From: Hericium rajendrae
Lineage: Eukaryota > Basidiomycota > Agaricomycetes > Russulales > Hericiaceae
Reading direction: 5' to 3'
DNA: 64,000 bases
Assembly (NCBI GenBank): GCA_033439255.1
Contig: CM065881.1
Span: forward strand, 1,178,001 to 1,242,000
The notes under the pieces are model-generated. The model saw nothing but the letters and a program-made list of their open reading frames with translations. It was not told the DNA's origin and did not search any database. The first letter of the stretch is position 1. Each line of letters begins with the position of its first letter. Positions 1 to 64,000 of the stretch are shown piece by piece. Both the position numbers and the translations under genes were made by a program.

Positions 1-1
1 G

Positions 2-3000
2 GCGCTCTCTGTTCCTCTTCCACCGTCAAATAATGGGTCACCTGCTCCGGAGTCGCCTCAAAACACACGGAGCCCTGCACCAGAATCAGGTAGCGATCGG
101 GGCTCTCGAGACGCAAGCTCTGACGAGCACAAAGATGAGGAGGATACCAGCGACATGCAGCTGGATGTCACACTTCCAGACGTCAGTTTACCAGAGACCG
201 ACATGCATGACGACGAAGCCCGCAGTAATCACAGCAGGACACCGTCTGGCTCGGATGCCGACGCCAACGATCAGCGCGAGCCTACATTCTCTTCTGAGGA
301 AGCACCGACGCCTCCGTCCCGCCTCTCTGCAGTCCGTTCCCCTGCTTTGTCTGCAACACTCTCTTCCCCGACTCCATCGACATTATTCACGCCCACACCC
401 GCATTCCAGCCACGACCTCGCGCGCGGTTCAACAGTCCATCCACGACGCCCATCACGGACTCCGCCCCCGCCGCGGCGCCAGCCGCAAACGTTCCATCCA
501 CACCAGGAGCCTTCCAGCCAAACGCGGTAGACGAAGACGACCCGACCACGCCCTTCGCGCGCCGGCGATCCTTCCTCATGGACGTCATCAACTCAACCGC
601 CCGCCCGCGCTACGCAAACCCCACTCCGCACCCGCACCGCATGGGCCTAGGGCACAGCACAATCCCCAGCATCGAAGAGACGCCTGCGCCCGAGAGCGAC
701 GAAACCCAGCCGACCGACGAAACCGCGAGCCCCGCCGCGCCCCTGCAGGCCGCGTTCGCGGGACTGACGCCCGGCCCGCGCGCACGCCGCCGGCTGTCGC
801 ACCCGCTCGCGCAGGCGTGGACAGCAGGCGCACCCGCCGAATCCGAGTCGGGCGACGCGCAGTCGGACGCGGGCTCGCAGTCGCCGTACGAGCGCGAGCG
901 CGCATCGTTCGTCTCGACCGCGTCGTCGCACGACCTGACCGCGCACCCGCGCGCGAACGCGTCGTTCGACCCCGTGATGGGGCTCGGCGCGGGCGGGCAC
1001 GGCGTCGGGCGGTTCAATGCGGGGAAGCTGAACTCGTACCTGCATGGGCTCAATCGGAGGCTGCAGGAGGAGAACGAGACGCTTACAGTGCGGTGCGGGG
1101 GGCTGCAGCGGGAGAACGAGGAGTTGGTGGAGGAGGTGGGCACGTTGAGGGATGAGGTGAAAAAGGGCGGGAGGAGGTCTAGTGGCGGGAGACGGGTGAG
1201 CGATATTGGGAGCTCGTTGGGGAATGTCAGAGAGGATGTGGGCGGGGAGGGGTGGATGGAAGAGAAGGTGGCGATGGAAGAGGAGCTGGAGGCGCTGAGG
1301 GCCGAGTTGGAGCACTGTGTGAAGGAGAAAGAGGAGGCGGAGAGCAATCTGGACGAGGAGAAGGACGGCCGTGCGAAGGATCGGGAGAAGTGGAAGCAGA
1401 GGATGGGCGAGGTGGAACGCGGCGTCGAAGACATCGTGCGCAATCTGGAGAACAGGCTCGAAGCGGCCGATGCACGAGCCCAGGATGCAGAGACGCGCGC
1501 AGCCAGCTTCAAAGAGGTGGAGAAGATCCTGGCGGAGGTGGAAGGTGAAAGGGACTACGCTATCCAGAGAGCTGAGAAAGCGGAGAGGATGCTGGAGAAC
1601 GGGAAGGAACTTGGTGGAGAGCTGCGTGAGACCAACGAAAAGCTCGGGAAAGCAATGGGCGATCTCCGGAATGCCCTGTCACACATCAAGGATCTTGAAG
1701 AGGAAGCTCTGCATGCGGACGACCGTATCGGCGTCCTCGAGCAGCAATTGAAAGAGGAACGCGCCGTCACCAGGAAGCTCGAGGACGAGCTTGAGACTAA
1801 AGACAACGATCTCGCCGCTGCAGAGCAGCAGATCTCAGCCAGGGAAGAAGCCCTTCGCAAGGCGGAATCTGAGCTTCAGTCAACCAAGGCTTTCATCGCG
1901 GAGCTCGAGCAGGACGCCGAAGCCGCCGTCGAGCGCATCGAGAATACGGACCACGACCTGGCCATGGCGAACGAGCGAATCAATGCTCTTACCGCCGGCG
2001 AAGAGCGAGCTAACGAGGAGATTGCCCGTCTTGAAGACGAAGTCGAGAGGAACGTCGAGCTAGCGCGGCAGATGGAGGACGCAATCGAAGCGGCTGAGAA
2101 CCAGATGCATTCGGACTCAAAGGCCCTCGCCGATCTCCGCAGCAAGTTCGCATCGCTCGAGCGGGCTCAGGAACGGTCCCGATCCCGGGTCGAGCTTTCG
2201 CAAAACCACGACGTCGCGCTCGAAGAGGCCGCCGAGCAGATCGCCGAACTGGAAAGCGAGCTCGACGACGCGCACAGGGAAATCGGCCGGCTCAATGCCC
2301 AACTGTCGCAGTCGCCTGCAAGGAAGGCCCTCGACAAAGCTCGCGACACGCAGATCGAGATGCTGGAGAAAGAGAGGGACAACCTGCTCGAACGGGTGAA
2401 GGGCTTGAAGAGCGCCATGGCCGGGATGAATTCGCCGAATAAGTTCGGCACTCCCACCAATATCTCCCCCATGCACCGCCAAGTCCTCAACATGACCATG
2501 AGGACGCCCAAGACGCCCGGAGCCCCTTTGAAAGACGTGAGTCTTAGCTACGCGCAGTGCTGGCTGAACTGACCATAAACGATCCAGATGTCATGGCTGC
2601 ATCCGAGCATGTCAGATCCATCCACATCGCCTTACTTTGCTGAGATCCAGCGCCTGCAACGCGAGCTCGACCGAGCCAACGAGAGCATTGACGAGAAGCT
2701 CGATAGGCTCGAGGATGCAGGCTTTGGCGTTGTCGAGTTGACGCAGCAGCTCGAGGACGAGCGTGCCCGGAATATCGCGCTGGACGAAGAGCTGGCGCGG
2801 TTAAGCCGACGAGAAGAGCGGCGCATTCGCCGGCTCGAACGCGCGCGGTGCCTCAAGTGTAAGAGCAAAGTCGACCTTAGCGGACTGAACAGGGCAGCCG
2901 TAGGCGACGAGAGGTACTACAATCTCAATTTCTCAACGATATCTTACTAACCAATGTTGCCAGCTCTCTCGACATCTCTCACATGAGCCTCCCCTCCGAA

Positions 3001-4898
3001 CCTCCTACGCCGCCTTCTCGCACTTCCGAGGCCCTCCGTGGAGAGCTGCAATCCGTCAACCGCCAGCTAACACTCATGAAAAGGCAGTGGGAAGACGAGA
3101 AGCGCCAGTTGCTGGGTGACAAAGCCGTGTTGCAAGACGCGGCGAATCGCCTAAACCTAGAAGTACAAGACGCGAAGCAACGCATTGCGGAGAGAGAGAA
3201 GGCGGGAGAGAAGATGAAAGCTGGGATTCAAGGGGTGTGTATCTCTCCGTTTCATGGCCACGTGAGGACTGTGTGGACTGAATAATGAATTAGGACTTGG
3301 ATCAAGCGAAACGCGTCATTGCTGAGCTCGAGGAAGACTTGAAAGATGAGCGTGCGCGACTAAGGGGGCTTAGCACGGAGCAGGTCCGCGCAGAGCGAGA
3401 GAAGACGGAAGTCATGCTCCAACTGCGTCGCACCGAGTCGGTACGTCGATCCCACCTATAGACGGCTTTTACGCTGATCACTTGTCATTGCAGGACATGG
3501 ACGACGTCAAGCACCAGCTGCAGCGCCTGAAGCGCGACAACAACGAGCTCGAGACCGAGCTGCGCCAGAATGCGACAGCGGAGCAAAAAGCGCGCCTGCT
3601 CGAGGCCCGGGCAGCCGCGAACGCAGAGACCATCGAGCAGCTGCGCAGCGAACGCTCGCAGCTCGCGGCCGACCACAAGGCGCTACAGAAACGGTTCGCC
3701 GAGGCGTCCAAGGTACGTCCGCCCCTCCCGTCTCAGACGCGCCCGCGATTGACGTTGACATGCACACAGCACATGAGCGAGCTGCGCGACGAGCACGCAG
3801 CGTCGCAGCACTCGCACGACGCGCGCCGTCACGCGCTCGACCTGCGCCTGCTCGAGATCGACGACCTCAAGCGCGAGCTCGCAGCGCGCACGGAGGCGCT
3901 GCACGCCGCGCAGTCTGCGCGCGCGCGCGTGGAGGCGGACCAGGGCGCGCTCGCGGCGCTCGAGGCGGACCTCGCGCGCGTGCGGAAGAACGCGGAGGCG
4001 CTTGGGCGCGATCTGCGGCGCGAGCGCGAGCGGCGGGAGGCGGGCGAGGCGGAGCGCAGGCGGGAGAAGGAGGGCGCGAGGGAGATGCGGCGCGAGGTTG
4101 AGCGGATGCGGGCGGAGGTTGAGAAGGCGGAGCGCGGGCGCAAGCAGGTTGGCGCGGAGGTAAGGGTGCTGCGCGAGAGGGTGGGCGAGCTGGAGGGCGA
4201 GCGGGGGGCGTGGGAGGGGCATATTTGCGCTGAGTGGGTGGTCTTGTTATGGATGTTCTGCAGTGAGAAGAGGCTGATGGCGTTGCTTGTTTGCAGAGAC
4301 CAAAATGCGGTCATCGCGCTCGGGCAGCAGCATAAGCTGGAGTCCAAGGGTCTCATCTTGCAGATCGGCTACCTGAAGGCGAAGTTCCTCCGCGAGACAA
4401 ACCTGCGCACTGACCTCGGGAACCAGAAGCAATATCTTCTGCTATTGCTCGCGAGACACGATCGAGGGTCAGTAGAGATGCCATGTTCTGTAATATTGCC
4501 GACTGACGACCTGCATCATACAGAGACGCAAAGATCCTCGCCGCCATCGCACGCATCGGCTTCCCCTTCACACTCCCCGAGACCACCAAGCCAAAGTGCA
4601 AGACGCTCCGAACAGTCGGGCGCGCGGTCCTCTTCCTCGAGCGCATTCGGTATGTCCACATTCTGCTGCACCGCTCAGAAACGACTAACAGTAGCCGTTC
4701 GACAGCCGCGCGAGCGATCAGTGGCGCAAGCAGTGCGAGCACAAAGACGCTATCCGCGACGCGCTGCAAGACGTGCGCAGGCGGCGGCAAGGCGCGCAGG
4801 AAAAGGACCAGGAAAAGGACCAGGGGCCGGCGGACGGCGGGGCCACGCCCGGGCCCGTGGCACGGAAGGCGTCGGCGCGACACCGCACGCGGTCGTGA
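2..4898 (+). CDS. Pericentrin/Pcp1-like spindle pole body protein with C-terminal PACT domain (5' partial)
   Basis: The reading frame is open to the left edge, so the true start lies outside the window. Exons that keep one frame are 2-2536, 2588-2913, 2964-3234, 3294-3440, 3494-3712, 3770-4233, 4297-4467, 4524-4649 and 4706-4898. The first ~330 codons are Ser/Pro-rich and disordered; almost everything after about position 1010 is long charged coiled coil. Encoded by 4297-4649 is a conserved C-terminal block (LILQIGYLKAKFLRETNLR, then DLGNQKQYLLLLLARHD, then ILAAIARIGFPF) that matches the PACT domain (pericentrin-AKAP450 centrosomal targeting) of fission yeast Pcp1. Known role of the family: a scaffold of the inner spindle pole body that recruits the gamma-tubulin complex through calmodulin-binding PACT. 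That this protein does so is inference from the domain. A CxxC pair (CLKCKSK) sits between two coiled-coil blocks near 2855. The 4234-4296 intron is a multiple of three, so retention would not shift the frame. Confidence 0.88.
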
Positions 4899-5093
4899 TT
4901 GTGCACATTTCTTGGACGATGGACCGGTGTAGTCGCGTATTTATTGTCTAGCATTGTATGGTATGGTAATCGGTAGTGTATATGACTTGTTGTAGTCTGA
5001 TTGATTATGATAGATCAGTGGTGGTTTTATTGGGCGGTGCGGTACAGATGCAGTGCGACTGGATGATCGTGAGGTGCGCGAGCGGCGCTATGG

Positions 5094-6298
5094 CTATGGC
5101 CGCGGAGACGGCGGCACTTTCGTCTTGCGCATGTCGGAGAGCACGCGCACCGCGTCTTTCGTGAAGACGTAGGACAGCCCGGACCAGATCGTCGTCGTCG
5201 CAACAGTCCACCTAAGACGACAGTCAGACAAATCATCATCGCGGAGGTATAAAGGAGGGTGCGAACTGGAGACCCCAGAGGAAGGTGCCGAGGTTGGTGA
5301 GGGCGGGCAGGAGCGGGCTGATGGTCGTCGCGCCCATGAGCAGGAGCTGCAGCGCAGTGTTGACCTGCACAGTCACGGTGATGATGTCATACGTTGGGGA
5401 TGGCGGAGATTTGGCAAAGCGGCTGAACTGACCTTGCTAATGGCCGTCGGGCGCACCTCGGCGGAGGGTATTGAGAAATCCCAGTAGCGCTGGAACGTTT
5501 TCTGCAAGGGGAGGATAAGAAACATCGGATGAGTGAGAGGGCGTGCAGGGCGGGACAGGCGGGACGTACAGGACGCGGGAGGGAGGTATACCGGATCCAG
5601 AACGCGGAGAGACTGAGAAGGACGTCCCGACCTAGGATAATGACAGCCAATGGTGCTATAGCGCGTTCCGTCAAAATGCATGCCGGAGAAGGAGGGTAGA
5701 GCAGACGTACGCGGGAGCAGTCCTTTCATCGCAAGCGTGATAACCAGCGTCGTCATCAGCGTCTTATCCGCCGCCGGGTCCAAAATCGTCCCTAGCACCG
5801 ACGACATGTTATACGTCCGCGCGAGGTACCCGTCGAGCTGCACCCCGCGTGAGCACAAACGAACAGCGATCGGACGGCACGCACCAGGTCCGTGAAGCCG
5901 GCGTATGCGAGCAGGCCCGTCGCGAGGACGAAGTTGTCGGCGAGGACGGCGTAGCCGAGGACGGGGCACGCTGCGATGCGCGAGAGCGTGAGCAGGTTCG
6001 GGAGCGTGTAGATGTTCTCGCGGAGTGTCGGCTTCGCTGGCTCTCGTGCCGACACGCGTTGGTCCTCGCGCTTTGGCGGCGCGGGTGGTTCTGGGCTTGT
6101 CGAGTACAATTTTGCCAGTCTAAGGAACGGTGCAGACGACCGCGACAGGATGCGCGTCAGGTGCGGGAAGGACTGGCGGGCGCTGGCGTGTAGCCATCGT
6201 GCTCGCTGGTGGAAGACGGCGGGCACAGGGGGGTATTTGAGGAAATGGGTGGAGAGTGAAGAGGAATGGCGGGGTACGACGCGGAGGAGGACGTGCAT
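5094..6298 (-). CDS. CRD1: Cardiolipin synthase, CDP-alcohol phosphatidyltransferase family, mitochondrial
   Basis: It joins CDP-diacylglycerol and phosphatidylglycerol to make cardiolipin in the mitochondrial inner membrane. The CDP-alcohol phosphatidyltransferase signature can be read across an intron: GFTDL, then LDGYLARTYN and GTILDPAADK, giving the D..DG..AR....G...D...D pattern with all four aspartates. Upstream is LPNLLTLSRI, typical of the family; downstream are a LILGRDVLL-like block (IILGRDVLLSLS) and a tail ending in a stop at 5094. The N terminus from the Met at 6298 is rich in Arg, Ser and Leu and lacks acids for about 50 residues, as expected of a mitochondrial presequence. Another in-frame Met at 6349 is possible, but it would add acidic residues ahead of the presequence, so 6298 is preferred. 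There are about five exons. The gene is convergent with the spindle pole gene, with about 195 bp between the stops. Confidence 0.88.
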
Positions 6299-6389
6299 GT
6301 CGTGCTCGTCGACGCCGCCGCCGCGTGCGCTGCAGTATATGGGCCTCACTATAGCTCGTTGAATGATTATACTTTATTAACTGCAGCAT

Positions 6390-6463
6390 GGCCGACTAGC
6401 TCAGTTGGTTAGAGCGTCGTGCTAATAACGCGAAGGTCTTGGGTTCGATCCCCACGTTGGCCA
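6390..6463 (+). tRNA. tRNA-Ile (anticodon AAT)
   Basis: A 74-nt cloverleaf without intron. The acceptor stem GGCCGAC (6390-6396) pairs with GTTGGCC (6456-6462, one G-T pair) and A6463 is the discriminator. The D arm GCTC..GAGC, anticodon stem TCGTG/CGCGA with loop CTAATAA (anticodon AAT at 6424-6426), and T arm with GGTTCGATCC are all present. The sequence is very close to other eukaryotic tRNA-Ile(AAT) genes. It lies between the starts of cardiolipin synthase and the end of HMG-CoA synthase. Confidence 0.97.
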
Positions 6464-6846
6464 GGGATTTGAAATGGAGGATGCTTTTTTGGTAATTTGT
6501 TATTGCAAATTAGTTCTTTTCACCAGAACGACCGTTTCATGTCACTGGACGAGCAGTTACCGTGATGTGATACAAAACTGAAGTCACAGGACGAATATCC
6601 GTGGATGGCCGCTGAAAGCACAGTAAACGCAATGCTCCGGTAAATCCAGCGGGTCGGTCTACTCCTTCAAAGCGTCAGGTCGAGAGAGCAGTAGATAACA
6701 GAATTGACAAAATAAATTGGTATACATTGCGGTATCGACATTATGCAGGATATACTGTATACCTCGCCTGTATTGTAAGCCTGCACCACTACAACACCGT
6801 CCCCTGCAGCGCCCCCACGCCAATTAGTTTGCACCATTCCATCGCA
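6464..6846. other. Intergenic, no gene seen
   Basis: The 383 bp between tRNA-Ile and the stop of HMG-CoA synthase begins with a T-rich run just after the tRNA (TTTTTT at about 6485), which would serve as the polymerase III terminator. Nothing else is recognised. Confidence 0.6.
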
Positions 6847-8616
6847 TCACGCAGCATCGACCGCCTTGCGCCCGTACGCGCGGCGGTACTTGTCGTCGAT
6901 CTTCTCGAGGTAGTATGCGCCCGGCCAGATATTATCGAGCGACCCGACGGGGGTATACGACCCCGCATTATGGTTCGCCTCGCGCAGCTGCACGCAGTCA
7001 GCACTGCCCTACACACACCAGCAAGCACACAGTATACCACGCACCTTGAGCGCGTCGATATACTCTTCGCACGGCACGACGCGGATGGCAGCGAGGCGGC
7101 GCGCGAGGTCCATCTTCGCGCGGATGGCGCCCGTGTCGCCCGTGACGTGCAGCGCGAAGAAGCTGCTCGCGAGCCCGCTGCCGTACGCGAACATGCTCAC
7201 GCGCTTGCCTATCAACGCAGTGGGCTCGACGGCCGCGATGAGCGAAGCGAGCCCGCCGTAGAGCGAGGCGGTGTACATGTTGCCGCAGCGCTTCGCGCAG
7301 ACGAGCGTTGGCGTCACTTTGGCGGCGAAGGCGGGGGCGGCGAGGCCGATGAAGGTCTTTTCGAGGGCTTTATCGGTGAGGGTGTGCGCGGGGGATTGGG
7401 CGAGGAGGGCGGCGGGGTTCGGGACGTTTGCGAAGAGCGGGGAGGTCGGGTTCGCGAGGAAGTCGTTGTAGAGCTGTGGTGGTGTCAACAATGCGACAGG
7501 GGAAGGGAAGGGGAAGAAAGGGCACGTACCAGGCGCGCGTGCCCCTTCTGCACGAGCTTGCCGTACGGGCTGTGGAACACGTTGAAGTCCGCGTCCTGGA
7601 GGGAGAAGACGGCCTTGGGCTCGCCCTGCACGGGCCTGCCGGCGCGCTTGAGCGCCTTGGCGGTCTTTTCGCGGAAGTGGGTGTAGGACGCGTCAAGCGC
7701 GGAGATGTAGGAGGTAATGGAGAGCGGGCCGTCGACCTCGGGGTACTCCGAGTCGAGCTTGGGCTTGTAGAAGTCGTAGGTGTTGCTCATGTGCGAGCCG
7801 TGTACGGCTGTAGACATGCGAAGTCAGTACGCCATTTGGAGGGGAGCTGCTTCGTGGGAGAGAGAAGTCGCAGGAAGAGACGTGCGAAGGACTTACGTTC
7901 GAAGACAAGCGGCGCGTCGGGCCCAATCAACATGGCACACGCGCCCGCACCACCGACAGGCCGCGCGCTGCCCTCAGCGTAGATCGCGATATCACCGCAG
8001 AACACGATGGCATTGCGGCCGTCCCAGCTCGCGCTCTCGATCCAGTTGACCGCGTTGAACAGCGCGGCAGTCGAGCCGTAGCACGCATTCTTCGAGTCGA
8101 TGCCCTCGATGTCGGTGTTGCCGGACTGCGCGAAGAGGTCCATGAGCACCGTCTTGACGGACTTGGACTTGTCGATGATGGTCTCGGTGCCGACGTCGAG
8201 GCGCCCGATGGAGCGCGGGTCGATGTCGTACTTCTCGAGCAGGCTCTGGACGGCTGGGCCGGATGTCAGGGATTACGGCAGGCGGGGCTGGGGCAGGGAC
8301 GCACTGGTGAGAGCGAAGGAGTTGATGTCCTCGCGGTCGTCGGTGCAGGCCATGAATTCCTGGCCGAGACCGATCGTATACTTGCCTTTCGGTATGCCGT
8401 CGAAGACCTCGAGGTCCTCCTCGGAGATGCACTGCAGCAGCGGGTTATGCACGTCGTCGAGCCCATTCACAAAGCACGCACCCGTCTGGGGAAGTACATC
8501 TCCATCGCGAGGATGCCGACGTCCTTCGGGCGCGCAGGTGCAGCGAGCTCGGAGGCGTCGAAGACCTCAGGCCGTGCATGCCCATTGCCTGTCGCAGAGC
8601 CGTTTCCCTGTGTCAT
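6847..8616 (-). CDS. ERG13: Hydroxymethylglutaryl-CoA synthase
   Basis: It condenses acetyl-CoA with acetoacetyl-CoA to HMG-CoA, the step before HMG-CoA reductase in the mevalonate/ergosterol route. Seen in order from the Met at 8616: [21 protein letters not shown] and DDREDINS; the catalytic-cysteine block [14 protein letters not shown]; the block [17 protein letters not shown]; the [12 protein letters not shown] block with the catalytic histidine; and the C-terminal [19 protein letters not shown] just before the stop. The first intron (8432-8481, phase 0) joins FPRR to [12 protein letters not shown], as in other HMG-CoA synthases. There are about five introns. All expected active-site blocks are present and the length is normal, so the gene looks functional. 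Confidence 0.95.
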
Positions 8617-8684
8617 TCTGTGGTCGTGGTGGGGTAGTATGAGGCGTGATAATGGAATTGGGAAATATAGATGGAAGTCAGGCG

Positions 8685-8692
8685 ATTTTATA
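8685..8692 (-). promoter_or_regulatory. TATA-like box upstream of HMG-CoA synthase
   Basis: On the minus strand TATAAAAT lies about 70 bp ahead of the start codon at 8616. Position and sequence fit a core promoter element; no sterol-responsive site was recognised with confidence. Confidence 0.5.
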
Positions 8693-9836
8693 GGCTTTGC
8701 GAATCAGAACGAGGCTTGTGCGGCGCGTAAAAGTTGGCGAGCTCGAGATGAGGTGCGTGATTTGGGGAACACCTCGAGGTTCTCGAACGGCTTCGCAGAA
8801 CAAGATGAACGCGTTACTTCAGGGCGACGGTGGTTCTGCGTCCTTGAAGATGCTGAGAATGGTATGGAGAATAATAAAAAAAGAAAAGAAATTGAACTCC
8901 ATGGACATTGGATGGGCGACACAAAAACGCGATCTGACGACGGCTTCTGATTGGTCGTCCTCACTTTCTAGATCTCGATTTTCTACGCGTTGCGCCGCAG
9001 ATCCAGATCTCATGTTCCTTTACGAACCTCAACCTCAGGCCGCCGCTATCGGATTTACCTTACATCGTGCACGGAATATGGCCTGAGACTAGTCGCCGGT
9101 AGGTATTTGACTTAGCGTCGATGTCATTGAAGCTGCTCTATCGATGGAAGGCACGTCGAGTGTTTTCAAGCGCGAGCAGGTGAGTTTTCAAACACGTTGT
9201 TCGATAATTTACATCCAGTTGCTGAAATTTGGAGGTCCAGAAGCCATTGGAATCGACGAGGCGTCTGGCACTAGTCGCACTCATGTTATCAACCAGTAAC
9301 AGCACTAGATGGTGCAGGGATGCTCGGCCGCCAAGCGTCTACCTCGTATTCTTTATACCAGTTCTCTTTTGGAAGTTCGCAGAGGTGATCCCATCTGCCA
9401 TCTTCAGCACATGTCAAGGCGAGGCTGTCGGATGCACGTTATGAGGTGCGGATGCTATCTGCCACAGGTCCCATGAACCGCCTCGCGATCCCTTGCTCAG
9501 TGCTGGCAGATAGCCAAGGCTTAACACTCGGAAGTACATTCACGACCAGAGGCATTCGTGTGGGGAAAAAATGAAAATGAAGCATTTCGATCTCTCTGTC
9601 ACACCGTCGGACAGGTGACGGGGATTCGAAGAGATGGACATGGCATCGCCAGTCGTGGCGAGGACAACCCCAACAGTTCCTAGTGGATCTGTGACTGAAA
9701 ACCGGATTGCACATTATGAGAGTAGATCGGTGAGTAAAATATGTCGCAGCGGTTTGATCTATTCTGAAACGGCTGCTCACAGGAGCTGCGATATATATAT
9801 AACGCTCGAAAGGATCGAGGCCCTCGGATCGACAAC
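8693..9836. other. Long gene-free stretch
   Basis: About 1.1 kb upstream of HMG-CoA synthase. Open frames of up to about 130 codons exist on both strands, but none shows a recognisable motif, codon bias or splice-consistent extension. An A-rich run lies at about 8875-8890. No repeat or RNA gene is seen. Confidence 0.5.
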
Positions 9837-9998
9837 ATGGTCGTGCATCGGATATGGCTTTCACCAATACTAGTAAGTATCTTCGTTGCTTCATTAAACC
9901 TTCATGCTGCCGCCGCTCCAGCGCTGGAAAATGATGTGGGTACCAGCTCAGCAAACAGTCAGCGCCGCGGGCTCACAGCTCCTGCTAGCGAGACCTAG
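9837..9998 (+). CDS. Possible short secreted peptide (53 aa)
   Basis: An uninterrupted 53-codon frame starts with a convincing signal-peptide pattern: a short basic N region (MVVHR), a hydrophobic core (IWLSPILVSIFVASLNLHA) and small residues (AAAA, then P) suited to signal peptidase. About 30 residues follow, without cysteines and containing an RR pair that could be a Kex2-type site. A TATA-like run (ATATATATATAA, 9791-9802) lies just upstream. No homologue is recognised and a chance frame of this size cannot be excluded. It may also be the first exon of a longer gene whose remainder I could not find. Confidence 0.3.
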   Translation: MVVHRIWLSPILVSIFVASLNLHAAAAPALENDVGTSSANSQRRGLTAPASET

Positions 9999-10704
9999 CT
10001 AAATGTCCTTTTGAGGAGCTCGAAAATGTCGCCGAGCGATCTTCTCGTGATGGAACTGCTGAGCTCTACCTTTTAGTCTCCGGTCTCCGGCCTCCAGTCC
10101 AAACAATGTTGATAGAGCAGCTGATGGCACGACCGGGACGATATCCGGAATACAATTTCAGATTGTTGACGAGATGTTGGCAGATAATAGCGGTGACGGC
10201 AGGGGCGATGGCAGTCGGCAGTCGTTTGACGTGGAAAAGGCTGTCTGAACGAAGTCGCTCTGAAACAATCCTTACAAGCTTGGTTCCGTTTCGCTGATCG
10301 AGTCCATCCCCGAGCCTGATTCTCATCCATAACGCGACAACCTCAGTCCACCTGCAATCCTCCAGTCCTTCAGTCCTTCAGTCTGAGCCTTTTCATTTTG
10401 TTGTTCATGCTCCTGTATGCTTTGTCTCGTCTGAAATGAACTCGCGTTTGATACAATTTCAGCTATCCGCCGATAGCAGCGCAATGTTTCGATGATAACA
10501 TGAGTACTACAAACGGATCTAAATATGACAAGAACATGGATGGTCGCAAAGTCTGGAGACGTAAATAATAGAACGAGTCCATTCGGCAAAGGCGGAATTG
10601 CCGTCCTGCGGCAGATACATATCTACCCTGAGTCCAAACCATTGGGCACAACAAATAAGTAAACAAGCAGGTATAGTCTACATAAAAGTGCGAGCAACTG
10701 TCCT
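9999..10704. other. Gene-free stretch
   Basis: About 700 bp between the possible peptide and the 3' end of the caspase-like gene. Open frames here reach 88 codons without recognisable content. Confidence 0.5.
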
Positions 10705-12271
10705 TCAACGTGTTATGATATCGACCTGCATCTCTTGGTCAGGAATGTCAGCCTGGGTCCACACAGCTGCATTGCTCCTAGTTCCTGTGACGACAGGAGT
10801 CTGGCCCTCCAACGGGCCGACCAGCTCTCGCAGGCGTTCATAGGAAAGCGTTTCGTTACGATGTGACGTCAAGGCCGACACTAGAGCGCGTGTGAAAACG
10901 CCCATGGTGGTCTTGCCATCCTCGAAGATCCGCTCGCGCGCCTGCTCGCCACTGCTGCAGGCAGCCATCACGACGAGGGCCTCATCCGCCTTCCAGCTCC
11001 CATCATGTGCTCTAAGCGTTTTGCTACGACGCCGATGGTCAGTATCCGCGGCGAGAAGCATATGTTTGGTGGCGTCTTGAAGAGGTGGGGCGGAGCGAGT
11101 ATCTAATGTGCCAGTGGTAACGGCGGCGCTCTTCGGCCCCCCGACATCGCTTGCATGCGCAAAAGAGCAGTCCATAATTAGCGTAACCTTGGCGGCTTTC
11201 GCATCTTGGACCTCAGAAAAGATAAAGTTCAGTTCCCTGTCACTGATATCGGGCGTCTTGGGGCACGACTTCTTTGAATTCTCAAGGCCGCGGTCCGCAG
11301 GACAGATGGCGTCGATGATACCAGCGGGTGTACCAGACTTGGGTGGGAAGACTTCTGCGGAAGAGTAGCTTGATCCACGCCCGGAGAAGTAGAAAATAAC
11401 GAAATCACCCGGGCGTATTGACTTGTTGTCCCACAGGTGGTCGTATAAAGCACGTACGATATTCGCGCGAGTTGGGGGTTTCGGACGCATGGATTTGTCA
11501 GGAAATTTGCCCTCGGCAAGGACCTGGATGTGATTGGGAGGGACGGAAAATTCGGTCCTAAGGTACTGCCATATGTGAGTGGCGTCGTTGGTACAGCCCT
11601 TGAGAGACAACGTGTCGTCGTTGTAGTACTTGTCTACTCCGACGATAATGGCCCAACATCGAGAGCCAGAGAATTCTGTCTGTACGAACCTGTGATTAGC
11701 ATAAACATGGCATAAATAAGATAAGACATACCTCAGAAGCGGATCTCGGCATGAGATTGTTCGGCACAACTCTCCTCAGCAGAGTGCTCACCACCTGATA
11801 CTTTTGATGTCGGAGATGGTGCAGCTTGTCGAGTTTCTGGAGGTTGGCTAGGTCGCCCTTACGACTCGGGTTTCTGCACTCTGTGCTGAATTTCCTTCAA
11901 CAGTTGATCGCTGTCCATACGTTCCGTCTTGTGGTCCAAATCCCACAGTTTCTTCTCCGTTTTCTCGAGCGGAGCCATCTGCTTCTCGAGCTTCTTCAGT
12001 TCGGAAACCATGCGTTTGCACTCTTCGTCCAGCGGCTTTCCCTGGATAATGCGACTCCAGTCCGTCCAATACGACGAAAGTGCATTTGAGTCCTCCGCGC
12101 TGCTCTGAAAGAAGGGAGTCTTTCCAGCAGTCTGCAGCCTCTAATTGAATTACAGCTTACCGACTGGTCTGCCGCGACTGTAGCTACATCACTGGTGCCG
12201 TGTGTGGCCTGACATTCCTGTTTCGTCTTTGGCTTCATACGCCCGAAAAGACTAGAGAGAAATTTCCCCAT
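10705..12271 (-). CDS. Caspase-fold (peptidase C14/metacaspase-like) protein, probably inactive as a protease
   Basis: The main exon carries a caspase p20-like domain: RCWAIIVGVDKY, GCTNDATHIWQYL, VPPNHIQVLAEG, PTRANIVRALYDHL and GDFVIFYFSG. In family members the last block continues as SGHGS, giving the catalytic His; here codon CGT gives SGRGSSY. The Cys block LIMDCSFAHASD keeps the Cys but not the usual DCCHSG. The p10-like end includes ACSSGEQARE. The N-terminal exons from the Met at 12271 encode about 35 polar residues, then a charged coiled coil. Frame continuity suggests introns at about 12100-12157, a short 43-nt intron near 11867-11910 (or else a frameshift), and one ending at TACAG so that RSASE joins TEFSGSRCW. 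Fungal caspase-fold proteins of this kind are often expanded and can be regulatory. A scaffold or sensor role is inference only. Confidence 0.75.
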
Positions 12272-12930
12272 GTGCGAGGACGATGGTCTGTGTAATGGCG
12301 AGGTTGGGAGAAGAAGTGACGGACGAGCTGTCTGCAGTGCAGACTCAGCAGGGGAGTAGTGTCGTTGCAATGGAAAGGAGCAAGCCTGTCGCGCACCTTT
12401 GACGGCTCACACGTTCGGCATCCTCGTGTCCACGAGAAGAATCTGACTATACACGTTGTTTAATAATGACTGGATCAGACTTCTGGCCCACGGACCCATA
12501 TTGGACAACAGGCACTTACCTTTGGCCTGATCACAAGCCGAGCGGTGCTATCCATCACCCTGCAGGCCAGGTTCGTTAGGACTCGGACGGCAGCACCCTC
12601 CGACTGTTGCCCGCATTCTGACGGCGTCGATTCTAGATCGAAACGTGGGTACTCTAGAGCTGAAGTTCCATTTGATCTTCAAGCCATCGTGGTTACCACG
12701 CATGCATGGAAGTGGGAAGTTCAATATTAAGATTGATGAAGGACTTGTCAATTGCAGATGCATTGTGAACAGGCGAGTCCGAGCCGCGTTGACGTAGTCT
12801 GCTTTCTGATCCTACCTCTAGTACTACGTAGTGGGGGGTCGGTTTCTGAGCGGCGCCTGAACTCCTTGTAGGGGCGTTTGAGCGTGGTTGCCACTCGACC
12901 AGAACCTTCTTGCGGGCTGAACACAGATAC
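12272..12930. other. Intergenic between caspase-like gene and transposon
   Basis: About 660 bp with no supported gene. It contains the upstream region of the caspase-like gene and the left flank of the transposon insertion. Confidence 0.5.
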
Positions 12931-12932
12931 TA

Positions 12933-12968
12933 TGGTGCGGGACACCTCATGGCCGCTACTTTTGGACA
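12933..12968 (+). repeat. Left terminal inverted repeat
   Basis: 36 bp, the inverted counterpart of 16212-16247 with three mismatches. It is directly preceded by TA at 12931-12932. A TGGCCAATTTGG motif just inside the left end (about 12971) has a TGGCCAATTTGA counterpart near the right end (about 16065), perhaps subterminal transposase-binding sequence. Confidence 0.9.
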
Positions 12969-13168
12969 GTGGCCAATTTGGATGGCCACCGACACATAAA
13001 TAATGATATATACGATTTTTTCGGATTTTTTTTCGATTTTCGTACATACATGGCCATCTATGGACGAGCCCGCTCCAGCACCGCTTTGATGTGCAATTAG
13101 AGAGCAGTGAGCAACGAAAAAATTCAATATCAATCATCTTCATCCCGAGCGCAGTGAAGGTTTTCGAG

Positions 13169-16007
13169 ATGAAGCAAAAGCTCGGGCGCACATCGAATCA
13201 ACGGAAGTCGGGAGCCGCCTGCGCTCGAGAAGGGAAGGCGCGAAAACGTTTGCTCACCGATGCTGATGCTGTTGGCATGCAGTCAGAGGCTTCATATACA
13301 GATAACGAAAACCAAACAGCAGAGTCCGTACCTCAAGTGATAACCATTTCCGACGATGATGACTCGGAGGCTGCGCGAGACGAGTGCCGATGGGACGGGA
13401 CAATCAATTGCTCGTCGTCATCTGACAGCGAATCAGACTGGACGGACGACAGCGTGTCCGACTCGGGTTCTGAATCTGGATCTGACACTGATTTTCCGGA
13501 ACTTGAAGGGGGCGAGCTGCTGGATAGCCTGGAGAAGGAGATGATGGCTGAGATTGCTGAAGAGCTGAGGGTCCTGGGTCAAGAAGATGAGACAAAGTAC
13601 GACAAGATCGCAAAGAAACATACCTCAGTGGTCTGGAAGGCGGCCGAGAGCAACCGCTGTATGGGTTACAACAAGCAATCAGGAAGGACAGGTCGCCGGC
13701 ATGGAAAGATGGCACGAGATAAGGAGGAGGGAGATGCTGCATCGCGCAACAGGTGCGCAAAGCTATTGGTCTCCCTTTCCTTGCCAAATGCTCACACGAC
13801 GTACTGACGAATTAGCAAGAGCGCCGCTTTGATGCGTTCCTTCTTCCTGCCGGTGAACACAAGTCCCAGCCCCAGTCGCGCAGCCACACCGCAGTCAAAA
13901 ATGAACATGCGGAGCCCACTAAGCCATGCAGATGCCGTCGAATCCGAGTCTGAATCCACCGGTGGTGACATATTTGATGAGATCTTCACTGGTTATCTGT
14001 CTGACATCTCCGAAGACATTAATCTGGACGAAGTCGGAGACAAGGCACTCGACAGTCAGCCTGAGTGCGGGGATTGGGTTGATGATGCTGCAAGTGAGAC
14101 TTCGGGCATTAACAGTATCACTAAGGCCGTCTCAATGTCAAGTACTGGGAACGCACCTGTTCGTCTCCATGCCTATTCAGTCCGCCCTCCTCCACCCCTA
14201 AAGCGGCGAAAGCTCGATGTCCATGCACGCGATACTCGACGGATTGCCCAGGAAGCTCGGAAGGCTGAACTCAAGGCTGCTTTGAGAGATATCGAGAAGC
14301 TGGTCCAGTCAAAGCGGCATGTGTTCAAAGCTGGTCAGAATGGGCTGCAGGCGTACCGAGCGCGCGCGATCCAGGCCTGTCTTCAGATGGTTATTCATAA
14401 CGGGCGAACCTTCACGGATGCATCTGGTCGTGCGGCAGAGTCTCAGGGGTTCGCGGAGAAATGGGGAGGTCGTCTCGTGCGGCGGTGGATACGGAAGTGG
14501 ATTGAGACCAGGGAGCTACCGACGTCAATGAGGGGCTGCTATGCGAAGACATTCTCACTGTTGGAAGACCCATCTGTCAAAGCCGAACTCCGATCGTTTG
14601 TGCGTTCAAACAAGTGGTCCGTCAATCCTCAGAAGCTGGCTGAGTTCAGCGAACACAAGATGGTCCCAATGGAGGCAGCGAAATATGCACAACACCTGGC
14701 CCACGATGAAATCCCCCGGGGTCTGAAGGCATATCTGGAAGTTGATCTCTTCCCGCGGATCCATTACAAGGCGACGCGTGGTGTCAGCCTTCGCACCGCA
14801 CGCCGCTGGCTCCGTAGCGAAGGCTTTGAGTATACTGAACACAAGAAAGCATTATATTATGACGGACACGAGCGCCCTGATGTTGTCGACTATCGGCAAA
14901 GCAGTTTCCTTCCACGGATGGCTGAGTTCCAGGAAAGCATGGCAAAATATACCATCGGGGATGTCGACATACCTTGCGCACCTCGCAACTTCGTGGAGTG
15001 GCCCATCGTGCTTTGTGCGCATGACGAAATGACAGTCCAAGCAAATGATGGGGCAAAGAAAAGCTGGGTCTTCAGAGGTGAATACTTGTTGAAGAAGAAA
15101 GGGCAAGGCCGCGGCATCCGCTGTAGCGATGTGATATGTTCCACCGTTGGCTGGTTGGAAAACGCGAGCCAGACTCTTGAGTACGGGAAGAATTATGAAG
15201 GCTATTGGACGGGTGAACTTTTCGTGAAGCAGGTAACTCCTCAAGTTATAAAGAGCATTCATGATCACTGACTATCTCTCTGAACAGCTTCAGCAAAAGA
15301 TCCTTCCTGCTTTCGAAGAGGCACATGGTCCAGGATACCATGCTTTAATTATGGTGGACAACTCTCAGGGACACTCAGTGTATCCGGAGGATGCCCTGCT
15401 CCCTTCTCGAATGAATCTCAAGCCAGGCGGGAAACAGGCACGCATGCGCGATGGCCACTTATTGATATGCTTAAGTTCAGCGGGTAGTCCCGCCTGATTC
15501 CCAGATATCGCGAAGGGGATGAAGCAAGTTCTTGAAGAACGGGGACTTTGGCATGATGGGCTGCACATGCAGTGCAAGAAATGTGATACTGCTGCCTCCA
15601 CATGTTGCGCGAAGTGCATTCTCCAGCACCAGGAGGATTTTCAAGAGCAGAAGTCCATGGTCCAGGAAATCATTGAGGGAGCCGGTCATCTTTGCATTTT
15701 CTTACCCAAATTTCACTGCGAGTTGAATTTCATTGAGTTCTTCTGGGGCGCAGTGAAGAGACTGCTCCGGGAGAACTGCGACTATAGCTTTCGCACGTTG
15801 CAGGAGAACCTTCCAAAGGCACTTGCTGCAATCAACATTCACACGATCCGACGCTGGGAGCATCGGATGGTGCGCTGGATGGAGGCTTTTCGGTCGGGAC
15901 TTGGTGCAAAAGAAGCACAATTTCAGGTCAAGCAGTTCAGCTCGAGGAAATACACGTCGCACAGACGTGTTCCGGAGACTCTGGCTCGTCAGTTTGACGC
16001 CGAGTGA
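13169..16007 (+). CDS. Transposase with DDE superfamily endonuclease domain (interrupted)
   Basis: Exons: 13169-13752, 13816-15232 and from 15288. An in-frame Met at 13091 is an alternative start. The N-terminal third is acidic and Ser-rich. A helix-rich, probably DNA-binding region (GFAEKWGGRLVRRWIRKW) precedes the endonuclease. Likely DDE residues: D in VLCAHDEMTVQ, D in ALIMVDNSQGHS and E in FHCELNFIEFFWG. A Cys-rich insertion (CKKCDTAASTCCAKC) sits before the third acidic residue, as in a fungal branch of these enzymes. Between RMRDG and FPDIAKGMKQVLEERG the expected protein is replaced by an rDNA-like segment that supplies an in-frame TGA (15495-15497); the frame is unchanged on both sides. 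As it stands the gene would make a protein lacking the last catalytic residue unless that segment is spliced out, for which I see no good donor. Confidence 0.85.
15458..15499 (-). other. Fragment resembling the 5' end of 25S/28S rDNA inside the transposase gene
   Basis: The 42 bp read CTTATTGATATGCTTAAG and onward. On the minus strand this is the familiar start of fungal large-subunit rRNA (ACCCGCTGAACTTAAGCAT, then ATCAATAAG), the site of the common ITS4 primer. The first 33 bp agree exactly with the general fungal sequence as I know it; two bases differ, then seven agree. It replaces transposase coding sequence. Confidence 0.85.
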
Positions 16008-16211
16008 CCATATATAGGCATGTGTATGTAATAAATTCCCGTTTTGGGTATATAACATGTGACCTGGCCAATTTGACGCCGTTCCAGAGAATATGTCCGT
16101 CAATTCTTCGTTTATCGAAATTCCCTCTGGTACGATTGCTCTTCTCCTCGAGAGGAGTCGATTGGCAAGAGGGATTAGATATCGGAGCAAAGTTGAGCTC
16201 GTCATTTCAGT

Positions 16212-16247
16212 TGTACAAAACTAGCGGCCTTGAGGTGTCCCGCACCA
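16212..16247 (-). repeat. Right terminal inverted repeat
   Basis: 36 bp, inverted relative to 12933-12968, three mismatches, followed by TA at 16248-16249. The immediate outer flanks are C before the left TA and G after the right TA. Confidence 0.9.
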
Positions 16248-16591
16248 TAGCACTTATATTGCCTCTCTGTTACTCGGCGAATCTGGGCTTGGTACTGTGA
16301 AGCAAGAAACAGAAGCAGGCGGCGACGCGATCACTAACGATTCGAGACAACGCTTCGTGGATCGCTTGAGGAAAATCCAGCTGCTGGAGCTGGCGATTGG
16401 TTTACAAGCTTCAAGGTATAGCACTCGTTGCTTTTTTTCTCTTTTGCGAGAGCTGAAAAATGGTCGGAAAGCGTTATTGTAGCGACACGCATCACTTCGC
16501 TCGCTGCAAAAGCGTCCATCCCACACGAAGACAGTACGCGTCCTCGATGTTCCAAATGCACCATAGTTGATCCCAGTCCAAATTTACATAG
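16248..16591. other. Intergenic between transposon and first BTB gene
   Basis: About 340 bp with no gene. It should hold the promoter of the BTB gene at 16592; no clear TATA box is seen. Confidence 0.5.
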
Positions 16592-17587
16592 ATGTCGCAG
16601 CAACCCCAGATTCAGGAGGCAGGCGCTCCATTCGACGATAGCGATGCAGACATGATCGTCAGGTCCAGCGACGGCGTAGACTTTCGTGCCCACAGATGGC
16701 CTTTGACAAAGGCCTCTCGCGCCTTCTCAGATATGTTTGCTGCCCTGTCCCTCCGTCCCAAGGATGCCAGCAGTACAGATGGGCAGCAATTCAAGGACGG
16801 ACTTCCAATCATCCCATTGACAGAGACATCGCGCACGCTTCGTTTGTTTTTCCAGCTTCTCTTTCCTATCGACAATCCAGATATATCCGACCCATGCGAT
16901 ATGGCCGCCCTCATGGAGACCTTAAATAAGTATGTCGTGGAAGGCTTCTCGAACACCATTCGGTCTATGTTGCTCAAGGTGGCAGAGAATGCTCCGCAAT
17001 CCGTCTATGTCATCGCGTGCCGTTTTCAGCTTCCAGATATTGCCAAGGTCGCCGCAAAAGAAAGCCTTCACATTCCGGGGTACCTATCTTTGAGCGACGA
17101 GGAAGCAAAGTATCTGACGGGCCCACAGTATAATCAGCTCATGCGGTTTCGCAATGACTGCGAGAAGATCGCCACAAAAACAAGCTATTGGTCCCGTGCC
17201 GATACCTTGAGCATGCTCACACCTGGACCGGAGTACATGGAGAGCGTTGATCCTGCGGAACTTTGCCAGTGCACATGTTCCTTCGACCTCTCAGGGGGCG
17301 ATGCCCCTGATTGGTTCTATGTCCATTTCGCAGAATTTTGGCCTGTGCTAAAGAGGTCGCCCCATCCATCGACGCTGCTTCATGATCCTCCTTTTTTACG
17401 GCCCGATTTATCTGCCAAGGCGTTCGAATGTCCCAGCTGCAAAAGATATCTGGAGTGTGGCGAATTGAACAGGCTCAGGGTATCATTCATGAAGATACTG
17501 GAGCAGAGATACGATCAGGTGAGCGCGTGTTTCTTGAACTGCGATACAGGATTCACTCGAGTGTAGGTGGACCTGAATATCAGTTGA
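16592..17587 (+). CDS. BTB/POZ domain protein, copy 1
   Basis: Exons 16592-17518 and 17567-17587 give 315 aa. The N terminus carries an agaricomycete-type BTB/POZ domain: APFDDSDADMIVRSSDGVDF, SRAFSDMFAAL, LPIIPLTETSRTL and NKYVVEGFSNTIRSML, then VYVIACRFQLPDIAKVAA. The C-terminal half has two Cys clusters (LCQCTCSF and CPSCKRYL) shared with the two downstream paralogues. The last exon adds only VDLNIS; the same tiny last exon follows the same intron position in all three copies, which supports this gene model. BTB domains mediate dimerisation and often bring substrates to cullin-3 ligases; the function of this group is unknown. It is the most diverged of the three. Confidence 0.85.
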
Positions 17588-18368
17588 ATCCCTCGAGGGT
17601 TCATTCTAACATGGGCGTACCCTCCCGTATTCCAAAGGACAGCGCGCTTCGGGTCACGATGTTCGCCATTAGCGGTGTCGTTTGGAGGCGCATCCGCTCC
17701 CCGTGACCGCGTACCATCATGTCATACACATCAGTCGCAGACACTTCCTCACAAGGTCACTACCTCCCATGGTTCAACCGATCTATTCAAAGCTATGTGG
17801 TCAGCCTCACCCAAGAGTAGACAATGTGAACCCGGGGGGTTTTTTTTTCGTAATAACATCGACAAGCCTGTAGCCATAGCGACCCGCACTGGCGTGAAAA
17901 AAGAATACACTTAGTGCTCCTGGCTCGCTCAGTCTTCTGGCCAATGTTACGGGCGAACTTGTGGATGGCCTACATCCTATGACCGAAGAGAGGGAATTGT
18001 GAAGTTTGGATGCAGTGAGTTGATGATGTGCGCAGTACTTGGTAAGTAGCGGTGCGGCAGTGGTACGGCTGACCGTGGGAACCTGATCACATTTTGATCA
18101 CCCACTGGTCCGAGCTCAAGACGCAGCAGACTAGTAGTCGTCCAGCACCTTTACCACCACTCGAAATTGGCCCGTGGATGGAATTCTCGGGTCTTGTTTG
18201 AGAGGTAAGATGTGAGGTCATTCAAAGTGAGCATAAGTAATGCTAATAAAGTCAAGTTTCAGCGACGTCCAGATTCTTCGATTAATATTATACATCTTGA
18301 GTCCATCCGGAGACCCGAAATCAGTGAGTCCGATATTCTGGCTTTTTCCTTGAGAATTGGCAGGCTGA
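17588..18368. other. Intergenic between BTB copies 1 and 2
   Basis: No gene is seen. From about 18139 on the sequence is repeated upstream of BTB copy 3 (from about 19734), so this is duplicated promoter DNA. A homopolymer G6T9 lies near 17836. Confidence 0.6.
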
Positions 18369-19406
18369 ATGGCACCACGTTATCAAGTCCCTGAAACGAT
18401 GTCCGCCGTACCTGAAATCCGCGAGTTCGGAGCTCCTTTCGATGACCACGACGCCGACATCATCCTGAGGTCCAGCGACGCTGTGGATTTCCACGTTTAC
18501 AAAGCAATCCTCAAGAAAGGTGCACGCGGCTTCGCAGACATGTTCGCCGCTCAGCCAGTCCCTCCCACGGAACCCGGTAGTCAAGAATACAAAGACGGCC
18601 TTCCCGTCATCGCGGTCTCGGGGACGTCACACACGCTTAACCCCTTCTTACAATTCCTCTATCCCATTCCGAACCCCCAAATCTCCGACACCGAAGACAT
18701 GGCCTTCGTCCTTGACACGTTTCGCAAATACGTAGTTGAGGGCTACGCAAAGCCAATGGAGTCGATGTTGTTGGAAATTTTGGACGGGGACAGTCATTTT
18801 GACCCGGAGAATACCGGATCAGTCTATGCTCTCGCGTGCTGCTACGGATTCCCGCGTGTCGCCAAAGCCGCCGCAATCAACTCTCTTCAAGATCCATGTG
18901 CAATTTTACCTTTCACTGATGACGACATCTCACTGCTTACGACGCGGCAGTATCATGCACTGGTCCAGTTCCAGTCGACCTGCAAGGCCATTGCCCGGCA
19001 TCAAGCCCGACGTGGTAACTGGAAAGAAGATTTCGACGTTTTGCCTGGGCGGAATCCATTCGACTCTTGCTTGCCGGAAGGTGATCCTGAATGTGAATGT
19101 GAATGGATTGCCGAGGACGATTGCACGCCGGCTTGGTTTGCGTTTTAATCGTACAGGCTTGGAGAATACTTGGGCGAACATCCTCATCCCTCTCAAGTAT
19201 TGGCCTACAATCCATCGATTCCTGAAGATCAGCGAGAATCCTCACTGAAGTGCCCTACTTGCCGATTTTCTATCCAAGATAATCTCGCACAGTTCAAACA
19301 AAGACCGCATAAGAGGATTCTGCAAAGATACGATAAGGTTCGTGTCTATCTTCTGTTCATGCAGCATTCACTGACCCGGGTATAGATCCACTTGGACATA
19401 CAATAA
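18369..19406 (+). pseudogene. BTB/POZ domain protein, copy 2, with premature stop
   Basis: Closely related along its whole length to copy 3 at 19961: REFGAPFDDHDADI, RSSDAVDFHVYKAILKKG, GFADMFAAQ, FLQFLYPIPNPQI and KYVVEGYAK. The frame is interrupted once by TAA at 19146-19148, where copy 3 has a Tyr codon (TAC) in WFAVYLNGF. The frame then continues unbroken through EYLGEHPHPSQVLAYNPS and CPTCRF, to the conserved donor after RYDK and a last exon IHLDIQ (19386-19406). A product of 259 aa would keep the whole BTB domain and lose the C-terminal region, so a truncated but usable protein is possible. With only one lesion, the break looks recent. Confidence 0.8.
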
Positions 19407-19960
19407 CCTCTTCGCCTGTAACATCTCACCAACGGAGGCTCGACCGTGTTTATAGTATACTACTATATTGCTTCGAGTGTCGTCCAAGCGCCGTCACCAG
19501 ACGTCCTTATCTCAAATAGTAGTCTCTGCGAGGAAAAAAAAAGCTTATCATCTTGTTATCGCGACATGTTGCCTTTCATTAAATATGTTCAGTAATACTA
19601 CATTATGATATTACTGTACTGTCACTGTGTTTCATTTGCACCGAGGGATTGTAGATGCGCAGGGGTGCCAGAGATAAGATAAGATAATGCCCCGACACGC
19701 CTCGTCATCCGGTGCTCCAGGCGATAAGTTAGTTGTCCAGCACCTTTACCGCCACTGGAAACTGGCTCGTGGATGAAATTTTCGAGTCCTATTCTGTGAG
19801 CCCATTTACAATGAGCATAACTAACCTCGTTAGGCTGATAAAATCAAATTTCAGTGACGTCCAGGTTCTTCGATAAGTATTATACACCTCGAGTCGATTC
19901 GGAGACCCGAAATCGGTGGGTCCGATATTGTGGTTTTCTTCTGGAGAACCAGATGGCTGA
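19407..19960. other. Intergenic between BTB copies 2 and 3
   Basis: No gene. The part from about 19734 repeats the promoter region of copy 2 with an offset of about 1,595 bp. Confidence 0.6.
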
Positions 19961-20999
19961 ATGGCACGTCGTTATCAAGCCCGTGGATTGATGTCCGCCG
20001 TACCTGAAATCCGCGAGTTCGGAGCTCCTTTCGATGACCATGACGCCGACATCGTCCTGAGGTCGAGCGACCTTGTGGATTTCCGCGTTTACAAAGCAAT
20101 CCTCAAGAAAGGCTCCCGGGGATTCGCAGATATGTTCGCTGCTCAGCCTATTCCTCCCACCGAGCCCAGTAGTCCAGAATACAAAGACGGCCTTCCCATC
20201 ATCCCGCTCTCGGAGACATCGCACACACTCAACCTCTTCTTGCAATTCCTCTACCCGATCCCGAACCCCCAAATCATTAATCCTAAAGACGTGGCCCTCA
20301 TTCTGGATGCATTCCGCAAATATGTAGTCGAGGGCTACGCAAAGACGATAGAGTTGATGCTGTTAGAAATATTGGATGGGGACAAATACCTCGTGAAGAC
20401 CGGAAAAGTCTATGCTCTCGCGTGTTATTACAGGCTCCCACGCGTCGCCAAAGTCGCCGCAATGAACTCTCTCCAGTATTCATGTTCAGCTTTGTCCTTC
20501 ACTGATGACGACATCTCATTGCTCACGACACGCCAGTATCACGAACTCATCCAGTTTCAGTCGCGCTGCAAGCGTACCGCCCCAAACGAAGCTCGGAGAT
20601 GGAAGTGGGACGAAGACTATGATGTCCTGCCCGGCATTGATCCACGGCCACTGGAAGACGAGCCGGTTCGCGAATGCAAATGCAAATGCGCATGGGTCGA
20701 CGAGGAAGATCCAACACCTACCTGGTTTGCGGTTTACTTGAACGGGTTTGCAAACTACTTGGCCCAGAATCCTCATCCGTCTGAGGTGCTGGCTTATCGT
20801 CCATCCGTGCCCAAGGATCTGTGGGAGTCCGCGCTCAACTGTCCCGCGTGCCGTTTGTTTGTCCAGGATGGTCTCGCACAGTTCAAACGACGACTGCAGG
20901 GGAGGATACAGAACCGGTATGATGAGGTTCGTGGCCATCTACTTCTGTGCAGGGCTGTATTGATGCAGGGATATATAGATGAACTTGGACATAAACTGA
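19961..20999 (+). CDS. BTB/POZ domain protein, copy 3
   Basis: Exons 19961-20926 and 20979-20999 give 328 aa. The BTB/POZ domain occupies roughly residues 15-150 (GAPFDDHDADIVLRSSD, FADMFAAQPIPPTEP, LPIIPLSETSHTLNLFLQF). A helical stretch (VYALACYYRLPRVAKVAA) and a C-terminal region with Cys clusters (ECKCKCAW and CPACRLF) follow. It has no premature stop, unlike its neighbour. The final exon MNLDIN matches IHLDIQ and VDLNIS of the paralogues. The role is unknown; an adaptor or ligase-receptor function is only family-level inference. Confidence 0.88.
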
Positions 21000-21461
21000 C
21001 ACGTCCATTCGTGATATCCATACATGACATCAACTACGAGTCTGTGACCGCCATGGGGCTCGCCATTTACTTCCATACTTAGTTTCGAGATTATCAATTC
21101 GAGAAATGATCGCTTGTACATGTATCAATAAAATAGTCTATGACGTTCTGAATCTTTACATAGGTAAAATTATTTCATTGTTCAAGATGTCCCATGAGGA
21201 GATAAGATAAGATTGTGCCCCAATCACTTACTTAGCCTCGTTGGCACCGCTTGCGGCCTCAACTATCCTTACTTCGCTTTGGGACAGTCTGGGACAAGGT
21301 CAACGGTGACCTAACGTCGCTCGGTAAGTCATTATACTCTTGAATTACATCTTGCATTCTGACTTTATATAGATTCACAAAAGACCCTACCCGCCCAGTC
21401 ATTCTAGATCGCTGAGAAAGTCAGATCATATACATCGTCGTCAAACTGTAAGAGAGCAGAC
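21000..21461. other. Intergenic upstream of VPS9 gene
   Basis: About 460 bp, no gene. It holds the 3' end of the BTB array and the promoter of the VPS9 gene. Confidence 0.5.
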
Positions 21462-24398
21462 ATGGATCAGGACGTGGGACCACCGGAATCCTTGGAACCC
21501 GCTCTCGCAGATTTGCACTTATCGAGCCGTGCACCTCCAACTCTTGACGCCCCGAACCCATGGTCGGATGACCATACCTCCTTACCTCCAACCACACATC
21601 CACCGCCTGATTCAGCAATCACAATACCAGAATCAACCCACACGATGCCCTCATTCGCTGACATTGCTGCAGGAAAGGAGAAGGAGAAGCGAAGTAGTAT
21701 ACCAGTCGACCGGGACGTATTGGATGCATTCGATCCACTCGCAGAGTCGCAGGAGGAGCAAGCCGCGCGCGATGCATGGGCGAGTTCGGAGGGGCACCCG
21801 CCTCCACCAGCACAGCCGGCTCCTGGGCCGTCAGCAGAATCCAGTTATACCGAGTCGTCTGCCGCACCTTCGAAGCCGCAGCCTACGCCCTTCCCGGCCC
21901 TCACAGCTTTTGCGCGTTCTCTCGCCCTCCCCATCGCGCGACGCCCTGCACGTTCCGAGCGCCCTATGTCGATGGACCACGCGACGCTGATACGGACGCC
22001 GGTGATGGGAGATTCGTTTGCAGAGCAGCAGGAAGGATTTGGCGACCAGATGCAGAGGCGGGGGTCCCCGAAGCAGGAGAAGGAAGAGTTCAGAATCAGG
22101 AAGGGAAAGAATTGCTCGGTGGACGTCTGGCCGTCTTCAACAGGGTCGAGCTCAGCATCGCCGGTTGGGGACGGCGCAGTGTTCGACGAGAAGGAAGCGA
22201 GGAGGGAGCAGGGCACGAGTGTGCCGTCTCCAGCTCCACCACCACCGTTTGACTTCCAGAAGTTTTTGGATCAGATGAAAAGCAAGGGGTCGGAACCCGT
22301 GGCACGATATTTGCGATCGTGAGTCCTCCCTTGAAATCACCGGCTGAAGACACCATGTCGATGCTTCACTCATCCCAGCTTCCTGAGCAACTTCTCGAAA
22401 CGGACATTCACTGTCACGGACCAAGTCAAGCTAATCAACGATTTTCTTGGCGTAAGTACGTTTCGTCTATCATAGCCACGAAGCTTCAACATCCATTCCA
22501 GTTTATATCTCAGAAGATGCACGCAGCTGAGCCGTGGCGAAACGCGACCGAGGCCGAGTTTGATAATGCGATGGAAGGGATGGAGAAGCTGGTCATGAAC
22601 AGGCTTTACGACTAGTACGCCCCCAACCTCTCGTACTTTCTCACTGGTCCTTATTTTTTTTTTCCATCAGTATCTTCACACCAGCGATATCCCGTCTCAT
22701 CCCTCCACGCGCAATCACGACAGACGACCTCGAGCGCGATCGCGTCCTTTCGCAACGTATTGCACTATTTGGATGGATCGAACCTCGGCATCTTGACGTC
22801 CCCGTCGAAGATGAGCATGCCGTAGGTGGATTCATGATGTTCGCACAGCAAGGTGCGTTTGGGCGCACTCAACGAAGTCTCGTTGGCTGACTCAATGAAT
22901 GGACAGAGCTTGTGAAAGTCAATCATTACAAGGCGCCCCGCGATAAGCTCATTTGCATATTGAACTGCTGCAAGGTCATCTTCGGTCAGCCTCTTACTCT
23001 TTGAAGCGATGAAGGGCGTGCTGACTTTCTGTGTGATTTTACCATGTATGGCGGGGGCTGCTGTGAACAGGGCTGATCAGGCATCTGGCGAAGGACGAGA
23101 GTGCGGATACATTCTTGCCAATCTTGATCTTTGTCGTATTGAAGGCGAATCCGGAGCATCTGCTTTCGAACGTTGAGTGCGTGTCCTAGTTTTGTTGTGT
23201 TGCGATCTGCCATAATGCTTGTCCTGTGTCCTGTTTACTTACGTCTTCCGGCAGGTTCATCAATCGATTTAGGAACCCAACGAAGCTGCAGAGCGAAGCC
23301 GGGTACTACTTGTCTAGTTTGGTGAATATCTTCCCATCAAAGCAAGGATAGAGGTTGGACGTTCACTGACGATACGGCTGCAGATGGGTGCAGTCTCATT
23401 CATAGAAACGATGGATCACACATCCCTTTCTCAGATCACGCAAGAAGAATTCGAAAAGTAGGCCCGCATCGTCTGCTATCAATACTTTGGGGTGTTAACT
23501 ATCCCGTCACAGGAACGTCGAACGTGCCATACAATCCCTTCCCCCCTCTCGACCACAAACCCCGTCTCATACCTCAACTTCAACATCCGCGACTACATCC
23601 GTCTCCCCGTCGCCATCGCCTACACCTCAGCCGCCTGGTCATGCACCATCAAATTCCACCTCGAGCAACATCCAACGCCCACCAGCTCAACCCATCCCAG
23701 TACCGCCACCACAGCCCATCCCGTCCATGACCTCGCCGCATGCAGGAGAAGAACCCGCACAGCCGCTCTCCCTCAGCGACTTCGACGCTCGCCGGCTACT
23801 GCAACGGACAGGCGACACAATCTCAAAGCCGCTCAATGCCATCGGGCGGATATTCAGCGAGGCGCTCGACGGCGCGGAGGAGCGCTTCATCGCGGCGCAG
23901 GCGCAACTCGCCGCACAGACGCAGACACCCGCGCGAGAGAGTACGAGTACGGGCGTTCCTGAGGGTTTCCAGACGCCGACGCCGTACCGGCCCCGCGTGC
24001 GCCGCGGGCATTCACCCGGCGAACCGAATACGTCCACGGGGTCGTTCCAGTTCCCTGCGGCGGACGAGACGCCGACCAAGGCGTCGTCGCTCGGCGTCCC
24101 GACGGCCGCCCCGGGGCCCGCGCAGCCGCAGTCGCCGCGCCTCGCGGCGTTCTCGCAGTCGAATCCGGGCTCGGCATACCCATCGCGCACGGCGACGCCG
24201 AGCATGGACTTTGACATCCCGGGTCTGCAGGCAGAGATCGACCGCGCGCACGAGCGGCAGGCGGAGGCTGCGCGGGGGACGCTGACGCAGATCTTCCCGG
24301 GCGTGGATAAGGAGATCCTTGAGCTGGTGTTGGAGGCAGAAGGGGGTGATCTGGGCAAGAGTATTGAGAAGCTGCTCGAGATGAGTAGTGGTGTGTGA
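21462..24398 (+). CDS. VPS9: VPS9-domain guanine nucleotide exchange factor with C-terminal CUE domain
   Basis: A multi-exon gene (about eight introns) running from the Met at 21462 to TGA at 24396-24398. The N-terminal ~280 residues are disordered and Pro/Ser-rich. The middle exons carry a helical bundle and VPS9 core: FFQ-type helix [77 protein letters not shown] and [15 protein letters not shown]. The last ~40 residues are a CUE domain ([20 protein letters not shown]), as in yeast Vps9p, which binds ubiquitin. Known role: nucleotide exchange on Rab5/Vps21 GTPases and early endosome fusion, with CUE linking it to ubiquitinated cargo. The long Pro-rich linker between VPS9 and CUE parts is typical of basidiomycete forms. 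Confidence 0.9.
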
Positions 24399-24733
24399 AC
24401 GTGTTGTCGGGCTCTACGTTGTAGATGTGCATTGCTGTCAACATTTTATCACAGTGCTGTTTCTTCTCCTCACCCTTACATGGAAGTAACAAGTGTTCTT
24501 ATCTCTGAGTGAGATCTGACAAACAATAAAAGTCTGTATACATAGAGTAAACAGTATTTACTGGTCAATAATGATGTCATACACGAGCAAAACAAATTGA
24601 AGTCACGAAAATATCAATAGTCCTTTCAGATTCCAAGAAGGAGTGAATTAAATAAAGAAGCAGAGAAAACTGAGAACGGGTATCAAGAAATCTGACACAA
24701 GAAATAGCAACCTTAAAAGTAGACTTCAGACCA
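24399..24733. other. Intergenic, convergent 3' ends
   Basis: The VPS9 gene and the membrane protein gene end toward each other. Base composition changes here from GC-rich coding to AT-rich, CpG-poor sequence. No gene. Confidence 0.6.
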
Positions 24734-26160
24734 TTACACTGCCATTGCTACAGGCTCCTTGTTTCTCATCACCTGTGCAGAGCTCTGACTCTCTACCTCC
24801 TGAGCCCTTTGGAAGCAGATTTCTGATACATGTTGAGCTGGAGCAAGACTTCTTGCTGCATGACTAGTATGCAGAGAGTTCTGCACACTGTCAAAACCCT
24901 TGCCCATGCCTACACGGACAATAATGAGGGTAGGAGCAATTGCCTGTATACATGATGCAGATGAAACTCAAAGTCAGACTCTCAAACTTAATCAACATAC
25001 CAGCACTTGAATTGCAATTGCTTCAGCTATACCCTGTATATTACTATCTTCAACAACAATACAATATAATAAGACAATTAGATAGACTTACAGCATCAAT
25101 GGCAGGAAACAATGAAACTACCAGTGATACAAGAAGTGAAGCAGAAAAGAGTACTCCAGATTCAACTCTGATATTGAAAAAAAGTAAGCAGAAAAACATA
25201 GAATACAACAATGAAAAAATTACATACACCATTGCAATTGCTGAATAATATCTTGTAGCAGCTCCTGAGCCAAGGGTAGTCTTGACTTCTCTTGTCATTA
25301 ACCATATCCTCAGTGCTGTCAGATTATAATATGTCTCATCCTCAGTTAGGTAATCAATCTACATTAAATAGTAGCATACCTATCAGCAAAGTTGTAATAA
25401 CATTTGTTGCCAAAGATAGCCAGTCACCAATGTTGCTAAGATGAAAGGCTAGATCTCCAACTTGATTTTCTTTTGATGCCAGTGATGTGGTGATAGCATG
25501 TTGCTGAAGGCCTACAATAATACCACTGTAGTATGTACTTGCAATATTGCATGCTGAGTTAGACAAAATGTAAGTGCTTGACTACAATGCTAGAATAAAT
25601 TTTTGATACATACCAGTTGAGGCAGCTAGTACAGCCAATGGAAGAGCAATGATCCATTTCTTTTTACCCCAAAGTGTAAAGCACCGATATATCTGTGTAT
25701 CAATCAACATTTTGCATCTATATAGTTAATATTACATACCAAAATTCCATCAGCTGCAATACTAAAAAGGTATGAGATATGTTTCATATCAATTAGCTAG
25801 ACAGAAAATGTAGAATGATTACATACAATGATAGAGTGGCCACACAATCCTCTAAGAGCTGGATGCAGTTGGCCACCAATATTTCATGGTCTGTAGGTGG
25901 ACTACTTGATGAGACACAAGTTAAATCAGGTGTCACAAGGATCTCAGCAAGAGTAGCTGCATTGTCAATGGTGGTGAGCCCAAACAAAATGACAGTGATG
26001 ATCAGATAGTGTGTGTTTGGCCGTTGCCAGACAAGGATGTAAATACACCCAACAAAGAGCATGATATAGATGCCTATAAGTAATAAAATATCAGGCTCAA
26101 AAAAAGTTGATAAACAGACATGACCCTTACCATACAGGACAGCCTTTGTCTAAACAGACA
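24690..26160. other. CpG-depleted block covering membrane gene copy 1
   Basis: By eye only three CpG dinucleotides occur in about 1,470 bp (near 24915, 25685 and 26022), while TpG and CpA are plentiful. CpG frequency returns to normal from about 26180 and is high in the rest of the window. The pattern fits long-term cytosine methylation and deamination at CpG. Confidence 0.85.
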
Positions 26161-26312
26161 TGTCAATAGGACAAACACAAGTCGAGACCTAATCTTACCC
26201 AAAGTGCTGCCAACTGCATCTAAAAACAAAAGCATGAGTCAACGAAAGATCAACGAAAGATTCAGCAACCAATACTGTGTTAACATACCCGGTAATAAAG
26301 ATTGTCGCACAT
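24734..26312 (-). CDS. Multi-pass orphan membrane protein, copy 1 (CpG-depleted)
   Basis: About ten short exons, read from ATG at 26312 (MCDNLYYR) through MQLAALW and TKAVLYG, then IYIMLFVGCIYILVWQ. Next are hydrophobic stretches including YLIITVILFGLTTIDN, then IYRCFTLWGKKKWIIALPL, CNIASTYYSGIIVGL, LATNVITTLLIGM and RIWLMTREVKTTLG. It ends with AIAPTLIIVRVGMGKGF and a cytosolic tail to TAA at 24734-24736. About seven membrane helices are likely. This is a common agaricomycete family without known function; the block LIYRC.LLW..KKW with a late IAPTLIIVRVG is typical. Every intron has usable GT-AG ends and I see no stop inside the joined exons. The gene body has almost no CpG, unlike its paralogue at 27978. 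The N-terminal exon is the least certain. Confidence 0.7.
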
Positions 26313-27977
26313 TTCGGGCTCCTGCCAGAGGTCGAAGAAAGGTGGGCTAGATGATTGCAACGTCGATACATCGCTACTTAAATAACTGACATGGCGACGA
26401 AACGGACGACAGACTATACTGGAGCTGGCATGGAACTGTACGGCCACGAACACGGAAATTAATTCTCCGGATTCTGGCTCCATAATTGCGACAGAAACCG
26501 TCCTCGACAGCGTTGCGAAGGTGCTGTCCTGTGCTCTCACGGAACGCAAAGCCGACGATCTGCAACATTGAAATAGCATCGAGTGCGGGAGCTCCAACGC
26601 GGAGACGCTCTATCTGGACCTCAACGAATTTGAGACGGACATCTTCGAGGCAGCTCTGCGCTTCTTTAGATTGATGTCGTCAAGCTCCCAAGGGCCTACC
26701 TACAAAATTAGCAAGTGATGAACGACCGGGTACTACGGCCGCGTTCGGAAAGCGCATTCCGACCGTCTTCCATTTCGACGCGTAGACTTATGTCTGCAAG
26801 GAAAAATCGAAGGACCCCCTGGCGTGTGAACTATCTGTGCCGGGCGTCGGTAAACTCTCCACATACTTAACGGCCCTTCAATCAAGCTTCGAGTTTATTG
26901 AAGGCGTCTCGCACCTCACAGCATCGTGGTCATCGTTACTATGCGGAGCATAGCACCATGAGCTGGCTCCCGCATGGTGCTTCGTGCCACTTTATTTGGA
27001 CCTCCATGGATGTCGAAGATCAGCACTACTTGATGGACACGCTCGTTGAAGCTCGTATGAACGGAACCGCATTGCATGTTGCGGATCGTGCCGATAGTGC
27101 TGCGGTACGGAGCAAGCGGGAAATGGAGCAGACGAAGTTCATGAACCGCATGGTGGAACCGATGAGGTGCATCGCCATGCGTGGGCCGTGTATCTTTGAG
27201 GATGTAGATCAACGAGCGCTATGCGGATGTCTTTTAAGTTTCCCGGCAAATGAACATACCGCGTTGACCACTGGTAGTAGTTGGCACCTATGTTGACTTT
27301 CCACAGCCTTCAACCGCAACACGCGCATCGCGCGTTCCGTATACAGTCAACAAGGTCGTGGTGCTTCCTGTGGGCCACCGCCGGGAATAGACTGCATGTG
27401 CGCTGACACACGGGCAACGAAGAAGACCCATCGTCTGATCGATGCCGGCGGAATCTACTCGTTCGAGAACAGAGCTGTCTTGTCAAACCCCACGTGGTGC
27501 GTCCAGCGATGTTTTGGAGTGAACAGCCTGAGGGTGTGAGTAGCATGCCAAGCTGGGCCTGCAACGGCGCGATCACGGTGGATCAGCATTCCAGAATCTG
27601 TTTTTGCTTCAATATCAGTATCTGGTATAGATCCGATGAACACACCTGGCTTGCAGTTGTACAAGCAGGACTTATCATACTTAGTACAGTCTCTCGGTGT
27701 GTGGACAATCCCTTGTTCTCTGAAAAGAACAGCACGGAAAGTCTCGTTGGGATGAAGAAAGCAGGAGCATAGAGCATGTTGATGAGCGAGCGGAAACAGT
27801 CGGCATAAGCGCTTATTATGGCCGAATTTGGGAAGATTGGCAGATGACCGACGCGCCGAGGGACGAGGAAACGGATATGTGGCATAGAATTACTGTAGAT
27901 ATAGTATCAAAGAAAACATATACAGCGGTCAGACACCCAATGATAGATAATGGAGCAACACAAACACGCTGCACCTT
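26313..27977. other. Gene-poor region with possible decayed coding pieces
   Basis: No intact gene is supported. A 48-codon stretch at 26572-26718 (+; includes ETLYLDLNEFETDIFEAALR) and one near 26790-26945 (+; includes ACELSVPGVGKLSTYLTALQ) read like protein but stop quickly, so they may be relics of a gene I do not recognise. Base composition is normal here, in contrast to the neighbouring CpG-poor block. Confidence 0.4.
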
Positions 27978-29644
27978 TCAAACAACATCTCCCATACCAC
28001 CGGCGTCCTTCTCACCTTTTATCACCATCGAGACATTCCCACTCATCACGTTCCTCTCGAGCGCAGATCCCACTGACCCCGCCTCTTGAACCGTCCTGAA
28101 ATGAATTCCAGAAACAACTGCACTTTCGTAATCACGGCGGTGAGATGCTGGAGTAGTGTTCAGACTTGCTGCATTGTGTTTCGAGTCCTGCACGGTTTCG
28201 AAGCCCTTGCCCGTGCCTACGCGGACAATGACAAGAGTTGGAGCAATGGCCTGCCGGTACAACGGTCGGTAGTAGAAATGAAACTCAGGCGTGATAAACG
28301 TACCATTAGTTGGTCCATGATTACATTACAAATCGTCTGGTTGATGGTTGATAGTTGTCAGTAAGGATAGCCTACACCACACAGGCAGCTCACCGAGTCA
28401 ATCATAAAAGACAATACAATTGAATCTGCAAGTAGGGATGCTGAATAGAGTACACCGGATTCCACACTTATAAGAGTGAGGATCAGTCGAAATACAGAAC
28501 TAGATAAAAGATGGCGTTCACGTACATCATCGCAATTGCAGCGCGATATCTCTTCGCAGCTCCTTTGCCAAGAACTTTCTCGATATCTCTCGTCATCATC
28601 CAGATTCTCAGCGCTGACAAAGTACCATTCGGGATCCCCGTGGATATCAGTGTGATATGCATTGCACAGATGCGCGATGACGTACCGATCAGAAACGTAG
28701 TACTAATGTTTGTTACTAGTGAAAGCCAGCCGCCAATTTCGGACAGAAGATCTCCGTTATGCGCGATCGCTTCTGCGGTGTCGCGCAAGGCAGGGGACCC
28801 ATTCTTTGCAAGGATGAGGAACTTGACACCGTAGACATTGGAAGCCAAGTTACATGCTGAGCATTGAGTATGAGCATCTATCATACTGATATTGGAAGAT
28901 GTTACGAGACAGACCTGTTGTGCTGGCTAGCAAGACCGATAGCAATGCGATGACCCATTTTCTAGAACTCCACAAGGTTAAGCACCGTGATATCTACTTG
29001 AGGATAAGCAATTGGATTCATACGCAGTATACGGAAGTGTACTTGCCATCAACCCATCTGCGACGATGCTGTGTCACCAAAAATGTCAGGTCACACACAA
29101 TTCGGAAAGTATAACTATACCCGTACATTTTTGCTGTGGACAAGCAATCCTGTGCAAGGACGAATGCATTGTTCACTGGAGACTCATGCTCATAGGCTGG
29201 ACTTGGTATTGGACAGGGCATGAGTGCGCGGCCTTCAAATATGCTTGAGGTAAATAAGTTGGGCGCCAGGAGCGTTAAGGCCAGTTGGGTGGTCGTGAAG
29301 GCAGTGGTGAAAATAAACAGAAGGATAGTTACCGCCAAAAAGCGTGAGTTTTGTTGGCGCCAGACTAATGTGTAGATAGATCCTGCAAATAGCATCACGT
29401 AGACGCCTGAAGAACTGGGCATCACGAACATGTTTACTCTCTTGCATAAAGAATTTCTCACCGTATAAGACAGCTTGCGTCTGAAATCGGAAAACATGCC
29501 AGTACCCTCAAAATGGCGAGATGGTCTGAATGATTTAATTTCTTACCCAAAGCTTCGCGAGAGTAATCTGCAACGACGATAGGTTCAGCAGTTAACAGAA
29601 GTGAAAGGAGATAAGCATACGCGGTATTCGTATTCACCGCACAT
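27978..29644 (-). CDS. Multi-pass orphan membrane protein, copy 2
   Basis: Paralogue of the gene at 24734-26312, in the same orientation. From ATG at 29644: MCGEYEYR, ITLAKLW, TQAVLYG, VYVMLFAGSIYTLVWRQQ, LAVTILLFIFTTAFTT, then ISRCLTLWSSRKWVIALL, NLASNVYGVKFLILAKNG, LSLVTNISTTFLIGT and MTRDIEKVLGKGAAKRY. The end is AIAPTLVIVRVGTGKGFET and a hydrophilic tail to the stop at 27978. The N-terminal exons align one to one with copy 1 (MCGEYEYRITLAKLW against MCDNLYYRMQLAALW), which supports both models. About seven membrane helices are expected. CpG content is normal, so whatever depleted copy 1 spared copy 2. Function unknown; the exact exon joins in the middle are approximate. Confidence 0.7.
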
Positions 29645-31776
29645 ACTGCAGCTGTTAGGATGAGAGCAAGAGAGGCGTCGATTCTGAAAGGAAGAGCAGC
29701 GGTGCCCGATGTGTTTTGTACATGGTGGATGAGCGACCAAACAACATACGCGATATGCATAGTATCAAAGCTTTTTACAACGAAGATCCGATGATCAGTC
29801 CATAGCCAATGGACAAGTGTTATCCTATCTACTCAGCTTGTCCAGATATTTATGGGTATGCGTTGGCCGCTGGCGATACATGATGGAATGATGATCCTGG
29901 TGGTACGGAGGCGCTTGTTCTGTGACACATTGTTACGATGTCTGTTTGGTGGCAATGTGTTGTGCAGTAGGTTTCACCGACGTCCTTGAAGCGCTATGAT
30001 TCTGAAGCACGAACAGAGCACCGAGTCCCTGCAAATTTGCCCCTTTAAACACAACGGAGATATGAAAGCGCTGTACCGGATGCCTGTCTTCAGCATGAGG
30101 CCCTTAGATGCAGAGAGGAGACGGCCATCTCAAGTGATCAAACCACGTCGTGCGATTGCATCCGCTCAGATGCGAGAATTGTTCGAAAGAGGACAGCGCT
30201 TTGCTGATATCATCCGCCTGTGTGCACGATACTACATAGGAACGAGATGGCGGAACATTGAAGCGGGAGAAGGCTAAGAACGCACGGGTGAAGCGCTGCG
30301 ATCCGCGTGTTGCAGAACACCGTGGCTCGTCAAGATCAAGGACCTTGGCTGTGCCCGACCAGCAATGTGCATCACAGAACTTGTTGATGGCGTCCAGCCG
30401 CCTCGCGGTGCAACGTGAAGATCGTGGGCAGCGATGAAGATCAAGTAGGGACATCTGCTTGCGACGCGCGACAAAGAGAAGCAAGCCGGGTGCTATAAAG
30501 GGTACTGCATCAAGCGTCCATTGTTAGACGATCCAGAACACAGAGTCAGCAGGCCGTGGCGAGAGCAAAGGTGGCGGTCACAAGCGAGCGCGCCCGAGTT
30601 GACCACGATCGTGGAGAAGACATCGAAAAGGCTTTACCGTCGAAGGCCTCCGCCCGAGATGACGCCGGTGACTGATCGCCATAGCTGCATCGTAGCGTCC
30701 TCGTCGGGCTGGGCCATCGAAGACCATACGGCCTTTGGACCCGTTCATGATTTGGTGCCGTCGTTTCTCTAACTGCCCTTATCCGCCCTTACCCCACCAG
30801 CACAAACCCACCCATCCAGAGATTCCGAGATGAAGAAGAAGAGAGATTCAAAAGTCACTCCACCTGGTGATAAAGACTGTCAATAAGAAGGGCTGGATGT
30901 GTCGCTCTCCTGATCCCTTGAATCCAGACGACCTGCCATGCAGGACCCTGCGCGATCCCACAGACATCGGTTCCAGGCGATTCTCTTGTCATTGTACGGA
31001 TTAGAGCAAGATGTGCAAAAGCAAATATCTGAATCAACACTTCTGGTCCAAGCAAGGTTCAAAGAGCTTAGCGGACATGAATAGAAAAACGCACATACAC
31101 GTTGGTTGGACTGTGCATCGTCGGACGTGGCAAGCTACGACAAGCGCGCGAATTTGCGGGGCTCTCGAAATTACGGCTTTGGTGACACACTTGATAAATC
31201 CATCTTGCGTTGATAATGATAGTTCGACGATGTCGAGCTATAAGTATAGCGCTGGCTTGAACTGAAGCAATGGAAGTCTTTCTGCGAGTCTGTATTGACC
31301 GTAGGGGCAGATTGAAACGGTGTTCACTTTCCCGATCAGCTCCGACAAGGCGATCCCCGAAGTGCCATCTCCTCGACTACTTCAACTTGGTCTGGGAATG
31401 CGGCATACGATTAGATACAGCAGGACAACATAAGGACAGAGATACAGCAATCGGACACCCTATGATATATGGACCACAGAACACGAGCACGTATATCCAC
31501 TCGCGATCGGCCAGATCGAGCAGCAAAAGACAGAGCAACCGAGCAACCAAACAACCAACAATCGTGAAGAACCAAACAGGTCCGTATCTAATGGCGGTTT
31601 TACAGATGGTATAATGGAAGACATAAAGAAAGACGGGTGTACGCGTGCGTGGGTACTTTTAGAGGCCAGCCTGTCGAGAAACAGAATTCGAAACAAAAGA
31701 CGCAGTGGCGCACGTGCGCCGACCCACTCCTCGTCCCTCCTCGCCCTGCTGCATCCTACTCAAACTCTTCTTCCGC
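29645..31776. other. Gene-poor region, 2.1 kb
   Basis: Open frames of up to 126 codons occur on both strands but none shows a motif, family resemblance or splice-consistent continuation. The sequence at about 31445-31490 faintly resembles that at about 27925-27970 (CAATGATA/CTATGATA context), possibly a shared downstream element. No RNA gene or terminal repeats are seen. Confidence 0.45.
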
Positions 31777-32694
31777 TCAAGGGAGCGGCCACCGCGGGCG
31801 CGCCCTCGCGCCCTGCGGCGGCGGCGGCGGGGTCGCGGAGATGACCGTCTGCGCCGCGCCCGGCTGCCGCGGCCACTCGTACACGCGCGGCGGGGTGCCG
31901 GGCGGCGGCGTCGGCGACAGCTGGCGGAACAGCGCGCTCTGCTCCTCGGGCGTGAGCGGCCGCGGCGCGCGCCCGGGCACCGGCAGGCGCCCGAAGCGCG
32001 TGCGGGCGTGCGCGACGGACGACGGGAGCGGGATGGGCGTGATGTCGGACGTGTGGACGCGCGCCTCGGTCGGCGCGGGCGCGTCGTCGTCGTCGTCGTC
32101 GCTGGAGGGCGCGAGGGCGTCGAGGTCGAGGTCCGGGCGCTGCATGCCGAGGATGCTGCGGCCGCGCTGGCGCGCCTCCATGCGCTGCAGCGCGTGCTGC
32201 GAGGCGGTGTTGTACAGCGCCGTGTAGTGCGTGACCATCGCGCTCGGCTCGAGGGCCGCGCGGCCTGCGTCGGACGCGGAGCGGCGGCGCATGGCCTGCG
32301 TGTATGGGTACGGGGGCGCGATGGGGCTGTCCGGGGAGAGCGGGGAGAGCGCCGCGGGCGGGTCGCCCGAGGCGTGCGGGACGTAGCTGAACAGGCCTGG
32401 GTCGGGGATGCGGAAGACGGGGCTGATGGTGCCGGCCATGTCGTCGTTGGCCGGCTGGGCTGGGGTGCCGCGGCCGCTGGAGCTGGGGGACGAGCTGCCG
32501 CTGTCGGAGAGCACGGGGAGCTCGCCGGGCAGGAGGGGGCGCTCGTCGATGGCGTCGACGAAGAATTCGTCCGAGTCGGGGTCGAACGAGTTCTCGTAGG
32601 TCCATTTGGTGTAGGGTGGGTACGTGACGGGCTCGTCGTCGGGCACGACGACGGTCGGAGCGGAGTTCTGGGGGGTGAAGAGCGGGCGGCCCAT
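31777..32694 (-). CDS. Disordered hypothetical protein, 305 aa
   Basis: A single exon from ATG at 32694 (MGRPLFTPQNSAP). The product is rich in Pro, Ser, Asp and Arg and has no recognised domain. The most ordered parts are an N-terminal YPPYTKWTYENSFDPDSDEF and a possible helix (YNTASQHALQRMEARQRG), followed by six consecutive Asp from a GTC/GAC trinucleotide run. The strong third-position GC and single long frame support it as coding. In-frame Met codons further upstream exist but would add T-rich, untranslated-looking sequence, so 32694 is preferred. Function unknown; similarity to a regulatory or scaffold protein cannot be claimed. Confidence 0.7.
   Translation of the reverse strand: MGRPLFTPQNSAPTVVVPDDEPVTYPPYTKWTYENSFDPDSDEFFVDAIDERPLLPGELPVLSDSGSSSPSSSGRGTPAQPANDDMAGTISPVFRIPDPGLFSYVPHASGDPPAALSPLSPDSPIAPPYPYTQAMRRRSASDAGRAALEPSAMVTHYTALYNTASQHALQRMEARQRGRSILGMQRPDLDLDALAPSSDDDDDDAPAPTEARVHTSDITPIPLPSSVAHARTRFGRLPVPGRAPRPLTPEEQSALFRQLSPTPPPGTPPRVYEWPRQPGAAQTVISATPPPPPQGARARPRWPLP
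32082..32100. repeat. Trinucleotide (GTC/GAC) microsatellite encoding poly-Asp
   Basis: Six GTC units on the plus strand encode six Asp residues of the 305-aa disordered protein on the minus strand. Confidence 0.9.
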
Positions 32695-33156
32695 GTTCGT
32701 GATGAAATAGGGTATAAAAGTTAGTGAAAGAAGGAGGGAGGGTATGAGCAGACGGGGGTATGGGGGTATGTACTTTTGATGTAAGGTGATGGGAGGAAGG
32801 AAGAGGGAGACGCGCCCGTTTGCTTTGATGTAGCCTGCCTCTTTTTTTGGCGCGCAAGTTATTGTCTTCTTTCTATTCGTCGGAACACACGCGGACATTT
32901 GATTGGATCCTTTTCTTACCCCGCACTGCTCTCCGGCTCGAGGCAATGTTGCTGTGTCTCTCATGCACAATGGAAGGAACAAATAACATCGAACAACGTG
33001 CAAGATACAGTCAAAACAATTATATTGTCGCGTGGCTATCTACGAGCGCTGCGCAAGAGCTTTGACGATGCTCCAGCACTTTCGAAACAACCCTCTCATC
33101 AGATGTCCAAATGCTGTTCAGCGATGCGGGGTCACGATGTACATATTTGATACACT
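32695..33156. other. Intergenic
   Basis: About 460 bp between the start of the disordered protein gene and the end of the RNase P p40 gene. A T-rich run at about 32841-32849. No gene seen. Confidence 0.5.
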
Positions 33157-34831
33157 TCAACCAAACGTCCGATCCCACTGCGCTGCTACCTCAACCATAA
33201 CGTACCGCCCGAGCAATGCAGCCCGCTTTTCCTTACCAATGTCGCTCGCGTTCCCATTCTCCGGGGCAACTACGTCCATCGTAGGCCCCTCTACCTCCGC
33301 ACCGTTACGTTCCTGTGATTCCGTCTCTTCGAGTCCCTCCTCCGGAACCACGACGACAGAGCAGGTGTTCTCGCCCTCGCCCTCCATGCGCGGGACCCGC
33401 TTGTCCTTGTCCTGCGAAGGCGTATGCGGAGCGCCGTGTACTGTCAGCGCAACGAAGGGCTTGGCGGGCGAAGATGCAGACGAAGGCCGCAGATGTCGAC
33501 TGACATCACAACATGAGACATTCTTCGAGGCCACATGATACATGACGAACGTACCTGATGACGTCCAGGATAGTATTCAGAAAGCTCGGCACGACGAAGC
33601 CTTTCCACTGGACATGTGTGACCTCACCAGTCGTTGAGCCTTCCGGAGGCGAGTACACCGCAACGTACGGATCCACGCGGTCGTTTGCTTGTAGTCTGTT
33701 CGCTATCATCAGTTCCTTGACCACCATCCTCCAACGCCAACCTACCGCTGCGACCCGATCATCGCCATGCCCACCCACTCAAACAGCCCTTCCATCTCTG
33801 CCTCCCAATCCTGAAGCGCACTATCATCCTCCCCGCCCTCCTCCACAGCCGCACTCGCTGCGCCCGAAGAGCGCACGAGCTTGCGCCTCTTCCGCTGCTT
33901 TCCCTCCGGCCGCGGCGTTAGAGAGGGCACCGGCACGCACACATTGCCGTACGTGCGCACCACCGGCCGCACCGCGTGCTTCTGCATGTCGGCGTGCGCC
34001 GGCGATAGCGGGCCTGTCGCTTTGTCTGCGGGGCCAGAGATCTGAGCACGCACGTGGGAGGGGAGACGGGTATGTACGTACCGAGATGCGCGCGCGGGCC
34101 CGCGAACGCGAACGCCCAGCGCGGCTCGCCCGCCGCGGCGCGCGCGGTGTCCCACTGCTCGAGCTTCGCGCGCATGCGCGGGTAGTGCTTGTCGTGCGCC
34201 GTCGCGCCCAGCGCAGGACGCTTCAAGCTGCACGGGAGCTTGAGTGCTTCCGTGCAACGTACGTCAACGCGGGGATAGACATGAGTGAAAGACGGAGGCG
34301 CACCGTACTGCTCCTCGCACCCCTTGAAGCGCCCGTGCGCACCGGGCATCTTCGTCCCCTCGAGTCCGAGCGCTTCGTATGTCCACTTCGCGACGTTGAT
34401 GCGCAGGTCCGCGCCGCGGGCGCTCCAGACGTCCGGGACGTGTTTTCCCGTGCTCAATAACTGAATGTCTCTATATAAGAGCGCGATCGGCGTTATGCAG
34501 GCAAGTGTTTATGGATGGTAAGAGACGTACAGATTGTGGGAATTGGCCTGCTCGTAGAGCGTTTTGAGCGCGTCGACGACGTCGGAGAGGCGTCCGCAGG
34601 AGGTGTAGTACTCTGTCTCGAGATGGCGGAATGCGTCTTCTAGTTCTGCATCGGAGGGAAATACGACGTCGATCTACGCTTCCATGGAAAGTGTGAGCAC
34701 GCATGGGGCGAAAGATGGGAAAGACATGCCTGGTGCATGAATGGTCGGGCGTGCGCGATGTGTGCGGGCAGGGTCTTTGAGGGGTACGTGCCCGTCGAGA
34801 TCATGATCCGGCGCGGTTCTAGCTGCGCCAT
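33157..34831 (-). CDS. RPP40: Ribonuclease P/MRP subunit p40 (Rpp40 family)
   Basis: The overall layout matches human RPP40. From ATG at 34831: MAQLEPRRIMISTGTYPSK, then IDVVFPSDAELEDAF. Next come DLRINVAKWTYEALGLEGTK (compare the TGLQG block), ALQDWEAEMEGLFEWVGMA and NDRVDPYVAVYSPPEGS (compare the family's FISTY.CPEPS). These are followed by VQWKGFVVPSFLNTILDVI, KPFVALTVHGAPHTP (compare WVTLSVQGFADSP), a Cys/Val-rich strand (ENTCSVVVVPEE) and a final YVMVEVAAQWDRTFG. The family is a protein subunit of the nuclear RNase P and MRP ribonucleoproteins that process tRNA and rRNA precursors. There are about five introns. The first (34674-34729) uses a GC-AG pair, the only join that keeps the frame. 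Confidence 0.78.
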
Positions 34832-35091
34832 GGCAGCTCTTTATGGCTATGGTGGGTTGACAGATGAGACGGTGCGCGAGTAAGCAGGTAGATAGAGGTA
34901 GATCGTGTATTGACAAGGCGGTGGATGTGGTCAAGTGCAAGTCGCGTTCAGACGCGTCAATCTTCGCAGACGCGTCCACCACACGCGCCGCAGCACGATT
35001 CAAAGTTTGTTGGGCATCCACCGTCTTGCCTCTAAATTCTAATATTATGGCAGATATATTATAACATATCCTACAATAGCTCTACCCAAAT

Positions 35092-36313
35092 TTACTGCAA
35101 CACCTTCCCCACATCCCCCAGTATCAAATTATCGATCAAACGCGTCTTCCCCACCCACATCGCCGCGCTCAACACAACCGCCTCCCACTCCCGCTTCGTA
35201 GCCCCGTCCTCGAGCACCTCAAACGTCGCAGGATCATTGATCTCCACATAATCCACCTTCACCCGTACACTCTCATCCGCGCCCGCCTCTCTCTCCCTAA
35301 GCACCGCCGCCGCGCGCTCGACGCACACGCGCTTGCTCTCCCCCGCGTCCCATGCTTGCTCCGCAGCGCGCAGCGCCGCGTACAGCGCGGGCGCAAACTC
35401 GCGCTCCGGCGCGCTGAGATACGCGTTGCGCGAGGAGAGCGCAAGGCCCGTCGCGGGCTCGCGCGCGGTCGGCACGATGTGCAGGCGCTCCGCTGTCGGA
35501 TGCGGGATGTGCAGGTCGGCGACCATGCGGCGCAGCAGCAGCGCCTGCTGGATGTCCTTCTGCCCGAAGTACGCGTGCGTGGGCTGCAGCACCACGGCTG
35601 TCAGCGCAGCGCGGTGGGTGAAGGGGAGGGATGCTCACCTGGATGATGTTGAAGAGCTTGGTGACGACGGTTGCGACGCCGCGGAAGAAGGCGGGGCGGC
35701 TTTTGCCTTCCATCTGGTCGCCGTAGCCTTTCACTTCGACGAATGTCCCTTTTTGGTTGTTCACGTCCTGGTCGATCCCGGAGGGGTACATCTCCTTGAC
35801 GGACGGCAGGAACACGGCGTCCGGCGTGCGCGTGATGGAGTTCTGAGACGAGGCGGGGACGGAGAGCCCGGTGAGGAGGGCGAGGTCATGCGGCAGGGTG
35901 CGCGGGTAGGTGGCGAGGTCTTCGTGCGGCGCGAATTGGGCGGGGTTGACGAATATGGAGAGAACGGTAAGATCATTGCCAGCGAGCGACTGTTTGACTG
36001 CAAAAAGCTATTCTCAGCACCAATTCCGTGTCTGAGGGCCTCAGGCAGACGCACCGAGAGACAGATGTCCGTCATGCAATGCCCCCATTGTCGGCACGAA
36101 CCCCACGCTCTTCTTCTCATCGAATGCCTTCGCCCGCCATTCCCGATATTCCTTCACAGTCGTGAAGATGGGTATATTCGACGGCGGAAGCTCGGTAGTC
36201 GTCGACGACATCCTCGTCCAACTCGGCCGGAGTATGACTCGAGACCTTGCTCTCGTGCACGCGCCCAAGGACTGCAGTCGAGATGAAAGCAGCAGAGAAG
36301 CACAACGAGTCAT
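35092..36313 (-). CDS. PAN6: Pantoate--beta-alanine ligase (pantothenate synthetase)
   Basis: It joins pantoate and beta-alanine with ATP to make pantothenate, the precursor of coenzyme A. Seen in order: IPIFTTVKEYREWR, then VGFVPTMGALHDGHLSL (the PTMGALH..H nucleotide-binding block), LSIFVNPAQFAPHEDLATYP, VFLPSVKEMYPSG, FFRGVATVVTKLFNIIQ, HAYFGQKDIQQALLLRRM, LALSSRNAYLS and VDYVEINDPATFE. The frame ends at 35092. Three or four short introns fall at places consistent with these joins. The Met at 36313 gives an Arg/Ser-rich leader of about 34 residues before a second in-frame Met (MSSTTTELPP), so either could be the start; the longer form might be targeted to mitochondria. All catalytic blocks are intact. 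Confidence 0.93.
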
Positions 36314-36665
36314 ACGCCCGCACGATAATTATAAAGAAAGAGCAGAAAAGTCTACGAGGCGGGTATGGAGGGCTACGCCCGTGAATAAGAGTCGGGGGAC
36401 GCAACCTCACCGGAGGATGGCAAATCTCAGATCATGCCGGATCTAAACGAAATTTGGTCAGGATCTGACATATTGGGTAAGCAGATCGTAACCCTAGGGT
36501 TACAACTCACCTGCCCTGCGATGCGGAGAAATCGCCACAGGACAATGCAATCAGACGTGTCTGTGGATTGAATGGAAGCAAAATGAGTTTCAACACATAC
36601 TTAAATACTGGGTTCGCCCAGAACTTTTGAACTAGCCCATACCCTGAAGATACAAGAAGAACGCC
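36314..36665. other. Intergenic
   Basis: About 350 bp between the start of the pantothenate synthetase gene and the end of the dolichyl-diphosphatase gene. No gene; a short palindromic CCTAGGGTTACA-type stretch at about 36493 is noted but not interpreted. Confidence 0.5.
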
Positions 36666-37595
36666 CTATGCCCGCTTCGCCTCGTTCCTATCGAATGCCC
36701 TCCGCCACGCCTGCCATTGTTCTTCGACGCCCCCATCAGCCCAAACAAGCCATCCATCCCTGACACGAAGCCAAGTTGAGACGGGGTTGGTCAGAAGGAG
36801 CATGCGCGCTCGGCCTAGGACCGACTGCGGTCTCCTCGTGGGGATCAGCTCGGCCATGAGGTAGAACACGACGCCGAAGACGACGCCGAGCGAGACGCCC
36901 CAAAGAACCTGCGATGGCGAGTGATACGCAAGGTAAAATCTAAGATGGAAATAGTTAGAAAGCTTATATCCATCTGGCGCTAAGATTCAGATGCTCACCG
37001 TGAGTACGCCACAACGGCTGCCCAGCCAATGAGAGCAGCGTGGATCAGCAATTGGAAAAGTTTGTCTATTATCCAATAGCCGGTGGAGACGAATCTATGG
37101 CGGAACCAGAGGTGCAGAACTAAGAAGGTCGCGAAATATGCCATGTATTGGCTGTGTGAAGACGGGAAGCCGTATCCCGTCCCCACGCTGTCTGCACGAA
37201 CATATTTTAGCAACTCAGTAGCATATAGAGGTTGATGATATACCACTTGGCCGCTCCTGCTTGATTGCGCGCTTGACTATCCAGTTGAAGAGCTCACATA
37301 GTAGCTGGCCGGCCCACATATTGATGACAGTAAGTTCCCGCGTGTATACAGCCAACACCGCGTAGGATGCCTATAATTTAAGACATTATTAGCGAGAGCT
37401 CTGTGAACCATGCATCATCACCATAGTAACGCACCATCAAGAGAATGGGAGAAAGGGTAATGAGGGCCATAACGAGCGAGAGATGGGAACCAGCATTGTC
37501 TAGCGAGATGTTCAGCGCGCGATAGAAAACATTTGATCCAAGGGCCTACAGACGACATGGGTGAGGTCCAGCGAAGCTCGCTGTACCTCAACCAT
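36666..37595 (-). CDS. CAX4: Dolichyl-diphosphatase (PAP2 superfamily)
   Basis: It removes a phosphate from dolichyl diphosphate on the luminal side of the ER so the carrier can be reused in N-glycosylation. From ATG at 37595 (MVEVQRASLDLTHVVY) an intron joins to NAGSHLSLVMALITLSPILL. The PAP2 catalytic motifs follow: KRAIKQERPS (K......RP), YGFPSSHSQYMAYF (PSSH) and YSRFYLAYHSPSQV (SR.....H...Q). About four membrane helices are visible. The tail is basic and ends in NEAKRA. The GFPSSHSQ and LAYHSPSQV wording is specific to the Cax4/DOLPP1 branch. Five exons with short introns; length about 230 aa, as usual. Confidence 0.9.
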
Positions 37596-38546
37596 TGTGC
37601 TTATCGAGTCAGTGCACCTCTTGCTTCGAAGCCTGATATAGTACAGTGGGAACAGCGATGTCCGTCAAGGTTCCGGACAAACCAGTGCCGAAAGCAATGT
37701 CTCTCCACTGGTCCAGACGCGTGGCGGTGTTCCTTACCCTCCACAGCTGAAACTCCGTACGATGTATATGGGTGCGTAGGGTACCAAAGTCGTTGAAGAT
37801 GGGTCGCGGTCGAAATGAAGGAATCGTCACTGGCGTACTCGCGTTCCTCGTTAGCGGACCAATTGTTCACACGAAATTTCCCTTAACTCCAAATGTGAAG
37901 CAGTTTGGCAGCGAGGCTGTGCGGTGCTCGGCACACGCCGAACTGAGATCAACGACTGACATGTTGACGTCGGGCGCGTCGGCGTCTGGGCCGTATCCTG
38001 TTCTCTGTCGTCCATGCCGTCCATGGGCGATATTGTGAATGAGCCATGTACCTGAGTCGCTTGCTGTGCCGCTTGAACGTTGAACGCCTAACACATTTTG
38101 ACAGGACCTGATTGCCTTTGTCTGGAGCGTTCAGCGCTTCGAGTCAAAAAAAGGCGCTCAAGGACCTCGTGTGTCCTCGTGCCCTGCTGTGCGGGCCGTT
38201 CTGTACACACGTCAGCCTGATAAGCTCTAGGAAAAGGACCGGACTGCACTGCTGGGTGAGTATCTACCAAGATAGGACGTCATCCACGTCGTGCATCGCC
38301 ACGACGTCGCTTTAGATGCGGCGCGGGCGTCTCGCGGGCGCGTAAACGACTCAGAGTGCAATGGAGTATTTCATATTATTTTCGACTCACGTTGACTTTT
38401 CCTTGCCGCTGAGCGCTGTGCGTGGACTCTCCACTTCTTCTCCAACATAGCATGCACATACACCGAATGGTTTAAAAGGAGAACTCTGTGCCCTGCGACA
38501 GTAACAGACATTCTGCCTTAGGCCAGCTGCGTACTACTCATACGCA
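37596..38546. other. Divergent intergenic region between CAX4 and BCS1-like genes
   Basis: About 950 bp serving two divergent promoters. Open frames in it have no recognisable content. The BCS1-like side has a TATA-like box. Confidence 0.5.
38471..38478 (+). promoter_or_regulatory. TATA-like box of BCS1-like gene
   Basis: TTTAAAAG in the context GGTTTAAAAGGAG lies 76 bp ahead of the ATG at 38547, with a pyrimidine-rich leader in between. Confidence 0.45.
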
Positions 38547-40584
38547 ATGGCCTCCTCCGTTCTACAACTCGCACCTCTCCTACAGCCCCTTCTTGCTGCA
38601 CTCAACAATGGCAGCCTCCATCTTGATAACTCATCCATCCCCAGTAACATCACCGTATCTCAACCCGGGTCGTTCGAGATGCCCACGGATGTCTCGTCGC
38701 TCATCTCTTTCATCTACTCTCTCGGCGCCCTGCGCGACTGGCTCAAGCTGATCGTCCTCGGCGGCCTCATCGAGTTGTGCAGACGGTTGTATTACCACTA
38801 CTACCAAACCTTCATCGATCAGTTCTTCATCACCGCCAGTTTCGAGAGCGAAGACATAGCCTTTTGTGAGTGCTTAACGTTTATCGCCACGTGCGAATCC
38901 TCATGTCGCCTGCAGCGTGGATGATGCACTGGCTCTCGACGCTTCCCCAATGGCGTAAGTCTTCGCGGACCTGGTGTGCAGTAGATGCGCTAATCTTTGG
39001 GTTTAGGCAAGGTCCGGCAGTTTACGGTCAGCACGGGAAACTGGGGCCTCGACGATCGTGCAAGCGTCGTTCTCGAAGACGACGATGGGAACAGTGAATT
39101 CACCAACGAAGGGCGGAGGACGTATAACAAAGTCAACTACCTCCCGACCATGTCTACGTCCTACAGTCTGTGGTACAAGCGCCGATGGCTACGTATCACC
39201 CATGTGAAGGAAGAGAGCCGATGGTGGTCGGACAAGTCTACTCTCACAGTAACGTAAGATCATCTTCAGTCTGCCGCTCGTACGACATATCTGACGGTTT
39301 ACATCTGAAGCATCTTGTCTCGCGACCGCTCAGCCTTGGACTCTCTGATCCTCGAGGCCAAGCGCTCCTATATTGGCGCTCTAGATGACAAAATTGACAT
39401 CTACGTCAACGACGGGTGCGTTTTTCATTTCTTTTTTGAGTACAACTCCATTATGGCTTACATTAATACGCAGTTTCTCGGGCGACTGGCGGCATGTCGC
39501 GTCCCGCCCTAAACGTCCTCTGAAATCCATCATCTTGGATGCCGGCGTCAAAGAGCTCATCCTAGACGATGCCAAGGACTTCCTGCGGAGCAAAAGCTGG
39601 TACGCGGACCGCGGGATCCCCTTCCGGCGCGGCTACCTCCTGCACGGCGCGCCCGGCTCCGGCAAGACGTCCATCATCCACAGCCTGGCCGGCGAGCTCG
39701 GTCTCAACGTCTACATCATCTCGCTCTCCAAGACGGGCCTCGACGACACGGCGCTCAACAACCTCATCTGCGCGCTGCCCGAGCAATGCATCGCGCTGAT
39801 GGAGGACATCGACGCCGCGTTCACGCACGGCCTCACGCGCGAGACGGCCGGCACCGAGCTCGAGGACCCGCGCCAGCGCACGCGGCGCGGCGAGCGCGAG
39901 TCCAAGGACGACGACGAGCCCGGGTCGCCCGCGGACAAGCAGGCGCGCGGGCCGGCGAAGGGCGACGCGGGCCCGGGCAACACGACCGGCGCGCGCATCA
40001 CCCTCTCGGGCCTGTTGAACGCGCTCGACGGCATCAGCGCGCAGGAGGGCCGCCTGCTCTTCGCGACAACGAACCGCTACTCCGCGCTCGACCCCGCGCT
40101 CACGCGCCCCGGGCGCATGGACCTGCACGTCGAGTTCCGCCTCGCGAGCCGCTACCAGGCGCGCGAGATGTTCCGCCGGTTCTACATCCCGAATGAGCAC
40201 GTCGAGGCGAAGGTCCAGGAGCAGAAGGAGGCGGAGAAGGCTTCCAAGATCTCGGATTCTGGTTACGTGACGCCGACGAAGGAGCCTGCGGTCGGCCAGC
40301 TCGTCGACGTCAAGGAGCCCGCGGAGAAGACCGACGACGCGCCGAGTTATAGCGGTCTTACGCACGCGTCGCGCGCGCCCACGCTGTCGAAGGAGCAAAT
40401 CGAGGACCTCGCGCAGCGCTTTGCGGACGCGATTCCGGAGCGCGAGTTCTCGATGGCGAGTCTGCAGGGATACCTCATGTCGTACAAGGTTCGGCCTGTG
40501 CAGGCGGTTGAGGACGTTGCGCGCTGGATTGTGGACAAGGAGGAGGAGGGGAAGCGGAGAGGGCGATTGGGAAAGGCTGAGTAG
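38547..40584 (+). CDS. BCS1-like AAA ATPase
   Basis: The N-terminal exons give a short luminal-type leader, then a membrane segment (ALRDWLKLIVLGGLIELC) and the BCS1 N-domain (SEDIAF, AWMMHWLSTLPQW, VQVSTGNWGLDDRA, YLPTMSTSYSLWYKRRWLRI). The long last exon carries the AAA module: RGYLLHGAPGSGKTSIIHS (Walker A), then CIALMEDIDAAF (Walker B), a long acidic insertion (about 39870-39980), TLSGLLNALDGI, LLFATTNRYSALDPAL and RPGRMDLHVEFRLAS (arginine finger region). Yeast Bcs1 inserts the Rieske protein into complex III. Basidiomycetes carry several relatives of uncertain role, and the non-conserved tail (PTKEPAVGQLVDVKEPAEK) and charged insertion suggest this is one of those rather than the core factor. 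The window carries no second copy. Confidence 0.85.
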
Positions 40585-40881
40585 TCCTCTGGTATTAGTA
40601 TCGCGAGCGCATGGATAATCTGGATGTATCAATAGTAAATACCCCATTACGAATCTAATCATGAATGTCACTTGGATGTTCGATGGAGTCAGTTATCAGC
40701 AGAGGATGCCCATCTTGAGGAAAGATGGACTCGGAAATTTCTGAGCCTGCGGTGCGTAGATGACTCTTAAGCATGACGCCCAGCGTACGCTGATTGCTTA
40801 ACTTCATCATTCGGTTGTGAATGAATGACACAATGCGTAATCATTACTATCATACATGAGCCATCTATTTTCCTGATACCC

Positions 40882-43356
40882 TCATAGCGTATACCGATAC
40901 CCACTCCACTCGTCCCCCCGCTCCCTCTTCGCCTCCGCAACATTCGCGAACCGCCCGTTCTTCCTCGCACGCTCCTCACGCACCGCCTCGTCCTCCTTGA
41001 CATCGACATCGGTATCGAGCACCTCGTCGCGCTCGCCGCGCGCCTTGGCCGCGTTCTCGCGGCGCAGGTACACATAGAATGTCGTCGATGCGACGATCCC
41101 GAAGCCGATGTACATCAACACGAGTCCGTGGCCGAGTGGGTACCACGGCGCGTCGCGCGCGCGGTAGACGTTTGAGCTGACTGCGCCGTTGATGTTGCCG
41201 CTGGGAGGGGTCAGTAGTTATTCCTGATGAGAACACAAAAGGGACGACGCACAAGCTGATGACCATGGCGATGGTGACGCTGCGCTTGTAGGTGCCCTCG
41301 ACATTGTTGGAGACCCACGCACTACGAACAGAGGGTGAGACCAGAGGCGGAGTAAAACGCTGCGGTAGGAACGCACATAGTGTTGGCTGGAGCGATGATG
41401 ATTGAGATTGGTCAGTTCCGACGGGAAAATGACTGGAGAGACTCACGAATCAGAGGATATATACCGCTGAGATGGGGATAAAATTAAGAGGCGAGAACAG
41501 CATATTTTGGGCAGAGAAAACGCACCAAGTTGCGAGATAGACTGCGAAATAAGATAGGGCTGCGCTGCGGGAGACGACCAGGATGATATATCCAGCACCA
41601 CCTGCATTGGCACATATGAAGCGCGGTCCTTGTTATTTAGAAGCAAGACTTACCCAGACACAGGAAGATGCTGGAGATGCGTAAGATTCAGTGAAAACGT
41701 CAGGGAACACGAATTGTCTGACGCACATATTGATTAGCCCACGCTGGCCCTTCTTGTCAGCATACCAGCCGACAAGACAGGTCATTATGCAGGCAAAAGC
41801 GTAAACGGGCACGGTGAGCAGGTTTGCAGGCGTGGCCTTGAAACCAAGCTGGACAGAAAGAAGTGTCTCAATCATACAGCAGGAAGATAGGTGAATAAGT
41901 GGATACACACCTGGCTAATAATGCTGGGAAGGAACAGCGAAAACGCATACAGCGGCATATCGCTCCCAACGTACACCACCACTGAAATGTAGATTCGTGC
42001 TCAACTCATGAGGCGCCATCGAAAGACGTGAAGCACCTACTTCCGATCCACGTCTTCCAGTCGAGGATGCTCCTCCACAGGTACTTAAACCGCAGCTGCT
42101 CGCCGCCCGCCGAGAACTGGTCATCCGTCTGCAGCCGGCGCACGACGACGGTGCGCTCCGCCTCGTTCAGGAAGCGCGCAGTGTCGGGAAAGTCCTGGAT
42201 GATCCAAAAGGACAGGATGCCCGCAAGCACCGTCACGAGGCCCTCGAGGATGAAGATCCACGCCCAGCCGGGCTTGCCTCCGATCCCGTCCATTTTCGAG
42301 ATCGCCGCCTAGACGCGATGCAAATAGCATGTGTGAAGCGAGCGCGCGGGGCGAAGAGGGTGCGAGAAGGAGAAGGTCAGTTCTGGGGTGAGAGGGAGGA
42401 CGCGGGAGCGTACAGCGAGCAGGCCACCGAATGCACCCGAGACGGACGCGGCTGAGAAGAACATGGCCGCACGCAGGCCGAACTCAGAGCGTTTGTACCA
42501 GCTGCGTATGGAAAGATTGCGTACAGAGCGCGGGAGCAGAATGTGTATATCAGCAAATGGGCGCTGCACACGGGGAGCACTGGGACGCACCATGAGAGAT
42601 AGTAGTTCACGCCGGGAAAGAGTCCGGCTTCCATCATCCCGAGCATCCATCTCATTCCTAGATGAAGAAAGATGATACGCAGAGAAGGCAAAGGTCAGCG
42701 CAGAATAGGAATCTCCGGCGGTAAGAAGCGTACCGAGAAGGCCGCCGTAGTTGTGGACTAAGCCCTGCACGGTCTGGCCCTCCAGGTGAGCACTTGTGAT
42801 GTACGGATAAGGTGACAAGACGACAAAGTACCATCATGATGCCCCATAATAGCATGAGCCCCGATAGCCATAATGAGGGTCGCAGACGCTTGAGGAAGAC
42901 GTTCGAGGGTACCTGAGGAACGAAGGAAGCTCATGATCTCCGTGGCGGATATGGAAGGCGGAGCTCATACCTCGAAGATGGCGTACGGAAAGAAGAAGAT
43001 TGTGAGGCCAATGAGGTACTGGTTGTCCGTTATATGCAGGTCTGTCTCTAATCCGTACAGCTGCCACACAATCGTCAGCGACACATGCTCGAAGACGGTA
43101 GGAATGGGGTACACACCTTCGCATTTCCGATGCTCGTCCGATCTAAGAAGCTCAGCAAATAAAGCAGAGAGAGCCAGGGCACCAGGCGCATGTCTATCTT
43201 CCGCATGAGCTTGCGCTCGTCGACGCCGGATATGTCGACATGCGGGTTGTAAAGCGGCGTTTCGCGGTTCTCCTCGTGCGTCACCTGGACCGACGCGCTC
43301 TTCTCCTCGTCCGTGAGGTGCGTTGACGGCGCAGGCGATGGCGTAATTTTCGACAT
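40882..43356 (-). CDS. MFS transporter, anion:cation symporter (Dal5/Tna1-like) family
   Basis: About ten exons from ATG at 43356 encode a cytosolic N terminus, then VPWLSLLYLLSFLDRTSIGNAK joined across an intron, LIGLTIFFFPYAIFE, VPSNVFLKRLRPS, the loop-2 region, LGMMEAGLFPGVNYYLSWWYK, then AGILSFWIIQDFPDTARFL and a central cytosolic loop. The second half includes MPLYAFSLFLPSII, ATPANLLTVPVYAFACI, GWYADKKGQRGL, AWVSNNVEGTYKRSVTIAM and NINGAVSSNVYRARDAPWYPLGH. These blocks are typical of the fungal ACS family (allantoate, nicotinate, and similar organic anions with protons) with 12 helices. The exact substrate cannot be told. The C-terminal tail is rich in Glu, Asp and Arg and ends GDEWSGYRYTL, common in Tna1-type carriers. 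Confidence 0.85.
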
Positions 43357-44634
43357 GGCGAGCGTAGAGCGTAAAGGCCGGGGTAACGCGGGGAAATCAC
43401 ACTACCCCGCATTGCTGCTTTATGTACCTCGCCTAGGTATGTGGTGGAGACGAGCGCCCTCCGTCAGCACAACCGTTAATTCGATCCGGATACCGGCTGC
43501 TATGATCAATCATCAGCTGGCACTTGCAAAATGATGTAGGGGGTTCCCACAGAGCCGAGAAGAAGGGCTCTGTGCTAAAGACATGGCTCACGTGTGGGGA
43601 AAGTGGGGAGATATTTGTCCTGAAGAAGAAGTTAGATCCTTGCGGCGAGGAGGAAGTGCTCTTCCAGGCACGCACCTCGTCATGCGACGGGGATGGCAAA
43701 AAGTTGACCGTGAGGCTGTGAGCGCTGTAGATACTGTGCATGTCCGTTGAAGGCAAATGTGACTCAAGCAAACACCGCGATCCTGGAAATGGTCGGGCTG
43801 CAGCGAAGTCGTTGCCTGTTGCCTATTGCCCGTCAACTATTAAGTTAGTAGCGCTACGCGAGTCTCCACAAGCAGCCTATGAAGGACTTCGTAAATCACA
43901 GACGTCTCGTCCTTGCAAAATTGAGGCACACCTTGAATACATAAGTTGCCACTCGTGACCACACAAAATTAAACTCCGCGACGATCACCTCTGGGGCCGA
44001 CCCTTTGTGAGACCAGGATAACGATCGAAGACCAGGGCTGAAAGAGTCGCCAAAACATCTCCAAAAACATACCAACCACTCCCGACACCCAGGTACATGG
44101 AGACAAAGATAGACGAAGATCACACATTTCGTGAGACGTTGCTGCGGAGTTGGTTCATCTCGGACGACGTTCCATGACATTGGGACTCGCCCTGAAATTT
44201 CACAGCGACTTGTCCCGAGCGCGGAAACAGAACAAGTGAACAAATGCGGAGATGCACACTTTGACCAAAGAACAACCACCGTCGGTCAGGTTGTCAATCA
44301 GACATAGGACCGTGTGCGACGTGCCTGTTTTTGACACCTTCGGGCTTGAAAGCTTGAACATTGAATGAGAATAGATCCAGTCAACGTCAAGCTCAAATAT
44401 GGCTGTCGAACTGATTATCACAGCGCTCTTGGGCGGGGCTTCGCGGAAGAAGATGAGAATATGCTTCTTATGTACAGAGACTGATAGCGGACGTCTTCAT
44501 TGCATCATTATGTAAGTAGATATGTCTGCAGCCGATCGAGACGATGTCGGACTCACATATATATGTAGGTGAGATGTCATTGATTCTGGGCAGTGGCGCC
44601 AGTCCACATGCATCTCACGCCAATCCGTCATCGA
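43357..44634. other. Gene-free stretch, 1.3 kb
   Basis: Lies between the start of the MFS gene and the end of the dehydrogenase gene. Frames of up to 127 codons are present but have no recognisable content. No repeat or RNA gene seen. Confidence 0.5.
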
Positions 44635-45953
44635 TCAGTCAAATATACATCCGCCGTCAATGTTGAGCTGTCAAACAGAGGGATTAGCGCACAGCTCGCG
44701 AGATGAGGATGCCGCGGGAGTCGTCTCTAAACCGCGCACGGTGACGAATTGGTAACACATACAGTTTGCCCTTCGGATTCGGATATATTATTGATTTGGA
44801 CAAAATGAAAAAGAGGCTGCGGCGTTATACTCACCAGTAATCTGATGAGCCCCCTTAGATGCGAAGAAGGAAACGGCGGTAGCTATGTCCTCAGTGTGAG
44901 TGATGGATTTGGTACTGGTTGCCTTCGCGAGCTGCACAGCGTATAAATGAGGATGTCCGGCATAGAATCGAAATGGGATTGGTGATACTGACTTCTGCAT
45001 AAAAGTCGTCCATTGAACCGGGGAATCGAAACGAACTGAGATTGACTATGATTATAAAATTGGACAAGATCGGAACCATTGAAGCATTAAGCTTACGAAA
45101 ATCAGTCTTCGTGGGTCCAGGCGCGTAGGCGTTGACTGTGATGTTGTGTTTTCCTAGCTCCATGGCTAGAATACAAAAGGTCGAGAATGAGTCCGCCGAT
45201 TCAGGCATATATGGATTCAAAGGGGATACATACCAGCGCATTGTGTCAGGCCTCGAATGCCGAACTTGCTTGCTGAATACGCCCCTAGTTCTGCCATACC
45301 TGCAGCGGGTTCAACTACAGAAAACTTTGTAGATAAAGTGAAATGACCTTGTTTTCCGGAACTTGAACAGGCACCTTCAGCAAATGTGAGCTGGAGTCGG
45401 CCTAGATCGTTGCCTGTGGGTGTTGACGTACCAATGATGCGGCCTCCACGACCTTGCATAACCATTCGCTTTCCCGCATATTTGTAACATAAGAATGTGC
45501 CACGTAGGTTGGTGGCAATAATACGATCAAATTCCTCGGATGGAGCTGAAGAACCAGGTCTCGACCAAGTTAAAGACAATTCGATGATGCTCACTTTCGA
45601 GAATCTCGGAAATGTAGCAAACCCCTGCGTTTGCGACCATCTTAACGTCGTCCGAACCAAATGAGCGCATTTTCGGTATCAGTAAATTAGGGGATGCTCA
45701 CAATGTCAAGGCTGCCGAGCTGAGCTACGGTCTCCAATATCATTCCTTCCACTTGGTCCTCCTGTGATACATCAGCATAGACTGCCGCACCCTTCTGTCC
45801 ACCCGTGTGAACCTCCTTCACAACTGCCTCTACCTTCTCTTTGTTTGTCGTCAAGTCGTTCACGGCAATATAAAACCCTTCTGAAGCGAGTCGAAGTGCG
45901 ATAGCGCGGCCGATACCTTGTCCCGCCCCTGTGACGAGAGCAACCCTGGACAT
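44635..45953 (-). CDS. Short-chain dehydrogenase/reductase (diacetyl/acetoin reductase-like)
   Basis: A classical SDR with about seven exons. From ATG at 45953: SRVALVTGAGQGIGRAIALR (TG...GIG nucleotide-binding motif), ADVSQEDQVEGMI, an NAG block across an intron (VANAGVC), IIATNLRGTFLCYKYAGKRM, GRIIGTSTP, LGAYSASKFGIRGLTQ (catalytic Y...K), AMELGKHNITVNAYAPGPTKT and ITGEQLNIDGGCIFD before the stop at 44635. The wording resembles bacterial and fungal diacetyl reductase/2,3-butanediol dehydrogenases, but SDR substrates are not readable from sequence, so only the class is secure. An intron splits the segment between the serine-loop and the Tyr motif. Confidence 0.85.
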
Positions 45954-46876
45954 GCCTGGAAAAACTTATAGAGGGAAAAGAGAGAAGTAAGAGGAAGTCT
46001 TGGTCTTCGCACTTTGTTTTAACGTGTAGAGGATGATTTCATTAGCGCGGCGCGGCGCCGTTCTACGTCATCAGAGCTGCGCCGATGGGTAGACAGACAT
46101 GCAAGCACGATTCTTGTCAGATACGTCTGGAGAAAATAAGCCGTAATTCATTGGGGCTAGATATTGCACGTCGGTCGCGTCGAAAGCATGCTAATCTTTC
46201 GATCCTGAACCCAGGGCAGTTCGAAATGTGGAACAGTTGATACAAACGCTCACCGAATGCCCTTAGATCTCTCAAACGGGCCCGATTGAAGCCAGATTAA
46301 ACAAACATATCCTGGCCACCCGTATGCGAAGGTTATTCAGGCGGACAATGCCAAATGAAGTTGATGGATGAGAGCAAGCTGTTTGATTCAGTTCAGCAGC
46401 TCGTGCTACTCGGAAGAGGTGGCCCGGGCCCGGGCCGGACGCGCGCCTGCTGCATCAGGCCTGCCAACACACACGCCCAGAACTTCTCCATCCCCTTCGC
46501 ATCTGCTCGTCTTGCTAGAAAATGCTTTACTTCCTAGAATGTCTTGTTTCATGCACTGCTTGTAACCATTGACAACTGTGGCCACGCCTTGCACAGTCTT
46601 CACCTGTCTGCGATGTCTGCTTCCGAGTGGCTCCAGTCGATCCGATACGTCGCAGATACAGCATCCAGTGAAGACCAGGAGATGTAGGCAAGCCCATCGC
46701 TCTTTGATTCCGTGAAGAACTGCCATGTAAGTACTGCCGAGGTGATGTGTGATTCGAGGCGATAATATACCTCCATACAGACGCCCACAATGCATCGACA
46801 CGGCCTCATGGTATCGGATATAAAGTCAACTTGCAAACGATATCGAGCAGACTCATCAGTTCTTCGGACCCGGACA
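45954..46876. other. Intergenic, divergent
   Basis: About 920 bp between the dehydrogenase and the first gene of the small tandem family. An antisense frame at 46406-46801 has no recognisable content. ATATAAAG at about 46818-46825 may be a TATA-like box of the gene at 46877. Confidence 0.45.
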
Positions 46877-47538
46877 ATGTGCTTCTCGCAACTATTCAAC
46901 CGGATCGCTGCGTCTTTACGCTGGCTCTTCTCATGTCTCTGGAGGCCCGTCAAGGGTCGCATGGGTGACGAAGAGCGGTGCCTTCTCCCTGGGGACGATA
47001 AGACAAAGTGATTATGCCATTATTTCGTATCGATCCTCGTTTGTACTGACTGGTTTGTCTTTCAGAGGATACACAGAAAATATAGAGGCTTCGGAGTCAT
47101 CGGAATCTGCTGCCCAACAGCCTTTGTATAGCCCTCGAGATCCATCCGCGTCTGAACAGACCGAAGAACAGCGCATTTCCTCAGAGGATGACAATACAAA
47201 GTAATTGCTTCTAAGCTTCATGTGTCTTTTAGATTCGCTGATAAGTACTTTTCATACAGAATCTACGCACATGGTACAGATGGCTCCGAGCCGTCAGGGC
47301 CACCGGCCCAGAAACCACCTTACAGGCCTCGAGGTTCACCTTCATCTCATGCGGCGACCCAACACGAGTAGGTATCGTCTTTTGACTTGACCTGTACCGA
47401 AGGGTCTCATGATGGCTGTCCAGAGTTCTACAGGACTTCTCTCAATCACTATTGAGCTCGAAGAGCCGGGTTCAGGCCCGCCCTGTAAAACCTAATACTT
47501 CGGGCATGGTGAGAGGTGGAACCAGCAGGCCCCGATGA
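46877..47538 (+). CDS. Small tandem family 1, member A (162 aa, four exons)
   Basis: Unrecognised family. Exons 46877-47007, 47066-47200, 47260-47367 and 47424-47538; all three introns are phase 2 and the frame is continuous. The start is MCFSQLFNRIAASLRWLFSC, an amphipathic, Leu/Arg-rich segment with two Cys. Exons 2 and 3 are both symmetric (135 and 108 nt) and resemble each other (SAAQQPLYSPRDPS against PPAQKPPYRPRGSPS), so one probably arose by exon duplication. The last exon ends VQARPVKPNTSGMVRGGTSR and shares the ARPVKP(S/N)(S/T) tail with members B and C. No signal peptide, membrane segment or known domain. An upstream in-frame Met at 46790 exists, but 46877 aligns with the starts of B and C. 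Confidence 0.65.
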
Positions 47539-48065
47539 ATGGCGGTGACTGTCTACCACCGATGGTGTTTCTGTCCTGCTTTCATTCATGAGCGCCTGGT
47601 GTCGATCTCGCATGATCCGTCCTTTTTTGACATACCCTAATCCCGTCACTAGTTCTTGGTGAGGCCCCAGTTCGTTTTCTGTTACGAAAGTTGAAATTAA
47701 ATTGACCGATATAGTTATGTATCTAACTATAGATTCGGCAACTTTGGTTCACACACATATTTCTTCCAATACTACGTGATCAGAAGTTGCGACAGCATTT
47801 CTTGTTCTACAACACCGCCTTGCTTCTGACGTGCGCGTACATCCAATGCAACATGGAGTCTGATGAAGACCAGACAAAGAGGCGGCCCCACCATGTATAG
47901 CCCCCGAGGCTACGAGCCCTAGGGAAAGCACTGCTTCAATATCATATCGAAGTGAGGCTCTATCACGAGCCGACACAACCATTGGTCAAGTCATACGCAT
48001 ACGATGCGCGCCGCGACTTGCCCAGCTTCGGCATTCACGAGCACATCGATCCCTCAGTCATTACA
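47539..48065. other. Spacer of tandem family 1 (A-B)
   Basis: About 530 bp without a gene. The last ~150 bp (from about 47915) is repeated ahead of member C, so it probably contains the promoter. Confidence 0.55.
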
Positions 48066-48429
48066 ATGCGCCCCGGTAGCGTCCTTCGCCAGCTCGCGGA
48101 AAGCTTCCGCCAGCTGTTCTCCTGCATCCCACGACGTGCGAAGGAACCTGTCCCTGATGTCGAAGAAGACTTCAGTCTTGGCGTGCCGCAAGGCGCGGCC
48201 CTGTCTTCCTGGGCGGACGAAGCGTGAGTCTTGCTGACAAGTGGTTTTCCGGCATCGGCGCGATGGTGCTAATATGATTCTTCTTAGAACGGTGGACTCA
48301 AGCTTGCGCAGACCTGACTTCGACAATCGTCGTCAGCGTTATTTCAAAGTTGCTCCTCAGGCCCGTCCTGTGAAGCCCTCCTCCGGCGCATCGTTGGCAA
48401 TGGTGAAAGGCGCAGAGAAGCCCCGGTGA
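48066..48429 (+). CDS. Small tandem family 1, member B (99 aa)
   Basis: Exons 48066-48223 and 48288-48429, phase 2 intron. The protein starts MRPGSVLRQLAESFRQLFSC, continues IPRRAKEPVPDVEEDF and LGVPQGAALSSWADEA, then LRRPDFDNRRQRYFK and ends with ARPVKPSSGASLAMVKGAEK and three further residues. Very similar to member C: identical exon 1 length (158 nt), the same intron position and a nearly identical intron start (GTGAGTCTTGCTG). An amphipathic helix at the N terminus could associate with membranes, but there is no clear signal peptide. An in-frame Met upstream at 47952 exists; the ATG at 48066 is preferred because it is the one conserved in C. Function unknown; no domain recognised. Confidence 0.7.
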
Positions 48430-48882
48430 TCGAAGCGGATGCCAGTCTTGCTGTAATGTACAGTAAGAGGGGATGCTGAACGAGCCTGTATTTTACTGGT
48501 CAGACGCCACTGCAGTTGTGCCCATGCGCGGGCAGATCTGCAAAGGGTAAGCTCAAATTTGTTCCAGCGTTCGTCGTCTATCACGAAAAATATTGATGCT
48601 TCGGTATAAATGTATCGTTCTGGAACGTGGCCGTCCATCCGAAGAGTGTAAACGCCAAATTCCCTTCTCCAAGGAGCAGGCAAAGATGTCACTCGACCAC
48701 AGCTACCATGCTGCAGTGCATAGCCCCGGAAGCCACAGACCTATATGCAGTGCCCAATATCATATCGAATGAAGGCTCTACTATGCGTCGACACAGCCAT
48801 TGGTCGAGTATACTCATAAGATGCGGGTCGCCCAGCTCCGGCGTTCACGAGCACACCGATCTCCCAAGCCTTAGCCATTACA
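48430..48882. other. Spacer of tandem family 1 (B-C)
   Basis: About 450 bp. The part from about 48735 is a degenerate copy of the promoter of member B: CCAATATCATATCGAA against TCAATATCATATCGAA, GACACAGCCATTGGTC against GACACAACCATTGGTC, and CGTTCACGAGCACA against CATTCACGAGCACA. Confidence 0.65.
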
Positions 48883-49221
48883 ATGCGCCCCGGTAACATC
48901 CTTCACCAGCTCGCGGAAAGTTTTCGCCGGCTGTTCTGCATTCCATGGCGTGCGGAGGAACCCCTCGGGCTCCTTTACCACGAAGATGTCAGTCTTGCTG
49001 TACCGCAAGGTGCAGCCAAGACTTCCCGGGCCGACGATGTGTGAGTCTTGCTGCAAGTGGTTTCCCGGCATAGGCATGATGGTGCTAATATGATTTCTCT
49101 TAGGTCGGTGGACGATGATTTCCGACCAACTTTGCGCAGACCTGACTTCCAGGCTCGTCCTGTGAAGCCCTCCTCCGGCGCGTCGTTGGCAGTAGTGCAA
49201 GGTGGACACAAGCCTCGATGA
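48883..49221 (+). CDS. Small tandem family 1, member C (91 aa)
   Basis: Exons 48883-49040 and 49104-49221, phase 2 intron. The protein starts MRPGNILHQLAESFRRLFC, continues IPWRAEEPLGLLYHEDVSLA and VPQGAAKTSRADDV, then SVDDDFRPTLRRPDF and ends in QARPVKPSSGASLAVVQGGH and two or three further residues. Compared with member B it lacks the NRRQRYFKVAP segment. No stop or frame problem, so both copies are probably expressed. Its second Cys is lost compared with A (LFSC), which has one at the same place in B. Family function unknown. Confidence 0.7.
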
Positions 49222-50608
49222 TTGAGGCAGAATTTCCAGTGTTCAGCTATGATCTGCGTCATCGAAGCATTTATTGACTAGCCAGTAACTATCAGTGGTA
49301 CATATACTGAATCCTCGTTATGCTTCTCTTCGACATATCTCTATTTATATTCTGGTCATGAGCTTCATAAGCCTCTCTCGGTGAGTGTTGCGTTGTCATA
49401 TTCATAAACACTGACTTGTATCCCAGAAGGGTACGCCTATATATACCTGGCGGACTTGAATCGGACCCAAATCATGCCCTCAGTCATCTAATGAGACCGC
49501 GATTTCAGGACTGGTTTTCTTGATTGGACCAATCGAGGCTACAGTACGGCTGACGGTTCGGTATTGTAGGTAAAGCCGTCTGCGCGACTGCCTGCCACGC
49601 GGACCTGGAACAGGGATCAGAGGTGGTCCAGGGCAGAGGCGGTGAAATACACCAAGGACACACTACTTCGTCTTCCACTTTCCTTCTCGAGCTCCCTCTT
49701 ATCATCATTCGACTCAGTCCAGATGAGCGGTAATCTTTGGATGAATCACATCACTTCCTTTGCGGTGTAGGCCCTAGTCCATCAGATGTAGAACGTGAGT
49801 TCTCGCGCATTTCTTGAGAAGTCCTGCATACTGAGCTATCCCGAGATCCGACGCTGTCTTCTCTTGACATCGATAAAACCTGTGAAGCCAGCGATATGCC
49901 CAAGCACATTATCGTATTGAACCTTATGTACAATTTCTACGTCGCAATTGTGTGGTTTGTGTTCGACAACAGGGCACACCAGTGCATTATCGTGGTGATC
50001 TTGACGCTTCGATCACGTCTCATCTCCCGGCACATGGTCAGAACCTGATTATCGTGACGATCGCTGGGCTCTGAACTTCCTCTCGGCTTTAGAACTGCAG
50101 CAGTTCTATCAAAGGCGAATGGTGAGCAGCATGATCTCAGGCTTCACACTGGTTCTGTATCTTGATTAAATTCAATATTGTCCAAGCAGTGTCGTTTGAA
50201 GGGGTGAGGACAGTGCAACGGTAACTTCCAAGGACAAAGCCCCCGGTGCTATCTTTCACCGCCAATGCATCCATTCCTCACTGCCCTTAGGTATTCACAC
50301 CAGTATCCGGCACGCTTCAACGCCATGTCTTCCACGTTCGCATTTACCTTTGCATGCCACGGACCGAGCACGGAAAGAGGCACATTAGTAGGCCTGCGCG
50401 ACACCAAATGATGAAGCAACAAGTACCGAACAACTTCCCGCGAATTCCGAATGCCCTCACAAGCGCTCAATACCACAGCTTTCCATCTTCGTCCCTGTTC
50501 TGATCCTCATGTTAGGTATTTAAGCGATCCTCGGCGCCGCAGTGCGGGTGTTCGCCATTCATCTCATCGCCTGCCGGCTCACAGCTATCCTTTCGATTTC
50601 CGATCACG
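49222..50608. other. Gene-poor stretch between the two small families
   Basis: About 1.4 kb. A spliced short frame at about 49360-49490 (MSFISLS, then GYAYIYLADLNRTQ) is possible but weak. The last ~220 bp is the promoter of the first 11-mer gene and contains motifs shared with the next two copies. Confidence 0.45.
50516..50523 (+). promoter_or_regulatory. TATA-like core promoter of 11-mer family member D
   Basis: GTATTTAA followed by GCGA, 93 bp ahead of the ATG at 50609. The same GTATTTAA(A)GCGA element is 95 bp ahead of member E, and a weaker CATAAGAGCGA is ahead of member F. ATTCCGAA with GCGC(T/C) about 30 bp further downstream is also shared by all three upstream regions. Confidence 0.55.
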
Positions 50609-51242
50609 ATGGGCAGCTTGCTTTCCTGCTGTGCGGACGCTGCGGAAGAGGAGAAGCGTATTGTGACGGAACATATCAAGTACGTGCTGCCATCCCTTGA
50701 GAGTATCGTATATTGAGATAGAGTCCGCGATGCAGGGAGATGAAGGAGGAAGCTACCGACCAGGTTCATAAGGTGCAGACCGAGGCGCTTGGGCGCGTGA
50801 AGGACATGGAGGCCGCCGCGGTGGACAGGGTCCACGATGCGGAGGAGACCGCCGTGAAGCGCGTGCGTGAGGCGGAGGACGATGCCACAGACCATGTGAG
50901 GAAGGTCCATGACGATGCCAGTGACGAACTGCGCAACGTGCAGGAGGATGCGGAGGACGGGCTGCAGGATCTGCACTCGGATGCTGGGAGCGGGATTGAG
51001 CGTTTCGCTCCCGATGATGCTCTGTACGTATTTTCATATAATGGACTTCGATCTCGAGGATTAATTACTGGGTATCCTATGGCGTTAGAGAGTTCCTCGA
51101 GGTCGCGGAGGATGCGGCAAGCTTTGTTGATGATGGCTCGGACAACGAGCGCTCGCGTTCAGGCTCGCCGACGCACGGGCGGGCACCGCACACGATGTCG
51201 ACGAGGGCCAAGTCGACTGTAAAGTCGGGCCGTAAGAAGTGA
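50609..51242 (+). CDS. Lipid-anchored 11-mer repeat protein, family 2 member D (170 aa)
   Basis: Exons 50609-50679, 50736-51023 and 51089-51242, both introns phase 2. Exon 1 (71 nt) encodes MGSLLSCCADAAEEEKR; Gly2 with Ser6 fits the N-myristoylation consensus and Cys7-Cys8 are likely palmitoylation sites. Exon 2 carries seven 11-residue repeats: KVQTEALGRVK, DMEAAAVDRVH, DAEETAVKRVR, EAEDDATDHVR, KVHDDASDELR, NVQEDAEDGLQ and DLHSDAGSGIE. Such 11-mers form amphipathic 3-11 helices in LEA group 3, perilipins and synucleins, which bind membranes. Exon 3 is a Ser/Arg-rich tail ending TVKSGRKK. No transmembrane segment. A peripheral protein at a membrane or lipid surface is inference; the family itself is not recognised. 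Confidence 0.75.
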
Positions 51243-51687
51243 CACTATTATAGGCGCATCTCACCACTGTATATATCTTTTCTGTTTGGATCCAGCGTAT
51301 AGCTATGATGAACGTTTCATCTTTCTACGTCCTGTGATATGTTCAATGATTTCCGACCCAGAAAACGTCAAGCTCGGTATGTGAGCCTCGATTAGGGCTC
51401 GGCGGTGTGTTTAATTTCTCCTTACTTCTTACAACGTCACGAACTAAATACAGCAACAGGCGACATAGGGCCTGATCAGAACACCACTCTATTGATGAGG
51501 GAACAAGTCCCGAGCAGTCCGCTTTAATTCCGAACTATCTTCGCAGGCGCTACGGTCATCCCTTCCATGCGTAATCCTGGTTTTATCCTCGTGTATTTAA
51601 AGCGACTCAGGGCTTGCGCCGTGGGTATTTTCAGCCCATCGCTCGTCGTCCGCTTACCCCACTTGATCCTTGCCAGTCGCTGCAGCT
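51243..51687. other. Spacer of family 2 (D-E) with promoter
   Basis: About 445 bp without a gene. GTATTTAAAGCGA at 51593-51605 is the TATA-like element of member E, and AATTCCGAACT...GCAGGCGCT at about 51526-51551 the shared upstream motif. Confidence 0.6.
51593..51600 (+). promoter_or_regulatory. TATA-like core promoter of 11-mer family member E
   Basis: GTATTTAA (then AGCGA), 95 bp ahead of the ATG at 51688; position and context are conserved with the element at 50516. Confidence 0.55.
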
Positions 51688-52584
51688 ATGGGCAGCCTGT
51701 TCTCCTCTTGTATCTCCGCCGTGGACGAGACGAAGAAGAGTGTGACGGAGGGTGCCAAGTACGTGCCCTCGTTGATCTTGTGCTGGACGATAGCGATAGC
51801 GCGCTGACATGTCGCACGACAGGGGAATCAAGGATGGCCTCACCAGCCAGGTGAAGAAGGTGCAGGCTGATGCGGTCGAGCGCATGAAGGATCTGGAAAC
51901 CGCCGCGGAGAACAAGGTCAACGAGGTGGCGGACACCGCTGTGAAGAAGTTGGCCGAGGCGGAAGAAGAAGCCACGGCGCACGCGAAGAAGCTCCAGGAC
52001 AGCGCCAACGATAAGCTGCACGATGCGCAGGAGCAAGTAGAGACAAAGCTGCGCGACGTGCAGGACCAGGCGGAAAAGAAAGTACATGAGGTGCAGGATC
52101 AGGCGGACCGGAAGCTGCATGATATACAGGAGACGGCGGAGAAAAAGGTGAGCGAGGTGCAGGACAAGGTCGGGGAAAAGATGCAGGATATAGAGGGGAA
52201 GGTGCAGGATATAGAGGAGACGGCAGCGAAGAAGATGAATGAGGTGCAGAAGGAGGTGGGTGGGAAGATCAAGGAGACGGTTGATAAGGCGGAGGAACAG
52301 ATGCAAGACCTGAGCGACCAGGCCGATAGAGCAATTGATAAGCTCGGGCCTGATGATGACAAGTACGTGGCTTTGCTGATCTTGAGTAGTGGGCACTCAT
52401 GCGGATATTCTGTGACTATAGAGAGTCCTCGCGCACCAAGGATGCGAAGGATGCGGAGGGCGCGAAGGATGCGAAGGATGCAAGGGCGGCGAGCCCTGCT
52501 GCTGCTGCTGCACCGGCCCGCGAGCGATCAACCTCACCGTCGTCAAAAGCTCAGTCGTCTGAAAAGTCCGGCAGTAAGAAGTGA
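51688..52584 (+). CDS. Lipid-anchored 11-mer repeat protein, family 2 member E (257 aa)
   Basis: Exons 51688-51758, 51823-52362 and 52422-52584, both introns phase 2. Exon 1 (71 nt, as in D and F) encodes MGSLFSSCISAVDETKK, with Gly2/Ser6 for myristoylation and Cys8 for palmitoylation. Exon 2 has fourteen full 11-mers and one 7-residue unit, for example DVQDQAEKKVH, EVQDQADRKLH, DIQETAEKKVS, EVQDKVGEKMQ and DIEETAAKKMN. Leu/Val/Ile at positions 2 and 10 and Ala/Val at position 6 make one apolar face; the other face is Asp/Glu/Lys. The first six units align one to one with member D, so E grew by adding units in the second half. Exon 3 is Ala/Lys/Ser-rich (KDAKDAEGAKDAKDA) and ends SEKSGSKK. 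Unknown function; membrane or lipid-droplet association is inference. Confidence 0.78.
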
Positions 52585-53132
52585 TCCCAGAGAGTATCGC
52601 GCTTGCACTTCACGACATCCCATGAACACTCACTTTACATGCAATTTGTCTTTAGGTCTAATCACTGTTATGGCGAAGCATTTCATTTTTACTATACCCC
52701 TACCAGTTGGCTCCAGATATGTTAAGCGTCAGGCTCCTTACACGAAATTCGAACAACCCTGATGTTAGGTTCTGATCTTGTTTGATCTCGAATGTTCCGT
52801 TCATCCGTCCGACCATGAAATCGCCGGACATACAGACCATGAAGATCCTAACTGAATCTGTCTCGTGTCTGGACCCTCAATAAAGAAGTCAACAGTGTAA
52901 GTATCCGAATCAAATTAAATCTATGAAAGTCACAGAGATAACTCTAAATCTGGTATCATACCTGACAGGCATTCAGACCATAATGGCCCCGAGCAGTTTC
53001 CAAGGTTCCATGCCGATTCCGAATGCTTTCGCGAGCGCCAGGTTGCGTTCATAAGAGCGACCATGAAGTCTTCTGGAAGGCCGTATCGGCACTCATTAGT
53101 TCACCCATACCTCTGCATTGTTAGCATCACCC
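52585..53132. other. Spacer of family 2 (E-F)
   Basis: About 550 bp without a gene. From about 52985 it resembles the promoter regions of D and E (GCCCCGAGCAG, GATTCCGAATGCTTTCGCGAGCGCC), but the TATA-like element is weaker (TTCATAAGAGCGA at about 53049). Confidence 0.6.
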
Positions 53133-53569
53133 ATGGGCAGCTTATTCTCTTGCTGTGTTGAGACCGTCGAAGAGGAGCTGGACTATGCTAAGGACCGCGT
53201 TAAGTACGGATTTTCCATCATCGCGGTAGATCAAAGTATTGACTCATCCTTATATTGGTGCAGGGAGATTGAGAATGACGTCGTCGACAAGGTACGCGAC
53301 GCCGAGGAGGAGGCCGTCGAGCGCGTGCGCGATGCTGAAGATGAGGTCACGGAGCGCGTGCGGGACCTGGAGGATGATGCTGACAGTATGAAAGGACGGT
53401 ACGGCGACGACGAAGAGTTCGTGCTTTCGTTGGTTTATCAGGTGGCAGGACCTCATCATGACTGGGTACCAGGGAGCGTGCGGCAGCGGTCACGCACGAT
53501 CGGCCTGCTAGACAAACGCGCACGCCAGTTAAAGGCAAACCGGCTACGAAATCGGCCCATAAGAAGTAG
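53133..53569 (+). CDS. Lipid-anchored 11-mer repeat protein, family 2 member F (100 aa)
   Basis: Exons 53133-53203, 53264-53398 and 53473-53569, both introns phase 2. Exon 1 (71 nt) encodes MGSLFSCCVETVEEELDYAK. Exon 2 is the shortest of the three, with about three repeat units (KVR, then DAEEEAVERVR, DAEDEVTERVR and DLEDDAD), all acidic-basic with Val in the apolar places. Exon 3 is basic and ends ATKSAHKK, parallel to SGRKK of D and SGSKK of E. Reading without splicing gives a longer frame, but the spliced model is preferred because it restores the same exon phases and the Lys-Lys tail. It is the most reduced member. Confidence 0.7.
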
Positions 53570-54050
53570 CCTGCTGAGAAACACATCAGTGATAACCACC
53601 ATGTTTACTGTTTTCATGACCCCTGGGCGAAATTGGGTGACTTTGGATGAACTCACGGCTTCCATAAAACAATAAGTCTATATATTCCCCGAAATTTACC
53701 ATTACAACAAACCTGTATTTGTATTCATTCCTTCTGGTTCCATTGTAAACCTGAAAATGGCATGGTGTGTTGACGTTGCGGTTGAGGTCAAGTTGAGGTC
53801 AAGTTGAGGAGGCGAGGAGCAACAACATGGTCCACGGACGATCGTGCGAACCTTGACAACACGGTCCATGGAGACCTAGATCTTCCTCGCTCAGATCTGT
53901 CATGGCCATGACGTCGCCAATTCCTCCCGACATGCTCAACGATACCACACCGTCTTTCTGTGGATGTTCGCAGTCTTTTGAGACTTTTATCTGCGAACTT
54001 TGTCTAGATAACTCCTAGAGACGACAAGTAATACTTTCGATTCCGCCAAC
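53570..54050. other. Intergenic
   Basis: About 480 bp upstream of the NAD(P)HX dehydratase gene. A short direct repeat (GGTTGAGGTCAAGTTGAGGTCAAGTTGAGG) lies at about 53781-53809. No gene. Confidence 0.55.
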
Positions 54051-55344
54051 ATGACTGTATCCAAGGCCATCATGGACCAGATCAGGCAGCTCATCCCGCC
54101 TCTGAACGGGACGCTGCACAAGGGACAATCAGGTGCGCGCCATACCTGCCGGCGGCAGGATATGTATACTGATGAAGAGCATGTTGGACACAGGTCGAGT
54201 GGGTGTTCTTGGAGGCGCACTAGAGTACGCAGCTTCGCGTTTATGCCAGACGCAGGTATTCACAAGGCAATGGGCTACAGCTATACTGGCGCCCCGTTCT
54301 TCGCTTCGATTTCAGCACAGCGAGTGGTACGCTTATGAAATGTACATTCGTCGGTGCAGACTTATCAGAAGCTCCTGTGCAGGGAGTTGATCTTTCGCAT
54401 GTAATATGCTCCCCGAACGCTGCTGGTCCGATCAAGTCATATTCTCCAGACCTGATCGTACATCCTATACTAACAGAGAAGACGTGAATATTATCATACA
54501 CTTCTGTCAACATTCATCGCTGACGCTCCGACTACAGAACACCGCAGAATCTTCGTCCTGAAATGTCTGCTCTTCTGTCGCGCCTTCACGTCCTCGTCAT
54601 CGGTCCCGGACTTGGCCGCGAGCCGTACATGCAGGCGTTCGCCCGCATGGCTCTGAACGTTGCGAAGGAGCAGGGGATGTTCCTCGTCATCGATGCAGAT
54701 GGCCTGTACCTGGTTGGCCAAGAGCTGGACTTGGTAAAGGGCTACCGGCGTGCGGTCCTCACACCGAATGTAGTCGAATTCAAGCGGCTCAGCGAGCAAG
54801 CAGTGGGTTCTCATGCACATTCCTTTTCAAACGAAACCGCTGACGCAACATGTTGCAGGGCATCGACCCGAAGATAGAGGCACACAAACGCGCTTCGGCC
54901 GTCTCGCAGGTGTTGGGCGGTGTCACGATCCTGCAGAAGGGAGCAAATGACATCATCTGTGCGAACACGCAGGGCACGTCCAAGGAAGCCCACGAGCAGT
55001 CGAAGATATCTCTGTCTGAGGGGGAGCAGAACGAGACCATCGAGGTCGACACGCCCGGCGGGCTCAAGCGCTGCGGAGGGCAGGGTGACATCTTGAGCGG
55101 TGCAGTGGGCGCGTTCCTCGCATGGGGCAAGTGCTACGAGATGGGCGCGTTTGGCGACAAGACCATCCCGGTGTCACGGATGCCGATTCTTGCAGCAGTG
55201 GGGGCGAGTATGATGACAAGGGCCACGTCGAGGATCGCGTTTGAGAGGGAGGGCAGGGGCGTCGTGACGCAGGATATGTTGCAGGACATCGGACGCGGGT
55301 TTGTGCACATCTTCGGCAAGGATCAGCAGGGCGGGAAGCTGTAG
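54051..55344 (+). CDS. ATP-dependent (S)-NAD(P)H-hydrate dehydratase (carbohydrate kinase-like fold)
   Basis: It repairs hydrated NADH/NADPH using ATP. From ATG at 54051: [21 protein letters not shown], then [11 protein letters not shown] across an intron, [44 protein letters not shown] and [17 protein letters not shown]. Next are [40 protein letters not shown], the active-site block [19 protein letters not shown] (GGQGD..SG) and [18 protein letters not shown]. The order and motifs are those of the YjeF C-terminal/CARKD family. The frame ends at 55344. Five or six introns; one joins the AQRV segment to GADLSH. A close neighbour of phosphoglucomutase on the same strand, with 320 bp between. 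Confidence 0.9.
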
Positions 55345-55663
55345 CTGATCATGGACGTGCAGCGCAAGAATCGTGTATAGTAGATGTGATTGAGATAGTA
55401 TGTGAAGTACGCTTGATCGGGGTGAGATTGCTAGGCTATGTCGCGAAGTATTGCGAGGGATTTAATCCCGATAAGGCAGCTGGTTTACCTGATAAGGAAA
55501 ACATACAGGTCATTATGCACATGACGTGCTGGGGCATGCACGTGCATGGTGAGCCAAGCTCTAGCCGCGGTCTTCTTGCATATAAAGTGACATCCCCTTG
55601 CATTCCATCAGCTTCATCCCCTTCCTCCCTACCCCCACCATCGCAACAGCTATATCTCCATCG
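55345..55663. other. Intergenic with phosphoglucomutase promoter
   Basis: About 320 bp. TATAAAGT at 55581-55588 lies 83 bp ahead of the phosphoglucomutase ATG, followed by a pyrimidine-rich leader. Confidence 0.6.
55581..55588 (+). promoter_or_regulatory. TATA box of phosphoglucomutase gene
   Basis: TATAAAGT, 83 bp upstream of ATG at 55664, with C/T-rich sequence from about 55591 to 55640 between them. Confidence 0.6.
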
Positions 55664-57621
55664 ATGTCTAACCAAGTGAAGGAGATCGCGACCAAGCCCT
55701 TCGATGGGCAGAAGCCTGGTACTTCTGGTCTCAGGAAGAGGTGAGCCGGCATGCACTGACATCATATCGCGACTGACGCGAGTGCGCCAGAGTCAAGATT
55801 TTCCAGCAGGAGGTGAGTATATGCGGCCATCGCGTACTGATTGAAGCTGATCTCGTCCTAGCACTACACAGAGAACTTTCTCCAGGCCATCTTCGATGCC
55901 GTCCCTCTGTCCGGCGGGACGCTTGTCGTCGGTGGCGATGGCCGCTACTACTCCCCCGAGGTCGTACATAAGACCGTGAAGATTGCAGCTGCCAACGGCG
56001 TTGCGAAGCTCATCATCGGCAAAGATGGCATCCTCTCTACGCCCGCCGCATCTAATGTCATTCGGAAGTACAAGGCGACCGGCGGCATCCTTTTGACAGC
56101 CTCGCACAACCCCGGCGGTCCCAATGCGGACTTCGGTATCAAATACAACGTCGGAAACGGCGGGCCTGCCCCTGAAAATATCACCGACAAGATCTATGAG
56201 AAGACTAAGGCGATCTCGAACTACAAGGTCCTCGAGGCGCCGCCCGTCGACATCAGCAAGATCGGCGAATCCACGTACGGCCCGCTGAAGGTTTCCGTTA
56301 TCGATTCCGTCGCGGACTACCTCGAACTCCTGGAGTCCATCTTCGACTTCCCGCTCATCAAGTCCTTCCTGAAGTCACACGAATCTGACTTCCGCGTGCT
56401 CTTCGATGGTCTGCATGGCGTGACGGGGCCGTACGCGGAGGCGATCCTGGTCAAGACGATTGGCCTGTCCTCCAACTCTATCCAGAACTGCAAGCCGCTG
56501 CCTGACTTTGGTGGAGGACACCCGGATCCCAACCTGACTTATGCCCACTCGCTGGTCGAGGCTGTGGAGGCGAACAACATCGCCTTTGGCGCGGCCAGCG
56601 ATGGTGATGGTGATAGGAACATGATCTACGGAAAGGGCGCGTTCGTCACCCCTTCCGACTCGGTTGCGATCATCGCCGACTGGGCTGACTCCATTCCCTA
56701 CTTCAAGAAGGGTGGCGTCAAGGGATTGGCGAGGAGTATGCCGACGAGCGCTGCTATCGATGCGGTGGCGAAGGCGAAGGGCTTCGAGTACTTCGAGGTG
56801 CCCACAGGTATGCTTCAGAGCCTATCAATGCTCGATTCGGCCAACGCTGCCACTTATTAGGCTGGAAATTCTTCGGAAACCTCATGGACGCGGGCCGCCT
56901 GTCGATCTGCGGTGAGGAGTCGTTCGGAACTGGCTCAGACCACATTCGCGAGAAGGACGGTATCTGGGCAATTGTCGGTTAGTCTATATGCGGCTCGCTG
57001 ATGCGTATCTGGCACTGAAATTGTCGCCTTGTGCAGCCTGGTTGAACATCATCGCTGCTGCGAATAAGGACTCACCGAAGCTTATCGGCATCCGGGAGAT
57101 CCTGAACAAGCACTACGCGAAGTACGGCCGCTCGTTCTTCTCAAGGTACGACTACGAGGAGGTGCCGTCCGAGGGCGCACAGAAGCTCGTCGCGCACGTC
57201 AACGCGCTCATCGACGCGCCGGACTTCTCGCAGAAGACATACGTGTCCCCGTCGACCAAGACGGCGTTCACTGTCGCGAAGGCGTACAACTTCCACTACA
57301 CGGACCCGATCGACGGCAGCGTCAGCAAGAACCAGGGCCAGGTCGTCACGTTTGCGGACGGCAGCCGCGTGGTCTGGCGCCTCAGCGGGACCGGTAGCCA
57401 GGGCGCGACCGTGCGGATGTACGCGGAGCGCTATGTTGCGCCGAGCGCGGGCGAGAAGGAGCTCAACAGGGATACGGCGGAGGGCCTGAAGGCGCTCATT
57501 GAGGTCGCGCTGGAGATCAGCAAGCTCAAGGAGTTCTTGGGCCGGGACAAGCCGACGGTCATCACGGTGAGTTTATCTGGATACCGTGTTTTTGTGCCAT
57601 GCTGATAGGTGGTTGCAGTAA
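55664..57621 (+). CDS. PGM: Phosphoglucomutase
   Basis: It interconverts glucose-1-phosphate and glucose-6-phosphate, linking glycolysis to glycogen, trehalose and cell-wall precursors. From ATG at 55664: [17 protein letters not shown] joined to VKIFQQE, then [35 protein letters not shown] (phosphoserine loop), [16 protein letters not shown] (Mg-binding DGDGDR), [15 protein letters not shown], then [18 protein letters not shown] (sugar-binding loop), and [19 protein letters not shown] (phosphate-binding loop). All catalytic blocks are intact. The last sense codons are KPTVIT; an intron (57568-57618) then separates them from the TAA stop at 57619-57621. Normal length of about 560 aa. Confidence 0.95.
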
Positions 57622-58007
57622 ATGTTTTAGTTTGGAGAAGAAAAAGGATACAATTTGGAAGAACGCTAAGCCAGGAATGAAGTTCGCGTGTTTTGTACAT
57701 CATTTACCGTCTCGACTCGATAGAGTGTCATTTTTTCCCGACAGCCTTGCGAGATACGGCCACTCATCACGATCAGGAGTTGGCTACTCGTGAACGCGAT
57801 ATAGAACTCATCAAGTTTTTTCATGGTAAAACCACTGCATCACAGCAAGGGAACATTGCAGTCCGTCGACTGAGTGAGCAGTTCGCGGCATGGAAAGCTA
57901 TCAAGAAGTTCTGAGGTAGATCTACTAAGTTCATCTTTCTTGGTCAATACATTATGGATAAATTCAAGGCGGGACCACAGGCCTCGACGCTGACGGTCGA
58001 CAATTGG
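57622..58007. other. Intergenic with duplicated flank
   Basis: About 390 bp. From about 57913 the sequence is repeated near 59167, as part of the tandem duplication of the next gene. No gene. Confidence 0.55.
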
Positions 58008-58775
58008 TCACATAAAGTCAATCAGAACTAACGTTTTCGGATCCTGATGCCGAATCATCAGGCTCAGTACCAAAGCACAATAGACCTTGACGCACCTTTG
58101 TCTCCGAGAACACTTGGGTGGTGACGTCTCTCGCATCAAAGTTCTTTCTCCGGCGCCGGGGGTCGTCATCCGTCTTCTTGAAGACGGCGCGCGGTTTCTT
58201 GAGTAGCCCGCGCCAGACCTGCTGCGTCTCGTCCGGGGGCGGGATAATGAAGTCCGGGTCGAAGAACTTCTCCTTCTTCAGAGAGAGGTCGGCGGCGGTC
58301 TGGCAGGCATAGAAGGTCTTGGGAGAGCAGGCGATGCTCTCGTGCGGGAGGGTGAGGATCTCTTCTTCGGTCAGGCCGTAGGCGTGTTTGGCTAGTGGAG
58401 CAAAAAATTTAGCGAAAAGCCATCTGAAGCAGGAATAATTGAAGGACAGACCATCGCTCTTGTACATCGCCTGTGATGACAAGCACATCGTCAGTGGCCT
58501 CTCCAGCGACGACCGCGGCGAAAAACGCGTACCATTCTACCAACACCCAACTTAAAGGTCGTATCGACGTTCCACGGCTTCAGCGTCGCCTTCCACTCTT
58601 TCTTCTTCTCAGTTAGCGCCTTTTTCTTCGCCGCCTCTTCGCGCTTCTGCGCTTTCTCCTCGTCGGTCAGCTTCGTGCGCGGCGCGGCGCGTGGAGTCTT
58701 GGGCTTCGGCGCGGCCTTGGGTTTTGGCTCGGCATCGTAGCCGGCGCAGCGCATCTTTCGGCGGTAGGGAGGCAT
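58008..58775 (-). CDS. XPA_C-like small basic protein, tandem copy I
   Basis: From ATG at 58775: MPPYRRKMRCAGYDAEPKPK, a Lys/Pro/Ala-rich stretch, a charged helix (KLTDEEKAQKREEAAKKK), then KEWKATLKPWNVD. Two introns join GRM to AMYKSD and to AKHAYGLTEEEILTLPHES. The resulting KSDAKHAYGLTEEEILTLP resembles the XPA C-terminal DNA-binding-type motif (KSDAK..Y.L....L..LP). It continues LSLKKEKFFDPDF, PRAVFKKTDDDPRRRRKNF, and, after a last intron, DPKTLVLIDFM to the stop at 58008-58010. About 205 aa. The last exon is supported by its match in copy J (DPNFIALLEYM). Nucleic-acid binding is plausible from charge and motif; not proved. It shares the whole gene structure with copy J. Confidence 0.65.
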
Positions 58776-59259
58776 GGCTCGGAAGGATGCGTGGAGGGCG
58801 GGATGGGACACGGTTGGTTGGTTGGTTTTCCGGTTTTTATTATTCTGGTTAAGGCCACAGGGCCGTCACGGTCGCGTCGGATAACGCGTGACTTGACGCG
58901 TTTCGCTTGTGACGCGAAGGATGCAGTTTTCGCGTCCGTCACCTTTCCGAACAAACGAAAAACGAAAGCGCGGTCCAGATCATAACGCTGGGAATACATG
59001 TGTAACCTTCTGCAGACTGAAATCCCTTCCGATAGGTATCAATGAGCCACCGCAGCAGCAAGGAGTCGATGAAACACCTTCCGAATGTCACGAGGCCAAC
59101 ACCGAGGTCGATGCTGGCGTGATGAGAGTATACGTGAACGTGACATAGAGGCTTCAAGAAGTGCTAGGGTAAATTTACTAAGTACATCATATCGAGGAAA
59201 TATATTACGAATAAAGTCAAAACAAAGAGCGAAAGCGCAGGAGCGGCTCATATACGAAG
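58776..59259. other. Intergenic between tandem XPA_C-like genes
   Basis: About 480 bp. The promoter portion (to about 58905) is repeated ahead of copy J (to about 60169), including GATAACGCGTGACTTGACGC. Confidence 0.6.
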
Positions 59260-60030
59260 TCACATATACTCGAGCAGAGCTATGAAGTTCGGGTCCTGGT
59301 GTCGAGTCTTAGGATGCGTGCGTACAGAGAGTATTGGATCGATATACGTACCTTGGTCTCTATAAAAATCTGCGCGATCACGCTCGTCTCAAAGAAATTC
59401 GCCTTCCGGCGCCGGACGTCGTTGTCCGTCTTCTTGAAGACGGCGCGGGGCTTCTTGACGAGCCCGCGCGAGATCTGTTTCTTCTCGTCTGCGGGCGGGA
59501 TTTCGAAATCCGGGTCTAAGAACTTCTCCTTCTTCAGAGAGAGGTCGGCGGCGGCCTGGCATGAGAAGAAGGTCTTGCTGGAGCAAGGGATGCACTCGTG
59601 CGGGAGGGTGAGGATCTCTTCTTCGGTCAGACCGTAGGCGTGTTTGGCTAGCGGAGTGAAATATATCAGCCATAGATCATCGAGAGTCGAAGGGTGATAA
59701 ACATACCATCGCTCTTGTACATCGCCTATAATAAGGAGGACATTGTCAGTGACCATCTCCAGTGATGACGCGACGAAACGCGCGTACCATGGTACCAATG
59801 CGCAACCTAAAACTCGGGTCGACGTTCCATGGCTTCAGCGTCGCCTTCCATTCTTTCTTCTTCTCGGCGAGCGCCTTTCTCTCTGCTGCCTCCTCACGCT
59901 TCTGCGTTTTTTCCTCGTCGGTCAGCTTCACGCGCGGAGCGGCGCGTGGAGTCTTAGGCTTCGGCGCGGCCTTGGGTTTCGGTTCGGCATCATAACCGGC
60001 GCAGCGCATCTTGCGACGATAGGGCGGCAT
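59260..60030 (-). CDS. XPA_C-like small basic protein, tandem copy J
   Basis: Paralogue of copy I with the same start (MPPYRRKMRCAGYDAEPKPK) and same intron places. It reads KEWKATLKPWNVDPSFRLRI, then AMYKSD joined to AKHAYGLTEEEILTLPHE, LSLKKEKFLDPDFEIPPADE, PRAVFKKTDNDVRRRKANF and FIETK. The last intron then leads to DPNFIALLEYM and the stop at 59260-59262. Reading on without that intron would give an unrelated tail, whereas the spliced ending matches copy I (DPKTLVLIDFM), so the spliced form is preferred. Differences are concentrated in the C-terminal third. Both copies have open frames; the role of either is unknown. Confidence 0.65.
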
Positions 60031-62256
60031 GAAGATGAGGAATGTGTGTGGTGGTGGTTGACGCGAAAGGGGCGTGGTGGGAGGGACGCGGTTCGGATTT
60101 CGACGATTTATGGAATGGCCCGCAGGGATGTCACGCTCGCGTAGGATAACGTGTGACTTGACGCGTTTCTTCACCGAAGCACACCGTCACGTTCTGGCTT
60201 GGAGGCGGCCGCTGTGGACCGAGAACTCCCGATGCAAAGGCCTTGAAGAAAAAATTGACATGCTACTTATAACGACGGCGCCGGCTTCGCGGCAGAGCCC
60301 GCTACCTGAGCCCTTGAGATCACTTCTGGTCGGCACGCATTGAAGCATACGATTTAGCACATGTCACAGATGGCATTGAAAGACAATATTTGAAGTATCG
60401 AATCGTACTTTCCATTCCATCTACTCGAAAATAATCCACGAGCTGCAGAGCACGTCGCGTTTTCGAGTCTCTGAAAACGGACTCGCGCGCGGAAGCACGT
60501 GCCGTGAGTGAAGGAGTTCAGTGGGCTCGATTTCGGATTGGAATATCTTCGCCGTCGACGATCCGTAAAATATAAGATTTTACATACATGTGGATTGGTA
60601 TCGAAAGTACTATGTTCTGAAATCGAATTATACTTCTCCGGCGATTTGAGTTGACAGTCGTCGATTTGTACGAGCTCGACAGCGGTGCTGCGCCGCACTT
60701 AGCCGGAGCGGAGTCGAATGTCATGAACGTAAAATCCTGCGCCAAAAGTGAAACACGTTTGGAGGCCCTAAGACCCACTACCTATAGGTAGCGGGAATGT
60801 GTTCGCGAGCAGATGAAGCTGAGCGTGCAGATCTCTGCTCATCGTGGTACAGAAGCATGAGTTCTTGACGATACTTAGGCATTTTCGCGGGAAGCTGCAT
60901 GAGGGTAGGGCCACAGTCTACTCAAGATATGAGGCGCATCTTTCTGCAATGGTCAGTCTGTCATATCACAACTGCATCATCTTCTCGACCGCGCCCAATG
61001 CTAGGTTGGTCTAATCCTGCTACACACCATCATACCGTCTGTTGTCTCCCATGCTATGTCATCATTGATCATATTCTATTATACCATATTGTAGTGTTAC
61101 ATATAAAGATATACTTATATTGACTTTTTCCGGTCCGAGTTCAAAACGCACGCACAGACAGTGCCGCTTCTCGCGTCCTGCCTTGAATAAATTCTGACTA
61201 GTAATCAACAACCCTGCTGCACGCCATCCGTACATTGGCTGCCCTTCAAGATCTTGTTGATCGTCTCTACTGGAATGTATGGGCCGATCATTGATCATTG
61301 AATTGACCGGAGCCCTGCTCGCCGTGCGCGTCTCATCCAAAAAAGGCAGGCGTAGTGTTCGCAATCGATCGGCAAATAGCGGATTCAAATATTCAGCGTC
61401 CGGCGAGCTTTCGCCTCTTGGCTCAATGGCTGTACACAGCTGCATGACACGACTTGGACGCCGCTCAACAGCTTACGTTACGATGCATGACGGAGGGATC
61501 CTGAAGGATGAAAGCGAGCGCAGCGACTTCCGACCCTTTCAGTGATTCGCCCACCGCATCAGCGCTAGTGTTTCCAAGTCTTTTGGAGCTCCATGGTAAC
61601 AGAGTTTAATATCGTCGCAGAACGCCCAAGGTAGGGGTGCACAGAGCCCTGGGCACTCAGGATCTCTTAATATCAAGCACCATCGCGGGCTCAGCGCGCC
61701 GGCATTTCGGCCGAAGATGGCTACGCCGTTCATTGAACATGAAGACAGCGTGAGGAAGTGGCTTGACAGAGGCGCTTGGGGAACGATCATCGCCAAGGCT
61801 TCAACAGTTTTGACCTGATATTGACACGCAAGCCCCGCTCAGTACGGTCTGCTTTGTTCAGTACGGTCTGCTTTGTTTCTCAGCGAGGTGTGTCTGAGCC
61901 CGATGTGGGACAGGAACAGGGCAACACGTGCGGGTTTTGTGCCAAAAACGGATATGGAAGAGGTAATGTTGCGGCGGGGAAGCGGGGGGAAGCGGAGGGA
62001 AGCGGCGGCAACCAGCAACCATGCTGGAGGTTGTTCATTGTTCTCCTTGATCTGCCTTGTGTATAAAATTGCCTTCCCTCTTCCTCACGACGACCACCTT
62101 CCCCTACTCTGTCAGTCGTGGCCTGTGTTCACCCTCTCCCTCCTTTTGCTGTCAATCGTTTCTTCTGGTTTCACCACGCCCTACTGAAGAGTCTATACCC
62201 ACGTCGTATACAAGGACCACCCACATACCACACTACTACACCCTACGGACTCCACA
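60031..62256. other. Gene-poor stretch, 2.2 kb
   Basis: Includes the promoter of copy J and of the glucanase gene. Frames up to 127 codons are present without recognisable content. An AT-rich stretch at about 61060-61120. No RNA gene, terminal repeats or transposase remnant recognised. Confidence 0.45.
62061..62069 (+). promoter_or_regulatory. TATA box of GH16 glucanase gene
   Basis: GTATAAAAT, about 195 bp ahead of the ATG at 62257, followed by a strongly pyrimidine-rich leader typical of highly expressed basidiomycete genes. Confidence 0.5.
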
Positions 62257-63553
62257 ATGTTCCAATTACCAGCTGTCTTGCTCGCCTCGCTCCCGTTGAC
62301 TGTCCTTGCTGGCAACGCGCACTCAGGATCACTCCGACACAGGCACGAGCAGCATGCACGTGCCCTGCACTCCCGTCAGTCGAAGACGTACGCGCTCGTG
62401 GACGACTACAATGGGAAAAGCTTCTTAAAGTGAGCTGTCCTTTGACGTGTCGAGTGCGCGCTCTGACATGTTCGTTAAGTGAATCCCAGTGGAATTATTT
62501 CACGGACAGCGATCCCACGCACGGTTTGGTCACCTACCAGTCGAAGAACGACGCGGCGGCGGCGGATCTTGCCTATGTCCAGCCTGACAATGTTTTCATT
62601 CTTGCTGTCGATAACAAGACCCAACTATCCTCGGGCCAGAATCGCAAGTCGTACGTTCCTTTGTTCTTCGACGCGTCGCGTGGCATATTAAATTGTAAGT
62701 TGTTCAGGACGCGTATCAGCTCCGTGAAGACGTATGACAGCGGTCTCTTTATCGCGGATTTCTGGGCAATGCCTGCTGGTTGTTCTATTTGGCCTGCGTG
62801 GTGGACCGTAGGACCTGACTGGCCTCTCAATGGCGAGATCGATATCATTGAGGGTGCGTGTCTTGTTTGTGGCAGGGCCGGTACATATTCTGATGTGCCG
62901 TATTGCAGGTGTCAACAATATGGGCACCGTGCGTCGCACATTTCGTTTGATGCATCATTCCTGCTCACACTCGGGATATGCAGAATCAATACACAGGGCA
63001 TGGCAGCGCTGGTTGCACGCTTAGCGCGGACGCCATTGAGAAGCCCATCAAACTCTTCACCGGCAACCTCGTCAACACGGCATGCGAGAGCAATGCCACC
63101 AGCAACGCTGGCTGCTCCTTCACCGACACCGACAACCGCTCGTTCGGGACCAACTTCAACAACGCTGGCGGAGGTGTCTTCGCCCATCTTGTCGACCAGG
63201 ACGGCATCAAGGTGTGGCACTTCGCGCGCACAGAAATCCCGCAGGACATCGAGGATGGCCAGCCCGATCCCACAAAGTGGGGCAACCCTGTCGCCAACAT
63301 TCCCGCCTCGGGCTGCAACCCGGCGGAGCACATCAAGAAGCATGTCCTGGTCATCAACACGACGCTGTGCGGTGACTGGGCTGGCGGCTCGTTCTCGTCT
63401 ATGGGCTGCCCTGGGACGTGCTCTGATTTCGTGGCAGACCCCAAGAACTTCGATAGTATGCTGGCTTTCGTAACTTGTTTCTATTCCTGTTTGCTCAACG
63501 ATCTCGCCTTAGATGCCCGCTGGGCCGTCAGGTCCATCAAGGTCTACGCCTAG
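62257..63553 (+). CDS. Secreted glycoside hydrolase family 16 endo-beta-1,3(4)-glucanase (laminarinase type)
   Basis: From ATG at 62257: a signal peptide (MFQLPAVLLASLPLTVLAGN), a short basic pro-region (RHRHEQHARALHSRQ) and the GH16 domain. Visible blocks are TYALVDDYNGKSFL, then WNYFTDSDPTHGLVTYQS, FILAVDNKTQL, RISSVKTYDSGLFIADFW, GCSIWPAWWTVG and the catalytic NGEIDIIEGVNN (E..D..E). Next come NQYTGHGSAGCTL, SFGTNFNNAGGGVF, KVWHFARTEIP, LVINTTLCGDWAG and ARWAVRSIKVYA. The layout follows the laminarinase Lam16A of Phanerochaete chrysosporium. It cuts beta-1,3 and mixed 1,3/1,4-glucans outside the cell, in wall remodelling or feeding. Five or six introns; one lies directly after the EIDIIEG codons. 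Catalytic residues are all present. Confidence 0.92.
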
Positions 63554-63795
63554 ATGCGCTAGTCCGCGGCCAGTATCGTATACCCAGACTATACATCCGG
63601 ATTGACTTATGCCATTGACTGGCTATTTAACGGGACTTCTGCTAATGAACTTGTGCGCACGGGGTGCTCATACGATGAATATATTGAATAAGAGCTATGA
63701 AGATGATGTGGACGTGTATTGCCATGAGAGTCTAGCCTGTCGCTGCGCTGGTATACCGTGAGTGCTCCCCTGTCCCTGCGGCTTTAACAGATAGC
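63554..63795. other. Downstream region of the glucanase gene
   Basis: About 240 bp; AATAAG at about 63687 could be a polyadenylation signal. No gene. Confidence 0.4.
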
Positions 63796-64000
63796 ATGCG
63801 GTCAGTACTTCTTCGCGCCGCTGCGAACGTCGGACAGGATGTTCGTTCCTCCATCATGACTCGGCAGCCGCCGGCGGGCAAGTCAAGATGGCGTGCTCCT
63901 CGAGATGCGCTGCGCGACACGCTCTCATCACGCATTCCAACACGCGCGGATTTAGATGGACACTTATCCACGTCGTCGACGTGCGGCGGCGGCGGAGAAA
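63796..64000 (+). CDS. Possible N terminus of a gene running off the right edge
   Basis: An ATG at 63796 opens a frame without stop to the end of the window (68 codons). It begins MRSVLLRAAANVGQDVRSS and continues Arg/Ser/Thr-rich with few acids, which could be a mitochondrial presequence. No domain is reached. A competing antisense frame covers the same bases, so this is weak. Confidence 0.25.
   Translation, partial: MRSVLLRAAANVGQDVRSSIMTRQPPAGKSRWRAPRDALRDTLSSRIPTRADLDGHLSTSSTCGGGGE

Follow-up and report, generated by a model that had tools for sequence, protein, structure and literature searches.

Introduction

Among described proteins, those closest in action to the ones considered here would be cavin1, Plin4, the stalks of rotary ATPases and Leishmania HASPB; the likeness is by analogy, and relatedness is not claimed. 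Group 3 LEA proteins (Pfam LEA_4) are also built of 11-residue units, in which the hydrophobic residues have a 3-4-4 spacing, and they are not known to carry an acyl anchor. The hendecad stalks (the ATP synthase b dimer and A/V-ATPase E-G) are parallel, and yeast Vac8 carries armadillo repeats.

The HR2 region of cavin1, with the undecad repeat UC1, is credited with self-assembly and phosphatidylserine binding at plasma-membrane caveolae, and resembles the repeat blocks described here in its 11-residue repeats; recruitment of cavins, however, is ascribed there to the coiled-coil HR1 and to lipids, not to N-terminal acylation (PMC12079668). Our blocks also differ in being acidic, and no cavin family appears among their Pfam matches at E ≤ 1. 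Plin4 is likewise a long uninterrupted 11-mer helix with few large hydrophobic residues and asymmetric charges, which its authors propose to link helices on droplets; unlike our proteins it is net positive, with a charged fraction of 0.15 and a length of 968 residues (PMC5889406). Apolipoproteins A1, A4 and E have the same period and a similar hydrophobic moment, but ApoA-I contains seven helix-breaking prolines (PMC5889406), whereas the present blocks are proline-free. Rotary-ATPase stalks are right-handed hendecad coiled coils, the canonical form having hydrophobic residues at positions a, d, e, and h; the Thermus E-G stalk is rich in Ala, Leu, Glu, and Arg (PMC6131620). These stalks are rods of 11-residue period, as proposed here, but are anchored by a transmembrane part or by other subunits, and their e position is hydrophobic. 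HASPB and Vac8 have a short N-terminal signal that is myristoylated and then palmitoylated; HASPs have variable central repeats, those of HASPB not being described there as 11-residue helices (PMC3491706).

The window analyzed here, 64,000 nt of the Hericium rajendrae genome, contains three genes, designated A, B, and C (Table 1). A first-pass annotation had described them as a tandem family with a common N-terminal signal, 11-residue units and a Lys-Lys tail; this is confirmed at the sequence level, and the three share a gene plan as well. The annotation knew of no such fungal family, and none is found among the literature matches listed. If the lipidation is real, the family would add an anchor-plus-hendecad architecture, with no fungal description among those same matches, and would provide a natural test of whether an anchored acidic 11-residue-repeat helix acts as a coat or a rod. 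Because the proteins share their ends but come in three lengths, that question could be tested directly in one organism or in yeast.

Table 1. Genes, exons, and upstream elements of the family (window positions; genome coordinates in brackets)
Feature	Position	Strand	Description
Upstream of A: ATTCCGAATGCCCTCACAAGCGC	50444..50466 (C4:1228444-1228466)	+	19 of 23 bases in common with C
Gene A	50609..51242	+	predicted protein 170 aa
Gene A exon 1	50609..50679	+	MGSLLSCC acylation-type signal and first 11-residue unit
Gene A exon 2	50736..51023	+	eight more 11-residue units, then PDDAL
Gene A exon 3	51089..51242	+	tail, Ser/Arg/Lys-rich near the end; terminus GRKK
Gene B	51688..52584	+	predicted protein 257 aa
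Gene B exon 1	51688..51758	+	MGSLFSSC signal and first unit
Gene B exon 2	51823..52362	+	fifteen more 11-residue units, one 7-residue insert (DIEGKVQ), then PDDDK
Gene B exon 3	52422..52584	+	tail with KDA and Ala runs; terminus GSKK
Upstream of C: ATTCCGAATGCTTTCGCGAGCGC	53016..53038 (C4:1231016-1231038)	+	counterpart of the A element
Gene C	53133..53569	+	predicted protein 106 aa
Gene C exon 1	53133..53203	+	MGSLFSCC signal and first unit
Gene C exon 2	53264..53416	+	three complete units plus a partial unit, followed by DDEE; less certain donor (GTTCGT)
Gene C exon 3	53473..53569	+	basic tail; terminus AHKK

Results and Discussion

Gene Structure and Family Relations

All three genes are predicted to consist of three exons and two introns: a first exon of exactly 71 nt, with the signal and one 11-residue unit; a second with the remaining units; and a third encoding the tail. 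The six introns all run from GT to AG, are 56–65 nt long, and are in phase 2, the weakest splice site being the second donor of gene C. Exon 2 of gene B contains tandem repeats of 33 and 21 nt. Sequence differences between the repeat blocks are concentrated at third codon positions, with counts at positions 1/2/3 of 10/11/27 for C against the part of A that it matches best (42 codons, 13 of the changes purely synonymous), 26/26/43 for A against B (88 codons), and 19/19/29 for C against B (42 codons). To judge from these counts, the repeat frame is under constraint at the protein level. The proposed joining of exon 1 to the repeat exon is borne out, as far as sequence can tell, by the shared exon 1 length, the phase-2 introns and this third-position drift. 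Past its first eight codons, exon 1 itself has no third-position bias (16 codons per gene pair), and constraint on it is therefore visible only in the signal.

In their matched parts, A is 40–42% identical to B and 41–47% identical to C. The B–C match is not significant (27% identity, E about 0.1), so that these two are tied together through A, exon 1, and the gene plan. Genome searches have the same pattern: A finds B at 7.9e-14 and C at 1.4e-11; B finds A at 2.4e-14 and C at 0.13; and C finds A at 1e-5 and B at 0.10. No fourth close member was found with these three queries in the 46.8-Mb, 19-contig genome, the best match elsewhere having an E value of 0.14; only the best first-look candidates were scored, however, and a more diverged member is possible. 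Viral contigs gave 347 pattern matches, none of which was confirmed.

Repeat Block

The 11-residue amphipathic units originally proposed are supported. Self-identity at a lag of 11 exceeds that of shuffled sequences by z = 9.2 (A), 5.7 (B), and 5.7 (C), and the hydrophobic moment is greatest at 98.5, 98.5, and 99.5°, respectively; its value at 98.18° was reached by none of 5000 shuffles for any of the three. At the heptad angle, A and B are at chance (3730 and 3437 of 5000 shuffles) and C is beyond it (25 of 5000), its block being too short for telling hendecad from heptad. There are 9 full units in register in A, 16 in B, and 4 plus one partial in C; the register continues through exon 1, and the 7-residue insert in B leaves the hydrophobic stripe in phase.

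The unit is approximately E/D-V-Q/E-D/E-x-A-x-D/E-K/R-V-K/R. Position 6 is A, V, or L and position 10 is V, L, I, M, or A in all 29 registered units, with position 2 hydrophobic or Ala in 25 of them. Together these form a narrow, alanine-centered stripe, with Lys/Arg on one flank (position 9 in 18 of 29 units) and Gln/Glu on the other (position 3, 19 of 29). Proline first appears at residue 116 (A), 200 (B), and 86 (C), past the end of the blocks. The blocks are acidic, with a net charge of −14 to −16 and a charged fraction of 0.43–0.60; the hydrophobic fraction is 0.32–0.34, aromatics make up 0–0.02, and the moment is 0.37–0.41.

Over 89 residues, the best moments in A (0.379) and B (0.435) compare with 0.298 in the other ORFs of the window (97 of at least 89 aa, one per place, overlaps removed). 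Elsewhere in the genome, two ORFs unrelated to the family, L016 and L015, have 66-residue moments of 0.416 and 0.368; both encode proteins of hendecad type that lack an MGSL start in the frame that was read. What marks out the family is thus its combination of features; the 11-residue period alone is not enough.

N-terminal Signal and C-terminal Tail

The three proteins begin with the consensus MGSL[LF]S[CS]C, which agrees with the general N-myristoylation motif. Every cysteine they have is within it (C7 and C8 in A and C, C8 in B), and all three have the MGxxxS start with a nearby Cys that is typical of dually acylated, SH4-type proteins. This upholds the acylation-type start of the first-pass annotation. 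From the motif, Gly2 would be N-myristoylated, with Ser at position 6, and Cys7/Cys8 S-acylated; the genome has an N-myristoyltransferase gene that scores above its model cut-off. A degenerate DNA pattern for the MGSL start has three matches in the window, against a mean of 0.00 in shuffled sequence, and six in the whole genome: A, B, C, and three others (L004, L005, and L006), none of which leads into repeats within the 1200 bases read at each. L005 and L006 are copies, identical at 1195 of 1200 bases, with L006 on the minus strand.

At the other end, all three proteins finish in Lys-Lys. The last 45 residues have a net charge of +3 (A), +4 (B), and +3 (C), making the “basic” tail of the earlier description true but modest. 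The ER retrieval motif is KKXX, and retrieval by this means was rejected, the lysines here being at −2 and −1.

Database Matches

The best Pfam match for A and B is Apolipoprotein (PF01442), at 25 and 65.4 bits against a cut-off of 90; for C it is absent at E ≤ 1. Controls for this match used the 16 units of B without the ends and the 7-residue insert. The native block scores 54.3 bits and all three column-shuffled versions 55.9–59.8; the reversed block still scores 46.0, and both polar-scrambled versions match at 44.3–45.9. Three full shuffles match no family at E ≤ 0.1. Since column-shuffled controls equal the native block, the match reflects period and composition rather than common descent, and apolipoprotein homology was rejected on the basis of these controls. 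The whole B protein outscores every control, but it is longer and still under the cut-off. A genome search with PF01442 gave 17 matches, A and B included and L015 and L016 among the others, and 13 of 14 prokaryote controls also have matches below the cut-off.

The blocks had been likened to those of LEA group 3 proteins, perilipins, and synucleins. The 11-residue period of this comparison stands; membership does not follow, as neither LEA_4 (PF02987) nor the synuclein model matches A, B, or C at E ≤ 1, and Perilipin (PF03036) is listed at E ≤ 1 for B alone, at E 0.73 (9.3 bits, cut-off 33), and not for A or C. A six-frame genome search with LEA_4 found no match, nor was there one in any control. 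Matches to NCBIfam are all below their cut-offs, and those to the PDB are weak and mostly to apolipoprotein A-I (best E 0.00054).

Possible Functions

The explanation we favor, tentatively, is that A, B, and C are membrane-anchored helical rods, forming parallel hendecad coiled coils on an acylated N-terminus. Myristate on Gly2 and S-acyl groups on Cys7/Cys8 would anchor the N-terminus at the cytosolic face of a membrane, which could be the plasma membrane or an endomembrane. The proline-free block would then form a straight helix of about 8 nm in C, 15 nm in A, and 27 nm in B, if fully helical; its narrow V/L-A-V stripe would pack against the equivalent stripe of another family member (A, B, or C) to give a parallel hendecad coiled coil, and the Lys/Arg flank, lying opposite the Glu/Gln flank, would assist the pairing. 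The basic tail would then be held at the far end of the rod, and an acidic partner or another anionic membrane could be bound there; the rod would act as a spacer, scaffold, or tether with a reach set by unit number. A more elaborate version, that these are acyl-anchored molecular rulers of a new fungal family, with anchor and tail in common, whose rods of 4+, 9, and 16 units co-assemble in parallel to give graded spacing between a membrane and a second acidic surface, seems improbable.

For a rod, the 11-residue stripe is present in all three proteins, with core positions 10, 2, and 6 corresponding to hendecad a, d, and h and hydrophobic or Ala in all or most units. The chance-level heptad angle in A and B, the lack of proline, and the phase kept across the insert in B point the same way. 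Position e (position 3), by contrast, is Gln/Glu in 19 of 29 units; this leaves the core narrow and Ala-rich, and counts against the rod. When residue 9 is paired with residue 3 of the next unit, a register picked after the pattern was seen, 10 of 27 pairs are attractive (3 of 8 in A, 3 of 15 in B, 4 of 4 in C), none is repulsive and 17 are neutral, a net score reached in 4 of 10,000 shuffles of the polar residues. The charge asymmetry of Plin4 means that this pattern favors helix–helix contact more than upright geometry. By the HeliQuest-type D formula, with its cut-off of 0.68, 18-residue windows at this level number 0 of 88 in A, 20 of 174 in B, and 0 of 43 in C, in favor of the rod; two of those in B exceed 1.34, which counts against the rod, as does the beyond-chance heptad angle in C. 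A segment of E. coli ATP synthase b has a charged fraction of 0.44, near that of the blocks, but half their moment (0.20) and a nearly neutral net charge of +1.

The chief alternative to a rod, quite possible if on the unlikely side, is an amphipathic coat: the N-terminus would be lipid-anchored and the helix would lie along a membrane or droplet, packing side by side through its basic and acidic flanks. The moment of the blocks equals that of ApoA-I (0.39) and exceeds those of Plin4 (0.257) and synuclein (0.30) in Table 1 of PMC5889406, on a scale that is the same in name and may differ in averaging; few large hydrophobics and asymmetric charges are also Plin4 features (PMC5889406), and a lipid anchor would compensate for weak adsorption. 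Charge points the other way, the blocks being strongly acidic where Plin4 is net positive, and more highly charged than four 11-mer lipid-surface helices (0.15–0.35), although the membrane helix of CCTα, also tabulated there, reaches 0.49, which tells against the rod (PMC5889406). The hydrophobic face is narrow and centered on alanine, and the C block, at about 53 residues, is shorter than a 66-residue stretch of Plin4 that stayed cytosolic, albeit unanchored (PMC5889406). Taken together, the acidic block, alanine-centered stripe, and charged flanks suit a parallel hendecad rod slightly better than a lipid-droplet coat, and the lipid-droplet or desiccation role put forward in the first-pass annotation is not supported in that form.

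Two further readings are less probable than either. The proteins could be LEA-like disordered stress protectants fixed to membranes, which would fold on drying and shield the bilayer. Their high charge, low hydrophobicity, 11-residue units and short, Ser/Lys/Ala-rich tails would fit, as would the 3-4-4 hydrophobic spacing (positions 10, 2, 6), and one column-shuffled B control matched LEA_4 at E 0.0064, under the cut-off, an indication that the composition is fairly close to that family's. The native proteins do not match it, however, and the characteristic charged positions of the group 3 unit are not found: positions 3 and 5 here, which correspond to its Lys 6 and Lys 8, are Lys in 4 and 2 of 29 units, respectively, and position 11, the counterpart of its acidic position 3, is Lys/Arg in 15 of 29. 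This reading is unlikely. Very unlikely is that these are non-anchored coiled-coil proteins, whether for want of splicing between exon 1 and the repeat exon or for want of acylation at the MGSL start. Intron 1 of gene B does contain an in-frame ATG that would give an unspliced start, and exon 1 beyond eight codons, with no clear third-position excess, has non-synonymous differences in 9–13 of 16 codons; against this, the length of exon 1, its phase and the signal are kept in three otherwise diverged paralogs, the cysteines are confined to the signal, and the unit register runs on from exon 1.

Upstream Sequences and Neighboring Genes

Upstream of A and C is a shared 23-nt element (Table 1), and upstream of B a related but shifted stretch. 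A pattern written from the A and C elements is found only at those two places in the genome. This is possibly a common promoter element; the similarity may be a mere relic of duplication. Consistent with a fungal source, as are the short introns, genes for an NAD(P)H-hydrate dehydratase and for a phosphoglucomutase with a vertebrate/fungal C-terminal domain lie just downstream of the family.

Stretches upstream of genes A, B and C

A 23-bp stretch upstream of gene A recurs upstream of gene C (Table), and a genome search with the pattern as used gave no match beyond these two sites. Gene B has a related stretch in a shifted position, with CCCGAGCAGT common to B and C. The A/C stretch could be a common promoter element or a relic of duplication.

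Coordinates of upstream stretches and ORFs (C7, C14: genome contigs)
Feature	Location	Strand	Remarks
Stretch upstream of A, 23 bp	window 50444-50466		19/23 bases identical to C's
Stretch upstream of C, 23 bp	window 53016-53038		19/23 bases identical to A's
ORF L015	C14:827227-827631		repeated helical units
ORF L012/L023	C14:808322-808579		repeated helical units
ORF L016	C7:1963099-1963323		repeated helical units
Caspase-domain (metacaspase-like) ORF	window 10708-11775	-	Pfam Peptidase_C14, E 1.6e-13

Other ORFs in the genome

Measured 11-residue periodicity is strong in L015 and L016, and the frame read for each has no MGSL start. By eye L015 resembles L023, about 19 kb away on the opposite strand. 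Another ORF, L028 (C1:2075904-2076062), is LEA-like, rich in Ala, Gln and Ser, with a C-terminal EQKK.

Two loci picked up through an MGCFLSCC start, L005 (C7:2928973) and L006 (C7:2999043), were rejected as members of the A/B/C family; they are near-identical copies (1195 of 1200 bases alike), separated by about 70 kb and lying on opposite strands. Five places (L020, L021, L022, L026, L029) carry a near-identical ORF of about 350-370 aa whose Cys-rich start reads LDSCERCVTDQKPCF, the distribution that a mobile element or repeat would give. The short ORF L013/L024 (C14:17457-17696) has a Trp-rich WWSWFGWG followed by charged, helical-looking units, and perhaps encodes a separate membrane-interacting protein.
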